DNA of 64,000 nt from an uncultured Pelagibacteraceae bacterium (GTDB lineage: Bacteria > Pseudomonadota > Alphaproteobacteria > Pelagibacterales > Pelagibacteraceae). Below, in pieces: positions 1 to 64,000 of this stretch (position 1 is the stretch's first letter; every line of letters begins with the position of its first letter). A program made the position numbers and the translations under genes. The DNA lies in contig CABYFB010000001.1 in the NCBI GenBank assembly GCA_902518165.1, forward strand, positions 17,501 through 81,500. The letters are read 5' to 3'. The notes under the pieces were generated by a model. The model saw only the letters and a program-made list of their open reading frames with translations. It was not told where the DNA came from and made no database searches.

Positions 1-662
1 GGTATTCTTTCTAATATCTACGAATTTCACCTCTACACTAGAAATTCTGCTTTCCTCTATCATACTCTAGCTAAAAAGTTTTGATGGCAGTTCCAGAGTT
101 AAGCTCTGGGATTTCACCACCAACTTTTTTAACCACCTACGAACTCTTTAAGCCCAGTAATTCCGAACTACGCTAGGTCCCTTCGTATTACCGCGGCTGC
201 TGGCACGAAGTTAGCCGGACCTTCTTATTCGGGTACAGTCATTTTCTTCCCCGACGAAAGAGCTTTACAACCCAAAGGCCTTCTTCACTCACGCGGCATC
301 GCTGCATCAGAGTTTCCTCCATTGTGCAATATTCCCTACTGCTGCCTCCCGTAGGAGTTTGGGCCGTGTCTCAGTCCCAATGTGGCTGATCATCCTCTCA
401 GATCAGCTATTGATCAAAGTCTTGGTAGGCCATTACCCCACCAACAAACTAATCAAATGCAGGCTCATCCTTCGGCGCATAAAGCTTTCTCTGTAAAGAC
501 TTATGAGGTATTAGCACAAGTTTCCTCGTGTTATTCCTCACCAAAGGGAAGATACCTACATGTTACTCACCCGTCTGCCACTAAGTATTACTACTTCGTT
601 CGACTTGCATGTATAAGGCGTGCCGCCAGCGTACGTTCTGAGCCATGATCAAACTCTCAAGT
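1..662 (-). rRNA. rrs: 16S ribosomal RNA, 5' part (3' part lies off the left edge)
   Basis: Read on the minus strand it begins with the universal GAGTTTGATCATGGCTCAG tract near 640-657 and contains the 530-loop (complement of ACCGCGGCTGCTGGCAC) and the 338-355 region (complement of GCTGCCTCCCGTAGGAGT). The alphaproteobacterial GTGTAGAGGTGAAATTCG tract sits close to the left edge. Exact matches, as recalled, to SAR11 probe targets 542R (162..179), 441R (234..255) and 152R (510..531) place the organism in SAR11. The gene runs off the window after about E. coli position 710. The mature 5' end is uncertain by a few bases. Confidence 0.97.
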
Positions 663-687
663 TTAAAAACGGCGCACACTAGCTTCT

Positions 688-715
688 ACATAAATACTAA
701 GAATAATATTTATGT
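688..715 (-). other. inverted repeat in the 16S leader, probable processing stem
   Basis: ACATAAATA at 688-696 pairs with TATTTATGT at 707-715 (9 bp, 10-nt loop). An outer CACACT/AGTGTG pair at 675-680 and 723-728 extends the structure. It lies 25 bases before the 16S 5' end in the leader transcript, where pre-rRNA processing stems usually lie. The role is inferred. Confidence 0.4.
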
Positions 716-798
716 AATGTTGAAGTGTGTACGACAAATTTTGGTAACCTTAACCGTCCACACTTCTCTTCTTAAAATATTAACAAATTAAATAGCTA

Positions 799-836
799 AT
801 TGGGTTTTTCCCAATAATTAACATTTTTTAAATGTT
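799..836 (-). other. two tandem hairpins at the start of the rRNA leader
   Basis: The first, in transcript order, is AACATTT/AAATGTT (820-836, 3-nt loop). The second is ATTGGG-AAAAA-CCCAAT (799-815). Both lie directly after the predicted rRNA start site. They may be leader or antitermination structures. The second is not followed at once by a U tract, so a simple terminator is unlikely. Confidence 0.35.
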
Positions 837-839
837 GAG

Positions 840-874
840 TGGAACGCTTATAAATAATAATATTAATAAATCAA
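840..874 (-). promoter_or_regulatory. candidate rRNA operon promoter
   Basis: On the minus strand TTGATT (869-874) is followed after 16 bases by TATAAG (847-852) and then by the G+C-rich discriminator GCGTTCC, which stands out in this AT-rich DNA. G+C-rich discriminators are typical of stringently controlled rRNA promoters. The predicted start is near 840, giving a leader of about 175 bases. The rest of 663-937 shows only the leader structures and AT-rich spacer before the divergent peptidase gene. Confidence 0.45.
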
Positions 875-937
875 GGAATTAGATTAATTAAAAATGATAA
901 AAAACTCTAATAAAATCAACGTTTTTTACCCTTTATA

Positions 938-2236
938 ATGAGGTATTTTACTAAAAACACCTTAAAAGAATACTCAATATTTTTTTGGACGATATTAGTA
1001 TCTATTTTAGCAATTTTGATTTTCATAATTTATACACAAAATAAGGAAGAGCAAACAGTGAAGCTATTTGAAAGTTTAGAGAACGTTTATCTTAAAAAAA
1101 CTATTCAAGAAATTACAAAAAACTTAGATCCTAGATTTACAAGCATTAGCTACATTTCTAAATCGGGTGATACTTATGAAAATATAGTTAACGATTTAAA
1201 AATTGATAAAAAGGAGAAAAAATTAATTCTAAATTCTATACTCAAAGAAAAAGATTTGAAAACATTAAGAACTAATCAAAAATTTATATTTAAATTTGAC
1301 AATTTATCTAATCAAAAAATTGTAAAATTTGTAATTGAAACAGATAAAAAAAATGATTTAATCTTTATTAAAGATAAATCAAAAAGCAAATTTATTTCAA
1401 AAAAAATAAAAAAAAATTTCAAAAAAAAATTAGTCTATAAAGAAACAATTATAAAAAGTAGCTTATATAATAGTGCAATTGACTTAGGGATTAAACCAAA
1501 CGTGATATTAGAATTTGCGAGATTGTATGGTTTTCAAGTAGATTTTCAAAGGGATATTTGGAAAAATGATAGTTTTCAAATTATATATGAAGAATATACT
1601 AACGAAAATAATAAAATAGTAGACACGGGTGAAATAATATTTGCTAATCTCAATTTACAAGACAAAGATTTGCAGCTTTACAAATATGAATATGAAGAAG
1701 ATAAAGTTGATTATTTTGATGAAAATGGAAAGAGCATAAAAAAAACATTGATGAAAACTCCTATTAATGGAGCCAGACTATCATCATCTTATGGAAAAAG
1801 AAAACATCCTATTTTAGGTTACACAAAAATGCATTTAGGCACTGATTTTGCAGCTCCTACTGGAACACCTATAATGGCATCAGGAGATGGTAAAGTTATT
1901 AAAGCTGGATGGTGTGGAGGTGGTGGAAATTGTGTTAAAATTAAACACAATTCTATGTATCAAACCGTTTATGCACATATGTCAAAATTTGGTAGAGGAA
2001 TAAAAAAAGGTGTTAGAGTCAACCAGGGACAAATAATTGGATATGTAGGATCAACTGGTTTGTCAACAGGTCCTCATTTACATTATGAAGTAATAAAAAA
2101 TGGAAAAAAAATTAATTCACAAAAACTTAAGTTACCATCTGGTAAAATCCTTAAAGGTGAAGAAAGAAAAAAATTTGAGGTTGATAAAATAAAAATAGAT
2201 GTTCTGAAATCAAATCTTATCGCAAATATTGATTAG
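938..2236 (+). CDS. M23 family metallopeptidase (LytM-type, membrane anchored)
   Basis: A 432-residue peptidoglycan-directed zinc peptidase or LytM-type activator. Residues 13-32 form one membrane helix. Residues about 70-130 resemble a LysM/OapA-like region. The C-terminal M23 domain (about 280-390) keeps the zinc and catalytic set: H299-x3-D303 in MHLGTD, H347 in YAHMS, and H380/H382 in GPHLHYE. The protein therefore looks catalytically competent and faces the periplasm. It is transcribed away from the rRNA operon and ends convergently with the DUF4167 gene, overlapping its stop by 4 bases. The exact cell-wall substrate cannot be read from the sequence. Confidence 0.92.
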   Translation: MRYFTKNTLKEYSIFFWTILVSILAILIFIIYTQNKEEQTVKLFESLENVYLKKTIQEITKNLDPRFTSISYISKSGDTYENIVNDLKIDKKEKKLILNSILKEKDLKTLRTNQKFIFKFDNLSNQKIVKFVIETDKKNDLIFIKDKSKSKFISKKIKKNFKKKLVYKETIIKSSLYNSAIDLGIKPNVILEFARLYGFQVDFQRDIWKNDSFQIIYEEYTNENNKIVDTGEIIFANLNLQDKDLQLYKYEYEEDKVDYFDENGKSIKKTLMKTPINGARLSSSYGKRKHPILGYTKMHLGTDFAAPTGTPIMASGDGKVIKAGWCGGGGNCVKIKHNSMYQTVYAHMSKFGRGIKKGVRVNQGQIIGYVGSTGLSTGPHLHYEVIKNGKKINSQKLKLPSGKILKGEERKKFEVDKIKIDVLKSNLIANID

Positions 2237-2619
2237 TTTACTTCACTCGTATCTTTGTATGATGTTTTTGTTTCTTCATTGTTTTTTTTGAAGTCTTGTT
2301 CTATTATATTATCGTTTTCGTTTTGATTTTTACTAATTTCTTGCATACTTAATATCCTGGAAAAATGATCTGCATGCTGTAGATAATTTTCTGATAATAT
2401 TTTGTCACCAGACGAAAGTGCTTCTCTAGCAAGATTATTATATTTTTCTACTAATTTTGCCGCATTTTGATTGTTTCTACCAGAATTTCTATGTCTAAAT
2501 TCAGTATTGGAACTAAAATCACCTGGATTTTTATGACCGTTACCCAATCTTTTTCTATAGTTTCTATCACCACTTGATTTAAATCGATTTTTTCTGTTAT
2601 TATTACGATAGTTATTCAT
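2233..2619 (-). CDS. DUF4167 domain protein
   Basis: A 128-residue protein with an Asn/Arg-rich, low-complexity N-terminus (starting MNNYRNNNRKNRF) and a conserved core around residues 55-95 (NAAKLVEKYNNLAREALSSGDKILSENYLQHADHFSRIL), the pattern of DUF4167. The acidic Gln/Asn/Glu-rich tail is probably disordered. In alphaproteobacteria this family commonly follows prfA-prmC, as here. The ATG shares bases with the prmC stop (TAATG), so I prefer it to a start 12 codons upstream inside prmC. The molecular function is unknown. The basic N-terminus would suit nucleic-acid binding, which is inference. Confidence 0.8.
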   Translation of the reverse strand: MNNYRNNNRKNRFKSSGDRNYRKRLGNGHKNPGDFSSNTEFRHRNSGRNNQNAAKLVEKYNNLAREALSSGDKILSENYLQHADHFSRILSMQEISKNQNENDNIIEQDFKKNNEETKTSYKDTSEVN

Positions 2620-3464
2620 TAAAATAATTTTGTGGAAACTATAACTCTTGGGCAAGATCTAAAATCTTTACATATTTTATTTATATAAAAATTATTTTTC
2701 ATTAAAAAGTTTTTTACTTTATTTTCTTGCTTTTCACCAATTTCAAAAATTAACTTTCCGTTATTTTTTAACAATTTTTTACTTTTTATGATTAAATTTT
2801 TTATAATTTTTAATCCGTCAACACCAGCTACTAAAGCTATTTTTGGCTCAAATTGTTTAACATTATCCTCTAATCTCTTAAATTCTATTTTATTAATGTA
2901 AGGTGGATTTGAGACAATTAGATCATATTTACAATGCATAAATTTGTCAATATCGATATTTTCGAATTTAATTTTATTTTCTAAGTGATGCATTTTTGCA
3001 TTAGTTTTTGCGATATTTAGTGCATTTTTACTTATATCAAGTGCTGTTCCTTTGCAATTTGGTCTCTCTTTAATTATTGACAATAGAATACAACCAGATC
3101 CAGTTCCCACATCTAATATATTTTTTGATGATTTAGTTTCTATTATATTTAATATTTCTTCTACGATGATCTCTGTCTCTGGTCGTGGAATTAAAACATT
3201 TTTGTTTACAGAAAATTTACTGTTCCAAAATTCTTTTTTTTTAAGAATATATGCGATAGGTTCTTTTTTTATTCTCCTTTGTAGAAGTTTTTTATAGTCA
3301 TAATATTTTTTTTTTTTTATTATTCGATCTAAATTTATTAATAAACTTTCTCGAGATAAATTTTGAATATTTGCTAAAAGTAATTCGGAATCAATATTAT
3401 AACTAGTTATTTTATTTTTTTTTAGCAATTTTATTCCATAATCTAATGCTTCTAAATTATTCAT
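2619..3464 (-). CDS. prmC: release factor glutamine methyltransferase
   Basis: PrmC (HemK) N5-methylates the glutamine of the GGQ motif in release factors using S-adenosylmethionine. The 281-residue protein has the expected N-terminal helical domain, the SAM-binding motif DVGTGSGC (118-125) and the substrate-gripping motif NPPY (186-189). It lies directly after prfA, its substrate gene, sharing one base, which is the usual arrangement. Length is normal for the family. Its stop overlaps the start of the DUF4167 gene, so translational coupling through all three genes is likely. Confidence 0.95.
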   Translation of the reverse strand: MNNLEALDYGIKLLKKNKITSYNIDSELLLANIQNLSRESLLINLDRIIKKKKYYDYKKLLQRRIKKEPIAYILKKKEFWNSKFSVNKNVLIPRPETEIIVEEILNIIETKSSKNILDVGTGSGCILLSIIKERPNCKGTALDISKNALNIAKTNAKMHHLENKIKFENIDIDKFMHCKYDLIVSNPPYINKIEFKRLEDNVKQFEPKIALVAGVDGLKIIKNLIIKSKKLLKNNGKLIFEIGEKQENKVKNFLMKNNFYINKICKDFRSCPRVIVSTKLF

Positions 3465-4537
3465 TAATTAATTTTATCTAGTTCTTCTTTTTGAGCTTGT
3501 AAGCTTAAGTTTTCAATCATTTGATCAAAAATCTCTCCCTCCATAAACTCTTCTAATTTATGTAAAGTTAAATTAATTCTATGATCTGTCACTCTGCCTT
3601 GTGGGAAATTATATGTTCTAATTCTTTCAGACCTATCACCTGTGCCAATTTTACTTTTTCTATCTTTGGATCTTTCTTGATCAATTTTTTGTCTTTCATA
3701 ATCATAAATTCGAGATTTTAATATTTTCAATCCTTTTTCTTTATTTCTTATTTGTGATTTTTCGTCTTGTTGACTTACTACGATGCCAGTAGGGAGGTGA
3801 GTTATTCTCACTGCAGAGTCTGTTGTATTTACACTTTGACCACCAGGTCCACTACTTCTAAAAACATCAATTCTTAGATCTTTTTCCTCTAATTTAATAT
3901 CTAAATCTTCTGCCTCTGGTAAAACTGCGACTGTAGCTGCTGACGTATGTACTCTTCCTTGTGTTTCGGTATCGGGAACACGTTGAACTCTGTGTACGCC
4001 ACTTTCATATTTTAATGAGGAATAGATATTTTTTCCTTTGATCAAAGATATTACCTCTTTAAGGCCACCAGCTTCACTTTTAGAAATTGAAATAATTTCA
4101 ATATTCCAATTTTTTTTTTGACTAATTTTTTCGTACATTTTATACAAATCTGAAGCAAAGAGACTTGCTTCGAGACCACCAGTTCCTGCTCTAATTTCAA
4201 TAATTGCATTTTTACTGTCAGCAACATCTTTAGGTAATAAAAATAATTTTATTTTTTTTTCATTAATTGCATAATTAGCTTTTAAATTTTCAAGTTCGTT
4301 ATTTGCAAACTCTTTCATTTCAGAGTCAGAGTTTTTATCATTTATTATAGTATTTAAATCATCAGTATCTTTTTTATAACTCAAATACTCTTTCGCATAT
4401 TTAATGATATCATTTAAATCTGAATACTCTTTTGAAATTTCGGCGAATTTTTTTTTATTAACTTGACCTGAAGAAAGCTCTTTCTCAAGTTCAAGATGTC
4501 TATTAATTAGAAATTGGACTTTATCCAAGGGTAGCAT
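3464..4537 (-). CDS. prfA: peptide chain release factor 1
   Basis: RF1 ends translation at UAA and UAG. The 357-residue protein shows the codon-recognition tripeptide PDT at 188-190 (PxT type, which separates RF1 from RF2) followed by [15 protein letters not shown], and the peptidyl-hydrolysis motif GPGGQSVN with GGQ at 232-234. I chose the ATG that leaves 10 bases after the ispG stop. A longer frame would begin inside ispG and adds an uncharacteristic Lys-rich leader. Downstream prmC modifies the GGQ glutamine of this product. Confidence 0.96.
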
Positions 4538-4547
4538 TAATTTATTT

Positions 4548-5642
4548 TTATAAGTTTGAGGCTTTTTCTTCAACTAAAGTAACAATTTTATCTATCATAT
4601 TATTTGTCATTACTTTTTCTGTTTCTATACCATTTAAATACAACATGTGGTTATCTTTTCCACCACCAGTAATTCCTATCTCTGTTTGTTTTGCTTCTCC
4701 GGGCCCATTAACGACACAACCTATTATCGAGAGAGTTATTGGTTTTTTTATATGAGATAATCTCTTTTCTAATTGTTTAACAGTTTCAATAACTTGGAAA
4801 GCTTGTCTTGCACACGAAGGGCAAGAAATAATCTTTACACCTCTATTTCTTAAGTTTAAAGATTTTAAAATTTCATTTCCAACATTTATTTCTTTTACGG
4901 GATCATCAGAAAGAGAGACTCGTATAGTATCTCCAATTCCATTTAATAATAAACTTCCAAATCCTATAGATGTTTTAATGCTCCCAGGCAGGTAACTTCC
5001 TGCCTCGGTAATTCCTAAGTGTAGTGGGTAATCAGTTTTGTCTGATAATAATTTATATGCAGCAATTGACAAAAATACATCTGAAGATTTTACACTAACT
5101 TTAAAATTTGAGAAATCCATATCCTCAATAATTCTTATATTTCTCATTGCACTTTCTACTAAAGCTTCAGGACAAGGTTCTTTATATTTTTCTAGAATAT
5201 CTTTTTCAAGTGATCCAGAATTCACACCAATTCTAATCGAACAATTATTATTTTTTGCAGCGGAAATGACTTCTGCAACTCTATTTTTATCTCCGATATT
5301 TCCAGGATTTATTCGAAGACAATCCGCACCACTTTCAGCAGCTTCAATTGCTCTCTTATAATGAAAATGTATATCTGCAACTATAGGGACATCTATATGT
5401 TTAATTATTGTTTTTAAAGCTTCTGTTGATTTACTATCAGGACATGAAACTCTTACAATATCTGCACCAGCTTCAGTAACTTTATGAATTTGTTCTATTG
5501 TAGATTTATGATCAGTTGTCAACGTATTGGTCATTGTCTGAACAGTAATTGGGTTATTTCCACCAACTTTAACTTTACCAACATTGATCTCTTTAGTTTT
5601 TTTTCTATTAATGTTTCGAAATGGTCTGATTTCAGATGTCAT
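4548..5642 (-). CDS. ispG: 4-hydroxy-3-methylbut-2-en-1-yl diphosphate synthase (GcpE)
   Basis: This enzyme converts methylerythritol cyclodiphosphate to HMBPP in the non-mevalonate isoprenoid pathway using a [4Fe-4S] cluster. The 364-residue protein has the TIM-barrel half with [11 protein letters not shown] and the cluster cysteines C274, C277 (SCPSC) and C309 (GCVVNGPGE), with E316 in the last motif as the fourth ligand candidate. It is the compact bacterial two-domain form. The ATG overlaps the lysC stop by 4 bases (ATGA), so it probably belongs to one transcript with lysC. Confidence 0.96.
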
Positions 5643-6850
5643 GTATCTAATTTAAATTCTTTATGCAAACATTCTACTGCTTTTGATGCATTTGTTCTTT
5701 TTATTAAAACTGAAATTTTAATCTCTGAGGTTGAAATAACCTGTATATTTATGTTTTTTTGTGCAAGTGCTTGAAACATTCTAAAAGTAACGCCTGGAGT
5801 AGTAATCATTCCAACACCTATTATTGATACTTTTGATACATTTTTATCAAATATTAATTTTTTAAAAACAATATTTTCATTTTTGTTTATAATTTTTTTT
5901 GTTTTATTCAAATCATTTGACTTGATTGTAAATGTAAGATCTGTTTGCTTGCCATCAGCTGATATATTTTGAACTACCATATCTACGTTTATCGAATTTT
6001 GTGAAAGTGGTTTAAATATCGAGGCTGCTATACCTGGTCTATCTTTAACTCCTAATAAAGTTACTTTTGCATCATTATCTGTTGAAGAAATTCCTGTGAT
6101 AATTTTATTATTAATAATATTTTTTCTTTTTGTAATTAATGTGCCAGATTTATTTGTAAATGATGATTTTACTTCAATATTTATCCTATTTAATCTTGCA
6201 TCTTGTATAGAATCTGGTTGCATTACTTTTGATCCTAATGAGGCCATTTCTAACATTTCTTCATAAGATATATTTTTAATTTTTTTTGCAGAATTAAGTT
6301 TATTTGGATCAGTCGTATACACTCCTTGAACATCAGTATATATGATACACCGTTCAGCTTTAAAAAACTTTGCTACCATAATTGCGCTGGAATCAGAACC
6401 ACCTCTGCCAATAGTTGTGATATTTAAATTTTTATCCACACCCTGAAATCCAGCAATAATAGGAATTCCTCCGGATTTTAAAAATTTTAAAATTTTTGTT
6501 TTATTTATATATTTAATTCTTGAATATTTGTGTTTTCCCTCTGTTATAATTGGTATTTGCCAAGCCATCCAAGATCTCGATTTGACACCATTAGCAATTA
6601 GATGACCAGCTAACAATGAACACGAAATCTGCTCACCAGCAGAAACAAGTGTGTCATATTCGTTATCAGGAAAATTTTCACTGATATTTTTTGACATATT
6701 TATCAAGTTATTAGTAGTACCACTCATTGCAGATGACAAAACAATAACCCTATATTTGTTTGAGTAAGATTTAATTATTTTTGATACTTTTTTAATTCTT
6801 TGAATTGATCCAACCGAAGTACCTCCAAATTTTAATACAATAATTTTCAT
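5639..6850 (-). CDS. lysC: aspartate kinase
   Basis: Aspartokinase phosphorylates aspartate, the first step toward lysine/DAP, threonine and methionine. The 403-residue protein begins with the kinase signature KFGGTSVGS (residues 7-15), carries [11 protein letters not shown] in the nucleotide/aspartate site, and ends with two ACT domains (from about residue 265), the usual allosteric sites for end-product inhibition. It is monofunctional, with no homoserine dehydrogenase part. It heads the ispG-prfA-prmC-DUF4167 run and is divergent from ubiG, with 66 bases between the starts. Confidence 0.95.
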
Positions 6851-6916
6851 TGGTAGTTTTATTTACAAGCTTAATTATATTGATAAAATACATCTTATTT
6901 ATAATGTCAATAAAGA

Positions 6917-7645
6917 ATGAGCAATAATACTATAAACAAAGAAGAAGTCGAAAAATTTAACAAAATTGCAGAAGAATGGTGGAATCCTAATGGTAAATTT
7001 AAACCACTTCACAAATTTAATCCAATTAGAATAGAGTACATAAAAAACAATATTATTAAAGATTTTAACATTTCATCAAATCACAAATCATTAAAAGGAA
7101 TAAGTATTCTTGATATTGGATGTGGAGGAGGTTTATTATCTGAGCCTTTAGCAAGACTTGGAGCTGAAGTTGTAGGTATCGATGCGTCCAAAAAAAATAT
7201 TGATATTGCAAAACATCATTTAAAAAAAAGCAATTTAAAAATTGAATACTATGATAAGTCTCCAGAGAATTTTAATTATGAAAAAAAATTTGATGTAATT
7301 CTTAATATGGAAATCGTTGAACATGTCGAAGATATTCCTAAATTTATAAATCAAAGTACAAAATTTTTAAAAAATAATGGTTTAATGTTCATTGCCACCT
7401 TAAACCAAACATTAAAATCTTATTTATTTGCAATAATAGGAGCTGAGTATATTTTAAGATGGCTTCCAATCGGAACACATGATTGGAATAAATTTGTAAA
7501 ACCTAAAAAACTAGAAAATATCTGTAATGAAAATTCACTTTTATTAAAAAGTATTGATGGAGTTAAATTTAATCCACTTTTAAATAAGTGGAAACTTTCA
7601 AATGACAAATCTGTAAATTATATAACAAAGTACAAAAAAAGTTAA
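6917..7645 (+). CDS. ubiG: ubiquinone biosynthesis O-methyltransferase
   Basis: UbiG performs both O-methylations of the ubiquinone head group. The 242-residue class I SAM methyltransferase has the near-N-terminal EVEKFNKIAEEWWNPNGKFKPLHKFNPIR block that typifies UbiG, motif I DIGCGGGLLSEPLARLGAEVVGID (about 66-89) and NMEIVEHVEDIP. Length matches alphaproteobacterial UbiG. The 3' end overlaps the convergent DUF1178 gene by 4 bases. It sits alone on its strand, divergent from lysC. Confidence 0.95.
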   Translation: MSNNTINKEEVEKFNKIAEEWWNPNGKFKPLHKFNPIRIEYIKNNIIKDFNISSNHKSLKGISILDIGCGGGLLSEPLARLGAEVVGIDASKKNIDIAKHHLKKSNLKIEYYDKSPENFNYEKKFDVILNMEIVEHVEDIPKFINQSTKFLKNNGLMFIATLNQTLKSYLFAIIGAEYILRWLPIGTHDWNKFVKPKKLENICNENSLLLKSIDGVKFNPLLNKWKLSNDKSVNYITKYKKS

Positions 7646-8064
7646 TTTTCCTTATCTTCAATCCATGGAATAGTAGATGTCTCTATGCCTTCTTCTTTTA
7701 GTTCCTTAACGTCTTCAATTGATGCTTTGCCAAAAATATTTTTTTTATTCTTTTTTTTGCTGTAATGAATAGATCTAGCCTCATAAGCAAAATTTTCTCC
7801 AACATATTCAAAGTTTTCTTTTACAAATTTTTGATATTCTCTTAATTTTTTTTTAACATTTTTATAATTCTTATAAGCTTTATCTTGTTTGAAAGTAGAA
7901 TTAGCTAAATTTGGTTTCATCAAAGACTTTTCAATTTTTTGAGAATTACACTGTTGACAACTAAGAAGTTTTAATTTTTTTAATTTATCAAATTCTTTAG
8001 AGCTAGCAAACCAACTTTCAAACTCAAGACTGCAATTTTTACAATTTAGTAAATACTTAATCAT
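7642..8064 (-). CDS. DUF1178 family protein (zinc-ribbon-like)
   Basis: A 140-residue protein matching DUF1178: it opens MIKYLLNCKNCSLEFESWFASSKEFDKLKK and has a second CxxC at CQQCNSQKIEKSLMKP, so C8/C11 and C36/C39 probably bind one zinc. The middle is Lys-rich and coiled, and the tail has the family's acidic end with a conserved PWIEDKEN. Function is unknown. It follows argJ by 37 bases on the same strand and meets ubiG tail to tail. Confidence 0.85.
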   Translation of the reverse strand: MIKYLLNCKNCSLEFESWFASSKEFDKLKKLKLLSCQQCNSQKIEKSLMKPNLANSTFKQDKAYKNYKNVKKKLREYQKFVKENFEYVGENFAYEARSIHYSKKKNKKNIFGKASIEDVKELKEEGIETSTIPWIEDKEN

Positions 8065-8101
8065 TGAAATGACTTAATTACATTTTATGAGATTTCAATA
8101 C

Positions 8102-9403
8102 CTAAGATCTGTAATCAGAATTAATTTCAATATATTCTTTAGATAAATCCATAGTATACGCTGTAAATTTTTTACTTCCAATAGATAGATCAATTGTTAT
8201 CTCTATATTCTCATTTTTCATATAATCACTTAGGATATTTTCGTTATAATTTTTATCTAATTTTCCATCTTTAAGGATCAAATTAGATCCCATTAATATA
8301 GATAATTTTTCTTGTTTAACAGTTACACCACTTTTTCCGATTGCCATTGCTATTCTTCCCCAATTAGGATCTTCTCCAAAGATTGCTGTTTTAACTAAAG
8401 GTGAGTTAGCTATTGAGAAACAAATATTTTTTGCATCTTTCTCAGTTTTGCTATTAAGGCAATTGATAGTAACAAATTTTGTTGCTCCCTCTCCATCACT
8501 CGCAACTCTTTTTGCTAAGTTTAACATGACCTGATGAACGCTACTAATGAATTGCTTTAATTTTGGATCTTTAAAACTTTTTATCTCTTTGTTGTTTGCT
8601 TTGCCTGTTGAAAATATTGAAACCATGTCATTTGTACTAGTATCCCCATCGCATGTTATAGCATTAAAAGTAGTCTTAATATTTAGATTAAGTATCTGTT
8701 TCAAAATTGATGAAGAAATATTGGCATCAGTAAAAATAAATCCCAAAGTTGTTGCCATATTTGGAAAGATCATTCCTGATCCTTTTGCAACTCCATATAT
8801 TTTTACATCGGAACCAGCTATCTTACATTCTGCCATTGATAATTTTGGTTTAGTGTCTGTTGTCATAATCCCAAGAGCTGCTTTGATCCAAATTAATTTA
8901 TTTTGATTATATTTTATTTTATCAACTAAGTTTTTAGTGTTACTTAAAATTTCATTTTCAGGAAATTTTTCCCCTATGGTGCCTGTGCAAGCAAATAGTA
9001 ATTGATTTGGTTTAATTTCTCTTGGCTTTTCCTCATCTTCTATTTGTTTTGATGTTAATAATTTTGACAAATTTAAGGAAATTTTTTTAAGAGAGTTATA
9101 ACCATCATTCCCTGTTAAGGCATTTGCGTTTCTTGTATTGATTAAAATGCCGTAAATTTTTTTATCTTTTATTTTTTTATTCCATTTTATATTTTCAGAT
9201 ACTAAACTAGATTTTGTATATACATTTGCATAATTTGCTCCATCCCTAAAATAAAATAAAACTAAGTCGTCTCTTTTTTTGTTATAAAGACCACAGCTAA
9301 TTGTTGAGATAGACAATCCGTCAATATGTTCGAGATCTTGAAAATATCCTATTTTAGAGTCCTTGTATTTCTTATCAAAAAAGTTGTTTATACCAAAATC
9401 CAT
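8102..9403 (-). CDS. argJ: bifunctional glutamate N-acetyltransferase / ornithine acetyltransferase
   Basis: ArgJ moves the acetyl group from N-acetylornithine to glutamate, closing the cyclic arginine pathway. The 433-residue precursor contains the self-cleavage site in GMIFPNMATTLGF, with T218 as the expected nucleophile of the beta chain after cleavage at A217-T218. The consensus here is usually ATML, so the second Thr is a small variation. The TNDM block that follows CDGDTSTNDMVSIFSTG is also present. With argF, argD and argB elsewhere in this window most of the arginine route is represented. Confidence 0.95.
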   Translation of the reverse strand: MDFGINNFFDKKYKDSKIGYFQDLEHIDGLSISTISCGLYNKKRDDLVLFYFRDGANYANVYTKSSLVSENIKWNKKIKDKKIYGILINTRNANALTGNDGYNSLKKISLNLSKLLTSKQIEDEEKPREIKPNQLLFACTGTIGEKFPENEILSNTKNLVDKIKYNQNKLIWIKAALGIMTTDTKPKLSMAECKIAGSDVKIYGVAKGSGMIFPNMATTLGFIFTDANISSSILKQILNLNIKTTFNAITCDGDTSTNDMVSIFSTGKANNKEIKSFKDPKLKQFISSVHQVMLNLAKRVASDGEGATKFVTINCLNSKTEKDAKNICFSIANSPLVKTAIFGEDPNWGRIAMAIGKSGVTVKQEKLSILMGSNLILKDGKLDKNYNENILSDYMKNENIEITIDLSIGSKKFTAYTMDLSKEYIEINSDYRS

Positions 9404-9462
9404 GCTATTTAATTTTTTAAATAAATAACTATATAATTTATAACTATTAAAACATCAAATAT

Positions 9463-11986
9463 ATGCTTAATCCTTTAAACATTATTAGTAAATTTATAAA
9501 AAGTGGCAATCAAAAGGAATTAGACAGAATTCAAAAAATTGTAGAAGAAATTAATCTTAAAGAAAGTAAGGTTAGTAAATTTGAGGATAATGAATTTCCT
9601 TTAAGAACAAATGAATTTATCTCTAGATTAAAAGAAGGAGAAAAATTAAACGATTTATTACCAGAGGCATTCGCATTGGTAAGAGAAGCTTCGAAAAGAA
9701 TTAACAATGAGAAACACTTTGATGTTCAGCTAATTGGAGGTATTGCATTACATGAGAATAAGATTGCAGAGATGAAAACAGGCGAAGGCAAAACACTTAC
9801 TATAGTTCTTGCTGCATACCTTAACGCATTAGAAAAAAAAGGTGTTCATATAGTTACTGTAAATGATTACCTCGCAAAAAGAGATAGTATTAATATGGGT
9901 AAAATTTACAATTTTTTGGGTTTGAGCTGTGGATATATAAACTCTAACCAGTCAGATGAGGAACGCAAAGAAAATTATAATAAAGATATAACTTATGCCA
10001 CTAACAGTGAATTAGGTTTTGATTTTTTAAGAGATAACATGAAATATTCAAAAAATGAGATGGTCTTGAGGAAGCATAACTTCGCAATAGTTGATGAGAT
10101 TGACTCTTGTTTAATTGATGAGGCAAGAACTCCTTTGGTTATTTCTGGGGCAGCAGAGGATAAAACTATGCAATATATTGCTGTAGATAAATTAATTAAA
10201 AATTTGAAAAAAACAGACTTTGACTTAGATGAAAAAGAAAAAAATATACTCTTAACAAATGAGGGAATAGATAATGTTGAAAAAATATTTTCTGATGCTG
10301 GTATTTTAAAAAATAACAATTTTTATGACCCAGAAAATTTACATTTAGTTCATCATGTAAACCAAGCATTGAGGGCAAATTATTTATTTGAGAATGGACG
10401 AGATTATATAGTTAAAGATAACGAAATAATTATAATTGACGAGCAGACAGGCAGGCAACTGCCAGGTAGAAGATTTGGTGATGGACTCCATCAGAGTTTA
10501 GAGGCTAAAGAAAAAATAGAAGTTAAAGCTGAAAATCAAACACTGGCATCAATAACCTATCAAAATTTTTTTAAGTTGTACGATAAATTAGCAGGTTGCA
10601 CAGGAACAGCGCAAACAGAGTCTGCAGAATTTTTTGAAATTTATAACTTGCCTGTTTTACAGATACCTACCAATAAAGAAATGATAAGAAACGATCTTAA
10701 TGACCAAATCTTTAGAACAGGTTTAGAAAAAGACAATGCAATCATTCAAAAAATAAAAAAATGTAATGAAATTGGACAACCACTGTTGGTTTTCACATCT
10801 AGCATAAATAAATCTGAGCATTACTCAAATTTGTTAGAAAAAGAGAAAATTAAACATATTGTTTTAAATGCTAAAAATCATGAGAAAGAAGCAGAAATTA
10901 TTGCAAATGCTGGCAAAACAAATTCGGTAATTATTACAACAAGTATATCGGGAAGAGGTGTTGATATTAAGTTAGGTGGACAAGATCAATCTGAAAAAGA
11001 GGATGTAAAAAAAAGGGGGGGGGTTATTTGTTATTGGAACAGAAAGAATGGAAAGTAGAAGAGTTGACAATCAAGCAAGAGGACGATCTGGAAGACAGGG
11101 AGATGAAGGAAGTTCGATATTTTTTGTAAGTTTAGAAGATGACTTGATGAGATTGTTTGGCTCAGAAACCATGAATTCAATGCTAGAAAAGCTTGGTCTT
11201 AAAGATGGTGAAAGCATTGATCATCCTTGGATAAATAAAGCGATTGAAAGAGCCCAACAAAAAGTTGAAGCAAGAAACTTTGATATAAGAAAAACGCTTA
11301 TTAAATTTGATAATGTTCTTAATGACCAAAGACATGTAATTTTTGAACAACGAAAAAATGTAATAGATGGTAAAGAAGATGAGAATTATTCAGATATTTT
11401 CCTTGAAGAAGTTTTAGAAAATTTAAAAAGACAAAAAATGTTACACGAAAAATCTCCTAATTCTAAAGAATTTCCAAAAGCTTTAAAGCAGACTTTAGGT
11501 AAATCAGTAACTCATGATGAGTTGGGTGAAATTTTAAATTCAGATCTCAAAACAATGGAAAAAAAAATAAAGGCTAAATTTATAAATAACAGAAATGAAA
11601 GAAATAATTTATTAGGCATTGAACAAGGAAAAGAAATTGAAAAAAGAATATTGGTACAAATTATAGATCAAAATTGGAAATCACATATTCAATACCTTGA
11701 GCAATTAAGACAAGTAATTGGCTTAAGATCTTATGGACAAAGAGATCCTTTAGTGGAGTACAAAAAAGAAGCTTTTCTATTATTTGAAAATTTACTGGGA
11801 AAATTAAAAACTGATCTTATCACAATGCTTTTAAATTTAAAAATAATACAAAAAGAAAAGGAAGATAATTCTCAAAACCAAGTGAATGAAAACTTAAAAT
11901 CAATTGCAAAAAGTAAAATTGGAAGAAATGAACCTTGCCCATGTGGATCTGGGAAAAAATATAAACACTGCTGCGGTGCTTTATAA
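9463..11986 (+). CDS. secA: preprotein translocase ATPase SecA, reading frame broken at a homopolymer
   Basis: SecA drives Sec-dependent export. The first frame (9463 to about 11023) encodes Walker A MKTGEGKT, the DEID Walker B and the preprotein-binding region. The second frame (about 11024 to 11986) resumes exactly with LFVIGTERMESRRVDNQARGRSGRQGD, the SecA motor signature, and ends with the zinc-binding SEC-C tail CPCGSGKKYKHCC. The two parts join at an A8-G9 run. Reading one G fewer gives KKRGGLFVIGTER and a single protein of about 840 residues, the normal length. Because SecA is essential I infer a sequencing or assembly indel, or tolerated slippage, rather than a dead gene. Confidence 0.9.
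11007..11023 (+). other. A8-G9 homopolymer where the secA frame changes
   Basis: Eight A (11007-11014) are followed by nine G (11015-11023). Nine G in a row is exceptional in DNA this AT-rich. The secA frame before the run and the conserved frame after it differ by one base, and removing one G restores the conserved frame. Confidence 0.85.
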
Positions 11987-11987
11987 A

Positions 11988-13094
11988 TTAAAAAATCACT
12001 ACTAATAAAATTAACAATAGAAGAATTGATGTAGTTGAAATAAATAATTTTTTATTAAATTTAATTTTTAAAATCAAATTCTGAAAGAGATTGTTTTTAA
12101 TAGTAAGTTTATCTTGATGTGTTGCATTAGTGGCGAAACCTTTATTCCTTCCAATATCTAAAAACTTATTCTTTCTTTGATTTAATATTTCTTCCTCATT
12201 TAATGTTAGAAATTTACTTAAGTTTCTATCAATAGCATTACGTACATTATCTAAAATAAGATCTTTATCTCGATGAGCTCCACCCAAAGGTTCGGGTATT
12301 ATCTCATCTATAATTTCTAGTTTTAAAAGATCTTTCGCTGAAAGTTTCATTGCTTTCGCAGCTTCTAAAGTCTTTGTTGGATCTCGCCAAAGTATGGTTG
12401 CACATCCCTCTGGAGATATTACTGAATATATTGCATTCTCTAACATCAATACTTTACTTGAAGAAGCTAATGCAATAGCACCACCGGAGCCTCCTTCGCC
12501 TATAATTATAGATAAAGTTGGAACAGTCAGTTGCATAGAACATTCAATAGACCTTGCAATTGCTTCTGCTTGTCCTCTTTCTTCAGCACCAACTCCAGGG
12601 TATGCTCCTGGAGTATCAACAAAATTAATAATTGGTATTTTGAATTTATTAGCTAAATTCATCAACCTTATTGTTTTTCTGTAACCTTCTGGTCTCATCA
12701 TTCCAAAATTTCTCTCAATCCTTGTATCTAAATTTTCACCCTTTTCCTGTCCTATTACTAAAACTGATTTTGAATTAAACTTACCAAATCCGCATATTAC
12801 AGATTTATCTTCTCCATAAAATCTATCTCCTGAAAGTGAAATAAATTCATCAAATAAATTATCAATAAAAAATTTTGATTTAGGTCTATCCTCGTGTCTT
12901 GCAACTAATGTTGTCTGCCATGCATCAAGATTTGAATATACATCTTTAAGTTTTTTATCTATTTCATTTTGTAAATCAGTTATTTTACTTGTATCAACTT
13001 CTGAGATGCCATCTTGATTATAAGGATCTTTTAATTTATCTAATTCTGTTTCTAAGTTTTTTATATCAGTCTCAAAATTTAAATAATTTTTCAT
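11988..13094 (-). CDS. accA: acetyl-CoA carboxylase carboxyltransferase subunit alpha, with C-terminal membrane helix
   Basis: AccA with AccD transfers carboxyl from carboxybiotin to acetyl-CoA, the committed step of fatty acid synthesis. The 368-residue protein has the normal N-terminal helix region, the DRFYGEDKSVICGFG block, FVDTPGAYPGVGAEERGQAEAIARS and the GEGGSGGAIAL oxyanion-hole region. The family usually ends near residue 320. Here about 50 more residues follow, finishing in a strongly hydrophobic stretch (about 348-368, FISTTSILLLLILLVVIF), a probable membrane anchor. The gene is convergent with secA, one base apart. AccD lies in the trp cluster of this window. Confidence 0.94.
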   Translation of the reverse strand: MKNYLNFETDIKNLETELDKLKDPYNQDGISEVDTSKITDLQNEIDKKLKDVYSNLDAWQTTLVARHEDRPKSKFFIDNLFDEFISLSGDRFYGEDKSVICGFGKFNSKSVLVIGQEKGENLDTRIERNFGMMRPEGYRKTIRLMNLANKFKIPIINFVDTPGAYPGVGAEERGQAEAIARSIECSMQLTVPTLSIIIGEGGSGGAIALASSSKVLMLENAIYSVISPEGCATILWRDPTKTLEAAKAMKLSAKDLLKLEIIDEIIPEPLGGAHRDKDLILDNVRNAIDRNLSKFLTLNEEEILNQRKNKFLDIGRNKGFATNATHQDKLTIKNNLFQNLILKIKFNKKLFISTTSILLLLILLVVIF

Positions 13095-13129
13095 TGCTTT
13101 ATTATATATTATTTTTAGGCGATAAAATG

Positions 13130-13156
13130 ATGAAATTATAAGAATTTCATTTTTTC
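13130..13156 (+). other. hairpin followed by a T run in the glcB leader region
   Basis: ATGAAATT (13130-13137) and AATTTCAT (13143-13150) form an 8-bp stem with a 5-base loop, followed by TTTTTT. It sits about 95 bases before malate synthase in the accA/glcB divergent gap. All stem pairs but two are A-T, so it is at best a weak terminator or attenuator. Confidence 0.25.
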
Positions 13157-13243
13157 TAGGATAAAAAATAACATTTTTTTTAAATAAACTAATGACATAA
13201 TTTATTGATTATCATATACAACGGTTTCTAAATTTTAAAAATT

Positions 13244-15394
13244 ATGAGTGATTCATTTGTTAGAATTAATAGTTTATCTGTTTCAAAGAATTTGGCTGAT
13301 TTTGTAAAAAATGAACTTCTTGAAGAATTAGATGTTAAAGAAAAAGATTTCTGGGATGGATTTGATAAAAGTATTAATGAACTTGCACCAATCAATAAAA
13401 AGCTATTAGAAACTCGAGAAACTCTTCAATCTGAAATTGATTTATGGTTAAAAAAAAATAAAAATGGAGAATTTAATCATCAAAAGTATAAAAATTTTTT
13501 AAAAGAAATTGGTTATTTAAAGGAAGAAGGAAACGATTTTAAAATAGATACAAAAAATCTTGATCGTGAGATTTCTAGTATTGCAGGTCCTCAACTCGTA
13601 GTCCCAATAATGAATTCTAGATATACATTAAATGCTGCTAATGCAAGATGGGTAAGTCTTTACGATAGTTTATACGGAACAGATATAATTGAGTCTGAAG
13701 AAACGGGTAGTCAAAAGTATGACCCTCTCAGAGGACAAGAAGTAATAAAATTTGCTCGTAGTTTTTTGAATGATCACTTCTCTATCAATGGAATTCATTG
13801 GATAGATATTAATGGATTTAAAATAAATGGAAGTAACTTAAAAATATTAAAAGATAATAAAGAGTTTGAGTTAGTAGATAAAAATAAATTTATTGGATAC
13901 AGGGGAGAACCAAATAATCCAACAACAATAATTTTAGAAAACAATAATTTAAAGATTGAGATAATAATTAATCCTAAAGCTTTCAGTGCTGTTCAAGATG
14001 CTGCAGGAATAAGTGATATAATTATAGAGTCCGCAATATCTACAATATGTGATAATGAAGATAGTGTTGCAGCAGTAGACGCGGAAGATAAAATTTTATG
14101 TTACAGAAATTGGCTGGGGTTGATGAAAGGAACTCTAAAATCTGTATTCGAAAAAGATGGGAAAACTTTAGAAAGAAAACTTAATCCAGATAGAAGTTAT
14201 ATTTCGAAAAATAATAAAAAAGAAAAGTTACACGGTAGAAGCTTGCTTTTAATTAGGAATGTTGGTCATCTAATGACAAATTCAGCAATTATTTTAGAAG
14301 ATGGTTCTGAAGTCCCAGAGGGTATCATGGATGCATTTATTACAACTGCTGCAGCAATTCATGATTTAAAAAGAAAAGGTAACTCAAGAACAGGTTCTAT
14401 ATATATTGTAAAACCAAAAATGCATGGACCTGAAGAGACTGCTTTTACAGATAAAATTTTTTCTAGAGTTGAGGAGGTCTTAAAACTTGAAAAAAATACT
14501 ATTAAATGTGGTATTATGGACGAAGAAAGAAGAACATCTGTAAACTTAAAAGAATGTATTAGAACATTAAAAAATAGAGTTTTTTTTATAAATACTGGCT
14601 TTTTAGATAGAACTGGAGATGAAATGCACACGTCAATGGAAGCAGGTCCAATGATAAAAAAAGGTGACATGAAAAAATCAAAGTGGATAGCTGCATATGA
14701 AGATAACAATGTTGATGTTGGTTTAAAATGTGGATTCTCAGGTGTTGCCCAAATAGGTAAAGGTATGTGGGCTATGCCAGATAAAATGAAAGATATGATA
14801 GATCAAAAAATATCACATCTTGAAGCTGGTGCAAATTGTGCATGGGTTCCTTCTCCTACAGCAGCCTCTTTGCACGCAATGCATTATCACAAGTTAAATA
14901 TTTTTGAAAAACATAAAAAATTAAATAATAATAAATTAAATTACATTGATGACCTTTTGTCCATTCCGATAGCAGACAGACCTAATTGGAGTAAAGAAGA
15001 GATAAATAACGAATTATGTAACTCAGCTCAGACTATTTTAGGATATGTAGTAAGATGGGTAGATCAAGGAATAGGATGCTCTAAAGTTCCAGATATAAAT
15101 AATGTTGGATTAATGGAGGATAGAGCAACATTAAGGATATCTTCACAACATATAGCTAACTGGCTACATCATGGTATTTGCTCAAATAGACAAGTTTTAG
15201 AAATTCTAAAAAAAATGGCAAAGATAGTTGATAAACAAAATGAAGGAGATCCAGAATATCAAAAAATGTCTCCAAATTATGACAAGTCAATTTCTTTTAA
15301 GGCTGCATGTGAATTGATTTTCCATGGCAAGTCGCAACCATCGGGCTATACTGAACCTCTATTGCATTTAAATAGATTGATTAAAAAAAGCTAA
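13244..15394 (+). CDS. glcB: malate synthase G
   Basis: Condenses glyoxylate with acetyl-CoA to malate, in the glyoxylate/glycolate route. The 716-residue length is that of the monomeric G isoform. Recognisable blocks are [40 protein letters not shown] near residue 110, the catalytic-core block [19 protein letters not shown] near 450-470, and [12 protein letters not shown] with [13 protein letters not shown]-type residues after it. In SAR11 this gene is known for a glycine riboswitch. I see no such element in the 149-base gap upstream, only AT-rich DNA with one weak hairpin. Confidence 0.96.
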   Translation: [716 protein letters not shown]

Positions 15395-15402
15395 TCTTAA
15401 AT

Positions 15403-16011
15403 TTATAAATCTCTTCTATTTTTAAAGGCAGATATAAGTGTTCCGTCATCTGAGGTTTCTATTTCTCCACCAACTGGCAAACCTTGAGCTAACTTTGAAA
15501 TTTTTACATTTATATTTTTTAAACTGTCCTGAATATAGAAAGCAGTAGTTTGTCCTTCAACGGTAGCGCTAGTTGCTAAAATTACTTCATCAATATTGTC
15601 ATTTTTTATTCTTTCAATTAAAGAATTAATTAGCAAATTTTCTCTATTATTGCTGTTATAGCTGTCAGAAATCGTGCCACCTAAAATATGATAATAACCT
15701 TGAAAAATAGATGAACTTTCTATTGCCCATTGATCTGAAATATTCTCAACTACACAAATTTTATTATATTTTTTATCTACAAATACGCATTTATTATATT
15801 CACAATTAATTTTATTAGGTTTTAATGTTCCACATATTTTACAACGTTCAATATTTTTTATTACCTGACTCAGATTATTGGCCAAAGGTTTTAGTAGTTC
15901 TTTTCGATTATTAATCATTTTTAAAATTATTCTCTTTGCAGACTTAGGTCCAAGACCTGGAAGTTTAGATATCAGTTTAATTAAGTTATCTATTTCAGGT
16001 AGATTTTGCAT
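15403..16011 (-). CDS. recR: recombination mediator protein RecR
   Basis: RecR works with RecO/RecF to load RecA on gapped DNA. The 202-residue protein has the helix-hairpin-helix KLPGLGPKSAKRIILKM at the N-terminus, a zinc finger with C-x2-C (ERCKICGTLK) plus two further cysteines in NCEYNKC, and a Toprim domain ending with SKLAQGLPVGGEIETSDDGTLISAFKNRR. I start at MQNLPEIDNL. A longer frame would run back into ybaB, whose stop lies 4 bases upstream of this ATG. It is the last gene of the ffs-dnaX-ybaB-recR unit. Confidence 0.95.
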   Translation of the reverse strand: MQNLPEIDNLIKLISKLPGLGPKSAKRIILKMINNRKELLKPLANNLSQVIKNIERCKICGTLKPNKINCEYNKCVFVDKKYNKICVVENISDQWAIESSSIFQGYYHILGGTISDSYNSNNRENLLINSLIERIKNDNIDEVILATSATVEGQTTAFYIQDSLKNINVKISKLAQGLPVGGEIETSDDGTLISAFKNRRDL

Positions 16012-16015
16012 TTTG

Positions 16016-16333
16016 TTATATGGGCCATTTAAATCCAGGCACACCTAATCCACCAGTTGCTTTAGATATTTCTTCAGAAGTTTTTGATTTTAATTTGTTT
16101 TTAGCATCATTATGTGCAGCAGTGATTAAATCCTGAATTATCTCTTTATCTTCTTTCATTACTTTATCGCTTAATAAAATTTTAGTCATCTCCCCATCTC
16201 CGTTAAGAGTAATTGTAACCACATCTCCTCCAGATGAGCCATTAACCTCGATACTTTTTAGTTTCTCCTGACTTTCCTTCATTTTTTTTTCTATTTCTCT
16301 TGCTTTTTCTAAAATTTTATTAAAATCAGTCAT
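16016..16333 (-). CDS. ybaB: YbaB/EbfC family nucleoid-associated protein
   Basis: A small DNA-binding protein that forms dimers and coats DNA. The 105-residue sequence has the N-terminal amphipathic helix rich in Lys/Glu (KAREIEKKMKESQEKLKSIEVNGSSGGDVVTITLNGDGEMTKI), which is the family signature, and the C-terminal TGGLGVPGFKWPI. I start at MTDFNKILEKA, which overlaps the dnaX stop by 8 bases, rather than four codons earlier. The position between dnaX and recR is the conserved one in proteobacteria. Confidence 0.93.
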   Translation of the reverse strand: MTDFNKILEKAREIEKKMKESQEKLKSIEVNGSSGGDVVTITLNGDGEMTKILLSDKVMKEDKEIIQDLITAAHNDAKNKLKSKTSEEISKATGGLGVPGFKWPI

Positions 16334-17936
16334 CTTTTTTTTCAATGTCGATTAATTGAATATCAGGAAGTGCTTCTACCAAATTTTTATATTCGCTTGA
16401 TTTTTTATATTCTGTGATATTTTTTTTTTTTTGACTATGTTTTTTCTCTTTTGTACTCACCGCACCTTTTTCCTTTGAAAAAGAAATAAGCCACCGGTTT
16501 TTTGTCCAATCATACAATTTTTCAGATAAATCTTTTACAAAACTTTTATTTAATTTATCATTAAAAGAAATTTCGATATTCATATTTGAAAAAGATACTA
16601 AGTTTACATTATTTTCCAATTCATATTTTAATTTCATCTCTTTTTTTTCAAAACACATTTCAATCAAATCTTCCAAATTATTGATCTCTAAAGTTTTTTT
16701 TTTTTCAATTTTTTCTTCTTCTTGTTTAATATTTTTAATTTGGTTGATTGCATCTTTATTAATATTATTTTTCATACCTACATTTTTTATAGGTGTGTCA
16801 TTTAATTCATTTTGCTGATTATTTTGCGTTGCATTTTTTTTTTTTAAATAGGTTAACTGTACAAGAAACATCTCAACTAATAAATTTGGATTAGCGACAA
16901 TATTTATTTCTTTTAAAGTTTTTAGAGTAAATTCCCAAAATAATAATAAGGTGCTTGGATCTATTTCTTTTGATAAAGAAGTTATTTTTTTGTAATCACT
17001 ATCATTCAATGAAAAATTATTCCCACCATCTTCAATGTACGATATGTTCTTAACTAAATATAATAATTCTAAAAAATCATTTAAAAATAGGTTGGGTTCA
17101 ACTCCAGAATTGTACAATTTTCTGTAATAATCTATTATTTTTTCTTGATCCCCTAAAAAAACTATTTCTAATAATTCTATATATGAACTTTTATTGGCAT
17201 AACCAAAAATCTTTTGAACATCCTCAAATGTTAAAGAATTCTTGTTGTTAGAAACAGTCGCTCTATCTAGTAAAGATAATGAATCTCTAACAGAGCCCTC
17301 TGATAATTTAACTATTAATTTAATTGCGTTATCTTCAATATCCTTTTTTTCTTTTATTGTTATATTTTTTAAATAATTAAATAATTCTTCAGACTTAATT
17401 CTTGATAAATCATATCTTTGACATCTGGATATAACAGTAATAGGAATTTTTTTTACTTCAGTAGTTGCAAAAATAAATTTTAAATACTTTGGAGGTTCTT
17501 CCAATGTTTTGAGTAATGCATTAAATGCTTGTTTGCTAAGCATATGTACTTCATCAATTATAAAAATTTTAAACTTTGCGAGTGTTGGTGGATATCTAGA
17601 AAATTCTATTAGCTCCCTAACATCATCAACTCCTGTTTTACTTGCTGCATCTATTTCAAGAACATCAATATGATTTGAATTTGCTATTTGATCACAATGA
17701 TTACATTTTTTTTCACACATATCCTCGATTGCATTTCCACAATTCAGGGCCTTAGCAACAATTCTAGCAAATGTAGTCTTTCCAATACCCCTAATGCCGG
17801 TAAACAAAAAAGCATTAGCTGGATTATTATTTTTAATAGAATTATAAATTGTAGTGGCAATTTCTTCATGTCCAATCAAATCATTAAATGTTTGAGGTCT
17901 ATATTTTAATGCCAGAACTTGAGATTTTATTGTCAT
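16326..17936 (-). CDS. dnaX: DNA polymerase III subunits gamma/tau
   Basis: Clamp-loader ATPase. With the start MTIKSQVLALKYRP the protein is 536 residues: Walker A GIRGIGKTT (48-56), a zinc knuckle with the cysteines of CEKKCNHC (74-81), Walker B FIIDEVHML (125-133) and the SRC sensor region. The frame can be extended 11 codons upstream, but those codons lie inside the SRP RNA gene, so I reject them. At codons 411-415 the message has twelve A in a row (16694-16705). Adding or removing one A leads to a stop within five codons, predicting gamma-like products of 419 or 415 residues beside full-length tau. Confidence 0.95.
   Translation of the reverse strand: MTIKSQVLALKYRPQTFNDLIGHEEIATTIYNSIKNNNPANAFLFTGIRGIGKTTFARIVAKALNCGNAIEDMCEKKCNHCDQIANSNHIDVLEIDAASKTGVDDVRELIEFSRYPPTLAKFKIFIIDEVHMLSKQAFNALLKTLEEPPKYLKFIFATTEVKKIPITVISRCQRYDLSRIKSEELFNYLKNITIKEKKDIEDNAIKLIVKLSEGSVRDSLSLLDRATVSNNKNSLTFEDVQKIFGYANKSSYIELLEIVFLGDQEKIIDYYRKLYNSGVEPNLFLNDFLELLYLVKNISYIEDGGNNFSLNDSDYKKITSLSKEIDPSTLLLFWEFTLKTLKEINIVANPNLLVEMFLVQLTYLKKKNATQNNQQNELNDTPIKNVGMKNNINKDAINQIKNIKQEEEKIEKKKTLEINNLEDLIEMCFEKKEMKLKYELENNVNLVSFSNMNIEISFNDKLNKSFVKDLSEKLYDWTKNRWLISFSKEKGAVSTKEKKHSQKKKNITEYKKSSEYKNLVEALPDIQLIDIEKKDD
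16694..16705 (-). other. A12 run in dnaX, candidate transcriptional slippage site
   Basis: The message reads GAA AAA AAA AAA ACT in the tau frame. One extra A gives AAC TTT AGA GAT CAA TAA. One fewer gives CTT TAG. Both alternative frames therefore stop almost at once, near the length of E. coli gamma (431 residues). Confidence 0.5.
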
Positions 17937-17940
17937 AACA

Positions 17941-18030
17941 GGAGACCTACCAACCTGGAAAAAACTCATTACCCTTGCTCTTTTTCAAGTCTGGGGGAGT
18001 TCATGGTAATCCCACCTGGAAGGCCTCCAA
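17941..18030 (-). ncRNA. ffs: signal recognition particle 4.5S RNA (small bacterial type)
   Basis: On the minus strand GGAGGCCT (18021-18028) pairs with AGGTCTCC (17941-17948) to close the molecule. The apical part reads CCCCCAGACTTGAAAAAGAG then CAAGGGTAA: a GAAA (GNRA) tetraloop on a CTT/AAG stem followed by the AGCA bulge and GGTAA. These are the conserved SRP RNA elements that Ffh binds. ffs directly before dnaX is a common alphaproteobacterial arrangement. The ends are set by the closing stem and may be off by 2-3 bases. Confidence 0.85.
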
Positions 18031-18034
18031 ATGT

Positions 18035-18040
18035 ATTATA
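18035..18040 (-). promoter_or_regulatory. -10 box of the ffs-dnaX promoter
   Basis: A perfect TATAAT lies 7 bases before the predicted SRP RNA 5' end. The -35 region is poor, with no good TTGACA at 16-18 bases. It would drive ffs and possibly read through into dnaX. Confidence 0.5.
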
Positions 18041-18073
18041 ACAATAATTTTTTCTAATCTACAATAAAGTTAA

Positions 18074-18904
18074 TTATTTTTTTTCTCTGAAATTGTGAGC
18101 CTTATAAACACCTAGTACGTGCATGTCTTCACAATGAAAAGCCAATTCTTCTAAAGAATTTTTAATTTTTATTTCATCTAAATGTCCGTCGATATCACAT
18201 AAAAAGAAAAATGATGAAAATGAATTTTTCTCAGGAAAACTTTGAAGCTTAGTCATATTTACTCCATTAATTGCGAAACCTGATAGAGCCGAATATAGAG
18301 CAGCAGGTTTATCTCTTAATTTAAATAAAAAAGAGGTAATATATTTATTTTTATCAATTTCAGGCTGTACGATATCTTTTCCCATTATTAAGAATCTTGT
18401 ATAGTTGTCATTATCATCTTGGATATTCTCTTTTAAAATTTCAAGATTATATATTTTAGCGCTTAGTTTTGATGCTATTGCAGCCTTGCTTTTATCTTTT
18501 GCCTCTGAAATATATTTAGCAGATCCTGCAGTATCTGCTCTTACGTTGCCAGATAGATTATTTTTTTTTAAAAATTCAGAAGCTTGGCTCAATGCTTGAG
18601 CATGTGAGTATACGTTTGTAATATCCTTTAATTTTGAACCTTTAATACCAATTAGATTATGATTAATTGGAAAAAAGATTTCTTCATAAATATTTAATCT
18701 GTATTTAAATATTAAATATTCTACTCCAATATTTCCTGTTGTTTTGTTTGACTCTGGTATAATTGCCCTAATGTTACTATTTTCAACTGCCCTCTCAAAA
18801 CATTCATCGAAAGTTTTACAAGGAATGGTCTCAATGTTTGGATACAGATATTTGGCACAACTCTCACTATAACTGCCCGCAATACCTTGATAAACTATCT
18901 TCAT
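18074..18904 (-). CDS. pheA: prephenate dehydratase
   Basis: Converts prephenate to phenylpyruvate in phenylalanine synthesis. The 276-residue protein is the monofunctional form without chorismate mutase. It shows the N-terminal YQGIAGSYSESCAKYLYP, the NKTTGNIGVEYLIFKYRLNIYEE region, the catalytic-area DNYTRFLIMG (TRF motif) and a C-terminal ACT domain from about residue 190 (LFKLRDKPAALYSALSGFAINGVNMTKLQSFP), the phenylalanine-feedback site. It lies 4 bases after kdsB and is probably co-transcribed with it. Confidence 0.95.
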   Translation of the reverse strand: MKIVYQGIAGSYSESCAKYLYPNIETIPCKTFDECFERAVENSNIRAIIPESNKTTGNIGVEYLIFKYRLNIYEEIFFPINHNLIGIKGSKLKDITNVYSHAQALSQASEFLKKNNLSGNVRADTAGSAKYISEAKDKSKAAIASKLSAKIYNLEILKENIQDDNDNYTRFLIMGKDIVQPEIDKNKYITSFLFKLRDKPAALYSALSGFAINGVNMTKLQSFPEKNSFSSFFFLCDIDGHLDEIKIKNSLEELAFHCEDMHVLGVYKAHNFREKK

Positions 18905-18908
18905 TACA

Positions 18909-19643
18909 TTATTTTTTAAATGATTTTATGTAATCTTCTAGATCTTTTTTTGTATCAATGCCACTAGAAAAATATTTTGCCAATATTACATTGATTTTTA
19001 TATTATTATCAATAGCTCTTAGCTGCTCTAGTCTTTCTTTTGTTTCATTTTTACTTTTTTCAAAATTTACAAATTTTTTTAATTCTGAATACTTATATAG
19101 ATATATTCCAAAATGATGATAAATATTGCTAGAGCTATTTTCTTTAATTACTCTTCGAAAATTTAAAGCTTCTGATGCTGAATTATCAGATATCTTATTT
19201 TTTGTAATAACTTTTACAATGTTTTCATTATCATAATCTTCTTTTTTCTTAATTTTGTATGCTAATGTTGAAATATTGAAGTTATTTTCTTTTGATAATT
19301 TATTTAAGTTTCTAATATCTAAAGGATTAATCATTGGTTCATCCCCTTGGACATTCAAAATAAAATCTGTATCTTTCAAATTTAATTTCTTAGAGGCCTC
19401 AAATACTCTATCTGTTCCAGTTGTGTGATTTATGTCTGTCATTATAAATTTACCTCCATTTTTTTTTACTTCTAAGGCAATTTCCTCGTCACATGTTGCT
19501 ACATAAACCTCTCCAATTTGGCTTTGTATAGCTTTTTCATATACATGCATAATTAGAGTTTTATTATTAATTTTTATTAATGGCTTTTGAGGGAGTCTTG
19601 TTGCCGCTAATCTTGAGGGAATTATTATAATTGAATTGCTCAT
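18909..19643 (-). CDS. kdsB: 3-deoxy-manno-octulosonate cytidylyltransferase
   Basis: Activates Kdo as CMP-Kdo for lipopolysaccharide inner core. The 244-residue nucleotidyltransferase begins with IIIPSRLAATRLPQKPLIKINNKTLIMHVYEKA, the CMP-Kdo synthetase signature, followed by DINHTTGTDRVFEA and the metal-binding DFILNVQGDEPMI. Together with kdsD and lptB/lptC later in the window it shows that this cell makes LPS with Kdo. It heads the kdsB-pheA pair and is divergent from the cytochrome gene. Confidence 0.95.
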   Translation of the reverse strand: MSNSIIIIPSRLAATRLPQKPLIKINNKTLIMHVYEKAIQSQIGEVYVATCDEEIALEVKKNGGKFIMTDINHTTGTDRVFEASKKLNLKDTDFILNVQGDEPMINPLDIRNLNKLSKENNFNISTLAYKIKKKEDYDNENIVKVITKNKISDNSASEALNFRRVIKENSSSNIYHHFGIYLYKYSELKKFVNFEKSKNETKERLEQLRAIDNNIKINVILAKYFSSGIDTKKDLEDYIKSFKK

Positions 19644-19657
19644 ATATTCATATTTTA

Positions 19658-19674
19658 TGCGTCTTTGAGACGCA
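19658..19674. repeat. perfect 7-bp inverted repeat between kdsB and the cytochrome c gene
   Basis: TGCGTCT-TTG-AGACGCA lies 15 bases upstream of the kdsB start and 66 bases upstream of the divergent cytochrome gene. The stem is G+C-rich against an AT-only background. It could be an operator for a dimeric regulator or an RNA hairpin in either leader. Confidence 0.5.
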
Positions 19675-19739
19675 AATTTATAAATTAAATTTCTTATAAA
19701 TTTTGTTTAACATGTTATACGACCATATTAAAAAAAATA

Positions 19740-20279
19740 ATGGATTCATTTGAAATAAATAAAATTATTGCAGCTGTACTTCTTATTGCACTACTTGTGA
19801 TTGGAATTGGCAAAATTTCAGATATTGCTTTTCACGTAGATAAACCGGAGAAATCAGCTTACAAAGTAGATATACAGGAAAGCAGTCAAATTTCAAATTC
19901 AACAGCAGAAAAAATTCAGGAAAAAGTTGATATATCTGCATTACTTGCATTAGGAGATGTTTCTCATGGAGAGAAAGTTTTCAAAAAATGTTCTGCTTGT
20001 CATTTAGTAAATAAAGGTGGAGAAAATAAAATTGGACCTGCTTTATATGGTGTTATAGGAAGAAAAGTTGCATCAAAACAAGATTATAAATATTCAAAAG
20101 CAATGGCGGCATATGACAAAAATTGGACATTTGAAGAGATGAATGGTTATTTAAAAAAACCTCAAAGTTATATTAAAGGAACTAAGATGGCATTCGCTGG
20201 ATTAAGAAAAGAAAAAGACAGAGCATCAGTAATTTTGTATCTTAACCAAAATTCAGACAATCCACTACCTTTACCTTAG
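19740..20279 (+). CDS. membrane-anchored class I cytochrome c (CycM / c552 type)
   Basis: A 179-residue electron carrier anchored by an uncleaved N-terminal helix (residues 9-28), then a linker of about 40 residues, and one c-type haem domain. The haem attachment site is C84-S-A-C87-H88 and the distal methionine is M150 in IKGTKMAFAGL. This is the form of mitochondrial-like, membrane-bound cytochromes that pass electrons from complex III to the terminal oxidase in alphaproteobacteria. It overlaps the convergent argF gene by 9 bases. Confidence 0.9.
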   Translation: MDSFEINKIIAAVLLIALLVIGIGKISDIAFHVDKPEKSAYKVDIQESSQISNSTAEKIQEKVDISALLALGDVSHGEKVFKKCSACHLVNKGGENKIGPALYGVIGRKVASKQDYKYSKAMAAYDKNWTFEEMNGYLKKPQSYIKGTKMAFAGLRKEKDRASVILYLNQNSDNPLPLP

Positions 20280-21200
20280 TTTTCCAAAACAATACAATAA
20301 AATACTTTTTTGAACATGAACTCTGTTCAGTGCCTGTTGCCAGACATGGGAATTTCTACCTAAAAATACACTCTCCTCAACTTCATCTCCTCTTGGCAAG
20401 CAATGCAAAAAAATACAATTTTTTTTTGTATATTTAAATATCTCTTTTTTAATTTTAAATTTTTGAAACTGCTGTTTTTTTCTTTTTTTGTTCACTTTAT
20501 CATTTAGTGATATTACTTTGTCAGAAAAAATTACGTCTGCACCCATAGCTGCTTTTTTTGGATCATGATAAATAAAAATTTTTTTCTTATTTTTACTTAC
20601 CCAATTTTTAACCTTCTTGCCTGGTTCATATTTTTTTGGACACCCGATACTTAATCTAAATGAAAACTTAACGGATGCAGCTATTAAACTATCCAAAACA
20701 TTATTGGAATCTCCAATCCAACAAATCTTTAATTTTGATATTGGTTTTTTTTTGATTTCCTCAACAGTGAAAATATCTGATAAAACTTGAGTTGGATGAG
20801 ATGATGGACTTAAACCATTTATTATTGGGATAGTTAAATGCTTTTGAAAATCTTCAATTTTTCTATCATCATCAGTTCTCAACATGAAACCATCACCATA
20901 TGTAGATAAAATTTTAGCGGTATCAGCAATCGTCTCACCACCTTGTCCGAGGTGAAGCTCATTCGATCTAAGTGTCAATGTTCCTCCACCAAGCTGTTTA
21001 ATGGCCAAATAAAAGCTTATTCTTGTTCTTGAACTAGCTTTTTCAAACATTTGTACTAGCATTTTACCTTTAAGAGGTGAGCCCTTGTCTGGCTCTAAAG
21101 TATTTAATTTTTTTCTTTGTTTTTTTCTTTGTTTCGCATCAACAATTATTTTTCTAAGATCTCTACTGGGGATATCTTTTAAATTTATAAAGTGTTTCAT
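20271..21200 (-). CDS. argF: ornithine carbamoyltransferase
   Basis: Forms citrulline from ornithine and carbamoyl phosphate. The 309-residue protein has the carbamoyl-phosphate loop FEKASSRTRISF (SxRTR; the first variable position is Ser where STRTR is commoner), the HPTQ motif of LSPSSHPTQVLSD, and the HCLPRGDEVEESVF block that closes on ornithine. It overlaps the end of argD by 4 bases, so argD-argF are one unit. Compare argJ and argB elsewhere in the window. Confidence 0.95.
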   Translation of the reverse strand: MKHFINLKDIPSRDLRKIIVDAKQRKKQRKKLNTLEPDKGSPLKGKMLVQMFEKASSRTRISFYLAIKQLGGGTLTLRSNELHLGQGGETIADTAKILSTYGDGFMLRTDDDRKIEDFQKHLTIPIINGLSPSSHPTQVLSDIFTVEEIKKKPISKLKICWIGDSNNVLDSLIAASVKFSFRLSIGCPKKYEPGKKVKNWVSKNKKKIFIYHDPKKAAMGADVIFSDKVISLNDKVNKKRKKQQFQKFKIKKEIFKYTKKNCIFLHCLPRGDEVEESVFLGRNSHVWQQALNRVHVQKSILLYCFGKLR

Positions 21201-22360
21201 TTTAATTCATTACAAACTTTACTGATAATTTTTAAAGCTATATCAATTTCTTTTTTTTTTACATTTAATGGAGGTAAAATTCTTATGACATTTTCAGCTG
21301 CTCTTATAGTCAATAATTTTTTTTCTATTAATTTTTTTATAAACTCAGTTTGGTCTTTAAAAAGTTGCAAACCAATTAATAATCCTACTCCTCTAACTTC
21401 TTTAATTACCTTGGGATATTTAATTTTTATTTCATTAAGTTCATGAATAAAGTATTTTGACATTTTATTTACATTAATTAATAAATTCCTATTTATTTGA
21501 TCTAAAACAGCATTACCTACTGCCATTGCAAGTGGGTTCCCACCAAATGTTGAACCATGTGTACCTGGCACCATAGCTTTTGCAACTTTCTTTGTCATTA
21601 GGACTGCACCAATAGGAAAGCCACCTCCAATTCCTTTTGCAACGGGAACTATATCAGGTTTAACATTCGCATATTCAAAAGCAAAAAATTTGCCAGATCT
21701 GCCAATACCACATTGAACTTCATCTAGTATCAAAAGTATTCCTTTTTCGTTACATAATTTTCTTATAGCCTGTATACACCAGTGAGGAATTACTTTAATG
21801 CCTCCCTCACCCATAACTGTTTCGATCATAATAGCTGCGGTATTTTTATTAATCAATTTTTTTAGTGTTTTGTGATCACCAAATTCAAAATGATCAAAGC
21901 CTGGGACTTTTGGCCCAAAACCTTCTGTCATTTTTTTTGAACCACTTGCATGTATTGCTGCAATTGTTCTTCCATGGAATGAATTTTTTAAGCAAATAAT
22001 TCTATTTTTATGTTTTTTGCCTTTTGAGTAAAAATATCTTCTGGCAACTTTAATTGCTGCTTCTGTTGCTTCGGCTCCACTATTTTGGAAGATAACAGAG
22101 TCAGCAAAAGTTTTTTCTGCTAATCTCTTTGCTAATCTTTCTCCCTCTGGTATTTTAAAGGCATTAGATACATGCCAAAGTTTTTTTGATTGTTTATTTA
22201 TTGCATTAATAAGTTTTTTATTTGTATGTCCAAGGGAATTTACTGCGATTCCTTGAACGAAATCTAAATATTTTTTACCATCTGATGCTACTAGAAAACT
22301 ACCTTTGCCTTTGACAAAAGATAAATTTTTTCTTTTATAATTTGGTGCTAAAGCGCTCAT
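21197..22360 (-). CDS. argD: acetylornithine aminotransferase
   Basis: A class III PLP aminotransferase that makes N-acetylornithine, possibly also serving the succinyl-DAP pathway (established dual use in bacteria; inference here). The 387-residue protein shows FQNSGAEATEAAIKVARRY, the SFHGRT motif, DEVQCGIGRSGKFFAFE, and the PLP lysine in VPVAKGIGGGFPIGA. The C-terminus ENVIRILPPLNVKKKEIDIAL is typical. It leads argF by overlap and is divergent from gcrA across 162 bases of AT-rich DNA in which I see no feature beyond possible promoters. Confidence 0.94.
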   Translation of the reverse strand: MSALAPNYKRKNLSFVKGKGSFLVASDGKKYLDFVQGIAVNSLGHTNKKLINAINKQSKKLWHVSNAFKIPEGERLAKRLAEKTFADSVIFQNSGAEATEAAIKVARRYFYSKGKKHKNRIICLKNSFHGRTIAAIHASGSKKMTEGFGPKVPGFDHFEFGDHKTLKKLINKNTAAIMIETVMGEGGIKVIPHWCIQAIRKLCNEKGILLILDEVQCGIGRSGKFFAFEYANVKPDIVPVAKGIGGGFPIGAVLMTKKVAKAMVPGTHGSTFGGNPLAMAVGNAVLDQINRNLLINVNKMSKYFIHELNEIKIKYPKVIKEVRGVGLLIGLQLFKDQTEFIKKLIEKKLLTIRAAENVIRILPPLNVKKKEIDIALKIISKVCNELK

Positions 22361-22522
22361 ATTTACTTATAATTTTTTTTATTTTATTTGGAAGAGTAAT
22401 TTACAACCTCAAGTTATAGAATCTTTATTTGTTGAAAAAAAAGAAAAAAAACTTGTTTTAAATCAGAATTATGCAACATCATGTGATATAACTACAATTA
22501 AATACTAAATATAGTAACAATA

Positions 22523-23017
22523 ATGAGCTGGACAGAAGAAAAAGTTAATAAATTAAAAGAGATGTGGGGCAAAGGACAAACGGCTAGTCAAATTGCTGAA
22601 ATTATTGGTGGAGTTTCACGAAATGCAGTAATTGGAAAAGCGCACAGATTAAATTTATCTTCAAAAATAAAAACGAAGTCATCAAATGTAAACAAAAAAA
22701 ATTATTCAAATCATAACAACACTCAAATTCAATTTAAGGGTAAAAGGAGTAAGTTTAAATCACTACTTTTAGACAAAAATTTTGAAGCTGCAAAAAATCT
22801 TACTCTGGAAGAACTTTCCGAAGACACCTGCAAATATATGGAAGGTAATCCAAATGAAAAAGATGCTAGTTTTTGTGGAAGAAAAAATGTAGAAAAATTT
22901 TCATATTGTCCATTACATTTAATGGTTGTTTTTCAACCAAAAGGAAAAAAAGAAGATGTAATAGACAAAGACGAAGAGGTTCCTAAGTTTATAGAAAAAA
23001 AAATAAAATCAGCTTAG
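22523..23017 (+). CDS. gcrA: GcrA family cell-cycle regulator
   Basis: GcrA is an alphaproteobacterial sigma70-associated transcription factor that reads GANTC methylation set by CcrM. The 164-residue protein has the N-terminal DNA-binding domain MSWTEEKVNKLKEMWGKGQTASQIAEIIGG-VSRNAVIGKAHRLNL (1-45), a Lys/Asn-rich linker, and the C-terminal sigma-binding half with CKYMEGNP and SFCGRKNVEKFSYCPLHLMVVFQP. Its presence shows that this streamlined cell keeps part of the CtrA/GcrA cell-cycle logic. It meets the SHOCT gene tail to tail with a 4-base overlap. Confidence 0.92.
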   Translation: MSWTEEKVNKLKEMWGKGQTASQIAEIIGGVSRNAVIGKAHRLNLSSKIKTKSSNVNKKNYSNHNNTQIQFKGKRSKFKSLLLDKNFEAAKNLTLEELSEDTCKYMEGNPNEKDASFCGRKNVEKFSYCPLHLMVVFQPKGKKEDVIDKDEEVPKFIEKKIKSA

Positions 23018-23295
23018 TTTATTAATTTATTTTTAGCTTTTTTAAATTCATCTTCAGTAATTACACCTTCATTTTTAAGCTTGCTTAATTTAATTATTTC
23101 GTCCGAAATATGAACTTTCTTATCGTTGTTATTTTCAACCTCTGAAACATCAATATCTCCGCTAAAATTTTCATCTTCCAAATTATTTTTATTATTTCTT
23201 CTTGCTTCAATTCCCATGCTTATAGGTTTAATAGAAAAATATATTACCGCAAAAAGTAAAAAGATACATAAACCAATTACTAAATAAGAAAGCAT
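23014..23295 (-). CDS. small membrane protein with SHOCT domain
   Basis: A 93-residue protein with one N-terminal membrane helix (residues 1-21, LSYLVIGLCIFLLFAVIYF), a basic cluster (EARRNNKNN), an acidic linker, and a C-terminal SHOCT motif IIKLSKLKNEGVITEDEFKKAKNKLIN (66-93). SHOCT is a short oligomerisation element found at the ends of many bacterial proteins. Function is unknown. It starts one base after the end of the NDUFA9-like gene upstream on the same strand, so the two are probably co-transcribed. Confidence 0.75.
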   Translation of the reverse strand: MLSYLVIGLCIFLLFAVIYFSIKPISMGIEARRNNKNNLEDENFSGDIDVSEVENNNDKKVHISDEIIKLSKLKNEGVITEDEFKKAKNKLIN

Positions 23296-23296
23296 T

Positions 23297-24256
23297 TTAT
23301 TTTTTTATATTATTGTTAATTGCAAACTGTCCACCGGTTCTCCAATTATAACTGTATTTATTGATTTCATCATCAAAATTCTTTTTGGCATTGAAACCTA
23401 AGTCAAAGTTTGTTTTGTATAATCCTGTGTTAACATTATCATATTTTAATAGCTTGAGCTGATCTTCAGTCAATAAGGGATTGGGCAATAACTGTAAAAG
23501 TTTTGCAGTCAGTGATGCTATTTGAATTGGAACAGGTATGAGGAATCTTTTTTTTTTTATAGAAATCAATATTTTTTGAATTATTTCTTTAAATGTCAAA
23601 ATCTCTGGACCTATACATTCAAGAACTAAGTTATTATTTTTATTCTCAACTGTATTTAGTATTATATCCACTAAATCACTAACATGAATTGGTTTAAATT
23701 TCGTATTTCCATTATAATATAAAGGCATTATGGGCAGTCTGCTTAATAATGTCATAAACTTGGTAGTAAATTTATCATCAACTGAATATACAATTGATGG
23801 CTTAAGAATCACAAATTTTTCAAAATTACTTTTAATTTTTTTTTCTCCCTCCAATTTACTTTTTGCATAATCGCTATCCAAAGCATTTTCTATTCCTAAA
23901 GACGACAAATGTATTAATTTTTGAATTTTGTATTTTTTAGCAATTTGAGAAAGTAAATTTGGAAAATCTGTATGGATTATTTTAAAATCACCTCTTTTTT
24001 TTTCAAATAAAATCCCAATTAAATTAATACAGACTGTACAATTTTTCATTAAGACTTCAATTTTTTTAATGTCAAAATTTTTTAATTCTACCAATTCCAA
24101 AAATCCTGGATTAGCTTGTGTCTTAAGGATGTAACCTGCTCTATGAGTATTTCTTGTTACAGCGGTAATTTTATAGTTATTTTGTGATAACTTTCTAATT
24201 AAATTTCTCCCAATTTGACCAGTTGCACCGAAAAGTAGAATTTCTTTTTGTTTCAT
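23297..24256 (-). CDS. NAD(P)-binding protein, complex I NDUFA9 subunit-like
   Basis: An atypical short-chain dehydrogenase of 319 residues. The N-terminal GATGQIGRNLIRKLSQ Rossmann motif (8-23), the YAKSKLEGEK catalytic-type block near 135-145, and the FKPIHVSDLVDIIL and GPEILTFKEI blocks match the family shared by alphaproteobacteria and the mitochondrial NDUFA9 accessory subunit. A role next to respiratory complex I or in quinone handling is inferred from the family. I start at MKQKEILLFGATG. The longer frame would begin inside the divergent rnd gene, and the chosen start leaves 16 bases between the two ATGs. Confidence 0.85.
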   Translation of the reverse strand: MKQKEILLFGATGQIGRNLIRKLSQNNYKITAVTRNTHRAGYILKTQANPGFLELVELKNFDIKKIEVLMKNCTVCINLIGILFEKKRGDFKIIHTDFPNLLSQIAKKYKIQKLIHLSSLGIENALDSDYAKSKLEGEKKIKSNFEKFVILKPSIVYSVDDKFTTKFMTLLSRLPIMPLYYNGNTKFKPIHVSDLVDIILNTVENKNNNLVLECIGPEILTFKEIIQKILISIKKKRFLIPVPIQIASLTAKLLQLLPNPLLTEDQLKLLKYDNVNTGLYKTNFDLGFNAKKNFDDEINKYSYNWRTGGQFAINNNIKK

Positions 24257-24272
24257 ATATATATTCTTACAA

Positions 24273-24884
24273 ATGAATATAGATATTAAATTACACAAGG
24301 AAGATTTGCCAGATCAATTAAACCTGGGTGACAATATATCTGTTGATTGTGAATTTATGGGCCTGAATGTTGAAAGAGACAAGCTCTGCTTGGTCCAAAT
24401 CTCCACAGGTAAAAATGACGCCCACATTATAAAACTTAACAGAGAGAGCTATAACGCACCAAATCTAAAAAAAATTTTAGAGGATAGAAAAATTAATAAG
24501 ATATTTCATTATGCTAGAGCAGACTTATTATTTATAAAAAAATATTTAAATGTAGAAGTGGCAAATATAAACTGCACTAAAATAATGAGTAAGATTGCCA
24601 GGAGTTATAGCGATAAACACGGGTTAAAAGACTTAATTAAAGAATTTACAGGTAATGACATTAGTAAGAATTTGCAATCATCCGACTTTGGAGGAGATTT
24701 AACTGAAAAACAATTAAATTATTGTGCTAAGGATGTAATTTATTTACATCAAATTTACAAAAGTCTCAGTAAAATCTTAATTAGAGAAAAAAGGAATGAT
24801 TTATATAAAGATACTATAAAATTTATATATAGTAGAGTTAATTTAGATTTAGCATCTTATACATCAGATATATGGTCCCATTAA
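24273..24884 (+). CDS. rnd: ribonuclease D, exonuclease domain only
   Basis: A DEDDy 3'-5' exonuclease expected to trim tRNA and other RNA 3' ends. The 203-residue protein has ISVDCEFMGL (DxE motif I, about 23-32), the IFHYARADLLFIKKYL motif II and YCAKDVIYLHQIY (YxxxD motif III). E. coli RNase D is about 375 residues with two HRDC domains. Here the HRDC part is absent, as in the short alphaproteobacterial form. It opens the long plus-strand run and is followed directly by kdsD with no gap. Confidence 0.9.
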   Translation: MNIDIKLHKEDLPDQLNLGDNISVDCEFMGLNVERDKLCLVQISTGKNDAHIIKLNRESYNAPNLKKILEDRKINKIFHYARADLLFIKKYLNVEVANINCTKIMSKIARSYSDKHGLKDLIKEFTGNDISKNLQSSDFGGDLTEKQLNYCAKDVIYLHQIYKSLSKILIREKRNDLYKDTIKFIYSRVNLDLASYTSDIWSH

Positions 24885-25865
24885 ATGCAAAGTGATAGAA
24901 TACAAAAAATTGCTAAGGAAGTAATACAATATGAAATTAATGCATTAAAGAATTTGAAAAATAGTATTAATCTTTCTTTGTCAAAAGTAGTGAAACTAAT
25001 TTTAAATTGTAAACAAGGAAAAGTAATAATATCAGGAGTTGGAAAGAGCGGAATTATTGCAAGAAAATGGGCAGCAACATTCTCATCAACGGGTACTCCA
25101 TCATTTTTTTTAGATGCCACGAATGCAAGTCATGGAGATATGGGTCAAATTACATCTAACGATGTGGTGATTCTAATAAGTAATAGTGGACAAAGTGATG
25201 AATTAAAAAATATCATTCAGTATACTTCGAGGAATAAAAATATTAACTTAATTGGTGTTACTTCTAAAAAAGACTCTGTCTTATATAAAAATTCTAATGT
25301 GACTTTTCAAATGCCACCCATAAAAGAAGCTGGTCCTGAAAACATTGTACCAACTTCGTCTACATCTGCTCAATTAGCTTTGGGTGATGCAATTGCAATT
25401 GCGTGCATGAGGTATAAAAATTTTACAAAGTTAGATTTTAAAAAAATTCATCCTAGTGGTAATTTATCTATAAAACTTAAAACTGTAAGTGATTTGATGA
25501 TAGCGGGTAAAAAACTACCAATAGTAAGTGAAAATATGAAAATGAAAAAAGCTTTAAACATAATTACCAAAAAAGGACTAGGTGTACTAATAATAAAAAA
25601 AAAAAATGGGAACACAACTGGAATAATTACTGACGGTGATTTTAAAAGAATTGCACAAAAACATTCAGATTTTGAAAATTTAGATCTAAAAAAGATCATG
25701 AAAAAAAACCCAATAACTGTCAATAAAGATACATTGGCAGCTTCAGCTTTATCATTAATGAATACAAAAAAAATAACATCTCTTTGTGTACATAATGGTA
25801 GAAAATTCAAAAAAACAATTGGATTAATTCATATGCACGATATTTTGAAATCAAATATTAGCTAA
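24885..25865 (+). CDS. kdsD: arabinose-5-phosphate isomerase
   Basis: KpsF/KdsD makes arabinose 5-phosphate from ribulose 5-phosphate, the precursor of Kdo. The 326-residue protein has an N-terminal SIS domain (VIISGVGKSGIIARKWAATFSSTGTPSFFLDATNASHGDMGQI, about 46-88; ISNSGQSDELKN; PTSSTSAQLALGDAIA) and two CBS repeats (about 205-325). Its place before the Lpt genes is the usual LPS arrangement. The ATG follows the rnd stop with no spacer, and the stop overlaps the next start by one base. Confidence 0.95.
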   Translation: MQSDRIQKIAKEVIQYEINALKNLKNSINLSLSKVVKLILNCKQGKVIISGVGKSGIIARKWAATFSSTGTPSFFLDATNASHGDMGQITSNDVVILISNSGQSDELKNIIQYTSRNKNINLIGVTSKKDSVLYKNSNVTFQMPPIKEAGPENIVPTSSTSAQLALGDAIAIACMRYKNFTKLDFKKIHPSGNLSIKLKTVSDLMIAGKKLPIVSENMKMKKALNIITKKGLGVLIIKKKNGNTTGIITDGDFKRIAQKHSDFENLDLKKIMKKNPITVNKDTLAASALSLMNTKKITSLCVHNGRKFKKTIGLIHMHDILKSNIS

Positions 25866-26608
25866 TGTCAGTCAAATCTTTATTGCAATTAATATTATTG
25901 GTTTTAATTTTTTTTATTTTAGGTGGAATTTATTTTGTATATTTTTACTCAGGACCTTTAAAAAATAAATTAGTCTTAAATGAAAATATTAGTAAATTAG
26001 ATAATAAAAAAATAGAAAAAGATTATTTTCAAGATCAAGAAGTGCTTGAAAAAGTAATTTTAGAACAAAAAAAAAGTGCTAATGAAAATGGAGACAGAGA
26101 TTTAAAAGCAAAAAAAGTTAAAAATGAAAAAAAAAAATTTGAATTTAAAGATTCAAGTTTAAAGAAAGACGAAACTGATAAAATTAAGAATCTTACAAAA
26201 GAAATTGAATATATTACTTCTAATAAAGAAGGTGATATTTTTAAAATTTTAGCAAAATATGGGAAAACGAATATCAAAAATTCTGATATACTAGATTTAA
26301 AAGAAGTCGACGGAGTTATATCCTCATCAAAAAGATCAGATATATATATAACTTCAGATTTTGCAGAATATAATTATGATAATCAAAATTCTAAATTTTA
26401 TAGCAATGTAATTATAAAATATGATAATAAGGTAATAACTTGTGACAATCTTGATTTAGAGATAAAAACAAACTATGCAATTGCTTACAATAATGTTGAA
26501 ATTAAAGATGACAATTCTGTAATGAAAGCACAGTTGGTTAGATTAAATATTTTAACAAAAGATATCGAGATTAATTCACAAGATAAAATTAGAATAATTA
26601 CTAATTAA
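25865..26608 (+). CDS. lptC: LptC/LptA-like lipopolysaccharide transport protein
   Basis: A 247-residue protein with one N-terminal membrane helix (about 7-27), a long Lys/Glu-rich region (45-115), and a C-terminal beta-rich domain (about 140-245: VDGVISSSKRSDIYITSDFAEYNYDNQNSKFYSNVIIKYDNKVITCDNLDLEIKTNYAIAYNNVEIKD) resembling the OstA/LptC jelly-roll that carries LPS across the periplasm. It lies between kdsD and lptB, where most proteobacteria have lptC followed by a separate lptA. No second gene exists here, so the symbol is by position and anchor. Whether it covers both roles is open. Confidence 0.7.
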   Translation: MSVKSLLQLILLVLIFFILGGIYFVYFYSGPLKNKLVLNENISKLDNKKIEKDYFQDQEVLEKVILEQKKSANENGDRDLKAKKVKNEKKKFEFKDSSLKKDETDKIKNLTKEIEYITSNKEGDIFKILAKYGKTNIKNSDILDLKEVDGVISSSKRSDIYITSDFAEYNYDNQNSKFYSNVIIKYDNKVITCDNLDLEIKTNYAIAYNNVEIKDDNSVMKAQLVRLNILTKDIEINSQDKIRIITN

Positions 26609-27384
26609 TGGCCTTAATTAAAAAATTTAAGATTGAAAAATTCAATGGTGATGAAACTATAGTAGAAATCAAGAATGCTTCTGTATTTTATAACAAAAGA
26701 CAAATTTTAAATAATTTAAATTTAAAAATAAAAAAACAAGAAATACTTGGTATGTTAGGGCCTAATGGTGTTGGTAAATCAACTATATTTAATTTAATAA
26801 CTGGTTTGAAAAATCCAAATTATGGTGAAATAGTTATTGATGGAATAAATGTCACCAACTTTCCGATAAATGAAAGATTTACAAAATTCAAACTTGGTCT
26901 AGTGCCTCAATATGGTGGATTAATTCATGATCTGAGTATGCATGATAATCTCAAATTAGTCGCAGAAATTCATATTAAAGAGAAGGGTTTAAGGGAACAA
27001 AAAATTAATAAGCTTATTTCACAATTTGAATTTGAAGCATTATTAAATATTAAAGCCAAACATCTTTCTGGTGGTCAAAAAAAGAAGTTAGTTATTGCAA
27101 TGGCTCTTGTAAATGATCCAAAAATATTATTATTAGATGAACCTTTTGCGGCGCTTGATATATTAACAATTAAAATGCTACAAGAAATAATTCTAAACTT
27201 ACAATCAACTGAAGAAATATCAGTAGTTATTTGCGATCATCAGGCAAGAGATCTTTTAAATTGTGTTGATAGAGCTATAATTTTATCTAATGGAAAAATT
27301 ATTGCATCTGGAAGTCCAGATGAAGTAATAAGTGATAAAGAGGCTAAAACACAATATTTTGGAGATGAATTTAATATAAATTAA
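26608..27384 (+). CDS. lptB: LPS export ABC transporter ATP-binding protein
   Basis: LptB powers extraction of LPS from the inner membrane with LptF/LptG. The 258-residue ATPase has Walker A LGPNGVGKST (about 50-59, Val where Ala is usual), a Q-loop in GLVPQYGGLIHDLS, the signature LSGGQKKK, Walker B ILLLDEPFAALD, and a switch His in CDHQARD. An N-terminal extension of some 18 residues precedes the usual start of the fold. The one-base overlap with the lptC-like gene and the position after kdsD support the assignment over other ABC ATPases. Confidence 0.93.
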   Translation: MALIKKFKIEKFNGDETIVEIKNASVFYNKRQILNNLNLKIKKQEILGMLGPNGVGKSTIFNLITGLKNPNYGEIVIDGINVTNFPINERFTKFKLGLVPQYGGLIHDLSMHDNLKLVAEIHIKEKGLREQKINKLISQFEFEALLNIKAKHLSGGQKKKLVIAMALVNDPKILLLDEPFAALDILTIKMLQEIILNLQSTEEISVVICDHQARDLLNCVDRAIILSNGKIIASGSPDEVISDKEAKTQYFGDEFNIN

Positions 27385-27391
27385 TTCATCT

Positions 27392-28717
27392 ATGAGAAAC
27401 CATATAAAGATAAACAATTCAATTAAACCTTTTAATAAACAGATAGAAGTGAGTGGAGATAAAAGTATCTCTATAAGGTGTGTTTTAATAGCTTCACAGG
27501 CTATTGGCAAATCAAGAATATATAATTTGCTTGAGTCTGAAGATGTTATCAGCGCTTTAAATTCAATTAAAAAACTTGGAATAAAATATAAAAAAAAAAA
27601 AAATTATTATGAAATATATGGATATGGAATAAATGGATACAAAACAAATAAAAATATCACAATTAATGCAGGTAATTCTGGCACGCTTGCTAGACTTATA
27701 TTGGGTCTTCTAATTAATTCAAAAAAAAAAGTTAAGATTATAGGAGATAAAAGTCTATCTAAAAGAGATTTTTCAAGAGTGACTGAGCCATTAAAATTAT
27801 TTGGAGCTAATATAATTTCAAATAAAAAAAGTTTGCCTGTAGAGATTGTTGGATCTGATTTTTTAAGACCAATAAAATACATTGAAAAATTGGGGAGCGC
27901 GCAGTGTAAAAGTTCGATTATGCTGGGAGCAATCAAAACACCTGGCACCACAATAATAAAAGCAAAAAAGTCAAGAAATCATACTGAATTAATTTATCAA
28001 TTTCTTAAAATACCAATAAAATTTATAAAAAAAAAACAATATGACTTAATCGAAGTTACGGGCCCATCTAACTTTAGTGGTTTCAATTATATAGTTCCAG
28101 GAGATATAAGTTCTGCTGCCTTTTTTATTGTTCTAACATTGTTATCTAAAAACTCAAAAATAATACTAAGAAATATAAATGTTAATAGTTCAAGAATTGG
28201 CATAATAAAAATTCTTAATAGGATGAATGCAAATATATTTTTAAAAAATAAAAGAATTTATAATGGTGAAAACATTGGAGATATAATAGTTAGAAGTAGA
28301 AACAATCTCACTAGTATCAATTCTCCTAAAAATCTTAATAGCTCTGCAATTGATGAATTTTTAGTTATTTTTCTTGTCGCTGCAAAAGCGAAGGGGATAT
28401 CAAAATTCAGGGACTTATCTGAATTGAACAAAAAAGAAAGTCCAAGATTAGAAATTGCCTTAAAATTTTTGAGTCAAATTGGAGTTAAGTATTCGAGAAA
28501 ATCAGACAATATTAAAATTTATGGAAATCCAAATTTAAAACTAGATGGTGAATATTTCATAAAAAATTTTAGAAAAGACCATAGAGTTTTTATGATGTCT
28601 TGTATTGCTGCATTAACATTTGGAGGAAAATGGAAAATAGATGATAAAGATTCTATAAATACATCTTTCCCGATATTTCTTAAGTTATTGAAAAAATTAG
28701 GAGCTAAAATAAATTGA
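27392..28717 (+). CDS. aroA: 3-phosphoshikimate 1-carboxyvinyltransferase (EPSP synthase)
   Basis: Joins PEP and shikimate 3-phosphate on the way to chorismate. The 441-residue protein has SGDKSISIRCVLIASQAIGKSRIYNLLESEDV, the NAGNSGTLARLILGLL loop (NxGtxxR-like, about 91-106), LGSAQCKSSIMLGAI, and the C-terminal INTSFPIFLKLLKKLGA. Near codons 67-71 there is a run of 14 A (27590-27603) in the message. It reads through as Lys codons. aroA-cmk-rpsA-ihfB is the conserved proteobacterial order and the stop overlaps the TTG start of cmk. Confidence 0.95.
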   Translation: MRNHIKINNSIKPFNKQIEVSGDKSISIRCVLIASQAIGKSRIYNLLESEDVISALNSIKKLGIKYKKKKNYYEIYGYGINGYKTNKNITINAGNSGTLARLILGLLINSKKKVKIIGDKSLSKRDFSRVTEPLKLFGANIISNKKSLPVEIVGSDFLRPIKYIEKLGSAQCKSSIMLGAIKTPGTTIIKAKKSRNHTELIYQFLKIPIKFIKKKQYDLIEVTGPSNFSGFNYIVPGDISSAAFFIVLTLLSKNSKIILRNINVNSSRIGIIKILNRMNANIFLKNKRIYNGENIGDIIVRSRNNLTSINSPKNLNSSAIDEFLVIFLVAAKAKGISKFRDLSELNKKESPRLEIALKFLSQIGVKYSRKSDNIKIYGNPNLKLDGEYFIKNFRKDHRVFMMSCIAALTFGGKWKIDDKDSINTSFPIFLKLLKKLGAKIN

Positions 28718-29379
28718 TTAAAATTAATAAAAAAATTGAATTTAAAATTGCAGCTGATGGAAGTAGTGCTTCAGGAAAAACAACAGGATGTGAATTAATT
28801 GCAAAAAAATTCAATATGAAATTTCTTTCGAGTGGAAAACTTTATAGGTATTGCGCTTTAGAAGTAATGAAAAATAAAAACTTATATAATACGAGATTTA
28901 TAAGCAGTGTGGCCAAAACTATTACTTTAAAGAAGTTAAAAAATAAAAAACTTTATGATCATGAAGTAACAAAATTATCCTCAAAGATTGCAAAAAAACC
29001 CTTTGTTCGTAAAGCCTTAAAAAAATTTCAGGAAAATTTTATCAAAAAATCTAGGTTAGTTATAATTGAAGGAAGAGACATAGGCTCAAAAATTATGCCA
29101 GATGCAGATCTTAAAATCTTTTTTACTTGTTCTACAAATAAAAAGGCAAGAAGAAGACTAAAAGAGTTTCGTATTATAGATAAAAAAATTACTTTAAAAC
29201 AAGTTGAAAAGGCCTTAATTCAAAGGGATAAAGAGGATATTAAAAGAAAAATAAGCCCCTTGATTATGCCTAAAAATGCTGTATTAGTCGACACCACTAA
29301 ATTAAGTATAAATCAAATGAAGGCAAAACTTATAAATTTAGTTAGTAACGCAGTGCAAAAGAAATATGGAAATATATAA
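28714..29379 (+). CDS. cmk: cytidylate kinase
   Basis: Phosphorylates CMP/dCMP. The 221-residue protein has the P-loop ADGSSASGKTTGCELIAKKF (about 14-33), the LSSGKLYRYCALEV block and the IIEGRDIGSKIMPDADLKIFFTCS block, with RRxxE-type RRRLKEFR after it. The start is a TTG that overlaps the aroA stop (TTGA). No ATG exists before the P-loop in this frame, so TTG is needed. The 3' end overlaps the rpsA start by 14 bases. Confidence 0.93.
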   Translation: MIKINKKIEFKIAADGSSASGKTTGCELIAKKFNMKFLSSGKLYRYCALEVMKNKNLYNTRFISSVAKTITLKKLKNKKLYDHEVTKLSSKIAKKPFVRKALKKFQENFIKKSRLVIIEGRDIGSKIMPDADLKIFFTCSTNKKARRRLKEFRIIDKKITLKQVEKALIQRDKEDIKRKISPLIMPKNAVLVDTTKLSINQMKAKLINLVSNAVQKKYGNI

Positions 29380-31099
29380 AGATATTAAATCACCAGTAAC
29401 ACAACAATTTGAAAAATTATTAAATAATCAGTTATCAAAAAATAAAATTGAAGAAGGAAAGATAATAGATGGCAAGATAACCAAAATTACTGAAAAATTT
29501 GTTTTCATATTCATCTCAGGTCTAAAAAGCGAACCGATTGTAGATGTAAATGAATTAAAAATGATAGGTTTAAGAGATAAAATAAAAGTAGGCGAGAATA
29601 TTCCAGTCTTATTAGAAAAAATTGAGGACAAAAACGGTGAAGTTATAGTTTCTGCCATTAAAGCTCAAAAAATAAAGGGATGGTATAAACTTGAAAAAGC
29701 CTATGAGGACAATCAGTCAATAATTGGAAAAATTACAACAAAATGTAAAGGAGGGGTTATAGTTGAACATATTGACACGGGCTCTTTAATGTTTTGTCCA
29801 GGATCTCAAATAAGCGACAAACCTCTAAAAAATATCGATCATCTCATTGGAGTTGAGCAGAAGTTTGCTATAATTAAATTAGATAAGCTAAGAGGTAATG
29901 CTTGTGTATCTAGAAGACAAATAGTTTCATCAAATAAAAGAGAAGACAAAGCCAAAATTATAGAAAAATTCAAAGTTGGAGATATTATTAAAGATGCTGT
30001 GGTTAAAGGTTACTCTTCTTTTGGATGTTTCTTTGAGGTAAATAACGAAATAGATGTTTTGGTACATTTGCAAGAGATTTCTTATTCTAGGGTCAATCAT
30101 CCTGATGAAATATTTAGTGTTGGGGAAAAACATGATCTAAAAGTAATATCAATAGATAAAGAAAAACTTCAAATTGGTTGTTCGATCAAACAATTATCTC
30201 CAGATCCATTTGAACATATATCGAATTATGAAATTGGTAGTCAATATAAAGTAAAAGTTGATAAAATTACGGACTATGGTTGCTTCTGCTCACTAGAACC
30301 AGGTTTAAGCACACTGCTTCATAGCAGCGAAATGAGTTGGACGAAAAAAAATGTTACACCAAAAAAATTATTTAAAATAGGTGATATGATTGATTGCGTC
30401 ATAACGGAAATAGATAAAGAGAAGAGACGTATAGCAATTTCTCACAAGCTAACATTAGAAAATCCTTATCAGTCCTTTATGAATAAGTTTCCGGAAGGAA
30501 GTGAAATAAGTGGTGTTGTATCAAACGCAAATGAGTATGCCTTATATGTTAAACTTGGAGAATTTGAGATCGATGGGTTTTTGCATGCTAATGACTTGAG
30601 TTATCTAGGAAAACCTGAGGATGAATTAAAAAAATATAAAAAAGGTGATAAATTAAACGTAAAGATTTTAGAAATTAAGAAAGATGAGCAAAAGATTCGG
30701 GTTGGATTAAAGCAGCTGGGAACTGATCCTTTTGATTGGTTTGTTGGTAGAAAGGTAAATGATGTTATTACAGTTCAAGTAGTATCTTCAGATAATAAAG
30801 GTTTGTTAGTAAGGCCAGAGAACTGTGAATTAGATTTTTTAATTAAAAAAACAAATATTGCACTAAATTCATCGGATGCAAGACCATCAAGGTTTGTTGG
30901 TGGAGAAAGAATAGATGCAGCTATATCTGAATTAAACATGGAAAAAAGGAAAGTTAGCTTAAGTATAAAATTGTTAGAAGAATTACAAAATAAGGAAGCT
31001 GTTACAAAATTTTCAAGTCCATTAAGTGGAAAGAACCTTCCTTTTTCGTCATTATCTGAGAAGTTGGGAGACAAAAAAAATAAAAAAGATGACGAGTAA
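29366..31099 (+). CDS. rpsA: 30S ribosomal protein S1
   Basis: S1 binds mRNA on the small subunit. The 577-residue protein contains six S1 (OB-fold) repeats starting near residues 31, 116, 202, 287, 374 and 462. Repeats 3-5 are clearest (GDIIKDAVVKGYSSFGCFFEV, GSQYKVKVDKITDYGCFCSLEPGLSTLLHSSEMSW, GSEISGVVSNANEYALYVKLGEFEIDGFLHANDLS). Length and repeat number are as expected. It overlaps cmk by 14 bases, which hints at coupled translation, and is followed by ihfB as in most proteobacteria. Confidence 0.96.
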   Translation: MEIYKDIKSPVTQQFEKLLNNQLSKNKIEEGKIIDGKITKITEKFVFIFISGLKSEPIVDVNELKMIGLRDKIKVGENIPVLLEKIEDKNGEVIVSAIKAQKIKGWYKLEKAYEDNQSIIGKITTKCKGGVIVEHIDTGSLMFCPGSQISDKPLKNIDHLIGVEQKFAIIKLDKLRGNACVSRRQIVSSNKREDKAKIIEKFKVGDIIKDAVVKGYSSFGCFFEVNNEIDVLVHLQEISYSRVNHPDEIFSVGEKHDLKVISIDKEKLQIGCSIKQLSPDPFEHISNYEIGSQYKVKVDKITDYGCFCSLEPGLSTLLHSSEMSWTKKNVTPKKLFKIGDMIDCVITEIDKEKRRIAISHKLTLENPYQSFMNKFPEGSEISGVVSNANEYALYVKLGEFEIDGFLHANDLSYLGKPEDELKKYKKGDKLNVKILEIKKDEQKIRVGLKQLGTDPFDWFVGRKVNDVITVQVVSSDNKGLLVRPENCELDFLIKKTNIALNSSDARPSRFVGGERIDAAISELNMEKRKVSLSIKLLEELQNKEAVTKFSSPLSGKNLPFSSLSEKLGDKKNKKDDE

Positions 31100-31103
31100 A
31101 TAA

Positions 31104-31394
31104 TTGTCTACGAGAAAATCGGAAATTATAAATAAACTTTCAGACAACTATCCAAATTTTATAAAAAGAGATTTAACAAAATTTGTTGAAATTATAATTT
31201 TAGAAATTAAAAATTCTTTAAAAAGGCATGAAAGAGTAGAATTAAGAGATATATTATCTTTAGAACCACGATTTCAAAAAGGGAGGGTGGCAAGAAACCC
31301 ACGAAATAATACAAAGGTTTATGTTAAAGATAAATATTCAATTCTCTTTAAATCATCGAAGAAGTGGTTACAAATAATAAATAATGGAAAATAA
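31104..31394 (+). CDS. ihfB: integration host factor subunit beta (HU/IHF family)
   Basis: A nucleoid protein that bends DNA. The 96-residue sequence aligns with IhfB: start (M)STRKSEIINKLSDNYPNFIKRDLTKFVEIIILEIKNSLKRHERVELRDILSLEPRFQKGRVARNPRNNTKVYVKDKYSILFKSSK. The beta-arm has RNPRNN in place of the usual RNPKTG, keeping the intercalating proline. The start is TTG four bases after rpsA. The position after rpsA favours the beta subunit. The end overlaps pyrF by 11 bases. Confidence 0.92.
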   Translation: MSTRKSEIINKLSDNYPNFIKRDLTKFVEIIILEIKNSLKRHERVELRDILSLEPRFQKGRVARNPRNNTKVYVKDKYSILFKSSKKWLQIINNGK

Positions 31395-32055
31395 GATCTT
31401 TATAGCTTGTGATACAACCAGTATAAAGAAAATTAAAAACATATTAAAAAATTCAAAATCTAATAAATTAAAAATTGGCTATAAATTTGGACTAGAGTTT
31501 TTAAATTCTAAAAATGGCAGAAAATTTATCCATAAACTAAAAAAACAAGTTACATTTGGAGATTTCAAGTTTTCTGATATTCCAAATACATGCTCCTCTG
31601 CAATAAAAGCGGTAAGTGATTTAAAATTTAATTATATAACTATTCACATTAATGCGGGATTTAAAGCTCTTAAGGAAGCAAAAAAAGCTGCAGGTAAAAC
31701 TAAACTTATTGGTGTAACAATTTTAACTTCTTTAGACAATAAAGCTATTAAAGAGATTGGATTTAATAAGAATGTAAAAGAATTAGTTCTTCATCAGGCA
31801 AGATTAGCAAATAAAGCAAAATTAGATGCTATTGTATGTAGTGCTCAAGAAGTTAAAATAGTAAAAAAAGTATTTAAAAAAGAAATTATAACTCCTGGTA
31901 TAAGATTAAATTCTAAAAAAGATGATCAAAAAAGAGTTTTAACACCTTATGAAGCTTACAAAAACGGTGCTGACTGGCTTGTAATAGGTAGAGATATTAC
32001 CAAAGGTAACATTAAAAATAACATTCAAAAATTAATTAATCATTTAGATAAATGA
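31384..32055 (+). CDS. pyrF: orotidine 5'-phosphate decarboxylase
   Basis: Makes UMP from OMP. The 223-residue TIM barrel shows the catalytic DxKxxDIPNT block as GDFKFSDIPNTCSSAI (about 59-74), IHINAGFKALKEA, the GVTILTSLD strand, and the C-terminal phosphate loop TPGIRL with ADWLVIGRDITKG. Length is typical. It overlaps ihfB upstream and trpF downstream (4 bases), so it sits inside a tightly coupled run from aroA to folC. Confidence 0.95.
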   Translation: MENKIFIACDTTSIKKIKNILKNSKSNKLKIGYKFGLEFLNSKNGRKFIHKLKKQVTFGDFKFSDIPNTCSSAIKAVSDLKFNYITIHINAGFKALKEAKKAAGKTKLIGVTILTSLDNKAIKEIGFNKNVKELVLHQARLANKAKLDAIVCSAQEVKIVKKVFKKEIITPGIRLNSKKDDQKRVLTPYEAYKNGADWLVIGRDITKGNIKNNIQKLINHLDK

Positions 32056-32669
32056 AAAAAGGTATAAAAATTTGTGGGGTCTCAGACCCCAAAACATTAA
32101 ACTATATTTTAAACCACCCTAATCCACCAAATTTTATTGGCTTTATAACTAATTATACAAAAAGTAAAAGGTTTGTAGAATATAAAAAGCTAAAAGAGTT
32201 ACTTAATGTCAATAAAAAAGAAATAAAATTTATTTCAGTTCTTGTAGATCCAAATGATGAAATTTTAGAAAAAATAAAGAATTTAAATTTCGATTACTAC
32301 CAACTCTATGATGTAGATCCAGAAAGAACAAAGGAAATTAAAATAAAATACGGAATAAAAATTATAACTGCACTTACAGTTTCTGGAAAAGTTGACGTAA
32401 TTAAATATAAAAATTATTCAGAGATATCAGATATAATTTTATTTGACTCAAAGGGATATCATAAATCTGAAAGTTTTGATCATAACCTGCTAGATATTGT
32501 ACCAAATGAATTAAATAAAATGATTGCAGGTAATATACAAATAGACGATATTTCTAATTTTAAAAATAAAGATTTCATTATAGACATGAGTGGATCACTA
32601 GAAGACGATAATGGAAAAAAGGATATAAATAAAATTGATAAATTATTAAATTTGTTTGCAAAACTATGA
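32052..32669 (+). CDS. trpF: phosphoribosylanthranilate isomerase (divergent)
   Basis: TrpF carries out the Amadori rearrangement in tryptophan synthesis. The 205-residue protein keeps the catalytic cysteine in IKICGV (C8) and an Asp in the IILFDSKG strand that fits the general acid. Other signatures have drifted: the usual VDVSSGVE-x-x-G-x-K-D tail reads IDMSGSLEDDNGKKD, and the AGG glycine-rich strand reads AGNIQID. The context pyrF-trpF-trpB-trpA-accD-folC is the classical alphaproteobacterial one, so I keep the assignment but note the drift. TrpB and TrpA next to it are also unusual. Confidence 0.85.
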   Translation: MKKGIKICGVSDPKTLNYILNHPNPPNFIGFITNYTKSKRFVEYKKLKELLNVNKKEIKFISVLVDPNDEILEKIKNLNFDYYQLYDVDPERTKEIKIKYGIKIITALTVSGKVDVIKYKNYSEISDIILFDSKGYHKSESFDHNLLDIVPNELNKMIAGNIQIDDISNFKNKDFIIDMSGSLEDDNGKKDINKIDKLLNLFAKL

Positions 32670-33910
32670 AAATTAAAAAAAAAATTCCACTAATTGATCA
32701 AGCAAATAAGCTTGGTTTTTGGGGTGGAAAGTTTGGAGGCAACTACGTTCCTGAAACATTGAAAAAACCGATAGAGGACCTAGAAATTCTATTCAATAAA
32801 TTAAAAAATGATAAAAGATTCATAGCTGAAAGAGATAAATATTTTAAAAATTGGGTTGGTGCTCCTACTCGTTTTATAAAATTAGAAAATCTAACAAATC
32901 ATGTGGGTGGTGCTCAAATTTGGTCTAAAGTTGTGTCAGATGCAAATGGAGGAGCACATAAAATATATAATGCTACTGTACATTGTCTACTTGCCAAACG
33001 ATCTGGTAAAAAATTTATAATTGGAGATACTGGTGCTGGTTATGCAGGTAAAATGTTGAGTATGGCTGCTAAAAAATTTGGTTTAAAATGTAAAATTTTC
33101 ATGGGAGCAAAAGATATTGCAAGGCAACAGCCAAATGTAAAAGCTATGAAAAAGAATGATGCTGAAGTAATACCTGTATACTCAGGAAGTCAAACACTTG
33201 TTGACGCTGTTTCTGAATGTATGAGATACTGGGTTGCTAATTGTGATACGACAGCAATGTGTGTTGGAAGCACAGTAGGTCCTGCTGTTTTTGTTCGTAT
33301 TTGTGGATGGAGTACTAGTCAAATTTCAAGAGAGCTAAAAATTCAATTAATTGATGAATTTGGGTCAATACCAAAAAAACTAAAACTTTATAATTGTGTT
33401 GGTGGTGGAAGTTCAAGTTTTGGTTTTTGGAATGAGTTTATGGATTATGACAAAAAACAATGCGAATTTATCGGTGTAGAAGCTGGAGGGCCAATAAAGA
33501 GTAAAAAACATGCAGCACCTTTAACTTATGGTTCAAAAATTGGTATTCTTCATGGTGCAGCTCAATATGTTAATCAAAACTCAGATGGACAGATAGAAGA
33601 AACGGAGTCAATTTCTGCTGGACTTGATTATCCTGGAATATCTCCACTTCATTGTTTTTTAAAAGATACGAAAAGAGCGAGATATACTGCTGCAAGTGAT
33701 GAAGATGCTTTAAGTGCTTATAAAATCGTGACCAAGTTTGAAAAGTTAAGACCTTCTCTAGAACCAAGTCATGCTTTTTCAGTTGCAATTAAAGAAGCAA
33801 AAAAACTAAACAAAGATACAATAGTTGTAGTTAATAGTTGTGGTGATGCATATAAAGATCGAGAAATTTTAAAAAAAAGACTGGGAAAAAAATATGTTGA
33901 ACCCAATTAG
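32666..33910 (+). CDS. trpB: tryptophan synthase beta subunit (divergent active site)
   Basis: PLP enzyme joining indole and serine. The 414-residue protein keeps the PLP lysine K99 in GGAHKIYN, the phosphate loop VGGGSS, and SISAGLDYP with the conserved Asp. Aligned without gaps from K99 (Salmonella K87) to D180, the catalytic E109 is Asp (D121, GDTGAG), H115 of GAGQHG is Ala (A127), K167 is Val (V179), and S377, which touches the PLP ring nitrogen, is Cys (C392, NSCGDA). These are unusual for TrpB. Flanking trpF/trpA still support the role. A different acceptor or altered coupling is possible. It overlaps trpA by 17 bases. Confidence 0.88.
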   Translation: MKIKKKIPLIDQANKLGFWGGKFGGNYVPETLKKPIEDLEILFNKLKNDKRFIAERDKYFKNWVGAPTRFIKLENLTNHVGGAQIWSKVVSDANGGAHKIYNATVHCLLAKRSGKKFIIGDTGAGYAGKMLSMAAKKFGLKCKIFMGAKDIARQQPNVKAMKKNDAEVIPVYSGSQTLVDAVSECMRYWVANCDTTAMCVGSTVGPAVFVRICGWSTSQISRELKIQLIDEFGSIPKKLKLYNCVGGGSSSFGFWNEFMDYDKKQCEFIGVEAGGPIKSKKHAAPLTYGSKIGILHGAAQYVNQNSDGQIEETESISAGLDYPGISPLHCFLKDTKRARYTAASDEDALSAYKIVTKFEKLRPSLEPSHAFSVAIKEAKKLNKDTIVVVNSCGDAYKDREILKKRLGKKYVEPN

Positions 33911-34694
33911 TCTCGCTTTTAAAAAAGCGAAACAAGAAAATAGAGCTGCTCTATTAACTTATACTGTTGCGGGAGATAGTTCAAAAAAACAATCATTAGA
34001 TATATTGAAATCAATTTCAAAACATGCTGATATTTTAGAGTTAGGGGTACCACACAACACTCCAGTAGCAGATGGTAGTCAAATCCAAACAAGTGCATAT
34101 AGAGCGATTAAAAATGGTATTAAAATGAATGATATTTTTAAAATCGTGAAAGACTTTAAAAAATCAAATAAAAATAAGCCAATTATATTAATGGGATATT
34201 TTAATATGATTTTTCAATATGGAGAAAATAAGTTTTTAAATAAGTGTAATTCTTCAGGTGTAAATGGATTAATAGTTGTAGATTTGCCTTGGCCAGAAAA
34301 TAAAAATTTTGCTAAAAAATGTAAAAAAAAATCTATTTATTTTATTCAGCTTTTATCACCAACAACCACAACAAAGAGGCTTAATAAAATTATAAGAGAC
34401 TCTCATCCTATGAATTATTTTATTTCAATGTTGAGCACAACAGGTGGTAAACTAAAAGTTTCACCTAATGATATATTAAAAAATTATACCAAAATTAAAA
34501 AAATTGATCCAAAGAAAGAAATTGTTATTGGTTTTGGAATCACTGAAAAAACAATTGGCAAACTCAAATCTGCAGATGGATTGGTTGTTGGAAGTGCTAT
34601 TTGTAAGGAAATTAGCAAGAGTTTAGAGCATAGACAAAATCCTGTCACAAATGTAAGTAAGCTAGTAAAAAAATTAAAAAGTAAAATTCTATGA
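33894..34694 (+). CDS. trpA: tryptophan synthase alpha subunit (altered loop 2)
   Basis: Cleaves indole-glycerol phosphate to indole. The 266-residue TIM barrel keeps both catalytic acids at the same numbers as E. coli: E49 (LELGVP) and D60 (VADGS). Loop 2 between them, normally FSDP, is HNTP (54-57), so Asp56, which contacts beta-subunit Lys167, is Thr. Loop 6, usually GVTG, reads STTGG. Phosphate-binding GFGI and VVGSAI are normal. The beta partner has lost Lys167 too, so the two subunits changed together. The end overlaps accD by 4 bases. Confidence 0.9.
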   Translation: MLNPISLAFKKAKQENRAALLTYTVAGDSSKKQSLDILKSISKHADILELGVPHNTPVADGSQIQTSAYRAIKNGIKMNDIFKIVKDFKKSNKNKPIILMGYFNMIFQYGENKFLNKCNSSGVNGLIVVDLPWPENKNFAKKCKKKSIYFIQLLSPTTTTKRLNKIIRDSHPMNYFISMLSTTGGKLKVSPNDILKNYTKIKKIDPKKEIVIGFGITEKTIGKLKSADGLVVGSAICKEISKSLEHRQNPVTNVSKLVKKLKSKIL

Positions 34695-35623
34695 ACTGGA
34701 TTACAAAAGCTTTAAGTTTTGGTGAAAAAATTAAAAGAGTTTTAAAAAAAAGACCATCAAAAGAGGATATAGCAAACTCAGACTGGACAAGTTGTTGCAC
34801 AGGGCCAATATTAAAAAAAGATCTTGAAGAAAACTTATGGGTTTGCAACTCATGTGGAAAACATCATAGAATTAATTGTAGACAAAGATTTGATATTATT
34901 TTTGGAAAAAATGCTTACGAAATACTTGATACACCAATTCCTGCAGAAGACCCCCTTCAATGGATCGATACCAAATCATATAAAGATAGATTAAAATCTG
35001 CAAGAAAGAATACTAATCAAAATTCAGCTGTGATGATTGCTAAAGGCAGAATAAATGGAATTGAGGTGACAGCAGGAGCTATTAATTTTGAGTTTATTGG
35101 TGGTTCTGTTGGTGCGGCTGAGGGTGAAGCAATTATTTATGGTGTTCAACATGCTATTGATAATCAGACTCCGTTTGTATTCTTTCCATGTGGTGGAGGA
35201 CAAAGAATGTTTGAGTCTCCTATTGCCCTTGCAAATATGACAAGAACTACCCTTGCTATTAATGAACTTAAAAAAAATAACCTTCCTTATTTAGTTTGTT
35301 TTACAGATCCAACAGCTGGCGGAATTACTGCATCTTTTGCGATGTTAGGCGACATTCATTTTGCCGAACCTGGTTGTTTAATAGCCTTTGCAGGAAAAAG
35401 AGTTATACAAGCAACAGTTAAAGAAGAACTTAGTTCAGACTTTCAAACCTCTGAGTTTGTCGAAAAGCATGGATTTGTCGACAGAATTGTTGAGCGAAAA
35501 GATTTAAAAACTGAAATAAGCTTACTATTATCAATATTGCTAAAAAAAGATAACGCGGTAAATGAAAAACAAATAAATGAAACTTCAGTCAATATTGAAC
35601 CGCTTGCAAAAGCTGCATCCTAA
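34691..35623 (+). CDS. accD: acetyl-CoA carboxylase carboxyltransferase subunit beta
   Basis: Partner of AccA. The 310-residue protein has an N-terminal zinc-ribbon region, but the first knuckle reads SCCTGP (C35, C36 adjacent) instead of CxxC, while the second is normal (C52-x2-C55). The carboxyltransferase core shows INFEFIGGSVGAAEGEAI and a variant GGGQRMFESPIALANMTRTT where GGARMQEG is more usual, and PTAGGITASFAMLGDIHFAEPGCLIAFAG. Its place between trpA and folC is the conserved one. The reading frame of folC starts 47 bases before this stop. Confidence 0.93.
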   Translation: MNWITKALSFGEKIKRVLKKRPSKEDIANSDWTSCCTGPILKKDLEENLWVCNSCGKHHRINCRQRFDIIFGKNAYEILDTPIPAEDPLQWIDTKSYKDRLKSARKNTNQNSAVMIAKGRINGIEVTAGAINFEFIGGSVGAAEGEAIIYGVQHAIDNQTPFVFFPCGGGQRMFESPIALANMTRTTLAINELKKNNLPYLVCFTDPTAGGITASFAMLGDIHFAEPGCLIAFAGKRVIQATVKEELSSDFQTSEFVEKHGFVDRIVERKDLKTEISLLLSILLKKDNAVNEKQINETSVNIEPLAKAAS

Positions 35624-36842
35624 AGAAATTGACCTAAGTCTAGATAGAGTTAAAAATCTTTGTAAAAAACTGGGTAATCCACAGAATAAATTAAAATATA
35701 TTTCTGTGGTTGGAACAAATGGTAAATATTCAACTATACAGGCAGTAAGATCAATTTTAAAAACAACCAATATATTATGTAATATTTACACCAGTCCGCA
35801 TATTCAAAAAATTAATGAAAGATTTATTTTTAACGATATTGAAATATCAGATAATAATTTATCTAATTTATTAATAGAAGTTGAAAATGTAAATAATGGT
35901 GAACAAATAACTTATTTTGAAATACTAACTGCAGCATATTTTTATCATGCAAGTAAATTCAAAGACAAAATAAATATTATAGAAAGTGGTCTTTTTCATA
36001 GATTTGATGCAACAAATATTATTGATACTAATTTATCTAGCATTGTTACTTCAATAGGATTAGATCATTTAGATTGGTTACCGAAAAATGAGCAAAATAT
36101 TGAAAAAATTGTTTTTGAAAAAACCTCATCCCTACTAAATTCTTCTATCGTAGTTAGCAAACAAAGCTCAGATGAAACCTTAAATTTAATAAAAAAAACA
36201 ATTAATAGTAATCAATCAAAAAAAATCATTTATAAAGATAATTTTAATTATTCATTAAGTGAGAATGGTTTTATTTATTATGAAGATGAATACGGTGGTT
36301 TAAAATTACCAAAACCAAACCTATTAGGTAATTTTCAAATTGATAATTGTGCAACGGCTATTGCTGCTGTAAGAAATTTACAACTAGGAGTAAAAGATGA
36401 AAATATTAAAGAAGGTATTACAACGATAAGAAGTATTGCAAGGCTTCAAGAAATAAAATCCGGTAAACTTAAAAATATTTGTAAGGATAATAGATTATAT
36501 TTAGATGGCTCACATAATCCTTTAGGCGCAATAGCTCTTAATGAATATTTAAACACTCTTGATTGTAAAAAGCATTTAATTCTTGGAATGATGTCTAATA
36601 AAGATCACGAGGAATATTTAAGCAAATTTAATAATATATCCTCCATAACAACAATTGATATTCCTAACCAACCGAATGCTATCAAAGGAATAGATTTAAA
36701 GGAAAAATTAAATAAATATCCTAATGTTAATTACAAAAAATCTATTGAAGAGGCTCTTTTGTCCCTAAATCCAAAAAAAGATGATTTGATAATGATAACT
36801 GGGTCTTTATATCTTGCTGGTGAGCTACTTAATTTGAATTAA
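35577..36842 (+). CDS. folC: folylpolyglutamate / dihydrofolate synthase (variant P-loop)
   Basis: Adds glutamate to dihydropteroate and folates. The 421-residue protein begins with LQKLHPKEIDLSLDRVKNLCKKLG, which fixes the start although it overlaps accD by 47 bases. The ATP loop reads GTNGKYST (46-53): Tyr51 replaces the usual Gly of GTNGKGS. The next Mur-ligase-type motif, usually EVGLGGRLDATN, reads ESGLFHRFDATN (136-147). The C-terminal LYLDGSHNPLGA is normal. The context is classical. Whether the P-loop change alters activity is unknown. It overlaps trxA tail to tail by 4 bases. Confidence 0.92.
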   Translation: MKLQSILNRLQKLHPKEIDLSLDRVKNLCKKLGNPQNKLKYISVVGTNGKYSTIQAVRSILKTTNILCNIYTSPHIQKINERFIFNDIEISDNNLSNLLIEVENVNNGEQITYFEILTAAYFYHASKFKDKINIIESGLFHRFDATNIIDTNLSSIVTSIGLDHLDWLPKNEQNIEKIVFEKTSSLLNSSIVVSKQSSDETLNLIKKTINSNQSKKIIYKDNFNYSLSENGFIYYEDEYGGLKLPKPNLLGNFQIDNCATAIAAVRNLQLGVKDENIKEGITTIRSIARLQEIKSGKLKNICKDNRLYLDGSHNPLGAIALNEYLNTLDCKKHLILGMMSNKDHEEYLSKFNNISSITTIDIPNQPNAIKGIDLKEKLNKYPNVNYKKSIEEALLSLNPKKDDLIMITGSLYLAGELLNLN

Positions 36843-37159
36843 ATATTTTCTTTTATAAATGCAACAATATCACTTTTTGGTGTAGCTCCAACTTTAGTTG
36901 CTTTTAATTCGCCACCTTTAAATAAAAGCATTGTGGGAATTCCTCGGACACCATACTTGGTGGGCATGTTAGGTTCTGAGTCTATGTCATGCTTTGCAAT
37001 GACAATATCATCGGCCATCTCTTCTGAAATTTCCTCTAAAATTGGTCCAACCATTTTACAAGGTCCGCACCATTCAGCCCAAAAATCTACTAAAACAGGT
37101 TTCTCATTTTTTAAAACTTGTTCTTCAAATTTTTCGTCTGTAACTTTTAATGTGGCCAT
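36839..37159 (-). CDS. trxA: thioredoxin
   Basis: A general disulfide reductase of 106 residues with the redox site WCGPCK in FWAEWCGPCKMVGPILEEIS (about 25-44), the cis-Pro loop GVRGIPTMLLFKGGE, and the terminal VGATPKSDIVAFIKENI. Sequence and length are typical of bacterial Trx1. The folC/trxA tail-to-tail pairing is common in alphaproteobacteria. It is preceded by the ExoI-like gene on the same strand, 66 bases away. Confidence 0.96.
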   Translation of the reverse strand: MATLKVTDEKFEEQVLKNEKPVLVDFWAEWCGPCKMVGPILEEISEEMADDIVIAKHDIDSEPNMPTKYGVRGIPTMLLFKGGELKATKVGATPKSDIVAFIKENI

Positions 37160-37225
37160 AAACTTTATATATAAATTAAAATTATTTTATCAATAGTTAA
37201 AGAGGAAATATTAAAATTATCCACA

Positions 37226-38659
37226 TTAAACATTTTCATACTTTTGTTGTATTGACATTGCGTATTCGTTAAACTCGTCTAGTAGCATAAGCTTTTCGTT
37301 GTCATTCTCATTGGTATATTTTTCTCTTAGGGTGTCAATTTCTGTGTAAAGTGTTGGAATTGTCCACCATTTTTCTTTCTTTTCACTCAAAATTCGTTTT
37401 GCAATTTCTCGTTTTATTGTTTTGAGCATGCTCTCAGGTAGAACTTCGGGAGCCTCTTGATATATTATCTTTTTTCCAAATCCAACTAAACGATCATCAT
37501 CAAATTTATCTAGTAATTTAAGTTTATCTTTCCATGATGCTGCATGCCAAGCAGGAAATAAGGAAGTATCTTTGTTTGATGTAAATTTAGTATATATGCT
37601 TTCTTCAGCATATATATCTTCTTGTGTTTTAGACTGTTCTTTTTCTTCAGCTACCTCGCGTAATGCATGAAGTATATTTTGAGAAAATTTTTCATTATTT
37701 TTGACAATATCTGCCCGTTTATTAATTAAAGACTTATCCATAGCACTATAGGGTTCTGCTTTCATGCCGTATTTTGCATCAACAATAATTGGGGCCTTAT
37801 TAGATCTAATAGTTCTTAAGAACTTAGGGGACTTTTTCATTTCAACTTTAAGTTCATTTATCGATAAATTTAATAAAGGCTCAATATCGATCCTCAAGTC
37901 GAAAGCATAATACCAGCCAGCATATATTGGATGCATACAATATTTTTGATGAAGAGGTGCAACTAGATGAAGTCTAGATTTACCATAATAATATTCATTT
38001 AAGGTAATAATTTCCCCTTTTTTAATTATAGTTTCAGTATCAGATTTATTCGCAGTTTTAAAAAAAGTCTCCCAAGTCTCCGGTTGTTTTTTTTTAACAA
38101 TATTTAAAACTTTAGCTGTCATTATACTGTCACTTAATGCGCTATGAGCGTCAGTTGAATCAATACCTTGCATTCTAGCTAACGATTCTAATTTAAATAC
38201 AGCATTATTTTTTTCATTAAATTCTACTTCTAAAATTGAAGGATCTATTGCATAAGCTGCACGAGCAATATTAATACCATCATGTCTTTTATTGGGGGCA
38301 GCATTTGTAAGATATGGATACCTAATCCCTTTAAAAAACTCTTTTCTTATCATTTCATCATCAAATCCTATATTAGACCAACCAAGAAACACTGCTGGAC
38401 TCCACTTTTTAAATATTTTCTCAACTTCTCCTAACATTTGATAATGAGAAAGATTAGTTTGAGTTAATTGTTTTATTGATGTCTTATTCACAATAAGTGC
38501 CATAGCCTGAAAGACCTCTCCTTCAGGTAAACTACACCTTAAATTAAATCTGTCTTTTTCTTTAAAATTCTCGTCAACTAAAACACCGCCTATTTCAATA
38601 ATACTTCCAAAATCTGTGCTTGCACTAGATGATTCTATGTCCCAAATTGCTAAATTCAT
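37226..38659 (-). CDS. sbcB: exodeoxyribonuclease I (SbcB-like DEDDh exonuclease)
   Basis: A 477-residue 3'-5' single-strand DNA exonuclease. The DEDDh set is visible: D7 and E9 in IWDIESSSASTDFGSIIEIGG, the FLGWSNIGFDDEMIRKEFF motif with N and D (near residue 100), and DAHSALSDSIMTAKVL with the catalytic His and last Asp. A long C-terminal part (about 270-470) with YHAASWKDKL-like helices matches the SH3-like/helical extension of ExoI. ExoI is best known from gammaproteobacteria. Here it is one of three adjacent DNA-processing nucleases on one strand. Confidence 0.85.
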   Translation of the reverse strand: MNLAIWDIESSSASTDFGSIIEIGGVLVDENFKEKDRFNLRCSLPEGEVFQAMALIVNKTSIKQLTQTNLSHYQMLGEVEKIFKKWSPAVFLGWSNIGFDDEMIRKEFFKGIRYPYLTNAAPNKRHDGINIARAAYAIDPSILEVEFNEKNNAVFKLESLARMQGIDSTDAHSALSDSIMTAKVLNIVKKKQPETWETFFKTANKSDTETIIKKGEIITLNEYYYGKSRLHLVAPLHQKYCMHPIYAGWYYAFDLRIDIEPLLNLSINELKVEMKKSPKFLRTIRSNKAPIIVDAKYGMKAEPYSAMDKSLINKRADIVKNNEKFSQNILHALREVAEEKEQSKTQEDIYAEESIYTKFTSNKDTSLFPAWHAASWKDKLKLLDKFDDDRLVGFGKKIIYQEAPEVLPESMLKTIKREIAKRILSEKKEKWWTIPTLYTEIDTLREKYTNENDNEKLMLLDEFNEYAMSIQQKYENV

Positions 38660-38781
38660 AATTTATTCTCAAACTAGCTAATATTTAATGGATTTTTGGA
38701 AAGTTTTTAAAGACTTAACCATTAGCATATAAACGATTAGCTCAGGTGTTAACATCTCTTTTATGGATAGGCTACGTAAAG

Positions 38782-39468
38782 TCAAGATATATTATTCAAC
38801 TGGTAAAACTTTTTAACCCTTCCTAAAAATAAATTTTGATACATTTCTAATTCAGCTCCCTCAATTTTAAATTCTTGAAATAAAATGTCTTTAGTACATA
38901 ATAATATTATTCCTGCTTTCATCTTAGTTCCGTGAACAACGTCATGAGCTAAAGTATAAGCTCCTAATTGTAAAAAGTAGTCTTGAATATAATCTGTTTT
39001 TTTTGGTTTATTAGCTTGTTTAAAATCTACAATAACATCTCTACCTTCATAAACTGCTATCATATCAGCTGTACCGGCATATTGATCTGGATAGTATAGT
39101 GTTTCTTCCATGCCATATACTTCATTTAGTCTTCCAGTAATTCCTTTTTGAATAATTTCTTTAGCCATATTTTTGTATTGCTCATTACTCTCAAAAAAAC
39201 TCTCGTTAATTCTCCCTCTTAAGTAGTCCTCAATATAAGAGTGCATAGAAGTACCCCTTGATGATGCTTCAGTTTTTATTCTATTTGCTTCCTTAATTCC
39301 TACCCTCTCTTTCCAATTTGCAAGAGCGGCCTTCTCTTCTTCTGACTTTGTGGCCCCAAGAATTGTAGTAACACTTGGTAGTTTATTCTCCCCTAATAAA
39401 TATTTTCTGTATCCATCTTCGATTGATCTTGAAGACTTGGGATAATTAAATTTATTATTCCACTTCAT
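38782..39468 (-). CDS. PD-(D/E)XK exonuclease, RecB/MGME1-like
   Basis: A 228-residue single-domain nuclease. Ordered motifs: LPSVTTIL (30-37), RGTSMHSYIEDYL with H76 (71-83), E121/E122, GTADMIAVYEG with D135 (132-142), VIVDFKQA with D148 and K150, and YFLQLGAYTLAHD with Q167 and Y171. This is the RecB-family core. The RGT-x-x-H plus GTAD plus DFK arrangement resembles MGME1, the mitochondrial genome maintenance exonuclease, and similar phage proteins. It lies between the rmuC and sbcB genes. An exonuclease acting on DNA ends or flaps is likely. The exact substrate is unknown. Confidence 0.8.
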   Translation of the reverse strand: MKWNNKFNYPKSSRSIEDGYRKYLLGENKLPSVTTILGATKSEEEKAALANWKERVGIKEANRIKTEASSRGTSMHSYIEDYLRGRINESFFESNEQYKNMAKEIIQKGITGRLNEVYGMEETLYYPDQYAGTADMIAVYEGRDVIVDFKQANKPKKTDYIQDYFLQLGAYTLAHDVVHGTKMKAGIILLCTKDILFQEFKIEGAELEMYQNLFLGRVKKFYQLNNIS

Positions 39469-39492
39469 TAAATTTTTTGTTTTAGAATTAAA

Positions 39493-40590
39493 TTAATTTT
39501 TTGCTTGTCTTGGAACATCCTCAAATTTTTCGACATTTTCTGTTTCAATAGCCTTTTCAATTTGCTCTGGATCTTTTATATTTTCTAATGTTCTTTTAAT
39601 AGATCTTGCATCCGTTCCAAATTTATCAACAGCTGTCATTGCCTCTTCTAATTTTTTTCTGAGATTAACAATTCCATCAAAATGTTTTGTAAATCTTGTG
39701 CTTATTGTTTTTAAATGATCATATATTTCTGTTGCATGTTTTTGAACTTTTAATGTTTGAAAACCCATATGTAATGATTGTAAATACCCAGATAAATTAT
39801 TTGGTCCCATAACAGTTACTTTATATTTTTTCATTAATTCTTGGCTCAATAATTCCTTAGTGTTTGGGTCTTGGTAATTAGCTATCTCTAAAAACAAACT
39901 TTCAGTTGGCGCATATACAATTGCAAAATCAGTAGTTTTAGGTGGAACAATATATTTTTCATTTACACTCTTGGCTTTTTCTTTGAAAGCTTTTGCAAGT
40001 TTAGTTCTTGCGTCCGCAATAGCTTTTTTATCGTCTTCTTGATGAGCATCTTGAATAGCTTTAAATCTCTCAACAGGAAAATGGCTATCAACCGGAACCA
40101 ATACACCTTCTTGAAGTTTAATGGCAAATTCAACGTTTTCACCAGTTTCCTCCTTCATTTTAACATTTGAAAAGTACTGCGAAGAAGGCAGCAAATCCTT
40201 AATGAGTGAGCCCAGACTGAACTCTGCTAAAGTTCCATACTTTTTAACTCCAGCTAAGATTTTATTAATACCTTTTTGACTTTCGTTTAAATTTTCAACT
40301 TGGGAATTAAAAGCTGCAACTTTTTCATCAACTTTTGTCAGAGCTGCTGTCATGTCTTTTGTAACACCAGTTGAAAGATTATTAAATGACGTAGACATGG
40401 AATTTAAAGAAGAATTAATAGTAGTATTTAAACTATCTTTTAATTTAACTATTTCTGCATTTAATTTTGCAATTTCGTCAGCTTCTTTATTTGTATCTTC
40501 TTTTATTACATTTGACTTAATATTTAAATAAAGGATAGCCGAAGTAGCAATCAATATTAAAGCTAAAATAATAATTAAAATTGTATCCAT
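39493..40590 (-). CDS. rmuC: DNA recombination protein RmuC
   Basis: A 365-residue membrane-anchored member of the RmuC family, which limits certain DNA inversions and has a PD-(D/E)XK-related fold. It shows an N-terminal helix (about 4-22), a coiled-coil region (30-110), and the RmuC domain (about 120-330) with YGTLAEFSLGSLIKDLLP, VPVDSHFPVERFKAI, DFAIVYAPTESLFLEIA and VTVMGPNNLSGYLQSLHMGFQTLKV. It leads the rmuC - MGME1-like - sbcB run, 24 bases before the next gene. Confidence 0.92.
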   Translation of the reverse strand: MDTILIIILALILIATSAILYLNIKSNVIKEDTNKEADEIAKLNAEIVKLKDSLNTTINSSLNSMSTSFNNLSTGVTKDMTAALTKVDEKVAAFNSQVENLNESQKGINKILAGVKKYGTLAEFSLGSLIKDLLPSSQYFSNVKMKEETGENVEFAIKLQEGVLVPVDSHFPVERFKAIQDAHQEDDKKAIADARTKLAKAFKEKAKSVNEKYIVPPKTTDFAIVYAPTESLFLEIANYQDPNTKELLSQELMKKYKVTVMGPNNLSGYLQSLHMGFQTLKVQKHATEIYDHLKTISTRFTKHFDGIVNLRKKLEEAMTAVDKFGTDARSIKRTLENIKDPEQIEKAIETENVEKFEDVPRQAKN

Positions 40591-40620
40591 GATTCGTATG
40601 TTACACGTACTTAATGATAT

Positions 40621-41304
40621 TTAAAGTTTATTTAAAACACTTTTAAGATTTTTTATCTCTCTATTTTTTTTTGATGTCATTAAACAAGCCTGAGAATTAA
40701 GAATTATTCCATCTTTTAATATCCTTAGTTTATTAGCTTTTAAAGTTGCTCCGGTTGAAGTTATGTCGGTTATTATTTCAGATGATCCAGTAAATGGATA
40801 TATCTCGGTTGCACCAAGGCTCTTCACCAATTTAAATTGAGTAACTCCTCTGGAGAACATAAATTCTCTTGTTAAATTTGGGTATTTTGTAGCTATACGT
40901 AATCTATTTCTTTTTTTTTCTTTAAATTCAAAAGCTATTTCTTCAAGATCAGGCATTGTCTGTACATCTATCCAATCATCTGGGATTGCAACTACTAATG
41001 TAGCTTCTCCAAAATCGTACTTCTTTTTTACAATCACCTTTTTTTGAATGTTAATTTCGCTTTCCATTAATAAATCATATCCAGAAAAGCCAATATCTAG
41101 AGATCCATCCGCAAGACGTTCTATTATTTCTCTAGCATGCAGATAATTAATAATAATGTTTTTTTCTCCTTTAATAAATCCAAATAAATCTCTCTCACCT
41201 CTTTCAGATAGAATTTTTAATTTTTTTCTTTTAAAAATATTTAAAATTCCTGATCGTAAACGTCCCTTACTTGGAATTCCAATTTTTAAGATGCTATTAC
41301 TCAT
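40621..41304 (-). CDS. hisG: ATP phosphoribosyltransferase, short form catalytic subunit
   Basis: First step of histidine synthesis. The 227-residue length is the short HisG that lacks the C-terminal regulatory domain and needs HisZ, which is encoded just upstream with a 4-base overlap. Seen: KIGIPSKGRLRSGILNIF at the start, DIGFSGYDLLMES, RIATKYPNLTREFM, and the PRPP-binding-type block AIYPFTGSSEIITDITSTGATLKANKL (written LGATEIYPFTGSSEIITDITSTG here). Confidence 0.94.
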   Translation of the reverse strand: MSNSILKIGIPSKGRLRSGILNIFKRKKLKILSERGERDLFGFIKGEKNIIINYLHAREIIERLADGSLDIGFSGYDLLMESEINIQKKVIVKKKYDFGEATLVVAIPDDWIDVQTMPDLEEIAFEFKEKKRNRLRIATKYPNLTREFMFSRGVTQFKLVKSLGATEIYPFTGSSEIITDITSTGATLKANKLRILKDGIILNSQACLMTSKKNREIKNLKSVLNKL

Positions 41305-42356
41305 AATTTCTCTAAGTTAATAGCTGCTCCAACAGCTGGTATATTTTTTTTAAAGCCAAGATCTTTAATTAAAGAATCGTATCTACCACCTCTAATATTT
41401 AACTTCTCAGACTTTGATTTAATATCAATCTTGAATACCAAACCAGTATAATATTCGAGATGTCTTCCAAAAGAAGAATTAAATCTAACATTTAATTTGT
41501 TAATTTTATTTTTAGTTATTGGGAAATAATCATCCTGAACTCTAAGATTAATTTTATTTTTTTTAAAAAATAAATTTAACTTTTTAGATGCTTTATTAAT
41601 AGGACATTCAATTCTTAAGTACTCTTTTAAAATTTTTACAACATTACTACCTTTTTTTGTTCTTCTTGGATCTTTAATTTTGCTGTCAAATCTTAATAAT
41701 ATTTCTTCTATTGATCTTCCAGCAACTTCTTTTTTTTGATTTCCATTAATCATTTTAGAATATTTTTTTTTATCTATTTCAACAATTGTTGGATCGATAT
41801 CAGAGTTAGTTTCCAATCTTTTTAATAGATCATTAAAATATTTTTCTCTCCAAAAATGACGCAGCAATCTTAATTTCCATCTTGCTGGACAATCCAATTT
41901 ATCTAACAAAAGCCTAAAAATTTCTATGTTACCTATTACTAAATATCCGCTTTTATATTTAATTTTTGATAATGCTTTAAGTGAAGTTTCTATTATTTTT
42001 TTATCATCTTTTTTTTCAGTAAAAGATCCCAATATTTCAAAACCAATTTGATTTCTGATAACAGAGTCTTTTTTGTTTAATCCTTTCCTAAACGCTTGAC
42101 CACTATAGAAAATTTTTTCACTAGTTTTCTTATTTTGTTTCAAATATCTAACACAAGATGCAATTGTTAAATCAGGCCTTAAACAAATTTCATTTCCTAA
42201 TTGATCATTGAAAGAAAATATAAATCGTTTGAAATTTTCTCCTGACCTTTCCAATATTAAATTAGTGTCAATAACTGTATCGAGATCAATATACTTATAT
42301 CCGTTTGACTTAATTACTTTTAAAATATTTTCAGATAAGTTTTTTGATTTCATCAA
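41301..42356 (-). CDS. hisZ: ATP phosphoribosyltransferase regulatory subunit
   Basis: HisZ is a histidyl-tRNA-synthetase paralogue without aminoacylation that activates short HisG. The 351-residue protein keeps class II features (ICLRPDLTIASCVRYLK, FYSGQAFRKGLNKKDSVIRNQIGFEILG as a degenerate motif 2, and GRHLEYYTGLVFKIDIKSK) and ends with RGGRYDSLIKDLGF and VGAAINLEKL as in HisS-like folds. It overlaps the hisS 3' end by 26 bases and hisG by 4, so hisS-hisZ-hisG are co-expressed. The start could be the second of two adjacent ATGs. Confidence 0.92.
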   Translation of the reverse strand: MMKSKNLSENILKVIKSNGYKYIDLDTVIDTNLILERSGENFKRFIFSFNDQLGNEICLRPDLTIASCVRYLKQNKKTSEKIFYSGQAFRKGLNKKDSVIRNQIGFEILGSFTEKKDDKKIIETSLKALSKIKYKSGYLVIGNIEIFRLLLDKLDCPARWKLRLLRHFWREKYFNDLLKRLETNSDIDPTIVEIDKKKYSKMINGNQKKEVAGRSIEEILLRFDSKIKDPRRTKKGSNVVKILKEYLRIECPINKASKKLNLFFKKNKINLRVQDDYFPITKNKINKLNVRFNSSFGRHLEYYTGLVFKIDIKSKSEKLNIRGGRYDSLIKDLGFKKNIPAVGAAINLEKL

Positions 42357-43761
42357 TCAGGATCTCCTTGTCAAAAGTAATTTGAGTATTTTCAGATTTT
42401 TTCCATTCTTCTCTAGATAAATTTCTTGATGTTTCTTCTAAATTTGGGACTAATTTTTTTATTGTAATTTTATTATTTTTAAATTCATCATCTCCACAAA
42501 GAATTACAGCTGGTGAGCTCCTTTTATCTGCATATTTTAATTGAGATTTCAAGCCAGAATCTCCCAGATAAACTTCGGATCTTATGTTTTGATTTCTAAG
42601 TTGTGATAACAATTCATAGTAATTAGAGAGATATTTTTGATCTAGAACACATATAATAATTGGTGAATTATTTTTTACCTTGATTTTATTTAACTGAACT
42701 AATGCGTATAACAAACGATCAAGGCCTATGGAAACTCCGGTTGCAGATAAGTCTACTTTTTTAAATCTTGAAACTAAAGAATTGTATCTTCCGCCTCCAC
42801 CAACTGAGCCAAACTCCACCTCTTGGTTTTTTTGATTTTTGACTTTAAATGTTAAATTTGCCTCAAATATTGGGCCATCATAATATTCAAGTCCTCTAAT
42901 AACTTCAGGAGAAAAAATTATTTGATCAAAATTAGATGAATAATTTAATCCATCTAATACTTTATTTAATTCATCAACACCATCTTCAATTAATTTATTT
43001 GGTATAGCTGACTTAATTTTATCAAGAGATTTCATATTTATAAAACTAACTATTTCTTCAGCTTGATTATCGGAGAGGTTTGCTCCGATAGTTTTATCAC
43101 CAGATTTGTCTTCACGTCCACTTGTAAGCAATTGTTTAACACCATCAGTTCCAACTCTATCAAGTTTATCTATAGCTCTCAAAACAGTAAGTTGTTGTTT
43201 GCTTTCTGAAATTTTTAAATTTTCAATAAGACCCTTTATTAATTTCCTATTACTCAACTTGATTTGATATTGATTTTTTTCTAAGCCACAGAAATATAAT
43301 GTATCAGCTAAAAGATTGCACATCTCGGCATCTGCTAAAGGATTATTGGATCCAATAATATCACAATCAGCTTGAGTAAACTCTCTAAATCTCCCAGGTC
43401 CGGGTTTCTCATTTCGCCATACATTACCGATTTGATATCTTTTAAAAGGATTTGAGATATTTAAATAATTTTGAGATACGTATCTTGCTAACGGCGCAGT
43501 TAAATCATAGCGTAAAGATATCCAACTTTCATTTTCTTCTTGAAAACCAAACACACCAGAGCTTGGCCTATCTTCATCTGGTAAAAATTTTCCTATATTT
43601 TCTGATATTTCAAAACTTGGAGTTTCTAGCTTAGAAAAACCAAATTTTAAAAAATTTTCTTCAATCTTAGCAATTAAATTTTCTTTTAATGCTAATTCTT
43701 TACCGTATCTATCAACAAAACCCGAAGGGGTATTTGCAGATAATTTTTTTTCTTTATTCAT
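42331..43761 (-). CDS. hisS: histidine-tRNA ligase
   Basis: Charges tRNA-His. I start at MNKEKKLSANTPSGFVDRYGKE (476 residues), because the longer frame is the tRNA-His gene read through. Class II motif 2 reads RNEKPGPGRFREFTQADCDIIG, an alphaproteobacterial-like form that differs from the E. coli RYRQFHQ loop that reads G-1 and C73. Motif 3 lies in GVSIGLDRLLYAL, and the histidine-specific GLEYYDGPIFEA is present. The ATG is 5 bases downstream of the encoded CCA end of tRNA-His, so enzyme and substrate RNA share one transcript. Confidence 0.95.
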   Translation of the reverse strand: MNKEKKLSANTPSGFVDRYGKELALKENLIAKIEENFLKFGFSKLETPSFEISENIGKFLPDEDRPSSGVFGFQEENESWISLRYDLTAPLARYVSQNYLNISNPFKRYQIGNVWRNEKPGPGRFREFTQADCDIIGSNNPLADAEMCNLLADTLYFCGLEKNQYQIKLSNRKLIKGLIENLKISESKQQLTVLRAIDKLDRVGTDGVKQLLTSGREDKSGDKTIGANLSDNQAEEIVSFINMKSLDKIKSAIPNKLIEDGVDELNKVLDGLNYSSNFDQIIFSPEVIRGLEYYDGPIFEANLTFKVKNQKNQEVEFGSVGGGGRYNSLVSRFKKVDLSATGVSIGLDRLLYALVQLNKIKVKNNSPIIICVLDQKYLSNYYELLSQLRNQNIRSEVYLGDSGLKSQLKYADKRSSPAVILCGDDEFKNNKITIKKLVPNLEETSRNLSREEWKKSENTQITFDKEILIDEIKKLI

Positions 43762-43765
43762 TTTT

Positions 43766-43842
43766 TGGTACACGGGGACAGATTCGAACTGTCGACCTTC
43801 GGTTCCACAAACCGCTGCTCTAACCAACTGAGCTACCCGTGC
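43766..43842 (-). tRNA. tRNA-His (GTG)
   Basis: A 77-nt cloverleaf with encoded CCA. The anticodon stem-loop reads CGGTT-TGTGGAA-CCG with anticodon GTG, and TTCGAATC marks the T loop. The acceptor stem is GCACGGG/CCCGTGT. The base before position 1 is A, not G, and the discriminator is A73. Canonical bacterial tRNA-His has G-1 opposite C73, so this is the unusual type known from some alphaproteobacteria. Confidence 0.95.
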
Positions 43843-43854
43843 TCCTTCTACTGT

Positions 43855-43860
43855 TTTATA
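43855..43860 (-). promoter_or_regulatory. -10 box of a candidate tRNA-His/hisS promoter
   Basis: TATAAA on the minus strand lies 12 bases before the mature tRNA-His 5' end. The -35 region about 17 bases upstream (TTTAAT) is weak. It would give an RNA carrying tRNA-His, hisS, hisZ and hisG. Confidence 0.4.
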
Positions 43861-43892
43861 CTAAATGTGGATAAAATTAAATTTATAAATAA

Positions 43893-44033
43893 TTAAATAG
43901 CTAGCTTGCAGCCAGCATGAAAATGATGTCTGTGAGTTTTTTTGTTAAAAATGACGAATTTATTCATTGCTGTGTAAGTAGCATTTTTTTTTTTAAATGC
44001 AAGCAAGAAAAAGCTTTGCACAGGAATAGCCAT
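43893..44033 (-). CDS. candidate 46-residue ORF after cspA, His-rich tail
   Basis: Not recognised. An ATG-started frame between cspA and tRNA-His would encode a short protein with a hydrophobic-plus-Lys start (residues 7-16 FFLLAFKKK) and the ending NKKTHRHHFHAGCKLAI, which has four His and one Cys close together and could bind metal. Its ATG lies inside the hairpin at 44022-44056. A 41-codon frame on the other strand covers the same DNA. No ribosome-binding site is evident. It may be an RNA 3' region rather than a gene. The rest of 43843-44086 shows only AT-rich DNA and hairpins. Confidence 0.3.
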   Translation of the reverse strand: MAIPVQSFFLLAFKKKNATYTAMNKFVIFNKKTHRHHFHAGCKLAI

Positions 44034-44056
44034 GTTTTTTAACATTTCCTATTCCT
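44022..44056 (-). terminator. two-step hairpin downstream of cspA
   Basis: On the minus strand AGGAATAG pairs with CTATTCCT (8 bp) enclosing a second stem ATGTT-AAAA-AACAT, 30 bases after the cspA stop. The U tract after it is poor, so it may be a 3'-end stabiliser or a regulatory hairpin rather than a simple terminator. Confidence 0.4.
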
Positions 44057-44086
44057 ATACAAATATTTTTGATGAATTAAATTTTA

Positions 44087-44299
44087 TTAACCTAATTTTT
44101 TCAAATTTACAGCGCTTGGACCTTTTTCGCCATCTTGAATTTCGAATTCTATAGCATCGTTTTCATTCAAAAATCTTAGCCCAGCTTCTCTAACTGCGCT
44201 TGCATGAACGAAACAATCTTTTTCTCCGTCTTCTCTTTCAATAAAACCGTAGCCCTTCTTACCATTGAACCACTTAACTTTGCCTTTTAATGTACTCAT
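44087..44299 (-). CDS. cspA: cold shock protein (CspA family)
   Basis: A 70-residue single cold-shock domain that binds single-stranded RNA/DNA. RNP1 is KGYGFIERE (about 15-23) and RNP2 is DCFVHAS (28-34). [12 protein letters not shown] is the family start. The ending [24 protein letters not shown] is normal. The gene has its own candidate -10 box 24 bases upstream and a structured hairpin downstream, and follows tRNA-Phe on the same strand. Whether it is cold-induced cannot be told from the sequence. Confidence 0.96.
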
Positions 44300-44322
44300 A
44301 CTTTAGTTACTCTTTCTTTGTT

Positions 44323-44328
44323 ATTATA
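44323..44328 (-). promoter_or_regulatory. -10 box of a candidate cspA promoter
   Basis: TATAAT on the minus strand 24 bases before the cspA ATG. There is no clear -35. The implied leader is under 20 bases, unlike the long thermosensor leader of E. coli cspA. Confidence 0.35.
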
Positions 44329-44413
44329 TAATTAGCTAAAATAGCTGATGGATAGGTATTAGATTTTAATTTTGAATGCAAGCATAATGATGGATATTAA
44401 TACCACATGGGAG

Positions 44414-44489
44414 TGGTGGCTTCGGCGGGACTCGAACCAGCGACACAAGCCTTTTCAGGGCTCTGCTCTACCAACTGAGCTACGAAGCC
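44414..44489 (-). tRNA. tRNA-Phe (GAA)
   Basis: A 76-nt cloverleaf with encoded CCA: acceptor stem GGCTTCG/CGAAGCC, discriminator A73, D arm TAGCTCAGTTGGTAGAGC, anticodon arm GAGCC-CTGAAAA-GGCTT with anticodon GAA, T arm GGTTCGAGTCC. It starts three bases after the infA stop, so it is probably processed from the infA transcript. Confidence 0.97.
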
Positions 44490-44492
44490 ATA

Positions 44493-44708
44493 TTAAGATC
44501 TAAAAATTATACGACCCTTTGATAAATCGTATGGAGATACTTCTAATTTCACTCTATCACCTTGTAAAACACGAATACGATTTTTTCTTAGTTTTCCTGC
44601 CGTATGAGCTGTAACGTTATGACCATTGTCTAGTTTAACTCTAAACATAGCATTAGGAAGAAGATCTGTTACAACACCTTCAAACTCCAACGTATCCTGT
44701 TTACTCAA
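44493..44708 (-). CDS. infA: translation initiation factor IF-1
   Basis: A 71-residue OB-fold protein binding the ribosomal A site during initiation. The sequence [70 protein letters not shown] is a full-length match to bacterial IF-1 with the usual ending. It lies 4 bases after hisD and 3 bases before tRNA-Phe on the same strand. Confidence 0.97.
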
Positions 44709-44712
44709 ATTA

Positions 44713-45975
44713 TTATCTCCTCATTCTAGATTTAATACTTTGAGCATGATTATCTAGTTCTTCATACTCAGCGAGATGTGTAGCGGATTCTCCTAATTTC
44801 TCAATACCTTTTTTTGTAAGAGTTATATGGCTAATTTTTTTATAAAATTCACTAAGATTTAGTCCAGATGAAAATTTTGCAGATCCTAAAGTTGGTAATA
44901 CATGGTTTGAACCAACATTATAATCTGAGACAGCCATTGGAGAATACTTTCCAATCATAATACTTCCTGCATTATGAATTTGATTTAAATACTTTTTATA
45001 ATTAGCTACATTAATTTCTAAGTGTTCTGGAGCAACTTCATCAATTACTTCTATTATTTGTTTATCACTTTGGGCTAATACAATTAATCCATTATTTTTT
45101 AAACTTTTTAACACAACTCCTTTTCTTTGAATTTTTTTGATACTTTCTTTTATCTCTTCATTAAATTTATTTACTAATTTTTTATCTTTTGTAATTAAAA
45201 TGCACTGGGAATTTACATCATGCTCTGCTTGTCCAATTATAGATGTTATAACCTGATTTAGATCAGTTTTACCATTTGCTAAAACACAAATTTCACTGGG
45301 ACCAGCAACCATTCCTTCTGTCCCAACATCACCAAAGACTTCACGCTTGCTTCTTGCAACATAAATATTTCCAGGCCCAACAATTTTACTAACTTTTTGA
45401 ATATATGCTAAACTTGCTATAGCTTGGGCACCACCCATTGAGTAAATTTCCCTAATTCCAATTTTTTTTGCTGCATAAAGAACTGCAGGATTTAGTTTTC
45501 CATTAAGTTTTGGATTGGCCAAAACAATTCTTTTTACACCTGAAATTTTTGCAGGCACTGCATTCATTAATAATGTAGATGGTAAATTTGCTGGAACATA
45601 AATACCTACAGACTGTAAAGGCACATGCTTATATTCAAGTTTATTTTTAAAATTATCTACATACTTAATGTCTTTTGGTTTTTGTAGTGAATGAAACTTA
45701 AAAATTCTATCATAGGCTAAATCGATACTTTTTTTAATCTTAGGTTCTAATGTATTAATTGCTTTGTTTACTTTATCTTTTGAAGGAACTATCTCTGTAT
45801 TTTTACTAAATTTTTTCTCATACTTTAAAAGTGCTTTTCTTCCATTAATTTTGATGTCTTTTAAAATTTTTGGAACTATCGAAGTGTCTACTACTTTTCC
45901 AGATCTCCTTTTACCCAAAAAAGTTACTAATTCTCTTCTATAATTTTTTTTTCTACAATTAATTACTTTTATCAT
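44713..45975 (-). CDS. hisD: histidinol dehydrogenase
   Basis: Zinc enzyme for the last two steps of histidine synthesis. The 420-residue protein shows [74 protein letters not shown], the EHDVNSQ (QAEHD) zinc/catalytic block near 255-262, and the VAPEHLEI His-Leu-Glu motif. The ending [14 protein letters not shown]-type residues ([15 protein letters not shown]) supply the last His. The start overlaps the DUF2948 gene by 17 bases. The other his genes of this window are in a separate cluster. Confidence 0.95.
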
Positions 45976-46360
45976 TTTTAATTTTTTGGTCTTCTAACGT
46001 TACATCAATAACTTCTGTGGACAGTGTTATAATTCTATTTTTGGAAAATAACAGAACTATTTCAAAATTTTCTTTTTTTTTAAAAATATCAATTGCAAAT
46101 AATTCTAAAGTTAAATCTGCATTGGACTGGTTAATGTTTTTAGACTTGGAACTTTCAATAAATTCAAATTTTATAACACTATTAATAGGTTTGTTGCTAT
46201 CTCCCTCCTTATCTATTCTTAAAACAGAGAGTAAAAAAATTTTTGTAGATGGCAAATATTTTATATCAGAAATTTTGACTTTAGACTCTGCGCATATAGC
46301 TGATATGATTTGTAAGTCATCTGGTGATTGAGCGATTACTTTCTTTAAAAAACTATTCAC
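45959..46360 (-). CDS. DUF2948 family protein
   Basis: A 133-residue protein of unknown function placed between murA and hisD, the conserved site of DUF2948 in alphaproteobacteria. Seen: VIAQSPDDLQIISAICAESKVKISDIKYLPSTKIFLLSVLRIDKE in the N-terminal half and ALDLT-like LTLELFAIDIFKKKENFEIVLLFSKNRIITLSTEVIDVTLED in the C-terminal half, which probably form a small alpha/beta domain. No catalytic motif is visible. It overlaps murA by one base and hisD by 17, so it is translated with both. Confidence 0.8.
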   Translation of the reverse strand: MNSFLKKVIAQSPDDLQIISAICAESKVKISDIKYLPSTKIFLLSVLRIDKEGDSNKPINSVIKFEFIESSKSKNINQSNADLTLELFAIDIFKKKENFEIVLLFSKNRIITLSTEVIDVTLEDQKIKNDKSN

Positions 46361-47622
46361 TAAGATATTCTTCTAATTTTTACTCCGATTTTTTTTAATT
46401 TATTTTCAATTTTTTCGTAACCGCGGTCTAAATGATATACTCTATTTATAATAGATGTTCCTCTCGAAATAAAAGCTGCCAAAACTAAAGCGACTGATGC
46501 CCTTAAATCACTAGACATCAACTCGGCACCCTCTAGATTATCAGTTCCTTCAATAAATGCCTTGTTTCCTTTAGTATTTATTTTTGCGCCCAATCTTTTT
46601 AATTCTGGAACATGCATAAATCTGTTTTCAAATATATTTTCTTCAATTGTACTTTTCCCATTTGCTCTAATTAATAACACCATAATTTGAGCTTGCAAAT
46701 CAGTGGGAAAGTTTGGATATTCTCCAGTTTTTAAAAAATTCAAACTTCTAATTTTTTTTGGTCCCTTAATTTGAATTGTATTTGTCGTGGTCTTTATCTT
46801 TGCACCAATTTTCTTAAGTATATTTATTTCTGTATTAATAATTTTTGGCTCAAAGTTTTTAATTTTTAAATTTCCACCATTCAAACATGCGGCAACACAA
46901 AAAGTGCCTGCTTCAATCCTATCATTCATGATTGAGTAAGTTATACTTTTTAATTTTTTGACACCCTCTATTTTCAAAGTTCTTTTACCGATCCATTTGA
47001 TCTTAGCGCCAGCTGTTTTTAAAAAATTTGTCAGATCTTTGATTTCAGGCTCTATAGCGCAATTCTTTATTGTTGTTCTTCCTTTTGCAAGGCAAGCAGC
47101 AAGAATTAAATTTTCAGTAGCTCCAACAGATATTTTTGGAAATCTTATTTCTGAACCAACTAATCCCTCTTGAGCTTTTGCATTAACATATCCTTTTTCA
47201 ATTTTTATTTTAACACCTAACTTTGATATAGCTTTTAAATGTATATCTATTGGTCTTACTCCTATACTGCAACCACCTGGGCTACTTACTTTTGCTTTTT
47301 TATTTTTTGCCAATAAAGGACCAAGAACTAAAATTCCTGCTCTCATTGTTTTAACTAGAGAATAAGGTGCAAAAAAATTATTTTTTTTTCCTTTTGAGAT
47401 TGTCGCAATTTTTTTATTATTTTTAAAGCTAATTTTTTTTCCTAGTGATTTTAGCAAATTAAGCATTGTATCAATATCTTTAACTCTTGGAAGATTTTTA
47501 ATTGTTACATTTTTATCAAAGAGTAAAGTCGCAGCAAGTATTGGTAGAGCAGCATTTTTACTTCCAGAAATTGAAACCACTCCTCTGATCTTAGAGGGAC
47601 CGTTAATTTTAAATTTATCCAT
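46360..47622 (-). CDS. murA: UDP-N-acetylglucosamine 1-carboxyvinyltransferase
   Basis: First committed step of peptidoglycan synthesis. The 420-residue protein shows ISGSKNAALPILAATLLFD at the start and the catalytic cysteine loop SPGGCSIGVRPIDIHLKAISKLG (Cys near residue 117), the residue whose change gives fosfomycin resistance. Here Cys is kept. YPNFPTDLQAQIMVLL, the NRFMHVPELKRLGA block and DLRASVALVLAAF are typical. It is two bases after dcd and overlaps the DUF2948 gene. Confidence 0.96.
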   Translation of the reverse strand: MDKFKINGPSKIRGVVSISGSKNAALPILAATLLFDKNVTIKNLPRVKDIDTMLNLLKSLGKKISFKNNKKIATISKGKKNNFFAPYSLVKTMRAGILVLGPLLAKNKKAKVSSPGGCSIGVRPIDIHLKAISKLGVKIKIEKGYVNAKAQEGLVGSEIRFPKISVGATENLILAACLAKGRTTIKNCAIEPEIKDLTNFLKTAGAKIKWIGKRTLKIEGVKKLKSITYSIMNDRIEAGTFCVAACLNGGNLKIKNFEPKIINTEINILKKIGAKIKTTTNTIQIKGPKKIRSLNFLKTGEYPNFPTDLQAQIMVLLIRANGKSTIEENIFENRFMHVPELKRLGAKINTKGNKAFIEGTDNLEGAELMSSDLRASVALVLAAFISRGTSIINRVYHLDRGYEKIENKLKKIGVKIRRIS

Positions 47623-47623
47623 T

Positions 47624-48178
47624 TTAAATTTTGGGAAGCGTTACCCCTTTTTGACCCATATATTTTCCATTTCTGTCGGCATATGAAACATCAGGTTTCT
47701 CATTACCTTTTAAAAATATAAATTGAGCCACACCCTCATTTGCATATATTTTGGCTGGTAACGGGGTTGTGTTAGAAAATTCAAGAGTCACATGGCCTTC
47801 CCATCCTGGTTCCAAGGGTGTTACATTAACAATTATTCCACATCTAGCATAAGTAGACTTGCCTAAACAAATAACTAAGATATCGCTAGGAATTTTAAAA
47901 TATTCGACAGTTCTTGCTAAAACAAAAGAATTTGGCGGAATAATACATTCATGAGTCTCTTTTGTTACAAAATTTGTTGGTTTAAAATTTTTTGGATCCA
48001 CAATTTCGGAGTTAACATTGGTAAATATTTTAAACTCATTAGATACTCTTGCATCGTACCCGTATGAGGAAACACCGAATGAAATTTTTCCTTCCCTTAT
48101 TTGTTTATCTTCAAATGGTGAAATCATTGAATGATCTTTCGCCATTTTGATTATCCACTTATCTGATTGCACTGACAT
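47624..48178 (-). CDS. dcd: dCTP deaminase
   Basis: Forms dUTP from dCTP for thymidylate supply. The 184-residue protein matches the alphaproteobacterial Dcd: [117 protein letters not shown]. The active-site blocks STYARCG and the Glu of TLEFSN are present. It overlaps nothing upstream: a 33-codon ORF ends just before its ATG. Confidence 0.96.
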
Positions 48179-48280
48179 TTATTTATTTTTTTTATTTTTT
48201 CTTTGAAAAATTTTTCTTTTTTTTAAGTTTTTACGCAAAGCTTCTTCGAGTTTAGCTTTTTTATCCTTCTTCCTGTCCAT
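48179..48280 (-). CDS. candidate 33-residue Lys/Arg-rich protein
   Basis: Not recognised. An ATG frame begins MDRKKDKKAKLEEALRKNLK and continues with a basic tail to a TAA that lies directly before the dcd start codon. About half the residues are Lys or Arg, predicted to be one amphipathic helix. It sits 5 bases after the 65-residue ORF upstream, so it looks like part of a dcd-murA transcript. The tight packing supports it. The Lys-rich sequence in AT-rich DNA weakens the case. Confidence 0.4.
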   Translation of the reverse strand: MDRKKDKKAKLEEALRKNLKKRKIFQRKNKKNK

Positions 48281-48285
48281 CTTGA

Positions 48286-48483
48286 TTACTTTTTGTCTGG
48301 ATTGGTAAGGTGATCCAAGGTTATTATTTGATCGATAGGTATTGTTTTATCCTCTGGAGTTTTGGGGTCACCTTGTTTAGCTATTTTCTTTGCTCTTTTC
48401 TCAGCAAGCTTTTTTTCTCTTTTGGCCTGCTTCTCCATAGCTTTAGCTCCTCTTGTCGATTTATAGTCGTAGTGTATTCCCAT
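48286..48483 (-). CDS. small conserved-looking basic protein (65 residues)
   Basis: Not recognised. The sequence begins MGIHYDYKSTRGAKAMEKQA, continues as a Lys-rich helix (15-38) and ends with a proline-containing tail PKTPEDKTIPIDQIITLDHLTNPDKK that is not simple low complexity, which argues for a real protein. It is first in the run leading to the 33-residue ORF, dcd and murA. The helix could bind RNA or DNA. This is inference only. Confidence 0.55.
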   Translation of the reverse strand: MGIHYDYKSTRGAKAMEKQAKREKKLAEKRAKKIAKQGDPKTPEDKTIPIDQIITLDHLTNPDKK

Positions 48484-48563
48484 ATCATTTACCTAATTTA
48501 GATATAACCGATTTTCTCAAAAAATTAAGGCATTTATTTGAAAAAAACAATTTTATACACTAA

Positions 48564-48569
48564 TTATAA
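48564..48569 (+). promoter_or_regulatory. -10 box of the tRNA-Thr promoter
   Basis: TATAAT lies 8 bases before the tRNA-Thr 5' end. TTGAAA at 48538-48543 could be a -35 but the spacer would be 20 bases. Confidence 0.4.
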
Positions 48570-48577
48570 TTAAAAAA

Positions 48578-48651
48578 AGCCCTCATAGTTAAATGGTATA
48601 ACACATCCATGGTAAGGATGAGTTTCCAGTTCAATTCTGGGTGAGGGCACC
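48578..48651 (+). tRNA. tRNA-Thr (GGT)
   Basis: A 74-nt cloverleaf with encoded CCA: acceptor stem GCCCTCA/TGAGGGC, A73, a short D arm (TAGTTAAATGGTATAAC), anticodon arm CATCC-ATGGTAA-GGATG with anticodon GGT, T arm CCAGTTCAATTCTGG. It stands alone on the plus strand and meets the TVP38-family gene tail to tail two bases away. Confidence 0.93.
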
Positions 48652-48653
48652 AG

Positions 48654-49370
48654 TTACTTGTAGAATTTTTTTCTGATTATAAATCCAACTAAAATCAGGA
48701 TTATCATTCCAATTACTGGTATAAAAATATCTGGAGTTAAAATAATATTAAAAATGCTTGGAAATTCTTGATTGTTTTCAATTACTTTATTTAAGCCTGC
48801 GCCAAGTGAGGCTCCAACAAATAACTGCGGTGTCATTCCAATAACAGATCCTAAAAAGAAATTGCTAATCTTAACATTAAATAATGTTGGCAAAATGTTT
48901 GAAATAAAAAAAGGTATTCCACCAACAAATCTATATATCAAAAAAAAAGTAAATTCATTTTTTTTAAATTTTTCAGTAAGATTAGAAAACTTTGATGAAA
49001 ATTTTTTTTGAATTAAATCTTTGAAAAAATAATTTGCACAAATATATAAAAGTGTTGCACCAATAGATAAACTAAATACTATAAGGATTGTCCCTATCCA
49101 TTTTCCAAATACAAATCCTCCAACTAAAAAAACTGGAGAACCAAATCCTAAAAGTATAACCCAAATAATCACTCCAATAAAAAATAATATGCTAGCAATT
49201 AAAAGATTGGAATTTTTGATATCATTTAATTTGTCTCTATTATTTTTTATAAGTTCATAACTCGAAAAGTCATCAAATGAGAAATTGCTAAAAAAAAGCA
49301 ACAAAAAGCCAGTAACTATGGAAAGATATATAATACCAAGAATAATTTTTAATTTATTTTCTTTTTCCAT
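48654..49370 (-). CDS. TVP38/TMEM64 (DedA-like) membrane protein
   Basis: A 238-residue integral membrane protein of the VTT/SNARE-associated family, thought to act in lipid handling or membrane homeostasis. Hydrophobic segments lie at about 8-29, 58-80, 82-112, 146-170, 176-196 and 213-234. The family blocks are GFGSPVFLVGGFVFGKWIGTILIVFSLSIGATLLYICANYFF and the re-entrant FRFVGGIPFFISNILPTLFNVKISNFFLGSVIGMTPQLFVGASLGAGL (written YRFVGGIPFF here). Divergent from rpmH by 84 bases. Substrate unknown. Confidence 0.85.
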   Translation of the reverse strand: MEKENKLKIILGIIYLSIVTGFLLLFFSNFSFDDFSSYELIKNNRDKLNDIKNSNLLIASILFFIGVIIWVILLGFGSPVFLVGGFVFGKWIGTILIVFSLSIGATLLYICANYFFKDLIQKKFSSKFSNLTEKFKKNEFTFFLIYRFVGGIPFFISNILPTLFNVKISNFFLGSVIGMTPQLFVGASLGAGLNKVIENNQEFPSIFNIILTPDIFIPVIGMIILILVGFIIRKKFYK

Positions 49371-49454
49371 TTTGTTTTAATTTATTAAAAATCGCTGTAC
49401 TTATATACATTAAATTGTATAACTACCGAAATTTAACAAAAAAGAAGCCTTAAT

Positions 49455-49589
49455 ATGAAACGTACATATCAACCTAGTAAAAAAGTGAGAAAAAGAAGGC
49501 ATGGTTTTAGGTCTAAAATGAAGACTAAAGGTGGAAGAAAACTAATTAGAAGAAGAAGAAGTAAGGGTAGAAAAAAACTCACTGTTTAA
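49455..49589 (+). CDS. rpmH: 50S ribosomal protein L34
   Basis: A 44-residue basic protein, [20 protein letters not shown] then [23 protein letters not shown], a full match to bacterial L34 (the usual start is MKRTFQPS). It shares one base with the rnpA start (TAATG), the conserved rpmH-rnpA arrangement. It opens the rpmH-rnpA-yidD-yidC-argB run. The 84-base gap upstream is AT-rich and holds no clear DnaA boxes. Confidence 0.97.
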
Positions 49590-49930
49590 TGCAGGTTAAA
49601 TTAAAAAGTTTATCTAAAAATGAAGATTTTAAATTTATTTTAAATGGCAAAAAAATTTCAAATAAATACTCAACAATTTTTTACAGGAGATTAGAAAACA
49701 AAAGTAATAGATGTTTTAATATAAGTTTTATTACAAAAAAAAAGATTGGTACAGCTGTTATAAGAAATAAAATTAAAAGAAGATTAAGAAATATGATGAA
49801 TGAGGCTCTAAGAAAAATTAAAATTAATCTTAACTATAGTTATTTATTAATTGCTAGAAAATCTGTTTTAGAAGATGAGTACAATTTTATCAAAATAAAA
49901 CTTTTTAGTGAGTTAAAAAAAATTAGATAG
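49589..49930 (+). CDS. rnpA: ribonuclease P protein component
   Basis: Protein subunit of RNase P that helps the RNA subunit mature tRNA 5' ends. The 113-residue protein has the RNR motif in TAVIRNKIKRRLRNMMNEALRKI (about 53-75; core RNKIKRRLR) and the N-terminal LSKNEDFKFILNGKKISNKYSTIFYR. Length is normal. The start overlaps the rpmH stop, and yidD follows after 2 bases, as in most bacteria. Confidence 0.93.
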   Translation: MQVKLKSLSKNEDFKFILNGKKISNKYSTIFYRRLENKSNRCFNISFITKKKIGTAVIRNKIKRRLRNMMNEALRKIKINLNYSYLLIARKSVLEDEYNFIKIKLFSELKKIR

Positions 49931-49932
49931 TT

Positions 49933-50172
49933 ATGATTAAAAAAGGATTAATATATTTAATAAAATTTTATAAATATTTCATTTCACCAGTTTTGGGTAA
50001 TAATTGCAGGTATCTTCCAACTTGTTCAGAGTATTTTATTGATAGTTTAAATGAACATGGTGTTTTGAAAGGTTGTTATAAAGGCATCAAAAGAATTTTA
50101 TCTTGTCATCCTATAAAATTATTGGGAGGAGGACATGGGTATGATCCGGTAAAGAAAAAAAATATTAAATAA
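49933..50172 (+). CDS. yidD: membrane protein insertion efficiency factor YidD
   Basis: A 79-residue small protein that assists YidC. It has the family cysteines and motif in YISPVLGNNCRYLPTCSEYFIDSLNEHGVLKGCYKGIKRILSCHPIKLLGGGHGYDPV (written FISPVLG here), with an N-terminal amphipathic helix at 1-18. It sits between rnpA and yidC, the usual place, and shares one base with the yidC start. Confidence 0.94.
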   Translation: MIKKGLIYLIKFYKYFISPVLGNNCRYLPTCSEYFIDSLNEHGVLKGCYKGIKRILSCHPIKLLGGGHGYDPVKKKNIK

Positions 50173-51854
50173 TGGACACAAGAAACGTAATAGCAGCAAT
50201 TTCATTAAGTGCAGCAGTAATAATTCTCTATGGATTATTTTTTGCTCCACCAAGTACTGATCCAAAGCAGGTAACTAATAATGATCAAAATAAAAACAAT
50301 CTTCAACTAAGCGAGGCACCAAAAATAGAGCAAAATATTGAGAATAATAAAATTTCTAGATCAGAGGCAATTAACAAAGTTGAAAGGATACTTTTTGAAA
50401 ATGAAAATATTAAAGGTTCTATTTCTCTAGAGGGATCATTAATTGATGATCTGATTTTTAAGAAATATACCGAAACTTTGGACTCTGATGAAAATGTGGT
50501 TTTACTTAATCCTAAAGAGTCTGAAAATGGTTATTATATAGAAACAGGTTGGGCTATAAATAATAAAGATATCAAAGTTCCTAATTCAAATACAAAATGG
50601 GAAATTGTCGGCAATAAATTACTAACACCGAACAGTCCAATTAAATTAGTATGGAATAACCAGCAGAATATAACTTTTGAGAAAGAAATAAGTATAGATG
50701 ATAAATTTTTATTTACTGTTAACCAAAAAATTACAAATAATACTCAAAATACTTATAACTTTTATCCCTACGGACAGATTATTAGAAACGTAGCTCCTGA
50801 TGTAACTGATTTTTATATATTACACGAAGGTTTATTAGGTGTTTTTGATGACAATCTTGTTGAGGAAGATTACGATGACATAAAAGACAAAAAATACTCT
50901 GTAAATGCTGACAAAGGATGGATGGGTATTACAGATAAATACTGGATAACAAGTTTAATCCCAGAAAGTAATAAAAGTTTCAGATCAGATTTCGATTATA
51001 AAAATAAATTTAAAGCTAATTTCATAGAAACTGCTGCAACAGAAGTCAAGGCTAATGAAAGCAAAACTAATCAGGTAAAAGTGATTATTGCGGCGAAAGA
51101 AGTAGATGTTGTTGATGGTTATGCGGAAAAACTAAATATTAATAAATTTGATTTAGCAATTGATTGGGGTTTCCTATATTTTTTAACAAAACCAATTTTT
51201 TTGATATCCGATTATTTCTTTAAATTAACTGGTAACTATGGAATTGCAATAATACTAATTACTGCTTGTATAAGAATATTATTTTTTCCTCTCGCTAACT
51301 ACTCATTTAGATCAATGGCAAAAATGAAAGTTCTTCAACCCGAAATGGTAAGGCTTAAAGAACTTCATAAGGAGGATAAAATGAAGCTGCAACAAGAAAT
51401 GATGGCTCTTTATAAAAGAGAGAAGGTGAATCCTGTAAGCGGGTGTTTGCCTATTTTAATACAAATACCATTCTTTTTTGCAATTTATAAAATGTTGTTT
51501 GTTACAATTGAAATGAGACATCAGCCTTTTTTTGGTTGGATACATGATCTAAGTGAAAGAGATCCAACAAGTTTATTTAATCTATTTGGTTTGTTACCAT
51601 ATGATGTTCCATCATTTTTAATTATTGGCGCTTGGCCAGTAGCGATGGGTGTAACAATGTGGATGCAACAGAAACTTAATCCAACACCACCCGATCCGAT
51701 TCAGCAAAAAATATTTATGTTTTTCCCTGTATTCTTAACAGTTATACTTGCACCTTTTCCATCAGGATTAGTTATATATTGGACAATTAATAACGTGCTT
51801 ACTATGGCACAACAGTATGTAATTATGAAAAGAACTTCAGTTAAAACAGTTTAA
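50172..51854 (+). CDS. yidC: membrane protein insertase YidC
   Basis: Inserts and folds inner-membrane proteins with or without SecYEG. The 560-residue protein has an N-terminal membrane helix (6-25), a large periplasmic beta domain (about 60-330), and the conserved C-terminal five-helix insertase core (345-550) with NYGIAIILITACIRILFFPLANYSFRSMAKMKVLQPEM, the cytoplasmic loop LKELHKEDKMKLQQEMMALYKREKVNPVSGCLPILIQIPFFFAIYKML, and WMQQKLNPTPPDPIQQKIFMFFPVFLT. The Arg of the hydrophilic groove lies in ACIRILFFP. argB follows directly, without the engB gene that often lies between. Confidence 0.96.
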   Translation: MDTRNVIAAISLSAAVIILYGLFFAPPSTDPKQVTNNDQNKNNLQLSEAPKIEQNIENNKISRSEAINKVERILFENENIKGSISLEGSLIDDLIFKKYTETLDSDENVVLLNPKESENGYYIETGWAINNKDIKVPNSNTKWEIVGNKLLTPNSPIKLVWNNQQNITFEKEISIDDKFLFTVNQKITNNTQNTYNFYPYGQIIRNVAPDVTDFYILHEGLLGVFDDNLVEEDYDDIKDKKYSVNADKGWMGITDKYWITSLIPESNKSFRSDFDYKNKFKANFIETAATEVKANESKTNQVKVIIAAKEVDVVDGYAEKLNINKFDLAIDWGFLYFLTKPIFLISDYFFKLTGNYGIAIILITACIRILFFPLANYSFRSMAKMKVLQPEMVRLKELHKEDKMKLQQEMMALYKREKVNPVSGCLPILIQIPFFFAIYKMLFVTIEMRHQPFFGWIHDLSERDPTSLFNLFGLLPYDVPSFLIIGAWPVAMGVTMWMQQKLNPTPPDPIQQKIFMFFPVFLTVILAPFPSGLVIYWTINNVLTMAQQYVIMKRTSVKTV

Positions 51855-51857
51855 TTG

Positions 51858-52706
51858 ATGGAATTAGATAAGATTATTCCAACAGATGGGCCGAATATTT
51901 ATGAAGTTGAAAAATATATAAACAAATATCAGTCTGAGGTAATAGTAATTAAATGTGGTGGATCTGTTTTATTAGATAAAAAACTATTTAATCAGTTCAT
52001 AGAAGATATTTCAGTAATAAATAAAATTGGTTTATCAGCAATAGTCATTCATGGTGGAGGTAAAAATATAAAAAAAAAATTAGATGAAAATAATATTGAA
52101 ACAAGATTTATCAAAGGTCTTAGGATTTCAGATGAAAAAACAATAGGATATATAGAAGAGGCTTTACTAGAGCTTAATTTAGAGATTTTACATGAATTAA
52201 AATCTAAAAACACTAATGTTTGTTCAATATCACCTAAAGAAAATAATGTAATTAATATAACTCCTGAAAGTAAAGAATTGGGGTATGTCGGGACACCAAA
52301 AAAAATTAACAAAGAGAAAATATTAGATTTTATTAATAATAAAAAAATTCCAATTGTTGTCCCTTTAGGATTGGGTGATGATGGCAGAATTTATAATATT
52401 AATGCAGATGTTGCTGCAGGTTCAATTGCAAAAGAGATCAATGCTAGAAGACTTCTTTTGATGACAGATGTTGAAGGGGTTCTTGATGAAAATCAAAAAC
52501 TTATATCTGAAATTAATCTCAATAGAGCCAATGAAATGTTAAAAAATAATATTATTTCTGGAGGAATGATACCAAAAATAAACACTTGTTTAGATGCAAT
52601 ATCTAATGGTGTTAGAGGTGTAGTAATTGTTGATGGAAGAAAACCACATTCAATACTATTTGAGTTATTTTCTGACAAGGGTGCGGGGACGTTGATAAGA
52701 AAATGA
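51858..52706 (+). CDS. argB: acetylglutamate kinase
   Basis: Second step of arginine synthesis. The 282-residue amino-acid kinase shows VIVIKCGGSVL (about 31-41), the IVIHGGGKNIKKKLDENNIETRFIKGLRISDEKT block and the C-terminal SGGMIPKINTCLDAISNGVRGVVIVDGRKPHSILFELFSDKGAGTLI. I use the ATG; a TTG one codon earlier is also possible. It starts 3 bases after yidC and overlaps the HAD gene by 4. With argJ, argD and argF it supports a complete route to citrulline. Confidence 0.95.
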   Translation: MELDKIIPTDGPNIYEVEKYINKYQSEVIVIKCGGSVLLDKKLFNQFIEDISVINKIGLSAIVIHGGGKNIKKKLDENNIETRFIKGLRISDEKTIGYIEEALLELNLEILHELKSKNTNVCSISPKENNVINITPESKELGYVGTPKKINKEKILDFINNKKIPIVVPLGLGDDGRIYNINADVAAGSIAKEINARRLLLMTDVEGVLDENQKLISEINLNRANEMLKNNIISGGMIPKINTCLDAISNGVRGVVIVDGRKPHSILFELFSDKGAGTLIRK

Positions 52707-53374
52707 ATAATTTAAAAAATATAAAAAATATTTTATTCGACTGTGATGGCGTTTTATATAGTGATTTAGAGGCAGTTTTTGGCCAAGTTAGTAGGAGAAT
52801 GACAAAATATATTTCGAATAAACTTAATTTAGACCTTACAAAAGCCAAAGAATTACAAAGAGATTATTTTCACAAATACAACACAAGTTTAAATGGATTG
52901 ATGATACATCATGATATACCACCGGAAGAATTCTTGGAGTATGTTCATGATATTGATCTTTCATTTATGGAAAAAGATCTTGTTTTAAGAAATGAGCTTG
53001 AAAACATAAATTTAAATAAATTCGTATTTACAAACGGAAGTAGAGCGCACGTAAAAAATATAGTTAAAACTCTTGGTATTGAAGACCAATTCAAAGATAT
53101 ATTTGATATCGTAGACGCAAAATATCACCCTAAGCCTGAAGCTAAAGCTTTTGATCTTATGGTTAATAAATTTAAGATTAATCCAAAAGAAACTCTTTAT
53201 ATCGAGGATATAGCTAAGAATTTATCGATAGGTAAAGAGCGAGGGACAATAACAGCTTGGCTTATCAATAATGAATACTGGGGTAAAAAAGAGTCTGACA
53301 AAGACTACATCGACTATAAAATCGAAAATCTCTCTTTATTTTTAAAAGAAATAAGGTTATTAAAAAGTTCTTAA
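52703..53374 (+). CDS. HAD-family hydrolase, pyrimidine 5'-nucleotidase type
   Basis: A 223-residue HAD phosphatase. Motif I is FDCDGVLYSD (13-22), motif II is VFTNGS (near 107-112), Lys lies in HPKPEAKAF, and motif IV is YIEDIAKNLSIGKERG (near 172-187). The cap-type insertion between motifs I and II and the context argB-HAD-dapD match the alphaproteobacterial proteins annotated as pyrimidine 5'-nucleotidase (SDT1-like). The natural substrate is not certain. It overlaps argB by 4 bases. Confidence 0.85.
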   Translation: MNNLKNIKNILFDCDGVLYSDLEAVFGQVSRRMTKYISNKLNLDLTKAKELQRDYFHKYNTSLNGLMIHHDIPPEEFLEYVHDIDLSFMEKDLVLRNELENINLNKFVFTNGSRAHVKNIVKTLGIEDQFKDIFDIVDAKYHPKPEAKAFDLMVNKFKINPKETLYIEDIAKNLSIGKERGTITAWLINNEYWGKKESDKDYIDYKIENLSLFLKEIRLLKSS

Positions 53375-53378
53375 ATTT

Positions 53379-54206
53379 ATGAGCATAGAAAATATAATCA
53401 ATGATGCTTGGGAAAAAAGAGACCAAGTAAGCCCTAACTCAGATGAGAGTTTAAAAAATACCGTTAATCAAATTATTGATGACTTAGACAGTGGTAAAGT
53501 AAGAGTAGCTGAAAAAATCAATGGCGAGTGGGTAACACATCAACATATAAAAAAAGCAATTATGTTAAGTTTTAGAATGTATCCAATGGAAAATTTAAAT
53601 GGTCCTTACAGTAGTTGGTATGATAAAGCGCATCTTTTAAAAGGTAAAACGGCAGGTTGGTCAAAGGAAGATCATGAAAAAGCTGGTTTCAGAATGGTTC
53701 CTAATTCTCCAGTGAGAAAAGGATCTTTTGTAGGCAAAAATGCTATCTTAATGCCATGCTATGTGAATATAGGAGCATATATTGATGAAGGAACAATGAT
53801 AGATACTTTTGCAAGAGCTGGGAGCTGTTCTCAAATTGGAAAAAATTGTCATATCTCTGCAGGTAGTGGAGTTGGTGGAGTTTTAGAGCCTGCACAAGCA
53901 TTACCAACAATCATTGAGGACAATGTTTTTTTAGGAGCAATGTCCGAAGTTGTAGAAGGAGTGATAGTAGGTGAAGGTTCTGTTTTAAGTATGGGAATGT
54001 ATATTGGACAATCAACAAAAATTGTTAACAGGAAAACAGGAGAAATTAGCTACGGTAAAATTCCACCATATTCTGTTGTTGTTCCAGGTTCTCTACCAGA
54101 TAAAAATAATTCAAGCGCTCCATCATTATATTGTGCGGTAATAATCAAACAAGTAGACGAAAAAACAAGATCAAAGACTTCAATAAACGATCTTTTAAGA
54201 GAATAA
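53379..54206 (+). CDS. dapD: tetrahydrodipicolinate N-succinyltransferase
   Basis: Succinylates tetrahydrodipicolinate in lysine/DAP synthesis. The 275-residue protein is a trimeric left-handed beta-helix enzyme: hexapeptide repeats run from about 105 to 225 (GSFVGKNAILMPCYVNIGAYIDEGTMIDTFARAGSCSQIGKNCHISAGSGVGGVLEPAQALPTIIEDNVFLGAMSEVVEGVIVGEGSVLSMG). Start and length are normal. It leads dapE by 4 bases, so succinylation and desuccinylation are coupled. The pathway intermediate step by ArgD/DapC is discussed under argD. Confidence 0.96.
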   Translation: MSIENIINDAWEKRDQVSPNSDESLKNTVNQIIDDLDSGKVRVAEKINGEWVTHQHIKKAIMLSFRMYPMENLNGPYSSWYDKAHLLKGKTAGWSKEDHEKAGFRMVPNSPVRKGSFVGKNAILMPCYVNIGAYIDEGTMIDTFARAGSCSQIGKNCHISAGSGVGGVLEPAQALPTIIEDNVFLGAMSEVVEGVIVGEGSVLSMGMYIGQSTKIVNRKTGEISYGKIPPYSVVVPGSLPDKNNSSAPSLYCAVIIKQVDEKTRSKTSINDLLRE

Positions 54207-54210
54207 ATTA

Positions 54211-55353
54211 ATGAAAACTTATAATGAACTAACGTTAGCTCAAGAGCTAATAAAATTTCAAACAATTAAAACGGAAGATAAAGGTATTATGAATTTCCTT
54301 TCAAGAAAACTCTCATCAATAGGTTTTAAATGTCATATAATAAAATCAAAAGGTGCAAGTACTAAACCTGCATTAAATTTATATGCAAAATTTGGTAAAT
54401 CAAAGCCCAATATTAATTATTTGGGTCATACAGATGTTGTTGCCAACCTTAATAATTGGGATATTCCGCCATTTAAAGCAGTAGTAAAAAAAGGATATTT
54501 GTATGGAAGAGGATCACAGGACATGAAGGGTAGTGTAGCATGTTGGATAAGTGCTGTAAGTGATTTTATTAAAAACAAAAAATTTATAGGCTCTATATCA
54601 ATAATAATTACAGCTGATGAAGAAACTACAGGCTATGGTTGTCCAGCTGTTATGAAATATTTAATGAAAAAAAGAGAAAAAATTGACTTTTCAATAGTAG
54701 GCGAACCATCATCAAATAAATCAGTTGGGGATGAAATCAGAATTGGAAGAAGAGGTTCTATGAATGGAACAGTAACAGTATATGGAAAAAGTGGACACTC
54801 TGCATTTTATGGGACATATATAAATCCATGTACTGCTCTCGCTAAAATAATATCTAAACTGAAAAGTGTTCAGCTAGACAGAGGAACAAAGTATATGCCA
54901 CCATCCAATTTGGAATTTACAAAAATGAATGTGGATAATATATCTGAAAATGTAGTCCCACAGTCTGCAAGTGCTAAATTTAATGTTAGATTTAATTCAA
55001 CTTATAAATCGTTATCATTAAAAAAAAAACTTAATAAAATTATTAATGCAGTTGCAAAAAAAGAACATTGCAAAACTAAAATAGACTATAAAGTAAGTGG
55101 AGAAGCATTTTACACAGAGCCAAATAAAGAAATTTATATGGTAAAAAAAATTGTAAAAAAAATTACAGGTAAAAATGCAAAATTAAATTGTAGAGGTGGC
55201 ACAAGTGACAGCAGATTTTTAGGTTCAATACCACGTCTTGAGCTTGGGTTGAGAAATAATACTATTCATATGGTTAATGAAAGAACATCGATCTCAGATT
55301 TAAAAAAGTTAACCAAGATTTATAAGAACATTTTACATAATTATTTCGCTTGA
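54211..55353 (+). CDS. dapE: succinyl-diaminopimelate desuccinylase
   Basis: Zinc amidase giving LL-diaminopimelate. The 380-residue M20 peptidase-family protein has LGHTDVV (metal His, about 71-77), GRGSQDMKGSVACW (bridging Asp, about 95-108), the catalytic ADEETTGYGCPAVMKYL (EE, about 130-146), VGEPSS, and the dimer-domain GRRGSMNGTVTVYGKSGHSAFY. The C-terminal CRGGTSDSRFL and ELGLRNNTIHMVNER close the site. Its stop overlaps the TTG start of the deacetylase-like gene. Confidence 0.95.
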   Translation: MKTYNELTLAQELIKFQTIKTEDKGIMNFLSRKLSSIGFKCHIIKSKGASTKPALNLYAKFGKSKPNINYLGHTDVVANLNNWDIPPFKAVVKKGYLYGRGSQDMKGSVACWISAVSDFIKNKKFIGSISIIITADEETTGYGCPAVMKYLMKKREKIDFSIVGEPSSNKSVGDEIRIGRRGSMNGTVTVYGKSGHSAFYGTYINPCTALAKIISKLKSVQLDRGTKYMPPSNLEFTKMNVDNISENVVPQSASAKFNVRFNSTYKSLSLKKKLNKIINAVAKKEHCKTKIDYKVSGEAFYTEPNKEIYMVKKIVKKITGKNAKLNCRGGTSDSRFLGSIPRLELGLRNNTIHMVNERTSISDLKKLTKIYKNILHNYFA

Positions 55354-56279
55354 AAACTGCAATTATAACATCTGAATCTTCAGAAAAACATATAACAGGC
55401 GATGGTCATCCAGAGCAACCGAAGAGAGTAGTTTCAATAATTGATACTTTAAAAAAAAATAAAGAACTGCTTTGGGATAAGCCAGATGTTGTTCCTGATG
55501 ATATTCTTAATATGACTCATTCTGAAGATTATATTAATAATTTAAAAGACTCATTTCCTAAAAGTGGCTTAAACTTTTTAGATGGTGATACTGTTGTATC
55601 CCCTGGAAGTAAGGATGCAATATTTCAAGCCGCAGGATCAGCTATAAGTGCAATAGATGGAATTGAGAATAAAAAATATAAAAATGCATTTTGTGTAGTA
55701 CGACCACCAGGACACCATGCTGAAAAAAACAAATCAATGGGCTTTTGCTGTATTTCTAATGCAGGTGTTGCAGTTAATTATTTAATAAAAAAATATAATT
55801 ATAAAAGAATTGCATGTGTAGATTTTGATGTTCATTGGGGAAATGGAAATTATGATGTAATGTATGACAACAAAAATTCACTTTATATATCAACACATCA
55901 ATATCCATTTTATCCAGGTGGTGGCTCAGAAAAAGACAAGGGAAAGTATAATAATTCTCTTAATATACCTCTTCCTGCTGGCACAAATTCTGAGGAGTAT
56001 TTTAATGCTTATGATAGAGTTTTAGATAGGTTAATTGAATATAAGCCTGATTACTTAATCTTTTCTGCTGGCTTTGATGCTCACAAGAACGATCCATTAG
56101 CTCAATTTGAACTTTCATCCAAAGATTTTTATGAAATAACAAGAAGAACACTAAAAGCCACTAATAAATTTACTAACGGGAAAGTGGTATCTCTATTAGA
56201 AGGTGGATACGACCTAAAAGCACTTGCTGAAAGCGCTAATTATCATGTAAATGCATTAATCGAGTCGGAAAATACATAA
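55350..56279 (+). CDS. histone-deacetylase-family zinc amidohydrolase (class II-like)
   Basis: A 309-residue HDAC-superfamily protein. Seen: GHPEQPKR (19-26), RPPGHHAEKNKSMGFC with the catalytic H122-H123 pair, zinc ligands D160 and H162 in DFDVHWGNG, D243 in SAGFDAH, and the LEGGYDLKAL loop. In bacteria such enzymes deacetylate polyamines, small molecules or proteins; which one here is not clear. The start is TTG, overlapping the dapE stop (TTGA). It lies 2 bases before a SET-domain gene, so a deacetylase and a lysine methyltransferase are made from one transcript. Confidence 0.93.
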   Translation: MKTAIITSESSEKHITGDGHPEQPKRVVSIIDTLKKNKELLWDKPDVVPDDILNMTHSEDYINNLKDSFPKSGLNFLDGDTVVSPGSKDAIFQAAGSAISAIDGIENKKYKNAFCVVRPPGHHAEKNKSMGFCCISNAGVAVNYLIKKYNYKRIACVDFDVHWGNGNYDVMYDNKNSLYISTHQYPFYPGGGSEKDKGKYNNSLNIPLPAGTNSEEYFNAYDRVLDRLIEYKPDYLIFSAGFDAHKNDPLAQFELSSKDFYEITRRTLKATNKFTNGKVVSLLEGGYDLKALAESANYHVNALIESENT

Positions 56280-56281
56280 TC

Positions 56282-56743
56282 ATGAAACTATATAAACAAA
56301 AATCATCAAATATTGATAACAGGGGACTGTTTGCATCTAAAAATATAAAAAAAGGAACTAAGATTATTTACTACATAGGTAAAATAATTACAAAAAAACA
56401 AACAGAAAATAATCCAAAATTTGATAACGATAAAGCAATTTATCTTTTTAACTTAAATAATAGGTATGATTTAGACGGTGATTTTGCTTACAATACTGCA
56501 AGACTTATTAACCACTCTTGTAATCCAAACTGTGAAGTTGAAGGTAAAGGTTTAAAATTATGGATTAGTTCTATCAAAGATATAAAAAAAAATGAGGAAC
56601 TAACTTATGATTATGGATTTAGTTTTGATGAAAATTATAAGGATTTCCCTTGTAAGTGTGGCTCCAAAAATTGTTGTGGTTACATAGTTAGAGAGGGATC
56701 AAGATGGAGAATAAAAAAGAAAAAAAAGAAATTTAATAAATAA
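56282..56743 (+). CDS. SET-domain lysine methyltransferase
   Basis: A 153-residue protein that is a nearly complete SET domain. It opens with NRGLFASKNIKKGTKIIYYIGKIIT (13-37), has the pseudoknot core ARLINHSCNPNCEVEG (73-88; NHSCNPN at 77-83), the ELTYDYGF substrate-Tyr motif (106-113) and a post-SET cysteine group in CKCGSKNCC (124-132), which in this family binds zinc with the NHSC cysteine. It ends in a Lys/Arg-rich tail. The target protein is unknown. Ribosomal or nucleoid proteins are plausible. It overlaps truA tail to tail by 11 bases. Confidence 0.93.
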   Translation: MKLYKQKSSNIDNRGLFASKNIKKGTKIIYYIGKIITKKQTENNPKFDNDKAIYLFNLNNRYDLDGDFAYNTARLINHSCNPNCEVEGKGLKLWISSIKDIKKNEELTYDYGFSFDENYKDFPCKCGSKNCCGYIVREGSRWRIKKKKKKFNK

Positions 56744-57473
56744 TTTTCTCAAGATATAAACCATGTGCAGGGGCAATAGGAGCACAATTTTTTCTAGATT
56801 TTGATTTAAATATACTGGTAAATTTTTTTAAGTTCCATTTATTTTCACCAAGGTATTTGAGTGAACCAACCATGGATCTAACTTGACTCTTAAGAAATGA
56901 TTTTGACACAAATTGAATTTTTATAATATTTTTAACTTTGGTTATTTTTACTTTTTTAATGGTTCTTACCGGACTTTTTGCAGCACAATTAGATGCTCTA
57001 AAAGTTGAAAAATCATGAGTTCCAATTAATTTTTTTGCTCCCTTTTTCATCAATTCAACATTAATTTTTTTTTTAATATGCCACTCTCTGTTAAAATTAA
57101 TAACTGAAGGAGAAGCATCATTTCTAATTAAGTACGTATACCGTCTTTCTTTTGCAGAATATCTTGAATGAAAAAGTTTATTTTTTTTCTTTATTTTTAA
57201 AATAGATATTTTTTTTTTATTTAAAAAGAAGTTTAGTGAATTCAATAATTTATCTTTTTGAATAATTTTGTTTGTAGTATCAAAGTGAGCTGATTGCTCT
57301 TTAGCATGAACTCCTGTGTCTGTTCGTCCAGACCCGTAAATTTTTATTTTTTCTTTTAATAGTTTAGATAAGACAATCTCAATATTTTCCTGGATTGACT
57401 TACCTTTTTTTTGAATTTGCCAACCATTGTATAAAGTGCCTTCGTATTCTATTAGAATCTGATATCTATTCAC
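56733..57473 (-). CDS. truA: tRNA pseudouridine(38-40) synthase
   Basis: Makes pseudouridine at positions 38-40 of the anticodon arm. The 246-residue protein has the catalytic Asp in YGSGRTDTGVHAKEQSAHFD (about 46-66), the RRYTYLIRN strand, the GTHDFSTFRAS block and RSMVGSLKYLGENKW near the end. The Lys content is high but all TruA motifs are in place. It overlaps fmt by 8 bases, giving the order def-fmt-truA on the minus strand as in many alphaproteobacteria. Confidence 0.95.
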   Translation of the reverse strand: MNRYQILIEYEGTLYNGWQIQKKGKSIQENIEIVLSKLLKEKIKIYGSGRTDTGVHAKEQSAHFDTTNKIIQKDKLLNSLNFFLNKKKISILKIKKKNKLFHSRYSAKERRYTYLIRNDASPSVINFNREWHIKKKINVELMKKGAKKLIGTHDFSTFRASNCAAKSPVRTIKKVKITKVKNIIKIQFVSKSFLKSQVRSMVGSLKYLGENKWNLKKFTSIFKSKSRKNCAPIAPAHGLYLEKIIY

Positions 57474-58380
57474 TTGTAATTATTGTTCCTTTTCTAACCT
57501 TATTCCCTAATAAAAATTCGTTAATTAATTGAGGATTCTTACCCTCTTTTTGTATCTCAATAATATTTATTGAATTTTCACCACATGCTATTGTCATTTG
57601 TTCATCGATTACTTCACCGATTGTTGCTGACTGCTTGTTTATTTTAGCTTTTAATATTTTATATCTTTTGTTGTTAAGCTCAAACCATGCACCAGGTTTT
57701 GGATATAATCCATTTATTTGAGCGATTATTTTACGAGCACTATTATTCCAATCTATCTTTCCCTCTATCTTTTGAATTTTCTTTGCGTATGTAGCTTTTG
57801 TATGATCTTGCTCTTTAAATATTGCCTCTCCGTCTAAAACTTTTTGCACATTTTCTAAAATTTTTTCTGTGCTCAAATAAGATAATTTTTCTGATAAAAT
57901 TTCTGCGTTATCTAGATCAAGAATATCTACTGAATATTTATTACATACTGGTCCAGAATCTAATTTTTCATCAATTTTCATAAATGATATACCAGTTTTT
58001 TTTTCATTGTTTAAAATCGATCTTTGAATTGGTGCCGCCCCTCTCCATTTTGGTAATAATGAAGCATGAATATTCAAAAAACCTTTTTTACTCAAATCAA
58101 GAATTTTTTTTGAAATTAATTGTCCATATGCAACAACAATTACAAGATCTAAATTTAATTCTTTAAGATATTCATATTCTTCATCAATTTTTTTTGGAGT
58201 TTTAACTTCTAGATTAAGTTCCTCTGCACATATATGAATTGATGATTTCGTAAACTTTTGACCTCTATTTGATTTACTTGGAGGCTGAGTAAATACACAG
58301 TTAATTTTATATTTTTGATTAATTTTTTTTAGGATAGGTACAGCAAACCGCGGGGTACCCATGAATACAATATTTGACAT
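57466..58380 (-). CDS. fmt: methionyl-tRNA formyltransferase
   Basis: Formylates initiator Met-tRNA. The 304-residue protein has IVFMGTPRFAVPILKKI at the start, VVAYGQLISKKIL, the formyl-transfer core LNIHASLLPKWRGAAPIQRSILNNEKKTGISFMKIDEKLDSGPV (Asn, His and Asp catalytic set in NIHASLLPKWRGAAP and the following DSGP), and a C-terminal OB-fold domain with PGAWFELNNKRYKILKA. It follows def with no gap and overlaps truA. Confidence 0.95.
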   Translation of the reverse strand: MSNIVFMGTPRFAVPILKKINQKYKINCVFTQPPSKSNRGQKFTKSSIHICAEELNLEVKTPKKIDEEYEYLKELNLDLVIVVAYGQLISKKILDLSKKGFLNIHASLLPKWRGAAPIQRSILNNEKKTGISFMKIDEKLDSGPVCNKYSVDILDLDNAEILSEKLSYLSTEKILENVQKVLDGEAIFKEQDHTKATYAKKIQKIEGKIDWNNSARKIIAQINGLYPKPGAWFELNNKRYKILKAKINKQSATIGEVIDEQMTIACGENSINIIEIQKEGKNPQLINEFLLGNKVRKGTIITSE

Positions 58381-58902
58381 TTAAACAACAACTCTATTAG
58401 AAGTTTTTTGTTTAGACAATTTTTTTATTATTAAATCTTTTTTGATTTTAGATAAATAATCAATGATTAGTTTTCCATCTAAGTGATTAATTTCATGTTG
58501 TAAACATGTTGAGAGTAGTCCATCACATTCCATTTCTTTCTTATCACCTTTTTCATCTATATAAGATACTGTACAAATTTCTGGTCTCTCTATCTCAATA
58601 AAGGTATTAGGTATTGATAAACAACCTTCCTCATATGTAGACATTTTTTCACTTAGAGTTTTTATTTGTGGATTAATAAAACATAAAGGTTTTTTTTCAT
58701 TTTCATTTTTTGAGACATCTAAAACAACTACTCTTTTAAGGATTCCAACTTGAACAGCTGCTAAACCTATGCCATTGTGATGGTACATAGTTTCAAATAA
58801 ATCTTTTATGAGCTTTTTTTCATTAACATCAACTTTATTTAGTGGCTCAGATTTTTTTCTAAGAATATCATCAGGTACTGTGATTAGTTCTTTTACTGAC
58901 AT
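58381..58902 (-). CDS. def: peptide deformylase
   Basis: Removes the formyl group from new proteins. The 173-residue protein has the three metal-site motifs: GIGLAAVQVG (about 44-53), EGCLSIP (about 92-98) and QHEINHLDGKLIIDYLS (HExxH, about 135-151). Length is that of type I Def. The pair def-fmt works on the same formyl group and is commonly linked. It begins 14 bases after the large exported-protein gene on the same strand. Confidence 0.96.
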   Translation of the reverse strand: MSVKELITVPDDILRKKSEPLNKVDVNEKKLIKDLFETMYHHNGIGLAAVQVGILKRVVVLDVSKNENEKKPLCFINPQIKTLSEKMSTYEEGCLSIPNTFIEIERPEICTVSYIDEKGDKKEMECDGLLSTCLQHEINHLDGKLIIDYLSKIKKDLIIKKLSKQKTSNRVVV

Positions 58903-58916
58903 AATTTATTTATTGT

Positions 58917-60656
58917 TTAGACTTTTAAAGGCAAGACTTCTATTAGTATTTCGTTCCTTAAATCTACATTTTTTAGCTCATTCATAGTTGAAACTAATAA
59001 ATTCACAGTGTTTATATCTAGATCTTCAAGGTTACTTTCACCAACAATATCTACTATTTTAATTAATAATAAGCCTAACTCTCCATTCGATAGCATTTGT
59101 TTTATATCAGAGGAAAATTGATAGTTGTATTCATAAAGGTTTGCGTATTTTTTATCTATTTTTACGCCATCTGATTTAAGAGATTCAATAAGAATCATAT
59201 CTTTTCTTGAAAAAACATATTTTTTGTTTCTTTTAATTTTTTTTAAAATATCGTTTGTTTCCTTTTCAGCTTTAGGCAAACTAGTTTTATTTAAAAAGTA
59301 ATTTAATAATTTTGACTGATGTATTTTTTTATTATTAAATTTTATCTTTCTCTCCTTTTTTAACTTTTTGTTGGTATGATTTTCATAAAAGGTGGTAAAA
59401 TTTGAGGGAACATCATCTTTTTTTATTTTTTTTAATATTACTTTGATTTCATTATCAAACGCATTATCTAATTTTTTTTTTTGGAAAGATTTATATAGTT
59501 CTGACGTCATACTTAATCTTTGCTCGACATCAACAGATAAAAGTAATCTTTGATATAATAAAGCTCTGCCCTCATAATCTGGAAGTAGCTTATAAGCATC
59601 TTTGGCATTTAATAGTTGTGTTATGTTAAATTGAAATTTTTTATATGTATCTAGTAGTTCTCTCTCATCAAATACATTTTCGTGAGTTGCTCTTTCTAAT
59701 AACCTTAAATCTTCTGGATTTTCAATATCAAAGGAATTTGAATTTTTAAGAATATTTGATGACGACAAATAACTCCAGATATATCTAGGTGAATCCATTT
59801 TTGGTTCATAATTAAAATCATTATTTGTTTTATGAGATAAGTGAAAATATAAAATATTTTCGTCTGAAATTATTTCATCTTTGCTGGCGTAACCCATTAA
59901 TATATTAAATTTATTTTCAAAAAAAGTGTCTATCTCATCCAACTCTTTTGACAAATCGAAAAGTAGTTGAGCTTGTTCTTTTTTATCTTCTAGAATTAAA
60001 CAATAAATTTTAAAATTATTTAGATACTTATCAGTAATTGCACCACTAATATTAAATATTTCACATGCTTTTTTTACTTCAGAGTTTGAAAGAAAATATT
60101 CTGAATAAAATTTAATTAATTTATTTTTATTTGAAACTTCAGAGTTATTAATTAAAAATTCTTTAATTAATTCAAAATCTTTTTTGTTTATTAAATGATT
60201 AAATTTAAACTCTAAAAATTCCTCTTCAGTAATATTATTTGTAGGAATATATGAATTTGTTAGTAAAGCTATATCTAATATTTTTTTTGAAAATTCAGAT
60301 AAATTTCTATTTAAATTTTTATTTAATATACTTTTAATTATCTCACCATCACTATTCGACCACATGTCAATTTTTAGGCCATTCTGCGCAGGATCATACA
60401 ATCCAGCTAATTTTATAGCAGATGACTCGATTTCTTTGTTTATCACTATCTCAGAACTAGATTGAACTGATAATGTTGTATTAATATTTAGATTATTACT
60501 TGCGTTTATGTTTGAGGTTGAATTTTCTTTATTAATAATATCTTTTTTTTCAATTTTCCAGATATCGATTGGTTCATTTGCAAAAGAACAATTATAAAAA
60601 AATAGAATTAAGGTTATTTTGAAAATTATTTTACTTAATTGTTTTAAAATTTTCAT
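58917..60656 (-). CDS. large exported protein of unknown function (579 residues)
   Basis: Not recognised as a named family. Residues 1-26 (KILKQLSKIIFKITLILFFYNCSFA) look like a cleavable signal peptide, with a possible lipobox-like YNCS that lacks the usual L-x-G pattern. The mature part is helical and rich in Leu, Asn, Lys and Glu, with repeated short helix pairs (such as LINKKDFELIKEFLINN, SEYFLSNSEVKKACEIF), as in TPR/SEL1-like or other solenoid proteins. It starts inside the last 26 bases of a 46-codon membrane ORF and precedes def. A periplasmic scaffold role is a guess. Confidence 0.7.
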   Translation of the reverse strand: MKILKQLSKIIFKITLILFFYNCSFANEPIDIWKIEKKDIINKENSTSNINASNNLNINTTLSVQSSSEIVINKEIESSAIKLAGLYDPAQNGLKIDMWSNSDGEIIKSILNKNLNRNLSEFSKKILDIALLTNSYIPTNNITEEEFLEFKFNHLINKKDFELIKEFLINNSEVSNKNKLIKFYSEYFLSNSEVKKACEIFNISGAITDKYLNNFKIYCLILEDKKEQAQLLFDLSKELDEIDTFFENKFNILMGYASKDEIISDENILYFHLSHKTNNDFNYEPKMDSPRYIWSYLSSSNILKNSNSFDIENPEDLRLLERATHENVFDERELLDTYKKFQFNITQLLNAKDAYKLLPDYEGRALLYQRLLLSVDVEQRLSMTSELYKSFQKKKLDNAFDNEIKVILKKIKKDDVPSNFTTFYENHTNKKLKKERKIKFNNKKIHQSKLLNYFLNKTSLPKAEKETNDILKKIKRNKKYVFSRKDMILIESLKSDGVKIDKKYANLYEYNYQFSSDIKQMLSNGELGLLLIKIVDIVGESNLEDLDINTVNLLVSTMNELKNVDLRNEILIEVLPLKV

Positions 60657-60771
60657 TAGGCAAAATCACTTCAATTTTTTTGTTGGGGGATGGGAAATCA
60701 ATCTGACTCAAAACAACAATAGACAAAATTAATATAAAAAAAATAATTCCAGCTTTAATTGCAAATTTCAT
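60631..60771 (-). CDS. candidate 46-residue single-pass membrane protein
   Basis: Not recognised. It reads MKFAIKAGIIFFILILSIVV then LSQIDFPSPNKKIEVILPNENFKTIK: one hydrophobic helix (about 4-22), then a short polar tail. Its 3' end overlaps the start of the 579-residue exported protein by 26 bases (the ATG of that gene lies in CCTAATGAA), suggesting translational coupling. Without it the gap to the divergent aroK would be the one loose spot in this area. The helix plus overlap support a real gene. Function is unknown. Confidence 0.55.
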   Translation of the reverse strand: MKFAIKAGIIFFILILSIVVLSQIDFPSPNKKIEVILPNENFKTIK

Positions 60772-60867
60772 ATTATGTTATATTCCTTTGTAGTATAATG
60801 TTTTAAAAGCATATAATTTTGTAAAATCAAAATAAGACATATTTGTGTTTTTTCAACTTAGAAATAT

Positions 60868-61392
60868 ATGGAATCAAATAAAAATCTAGTTTTAGTAGGT
60901 ATGATGGGCTCGGGAAAGACTTTAATAGGAAAATTGATTTCTAAACAAACCAAACTTAAATTTATTGATATAGATAATAAAATTGAAGAAAAAGAAAAAA
61001 TGAAAATTGCAGAAATTTTCAAAAAAAAGGGAGAAAAATACTTCCGTGAATGTGAAGAAGATATAACATTATCATGTTTAAAAGGTGAAAAACAAATTTT
61101 ATCACTAGGTGGGGGTGCTTATATTAATACTAATATTAGGAAAGAATGTAAGAAAAGTTCTTTTAGTTTTTGGTTGAACTGGAAAAAAGATATAATAATA
61201 AAAAGAATAAATGGTAGCAAAAAAAGACCTCTAGCCATGTCATTAAGTGAAACAGATCTAGAGATACTAATAAATGAAAGAGCTAAAATATATAGTTTAG
61301 CAGATTTCACAATTAATTGTGATCAGCTAAATAAAAATGAAATAGCAAATAAAATTATTAAAAAATATGAAATCAAAAATAATAAAGGTTAA
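60868..61392 (+). CDS. aroK: shikimate kinase
   Basis: Phosphorylates shikimate. The 174-residue kinase has the P-loop GMMGSGKTLIGKLIS (about 11-25), FIDIDNKIEEKEKMKIAEIFKKKGEKYFRECEEDI with the shikimate-binding DxD and the FR-x-x-E pair, and ILSLGGGAYI (the GGG substrate loop). RPLA lies in the lid region (KKRPLAM). It overlaps aroB by 26 bases, the usual aroK-aroB unit. aroA lies elsewhere in the window. Confidence 0.94.
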   Translation: MESNKNLVLVGMMGSGKTLIGKLISKQTKLKFIDIDNKIEEKEKMKIAEIFKKKGEKYFRECEEDITLSCLKGEKQILSLGGGAYINTNIRKECKKSSFSFWLNWKKDIIIKRINGSKKRPLAMSLSETDLEILINERAKIYSLADFTINCDQLNKNEIANKIIKKYEIKNNKG

Positions 61393-62482
61393 AACTAAAA
61401 GTAAAAATTACGAAGTTCATATTGGTACCAATCTAATTTCAAAATTAAGAAATATTATAAAAAAAAATAAATTATCATTTTCAAAATGTTTAATAGTAAT
61501 TGATAGTAAGATACCAAAAAAATTTAGAACAATACTTTTAAGAAATTTAAATGATCAAAAAATTTTTACTTTAAATTTTAATGCAAATGAAAAAAATAAA
61601 AGTAACTTAAGTATCGATAACATACATAATATTTTATTTAAAAATAATTTTTATAGAGAAGACTGTATAATTTCATTTGGTGGAGGAATTACAGGAGATG
61701 TAGTTGGATATGCGGCCAGCACATTTAAAAGAGGAATAAAATTTATTAACATACCCTCCACTTTATTAGCTCAAGTGGACTCTTCAATTGGCGGTAAAAC
61801 AGGTATTAATAATAAATTTGGAAAAAATCTTGTAGGAAGTTTTTATCAGCCAGATTTAGTAATTTCAGATATTAATTTACTACGTACACTCCCCAAAAGA
61901 GAAATTGTATGTGGATATGCTGAAATATTAAAAAGTAGTTTAATTGACAGCAAAAAAAATTTTATTTTTTTAGATAAAAATTTTAATAAGATTTTAAATC
62001 TCAAAGGAAATTTTATAATTAATGCAATTTTAAATAGCTGTTTATTAAAAAAAAAAATTATTGAAAAGGATGAAAAAGAAAAAAATTTAAGAAAATCTTT
62101 AAATCTTGGCCATACTTTTGCTCACGCATATGAGGCTAGTCTTGGTTACTCAAAAAAATTAAATCATGGAGAAGCTGTTATATTTGGTTTAATGAATGCT
62201 GTAAATTTTAGTAAAGAAAAAAAAATTATTTCAAATTCAAATTCAGAATTAATAAACAATCATATCAAAAAGATAGAAATTAAAAATAAATATAAAGATC
62301 TTTTTAATAAAAGGAAGATAACATCAATTCTTAATTTTATGAAAATTGATAAAAAAAATAAATCAGACAGTATAAACTTAATTTTAATAAGGAATTTTGG
62401 AAAATTAAACCTTAATTATCAGGCCAAATCTGGTGAATTGAACAAATTTTTAGTAAAAGAGTTAAATAAAGCTTATTTGTAA
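61367..62482 (+). CDS. aroB: 3-dehydroquinate synthase
   Basis: Second step of the shikimate pathway. The 371-residue protein shows the NAD-binding FGGGITGDVVGYAASTFKRGIKFINIPSTLLAQVDSSIGGKTGINNKFGKNLVGSFYQPDLVI (about 103-165) and the zinc ligands GYAEILKSSLI, LNLGHTFAHAYEA and LNHGEAVIFGL. Length is normal. It overlaps aroK upstream and meets bolA tail to tail with a 21-base overlap. Confidence 0.95.
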   Translation: MKSKIIKVKTKSKNYEVHIGTNLISKLRNIIKKNKLSFSKCLIVIDSKIPKKFRTILLRNLNDQKIFTLNFNANEKNKSNLSIDNIHNILFKNNFYREDCIISFGGGITGDVVGYAASTFKRGIKFINIPSTLLAQVDSSIGGKTGINNKFGKNLVGSFYQPDLVISDINLLRTLPKREIVCGYAEILKSSLIDSKKNFIFLDKNFNKILNLKGNFIINAILNSCLLKKKIIEKDEKEKNLRKSLNLGHTFAHAYEASLGYSKKLNHGEAVIFGLMNAVNFSKEKKIISNSNSELINNHIKKIEIKNKYKDLFNKRKITSILNFMKIDKKNKSDSINLILIRNFGKLNLNYQAKSGELNKFLVKELNKAYL

Positions 62483-62722
62483 AGAATGAATATCAGTTTT
62501 CAATTCTTCGCTTAAAATTTTGTAGATTATTTTATTAGACTGAATTCTATTTGTTTTTTTTAATATTTCAGAATTTATTTCTAATTTAATATGATATTTG
62601 CCTTTCTGATGTGAATTGTGTTTTAAATGCTTATAAGTGTTGTCAATTATCTTTACATTTTTTATAGAGGTGTCTTTCAAAAGTTTATTTTCAATTTTTT
62701 TTGAAAGTTGATTAATATCCAT
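62462..62722 (-). CDS. bolA: BolA family protein
   Basis: An 86-residue BolA/IbaG-type protein, usually a partner of monothiol glutaredoxins in iron-sulfur handling or a transcription factor. It begins MDINQLSKKIENKLLKDTSI, has SHQKGKYHIKLEINSEILKKTNRIQSNKIIYKILSEELKTDIHSLQISF, with the conserved His of the IHSLQI end and the RIQSNK (usual RVxRHR) helix. The longer frame would run through the divergent J-domain gene, so I use this ATG, which leaves 20 bases between the two starts. bolA beside a J-domain gene and cobS is a known alphaproteobacterial order. Confidence 0.88.
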   Translation of the reverse strand: MDINQLSKKIENKLLKDTSIKNVKIIDNTYKHLKHNSHQKGKYHIKLEINSEILKKTNRIQSNKIIYKILSEELKTDIHSLQISFI

Positions 62723-62742
62723 TAAACTTGATATTATATTAT

Positions 62743-63270
62743 ATGAAAAATATTTGTGAATGGAATAATTGCAATGAGGAGGGACTATACAAAGCTCCAA
62801 AAGAAAAGGATAACAGCAAAGAATATAGGCTTCTATGTCTAGAGCATGTAAGAGAGTTTAATAAAAGCTGGAATTATTTTTCAGGTATGAGCGACGAACA
62901 AGTAATCAACTTTTTAAAGTCTGACATGACATGGCATAAGCCAACGCAGAGTTTCAGCTCTTCAGACAATTTTTTCAAAATATTGTGGAATAATACTTTA
63001 AAAGATGAAAATGGAAAACTTAAAGATTTTAGTAATTTGAATCATATGAATAAGTTTAAGTTTAATAGTAATGATCTTAAAGCCTTTGAAATTTTAGGTG
63101 TTGGAGTTGGTTTAAAATGGGCTAAAATACAAGAAAAATTCAAAAGACTTGTGAAAAAATTTCACCCTGATATGAATGCTGGCAATAAAAAATTTGAGGA
63201 TAAGCTTAAAGTGATAACTTTAGCTTATACCCAATTAAAAAATACTTATAAGGAAAAAATTGACAACTAA
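62743..63270 (+). CDS. J-domain (DnaJ-like) protein
   Basis: A 175-residue protein with a short N-terminal region bearing C4 and C9 in NICEWNNCNEEGLYKAP and C31 in LLCLEHVREFNKSWNYF, and a C-terminal J domain (about 112-172): DLKAFEILGVGVGLKWAKIQEKFKRLVKKFHPDMNAGNKKFEDKLKVITLAYTQLKNTY, with the HPD tripeptide needed to stimulate DnaK. I use ATG rather than a TTG five codons upstream, which would crowd bolA. The Cys-rich start may bind metal. It overlaps the start of cobS by 11 bases. Confidence 0.88.
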   Translation: MKNICEWNNCNEEGLYKAPKEKDNSKEYRLLCLEHVREFNKSWNYFSGMSDEQVINFLKSDMTWHKPTQSFSSSDNFFKILWNNTLKDENGKLKDFSNLNHMNKFKFNSNDLKAFEILGVGVGLKWAKIQEKFKRLVKKFHPDMNAGNKKFEDKLKVITLAYTQLKNTYKEKIDN

Positions 63271-64000
63271 TATTGAACAAACCCCAGATATTAAATTATC
63301 CATTAAACAAACATTCGGTATAGACTCTGATATGGAAGTGGACGCATTTTCAAAAAAAACTGATTATGTGCCAGATATAGATAAAACTTATAAATTTGAT
63401 AAAGATACAACTTTAGCAATTCTCTCCGGCTTTTCATTTAATAAAAGAGTCTTAGTGCAAGGTTATCATGGAACAGGTAAATCCACACATATAGAACAAA
63501 TTGCAGCCAGATTGAATTGGCCATGTATCAGAATTAACTTAGATAGTCATGTCAGTAGAATAGATTTAATTGGTAAAGACTCAATTGTAATCAAAGATGG
63601 AAAACAAGTCACAGAATTCAAGGAGGGAATTCTTCCTTGGTCGATACAAAATCCAGTAGCTTTAGTATTTGATGAATATGATGCCGGTAGACCAGATGTG
63701 ATGTTTGTAATTCAAAGAGTTTTGGAAGCTGAAGGAAATTTTACTTTATTAGATAAGAATAAGGTCATTAAGCAGAATAAATATTTCAGATTATTTGCAA
63801 CCTCAAATACTGTTGGTTTAGGGGATACAACTGGACTCTATCATGGAACTCAACAAATAAACCAGGGACAAATGGATAGATGGAATATCGTAACAACATT
63901 AAATTATTTAGCTTTAGAAAAAGAAATGGAAATTATTTTAGGAAAAAATAAATCTTTAGATAATAATAAAGGTAAAGAGAGAGTTGCAAACATGATAAAA
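63260..64000 (+). CDS. cobS: cobaltochelatase CobS-like AAA+ ATPase, 5' part (runs off the window)
   Basis: The first 247 codons of CobS: (TTG start) TTNIEQTPDIKLSIKQTFGIDSDMEV, Walker A VQGYHGTGKSTH, NWPCIRINLDSHVSRIDLVGKD-type block (written RIDLIGKD), the Walker B LVFDEYDAGRPDVMFVIQRVLE, and NTVGLGDTTGLYHGTQQINQGQMDRWNIVTTLNYL. The sequence matches CobS closely. The start overlaps the J-domain gene. CobS with CobT normally serves cobalt insertion by CobN in aerobic B12 synthesis. SAR11 is generally thought not to make B12, so the role here is uncertain. Its 3' end is outside the window. Confidence 0.93.
   Translation, partial: MTTNIEQTPDIKLSIKQTFGIDSDMEVDAFSKKTDYVPDIDKTYKFDKDTTLAILSGFSFNKRVLVQGYHGTGKSTHIEQIAARLNWPCIRINLDSHVSRIDLIGKDSIVIKDGKQVTEFKEGILPWSIQNPVALVFDEYDAGRPDVMFVIQRVLEAEGNFTLLDKNKVIKQNKYFRLFATSNTVGLGDTTGLYHGTQQINQGQMDRWNIVTTLNYLALEKEMEIILGKNKSLDNNKGKERVANMIK

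Follow-up and report, generated by a model that had tools for sequence, protein, structure and literature searches.

A SAR11 tryptophan synthase that probably couples its subunits through a rewired contact

The window, as we call the whole stretch of 64,000 nucleotides analysed here, belongs to a Pelagibacteraceae (SAR11) genome and encodes a TrpB–TrpA pair in which both partners of the alpha-Asp56/beta-Lys167 salt bridge are replaced, across its type mostly as Thr/Val or Ala/Val. Gln114 and Arg148, hydrogen-bond partners in the closed Salmonella enzyme according to the accessible part of PMC9512447, are both replaced as well. Kept are the PLP lysine, Arg141, Asp305, Arg175 and Glu350 of TrpB and Glu49, Asp60 and Thr183 of TrpA. 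We consider it probable that this is a working tryptophan synthase, a pair of the TrpB1 line with rewired subunit coupling. Both subunits appear to have been remodelled together in the lineage that gave rise to most of the sampled SAR11 (Pelagibacterales) and to have been tightly conserved afterwards. The coordinates of the genes and of the main changed codons are given in Table 1.

Table 1. Genes of the trp locus in the window and codons of the residues discussed in the text
Feature	Position	Strand	Remarks
trpF (phosphoribosylanthranilate isomerase)	32052..32669	+	4-base overlap with trpB start; PF00697 83 bits, cut-off 22.7
trpB, divergent tryptophan synthase beta chain, 414 aa	32666..33910	+	best PDB match LBCA TrpB, E 7e-100; TIGR00263 378.9 bits, cut-off 392.45
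trpA, tryptophan synthase alpha chain, 266 aa	33894..34694	+	TIGR00262 211 bits, cut-off 102; 17-base overlap with trpB
TrpB Asp121 codon (E. coli Glu109, indole-activating carboxylate)	33026..33028	+	
TrpB Tyr126-Ala127 codons (Gln114-His115)	33041..33046	+	
TrpB Ala160 codon (Arg148)	33143..33145	+	
TrpB Val179 codon (Lys167)	33200..33202	+	
TrpB Ser250 codon (Asn236, PLP phosphate loop)	33413..33415	+	
TrpB Cys392-Gly393-Asp394 codons (377-379)	33839..33847	+	Asp replacing Arg379 unusual; Cys ordinary in Alphaproteobacteria
TrpA loop 2 His54-Asn55-Thr56 codons	34053..34061	+	canonical Phe-Ser/Thr-Asp
TrpA loop 6 Ser181 codon	34434..34436	+	canonical Gly181
accD	34691..35623	+	next operon gene after trpA; flank used as control for gene history

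Residues are numbered as in E. coli and were read from alignments without gaps at each site. The window TrpB carries D109, Y114, A115, V167, S236, C377 and D379, while keeping the GGGS phosphate loop (G232–S235); its TrpA reads H54-N55-T56-P57 and keeps E49 and D60. HNTP stands in place of F-S/T-D-P in TrpA loop 2, and STTG in place of G-x-T-G in loop 6. An earlier note on this DNA had reported E109D (D121), H115A (A127) and K167V (V179) in TrpB, and in TrpA the retained E49 and D60, the HNTP loop and Asp56 changed to Thr; our alignments confirmed all of these, including the TrpB numbers. The note had also listed S377C (C392), in the last loop, among the TrpB changes. Residue and number were correct, but Cys377 is found in 48 of 62 canonical TrpB sequences of other sampled Alphaproteobacteria, and we dropped it from the list of unusual residues. 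Compared with the canonical TrpB1–TrpA enzymes of Salmonella and E. coli, the window pair thus shares the trpB–trpA linkage, the GGGS loop, the Arg141–Asp305 bridge and the other kept residues named above, but differs by betaE109D, Q114Y, H115A, R148A, K167V, N236S and R379D and by alphaF54H, D56T and G181S. Among otherwise invariant positions, 36 of 157 are changed in TrpB (Q114Y, R148A, N236S and R379D among them); for TrpA the figure is 5 of 41, F54H and G181S being two of these.

These changes are not a sequencing accident, since the same residues recur across 163 distinct SAR11 rows with Asp109, the residue that defines the type and retains a carboxylate at this site, one carbon shorter than Glu. 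Tyr114 is present in 160 of them, Ala115 in 161, Val167 in 162 (Ile in the remaining one) and Ser236 in all 163. His86, Lys87, Arg141, Arg175, Asp305 and Glu350 are kept in every row, so that both residues of the closing salt bridge Arg141–Asp305 occur in 163 of 163 type members. In the 162 readable TrpA sequences of the type, E49 is invariant, D60 is found in 161 (E60 in one) and T183 in all 161 that can be read there. Thr or Ala at TrpA 56 and Val at TrpB 167 are nearly invariant over the clade. The TrpB switches were not enriched in the COMM domain (p 0.30), helix 6 (p 0.70) or the 109–115 loop (p 0.20); those of TrpA showed a weak enrichment in loops (p 0.043, uncorrected; single loops p 0.10 and 0.33). 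A structure-based proof was abandoned, as an AlphaFold2 model from 20 close TrpB rows (mean pLDDT 44.9) was too poor for use.

Does the pair still make tryptophan? The window genome (93% complete) yielded one trpA and one TrpB-type gene; a second, canonical trpAB, named in the earlier note as a sign that this pair is a paralogue, was looked for there and not seen. The other two PALP-family proteins of the genome were assigned by score to cysteine synthase A and threonine synthase. Sequences of trpC, trpD, trpG and trpE lie on contig 11 and trpF adjoins trpB; trpE is frameshifted (sequence in two frames). The TrpB1 model was matched across almost the full length of the window TrpB, which falls 13.6 bits short of the NCBIfam equivalog cut-off of TIGR00263 (Table 1). 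TrpB of the same type straddle this cut-off, and that of G066, a single-contig genome of 1,308,759 bases, passes it with 403.5 bits. TrpB2 is TrpB-like and shares the PALP fold family, but the window protein stays far below its models (TIGR01415, 93.2 bits against a cut-off of 518.85; NF009057, 84.9 against 366). According to the accessible part of PMC8437039, artificial seawater supplemented with pyruvate, glycine, methionine and vitamins supported growth of the SAR11 strains HTCC1062 and HTCC7211, with no tryptophan added. From pathway context and strain growth, we predict that the window trpBA is still a tryptophan-making enzyme.

The earlier note had proposed a rewired tryptophan synthase or a shifted substrate, and only the first part remains plausible. 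That the pair, or TrpB alone, serves another beta-replacement reaction or a non-indole acceptor seems very unlikely to us, even though residues of the indole and PLP sites are changed (E109D, Q114Y, H115A, N236S, R379D) and the window TrpB lies under the equivalog cut-off. The betaE109D exchange reportedly altered specificity and activity of the Salmonella enzyme (Brzovic 1992, a title in a reference list), and a changed side activity is therefore possible; our literature search pairing tryptophan synthase with E109D found nothing. Against a new substrate stand the presence of the pathway sequences, the assignment of the other PALP proteins, the growth without added tryptophan, the passing score of G066 and the conservation of Lys87, Arg141 and Asp305 in all Asp109 rows. 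Strong purifying selection points the same way, with dN/dS of 0.033–0.064 for trpB and 0.053–0.107 for trpA (nine comparisons each).

For a rewired tryptophan synthase, the relation between positions alpha56 and beta167 is central. Among 239 TrpA/TrpB pairs in which both positions could be read, 238 agree: 75 combine Lys167 with an acidic residue 56, and 163 a non-basic 167 with a non-acidic 56. The lone discordant pair (L268) comes from another alphaproteobacterium, where it is a divergent second copy. This concordance supports the joint change of both contact partners that the earlier note had suggested, and close relatives with only one of the two residues changed, which the note had named as weakening its idea, were looked for and not seen. 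The trees of SAR11 and other sequences, built on 81 of 241 rows (L106, L126, L138, L185 and L268 left out), contain only two coupled losses and at most two independent pairs. A statistical test of the coupling was dropped, since two changes on each tree are too few. The concordance is further weakened as evidence by the overlap of trpB and trpA, as adjacent genes are co-inherited anyway and linkage alone would hold the pair together. We therefore regard rewired coupling at 56/167 as plausible. In the model enzymes, changes of Asp56 had significant effects only within the complex, as stated in the accessible part of PMC6608616.

Nine TrpB rows without a TrpA frame were excluded from the pair counts and inspected separately. 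In G305, G308 and G347, trpA has a different place in the genome or is on a separate contig, and Lys167 and Asp56 are both kept. Ser167 occurs in two TrpB from outside SAR11 (rows L256 and L263, genomes G355 and G359), where Lys167 has been lost alone; a search of these genomes for trpA and trpC gave no match. This agrees with Lys167 serving the TrpA contact. Like the window protein, these TrpB have Lys167 replaced, but unlike it they carry the canonical Glu109, Gln114, His115 and Asn236; Asp305 is canonical too. In G307 (87% complete), for which no trpA was found, Lys167 is nonetheless kept.

The two Ser167 sequences indicate that Lys167 can be lost from a TrpB that does not serve a TrpA, and so lend some weight to an uncoupling of the subunits, in which TrpB, and perhaps TrpA too, would be largely autonomous and a dispensable allosteric contact would have decayed on both sides. 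The altered TrpA loops 2 and 6 would fit as well. Six residues give LBCA TrpB its stand-alone activity, and plTrpB from Pelodictyon luteolum was found by those six rather than through a loss of the 56/167 contact (PMC11917138, accessible part). Three of them, Thr53, Ser187 and Ala279, mapped by hand from the PDB-match alignment to E. coli positions 57, 190 and 282, are present in the window and in 163, 163 and 160 of 163 type members, compared with 2, 8 and 2 of the 62 canonical rows from Alphaproteobacteria. At the remaining three positions the window differs from LBCA TrpB (R, D, A), trpB and trpA still overlap, and the near-invariance of Thr/Ala56 and Val167 across the clade is easier to reconcile with a new contact than with decay. 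On balance we think uncoupling unlikely, though it deserves some credence. With the rewired enzyme as the preferred reading, TrpA would still cleave indole-glycerol phosphate and TrpB would still join indole to serine, with Asp109 presumably holding the indole nitrogen in place of Glu109. The signal between TrpA loop 2 and TrpB helix 6 may pass through a differently packed interface without the salt bridge; mutual activation may be altered or weaker, and each subunit would work best with its own partner type.

We found the window type in 47 of 61 sampled relatives, while 5 carry another TrpB1 and 9 none. Of 385 genomes of the class, 5 contained the motif DTGAGYAGK, each of them from Pelagibacteraceae, and the 80 loci retained of 276 in the genome collection likewise all bore this family name. 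No donor was seen in either set, which argues against acquisition of the pair, already in this form, from an unsampled source outside SAR11. In favour of such an origin are the length of the window stem, 1.9 and 2.3 changes per column in the two trees, and the different trpBA pairs that other SAR11 lineages, close relatives included, have at the same locus; we consider it doubtful. A donor origin would leave the functional reading unchanged. We also suspected horizontal spread of window-type trpBA between two SAR11 families, given a TrpB identity of 69% beside flanks of 27–43%. This was rejected, since TrpB identities of 69–78% are normal at that TrpF distance among 231 canonical pairs (TrpB 73±3 and TrpA 53±3 at TrpF 25–35%). 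The three same-type members of the other family (TrpF 27–34%, TrpB 67–69%, TrpA 53–55% to the window) lie at the lower edge of this calibration, and another same-type member, G043, lies below it (TrpF 34, TrpB 55, TrpA 48).

In favour of drift without functional meaning in a streamlined, fast-evolving genome, neighbouring proteins likewise show lower identity to E. coli than do their counterparts in G039, a SAR11 genome of equal size (identities for window/G039: ihfB 28/45, accD 39/47, rpsA 32/39, trpC 33/37, cmk 29/32, folC 26/28 and pyrF 33/35%). TrpA (27 vs 35%) is inside that spread. The drop of TrpB (40 vs 55%), however, exceeds that of all neighbours but ihfB, although TrpB is the most conserved of them in G039, and G039 itself keeps a canonical pair. 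To this pair the window shows only 42% identity in TrpB and 39% in TrpA, whereas the lowest TrpB value among the 231 canonical pairs is 69%. Together with the low dN/dS and the conservation of the new residues over two families, this makes drift an improbable explanation.

In one of the alternative pairs (G050 type), Lys167 is retained together with Glu56, but both residues of the Arg141–Asp305 bridge are gone (Arg141 to Leu, Asp305 to Asn), while the window type has lost alpha56–beta167 and Gln114–Arg148 and kept Arg141–Asp305. We tentatively suggest, as an idea that may well not hold, that trpBA of Pelagibacterales is one co-adapted unit with several alternative allosteric wirings, the whole pair being exchanged together at a constant position in the operon. 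Among the papers listed in our literature search, only Kagan 2008 (PMC2395257) had SAR11 trpB as a topic; its accessible passages call a SAR11-like trpB_1 cluster from the Sargasso Sea distinct, but name neither residues, nor a change in the TrpA partner, nor alternative pairs.

Annotation based on cut-offs under-calls trpB in Pelagibacterales: 81 of 257 genomes reach the NCBIfam cut-off, whereas 249 of 257 have some match at E≤0.001, part of these being weak and probably other PALP proteins. Tryptophan synthase serves as a model of allostery and substrate channelling, and the picture of its key contacts comes from a few enzymes that possess them. With a natural enzyme under strong selection that lacks those contacts, and a sister type lacking another closing bridge, the need for each contact becomes directly testable in matched pairs drawn from one order. 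If the alternative wirings are real, inter-subunit coupling would have been solved in at least two ways within a single order, in the tryptophan enzyme of very abundant marine bacteria.

On E. coli numbering, the replacements that the earlier note had read in the tryptophan synthase pair of the window, E109D, H115A and K167V in TrpB (the beta subunit) and D56T in TrpA (the alpha subunit), were all real, as was the retention of alpha-Glu49 and alpha-Asp60. The S377C change it had also listed was present but not unusual, since Cys was found in 48 of the 62 sampled canonical alphaproteobacterial TrpB. A position was scored as switched when 95% or more of 66 canonical rows agreed on one residue and the 161 window-type rows (SAR11 TrpB with Asp109, nearly always together with Tyr114, Ala115, Val167 and Ser236) had conserved a different one. 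By this definition 36 of 157 positions had switched in TrpB, including N81A, H82N, T83G, N89Y, E109D, Q114Y, H115A, R148A, K167V, Y186M, N236S and R379D, and 5 of 41 in TrpA (F54H, D56T, E134P, F173M and G181S). Loops 2 and 6 held three of the five TrpA switches (p = 0.043, uncorrected; p = 0.10 and 0.33 for the loops singly), and no significant enrichment of TrpB switches was found in any region tried.

Comparisons with Pfam, NCBIfam and the PDB assigned the two proteins to the beta and alpha chains of tryptophan synthase, with TrpA well above its NCBIfam cut-off and TrpB below the TIGR00263 equivalog cut-off (378.9 versus 392.45 bits). Neighbouring gene names were backed by E. coli matches and, for trpF, also by Pfam. 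The nearest named relatives of the window's genome (1.226 Mb in 35 contigs) are Pelagibacteraceae (SAR11), with TrpB identities of up to 97%. Searching this genome, estimated to be 93% complete, returned a single TrpA and three PALP-family proteins, namely TrpB and two others whose scores assign one to cysteine synthase A and the other to threonine synthase; TIGR00263 gave one further, weaker match, and no second copy of TrpA or TrpB was found. Reading contig 11, which carries trpC, placed trpD, trpG and trpE next to it; the split of trpE reflects a frameshift either in the assembly or in the gene. Strong purifying selection acts on trpB (dN/dS 0.033–0.064) and on trpA (0.053–0.107), with nine comparisons for each.

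Features and genomes referred to in the text
Feature	Genome	Coordinates	Strand	Details
trpB	G000 (window)	32666-33910	plus	
trpA	G000 (window)	33894-34694	plus	
trpE	G000, contig 11	L281:8479-9021 and 8990-9937	minus	two overlapping frames, TIGR00564 positions 12-284 and 283-455
trpBA, long-branched	G017	L117:5857-7921		
TrpB2-type protein	G024	L285:12389-13750		
G012-type genomes	G012, G022, G250, G257, G202, G072			gene context read for G012, G022

A TrpB-like frame was present at 267 loci, 258 of which had a TrpA-like frame too. Leaving out L001–L004, L127, L128 and duplicates gave 241 distinct pairs (177 from Pelagibacterales, 63 from other Alphaproteobacteria, one from E. coli). The earlier note had proposed a joint change of alpha-56 and beta-167, and the pairs were in line with such coupling: where both residues were readable they were concordant in 238 of 239 cases, two further rows being gapped. 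The 167/56 combinations were Lys/Asp (66), Lys/Glu (9), Val/Thr (138), Val/Ala (22) and one each of Val/Cys, Ile/Thr, Leu/Thr and Leu/Asp. The last, L268 of G391, is the sole discordant pair; it is a second, strongly divergent trpB-trpA-like copy from an alphaproteobacterium outside SAR11, also has Val305, and lies in a genome that carries a canonical trpB as well. On trees of 81 representatives, with trait columns removed and L268 left out, the co-occurrence that the earlier note had proposed to check was seen, both residues having been lost at the same two places (the window-type clade and the lone locus L117 of G017), but with only two losses of each a sign test cannot reach significance. 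The 15 window-type representatives formed one clade in both trees, on a long stem of 1.9 (TrpB) and 2.3 (TrpA) changes per column. Overlapping genes would be co-inherited anyway, coupled or not. Locus L117 itself lies between ordinary SAR11 trpF and accD and encodes a very long-branched TrpB with Leu167, Asn115 and Lys141 and a TrpA with Thr56.

At nine loci a TrpB-like frame was accompanied by no TrpA frame within the fetched stretch. Two of these, L127 and L128, are weak TrpB-like matches in SAR11; the seven from other Alphaproteobacteria have Lys167 in five cases and Ser167 in L256 (G355) and L263 (G359), whose remaining checked sites are canonical, which shows that Lys167 is also lost outside SAR11. 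One trpA each, always with Asp56, was found in G305, G308, G347 and G313; the first three, with TrpA outside the fetched stretch, keep both Lys167 and Asp56. Searches of G355 (78% complete), G359 (99%) and G307 (87%) found neither trpA nor trpC, and Lys167 is lost in two of these three genomes. This pattern fits a role of Lys167 in the TrpA contact, and G355 and G359 are possible candidates for users of indole with TrpB alone.

The 177 pairs from the order are not a random draw, as the window's 80 best matches supplied 76 of them; the remaining 101 had Asp109 in 87 cases and Glu109 in 13, with one unreadable. A fairer frequency figure comes from 61 relatives, 47 of which carried a TrpB sharing 55% identity or more with the window's, five another TrpB1 at 30–42% and nine none. 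Both sampled families of Pelagibacterales contain the window type, and canonical pairs persist in three rows of the order (L118, L130 and L131). The motif DTGAGYAGK occurred in 5 of 385 genomes of the class, all Pelagibacteraceae. Among 19 SAR11 genomes chosen as having no usable trpB1 match (G008, G021, G024, G026, G032, G036 and others), trpA exceeded the cut-off in G197 only, and trpC was kept in six of the nine of these genomes that the trpC search covered; the absences of trpA and trpB1 reflect either joint loss or assembly gaps. Neither gene was found in G024 (82% complete), which encodes a TrpB2-type protein (NF009057, 728 bits) that is not beside trp genes.

Three genomes of the window's genus, G012, G022 and G017, carry trpBA in the same gene context, with TrpF 60–65% identical to that of the window but TrpB only 32–37% and TrpA 29–37%. 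Identity of accD was 64% (G012) and 61% (G017); in G022 the flanks are also distant (accD 45%, folC 30%). Similar comparisons were G012 with the single-cell genome AG-911-E04 (rpsA 81%, accD 86%; TrpB 39%, TrpA 29%) and canonical G039 with G050, from one genus of the second family (rpsA 84%, accD 79%; TrpB 51%, TrpA 42%). TrpB and TrpA thus diverge jointly and, except in G022, their flanks much less, as would be expected if the pair were replaced, or were diverging, as a unit.

In Salmonella, an Arg141–Asp305 bridge stabilises the closed beta subunit, in which Gln114 bonds to Asn145 and Arg148 (PMC9512447). The mycobacterial equivalents of Asp56 and Lys167, alphaAsp64 and betaLys181 (the latter by our own count), interact. 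Changes at Asp56 are reported to matter significantly only when the subunit is part of the complex (PMC6608616). All 163 window-type rows retain Arg141 and Asp305, but this type has lost Lys167/Asp56 and Gln114/Arg148, whereas the G050 type (L119, L133 and L134, from G050, G119 and G123) shows the complementary loss, keeping Lys167 and Glu56 while the closing bridge is gone (Leu141, Asn305). In the G012 type, a different pair of Pelagibacteraceae (six rows: L115, L116 and L190–L193), Arg141 is kept, Asp305 is replaced by Gln or Thr, and alpha-60 is Glu, a residue also seen there in 3 of 62 canonical rows.

We describe the window type as a burst of change followed by a freeze. Across 231 calibration pairs among 22 canonical loci, identity was at least 69% for TrpB and at least 47% for TrpA, even where TrpF was only 25–35% identical. 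The window and canonical G039, of the same order, gave 30% (TrpF), 42% (TrpB) and 39% (TrpA). Compared with three type members from the other family, the window gave values near the bottom of what is normal for canonical pairs (TrpF 27–34%, TrpB 67–69%, TrpA 53–55%), and a fourth, G043, was more distant (34, 55 and 48%). Compared with G039, the window was further from E. coli by 15 points for TrpB, the most conserved of the compared proteins in G039, and by 8 for TrpA; its neighbours were further by 17 (ihfB), 8 (accD), 7 (rpsA), 4 (trpC), 3 (cmk), 2 (folC) and 2 (pyrF). By this measure the excess divergence is clear for TrpB and not clear for TrpA, and faster evolution in Pelagibacteraceae accounts for part of it, since the neighbours too are further from E. 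coli than those of G039.

The earlier note had offered a rewired enzyme or a shifted substrate. A Salmonella E109D mutant reportedly has altered specificity and activity, to judge from the title of a 1992 study by Brzovic, so a changed side activity is possible for window-type TrpB. Glu109 pairs with the indole nitrogen in Salmonella (PMC9512447). Three of the six residues linked to the stand-alone activity of LBCA TrpB are present in the window type (PMC11917138), and this partial set may point to a reduced dependence on TrpA. A distinct SAR11 trpB_1 cluster was published in 2008 (Kagan, PMC2395257). Within literature coverage that excludes most subscription journals, and from texts partly available, no publication was found that deals with these residue changes, with the matching change in the partner TrpA or with the alternative pairs.

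The window type is carried by a single-contig genome of 1,308,759 bases, which we take to be that of HTCC1062. Artificial seawater supplemented with pyruvate, glycine, methionine and vitamins has been used to grow strains HTCC1062 and HTCC7211, tryptophan not being among the additions listed (PMC8437039), and the one trpB of HTCC1062 has been argued to be necessarily functional (Kagan 2008, PMC2395257). We therefore take the window pair to be a working tryptophan synthase, one in which the wiring between the subunits has probably changed.
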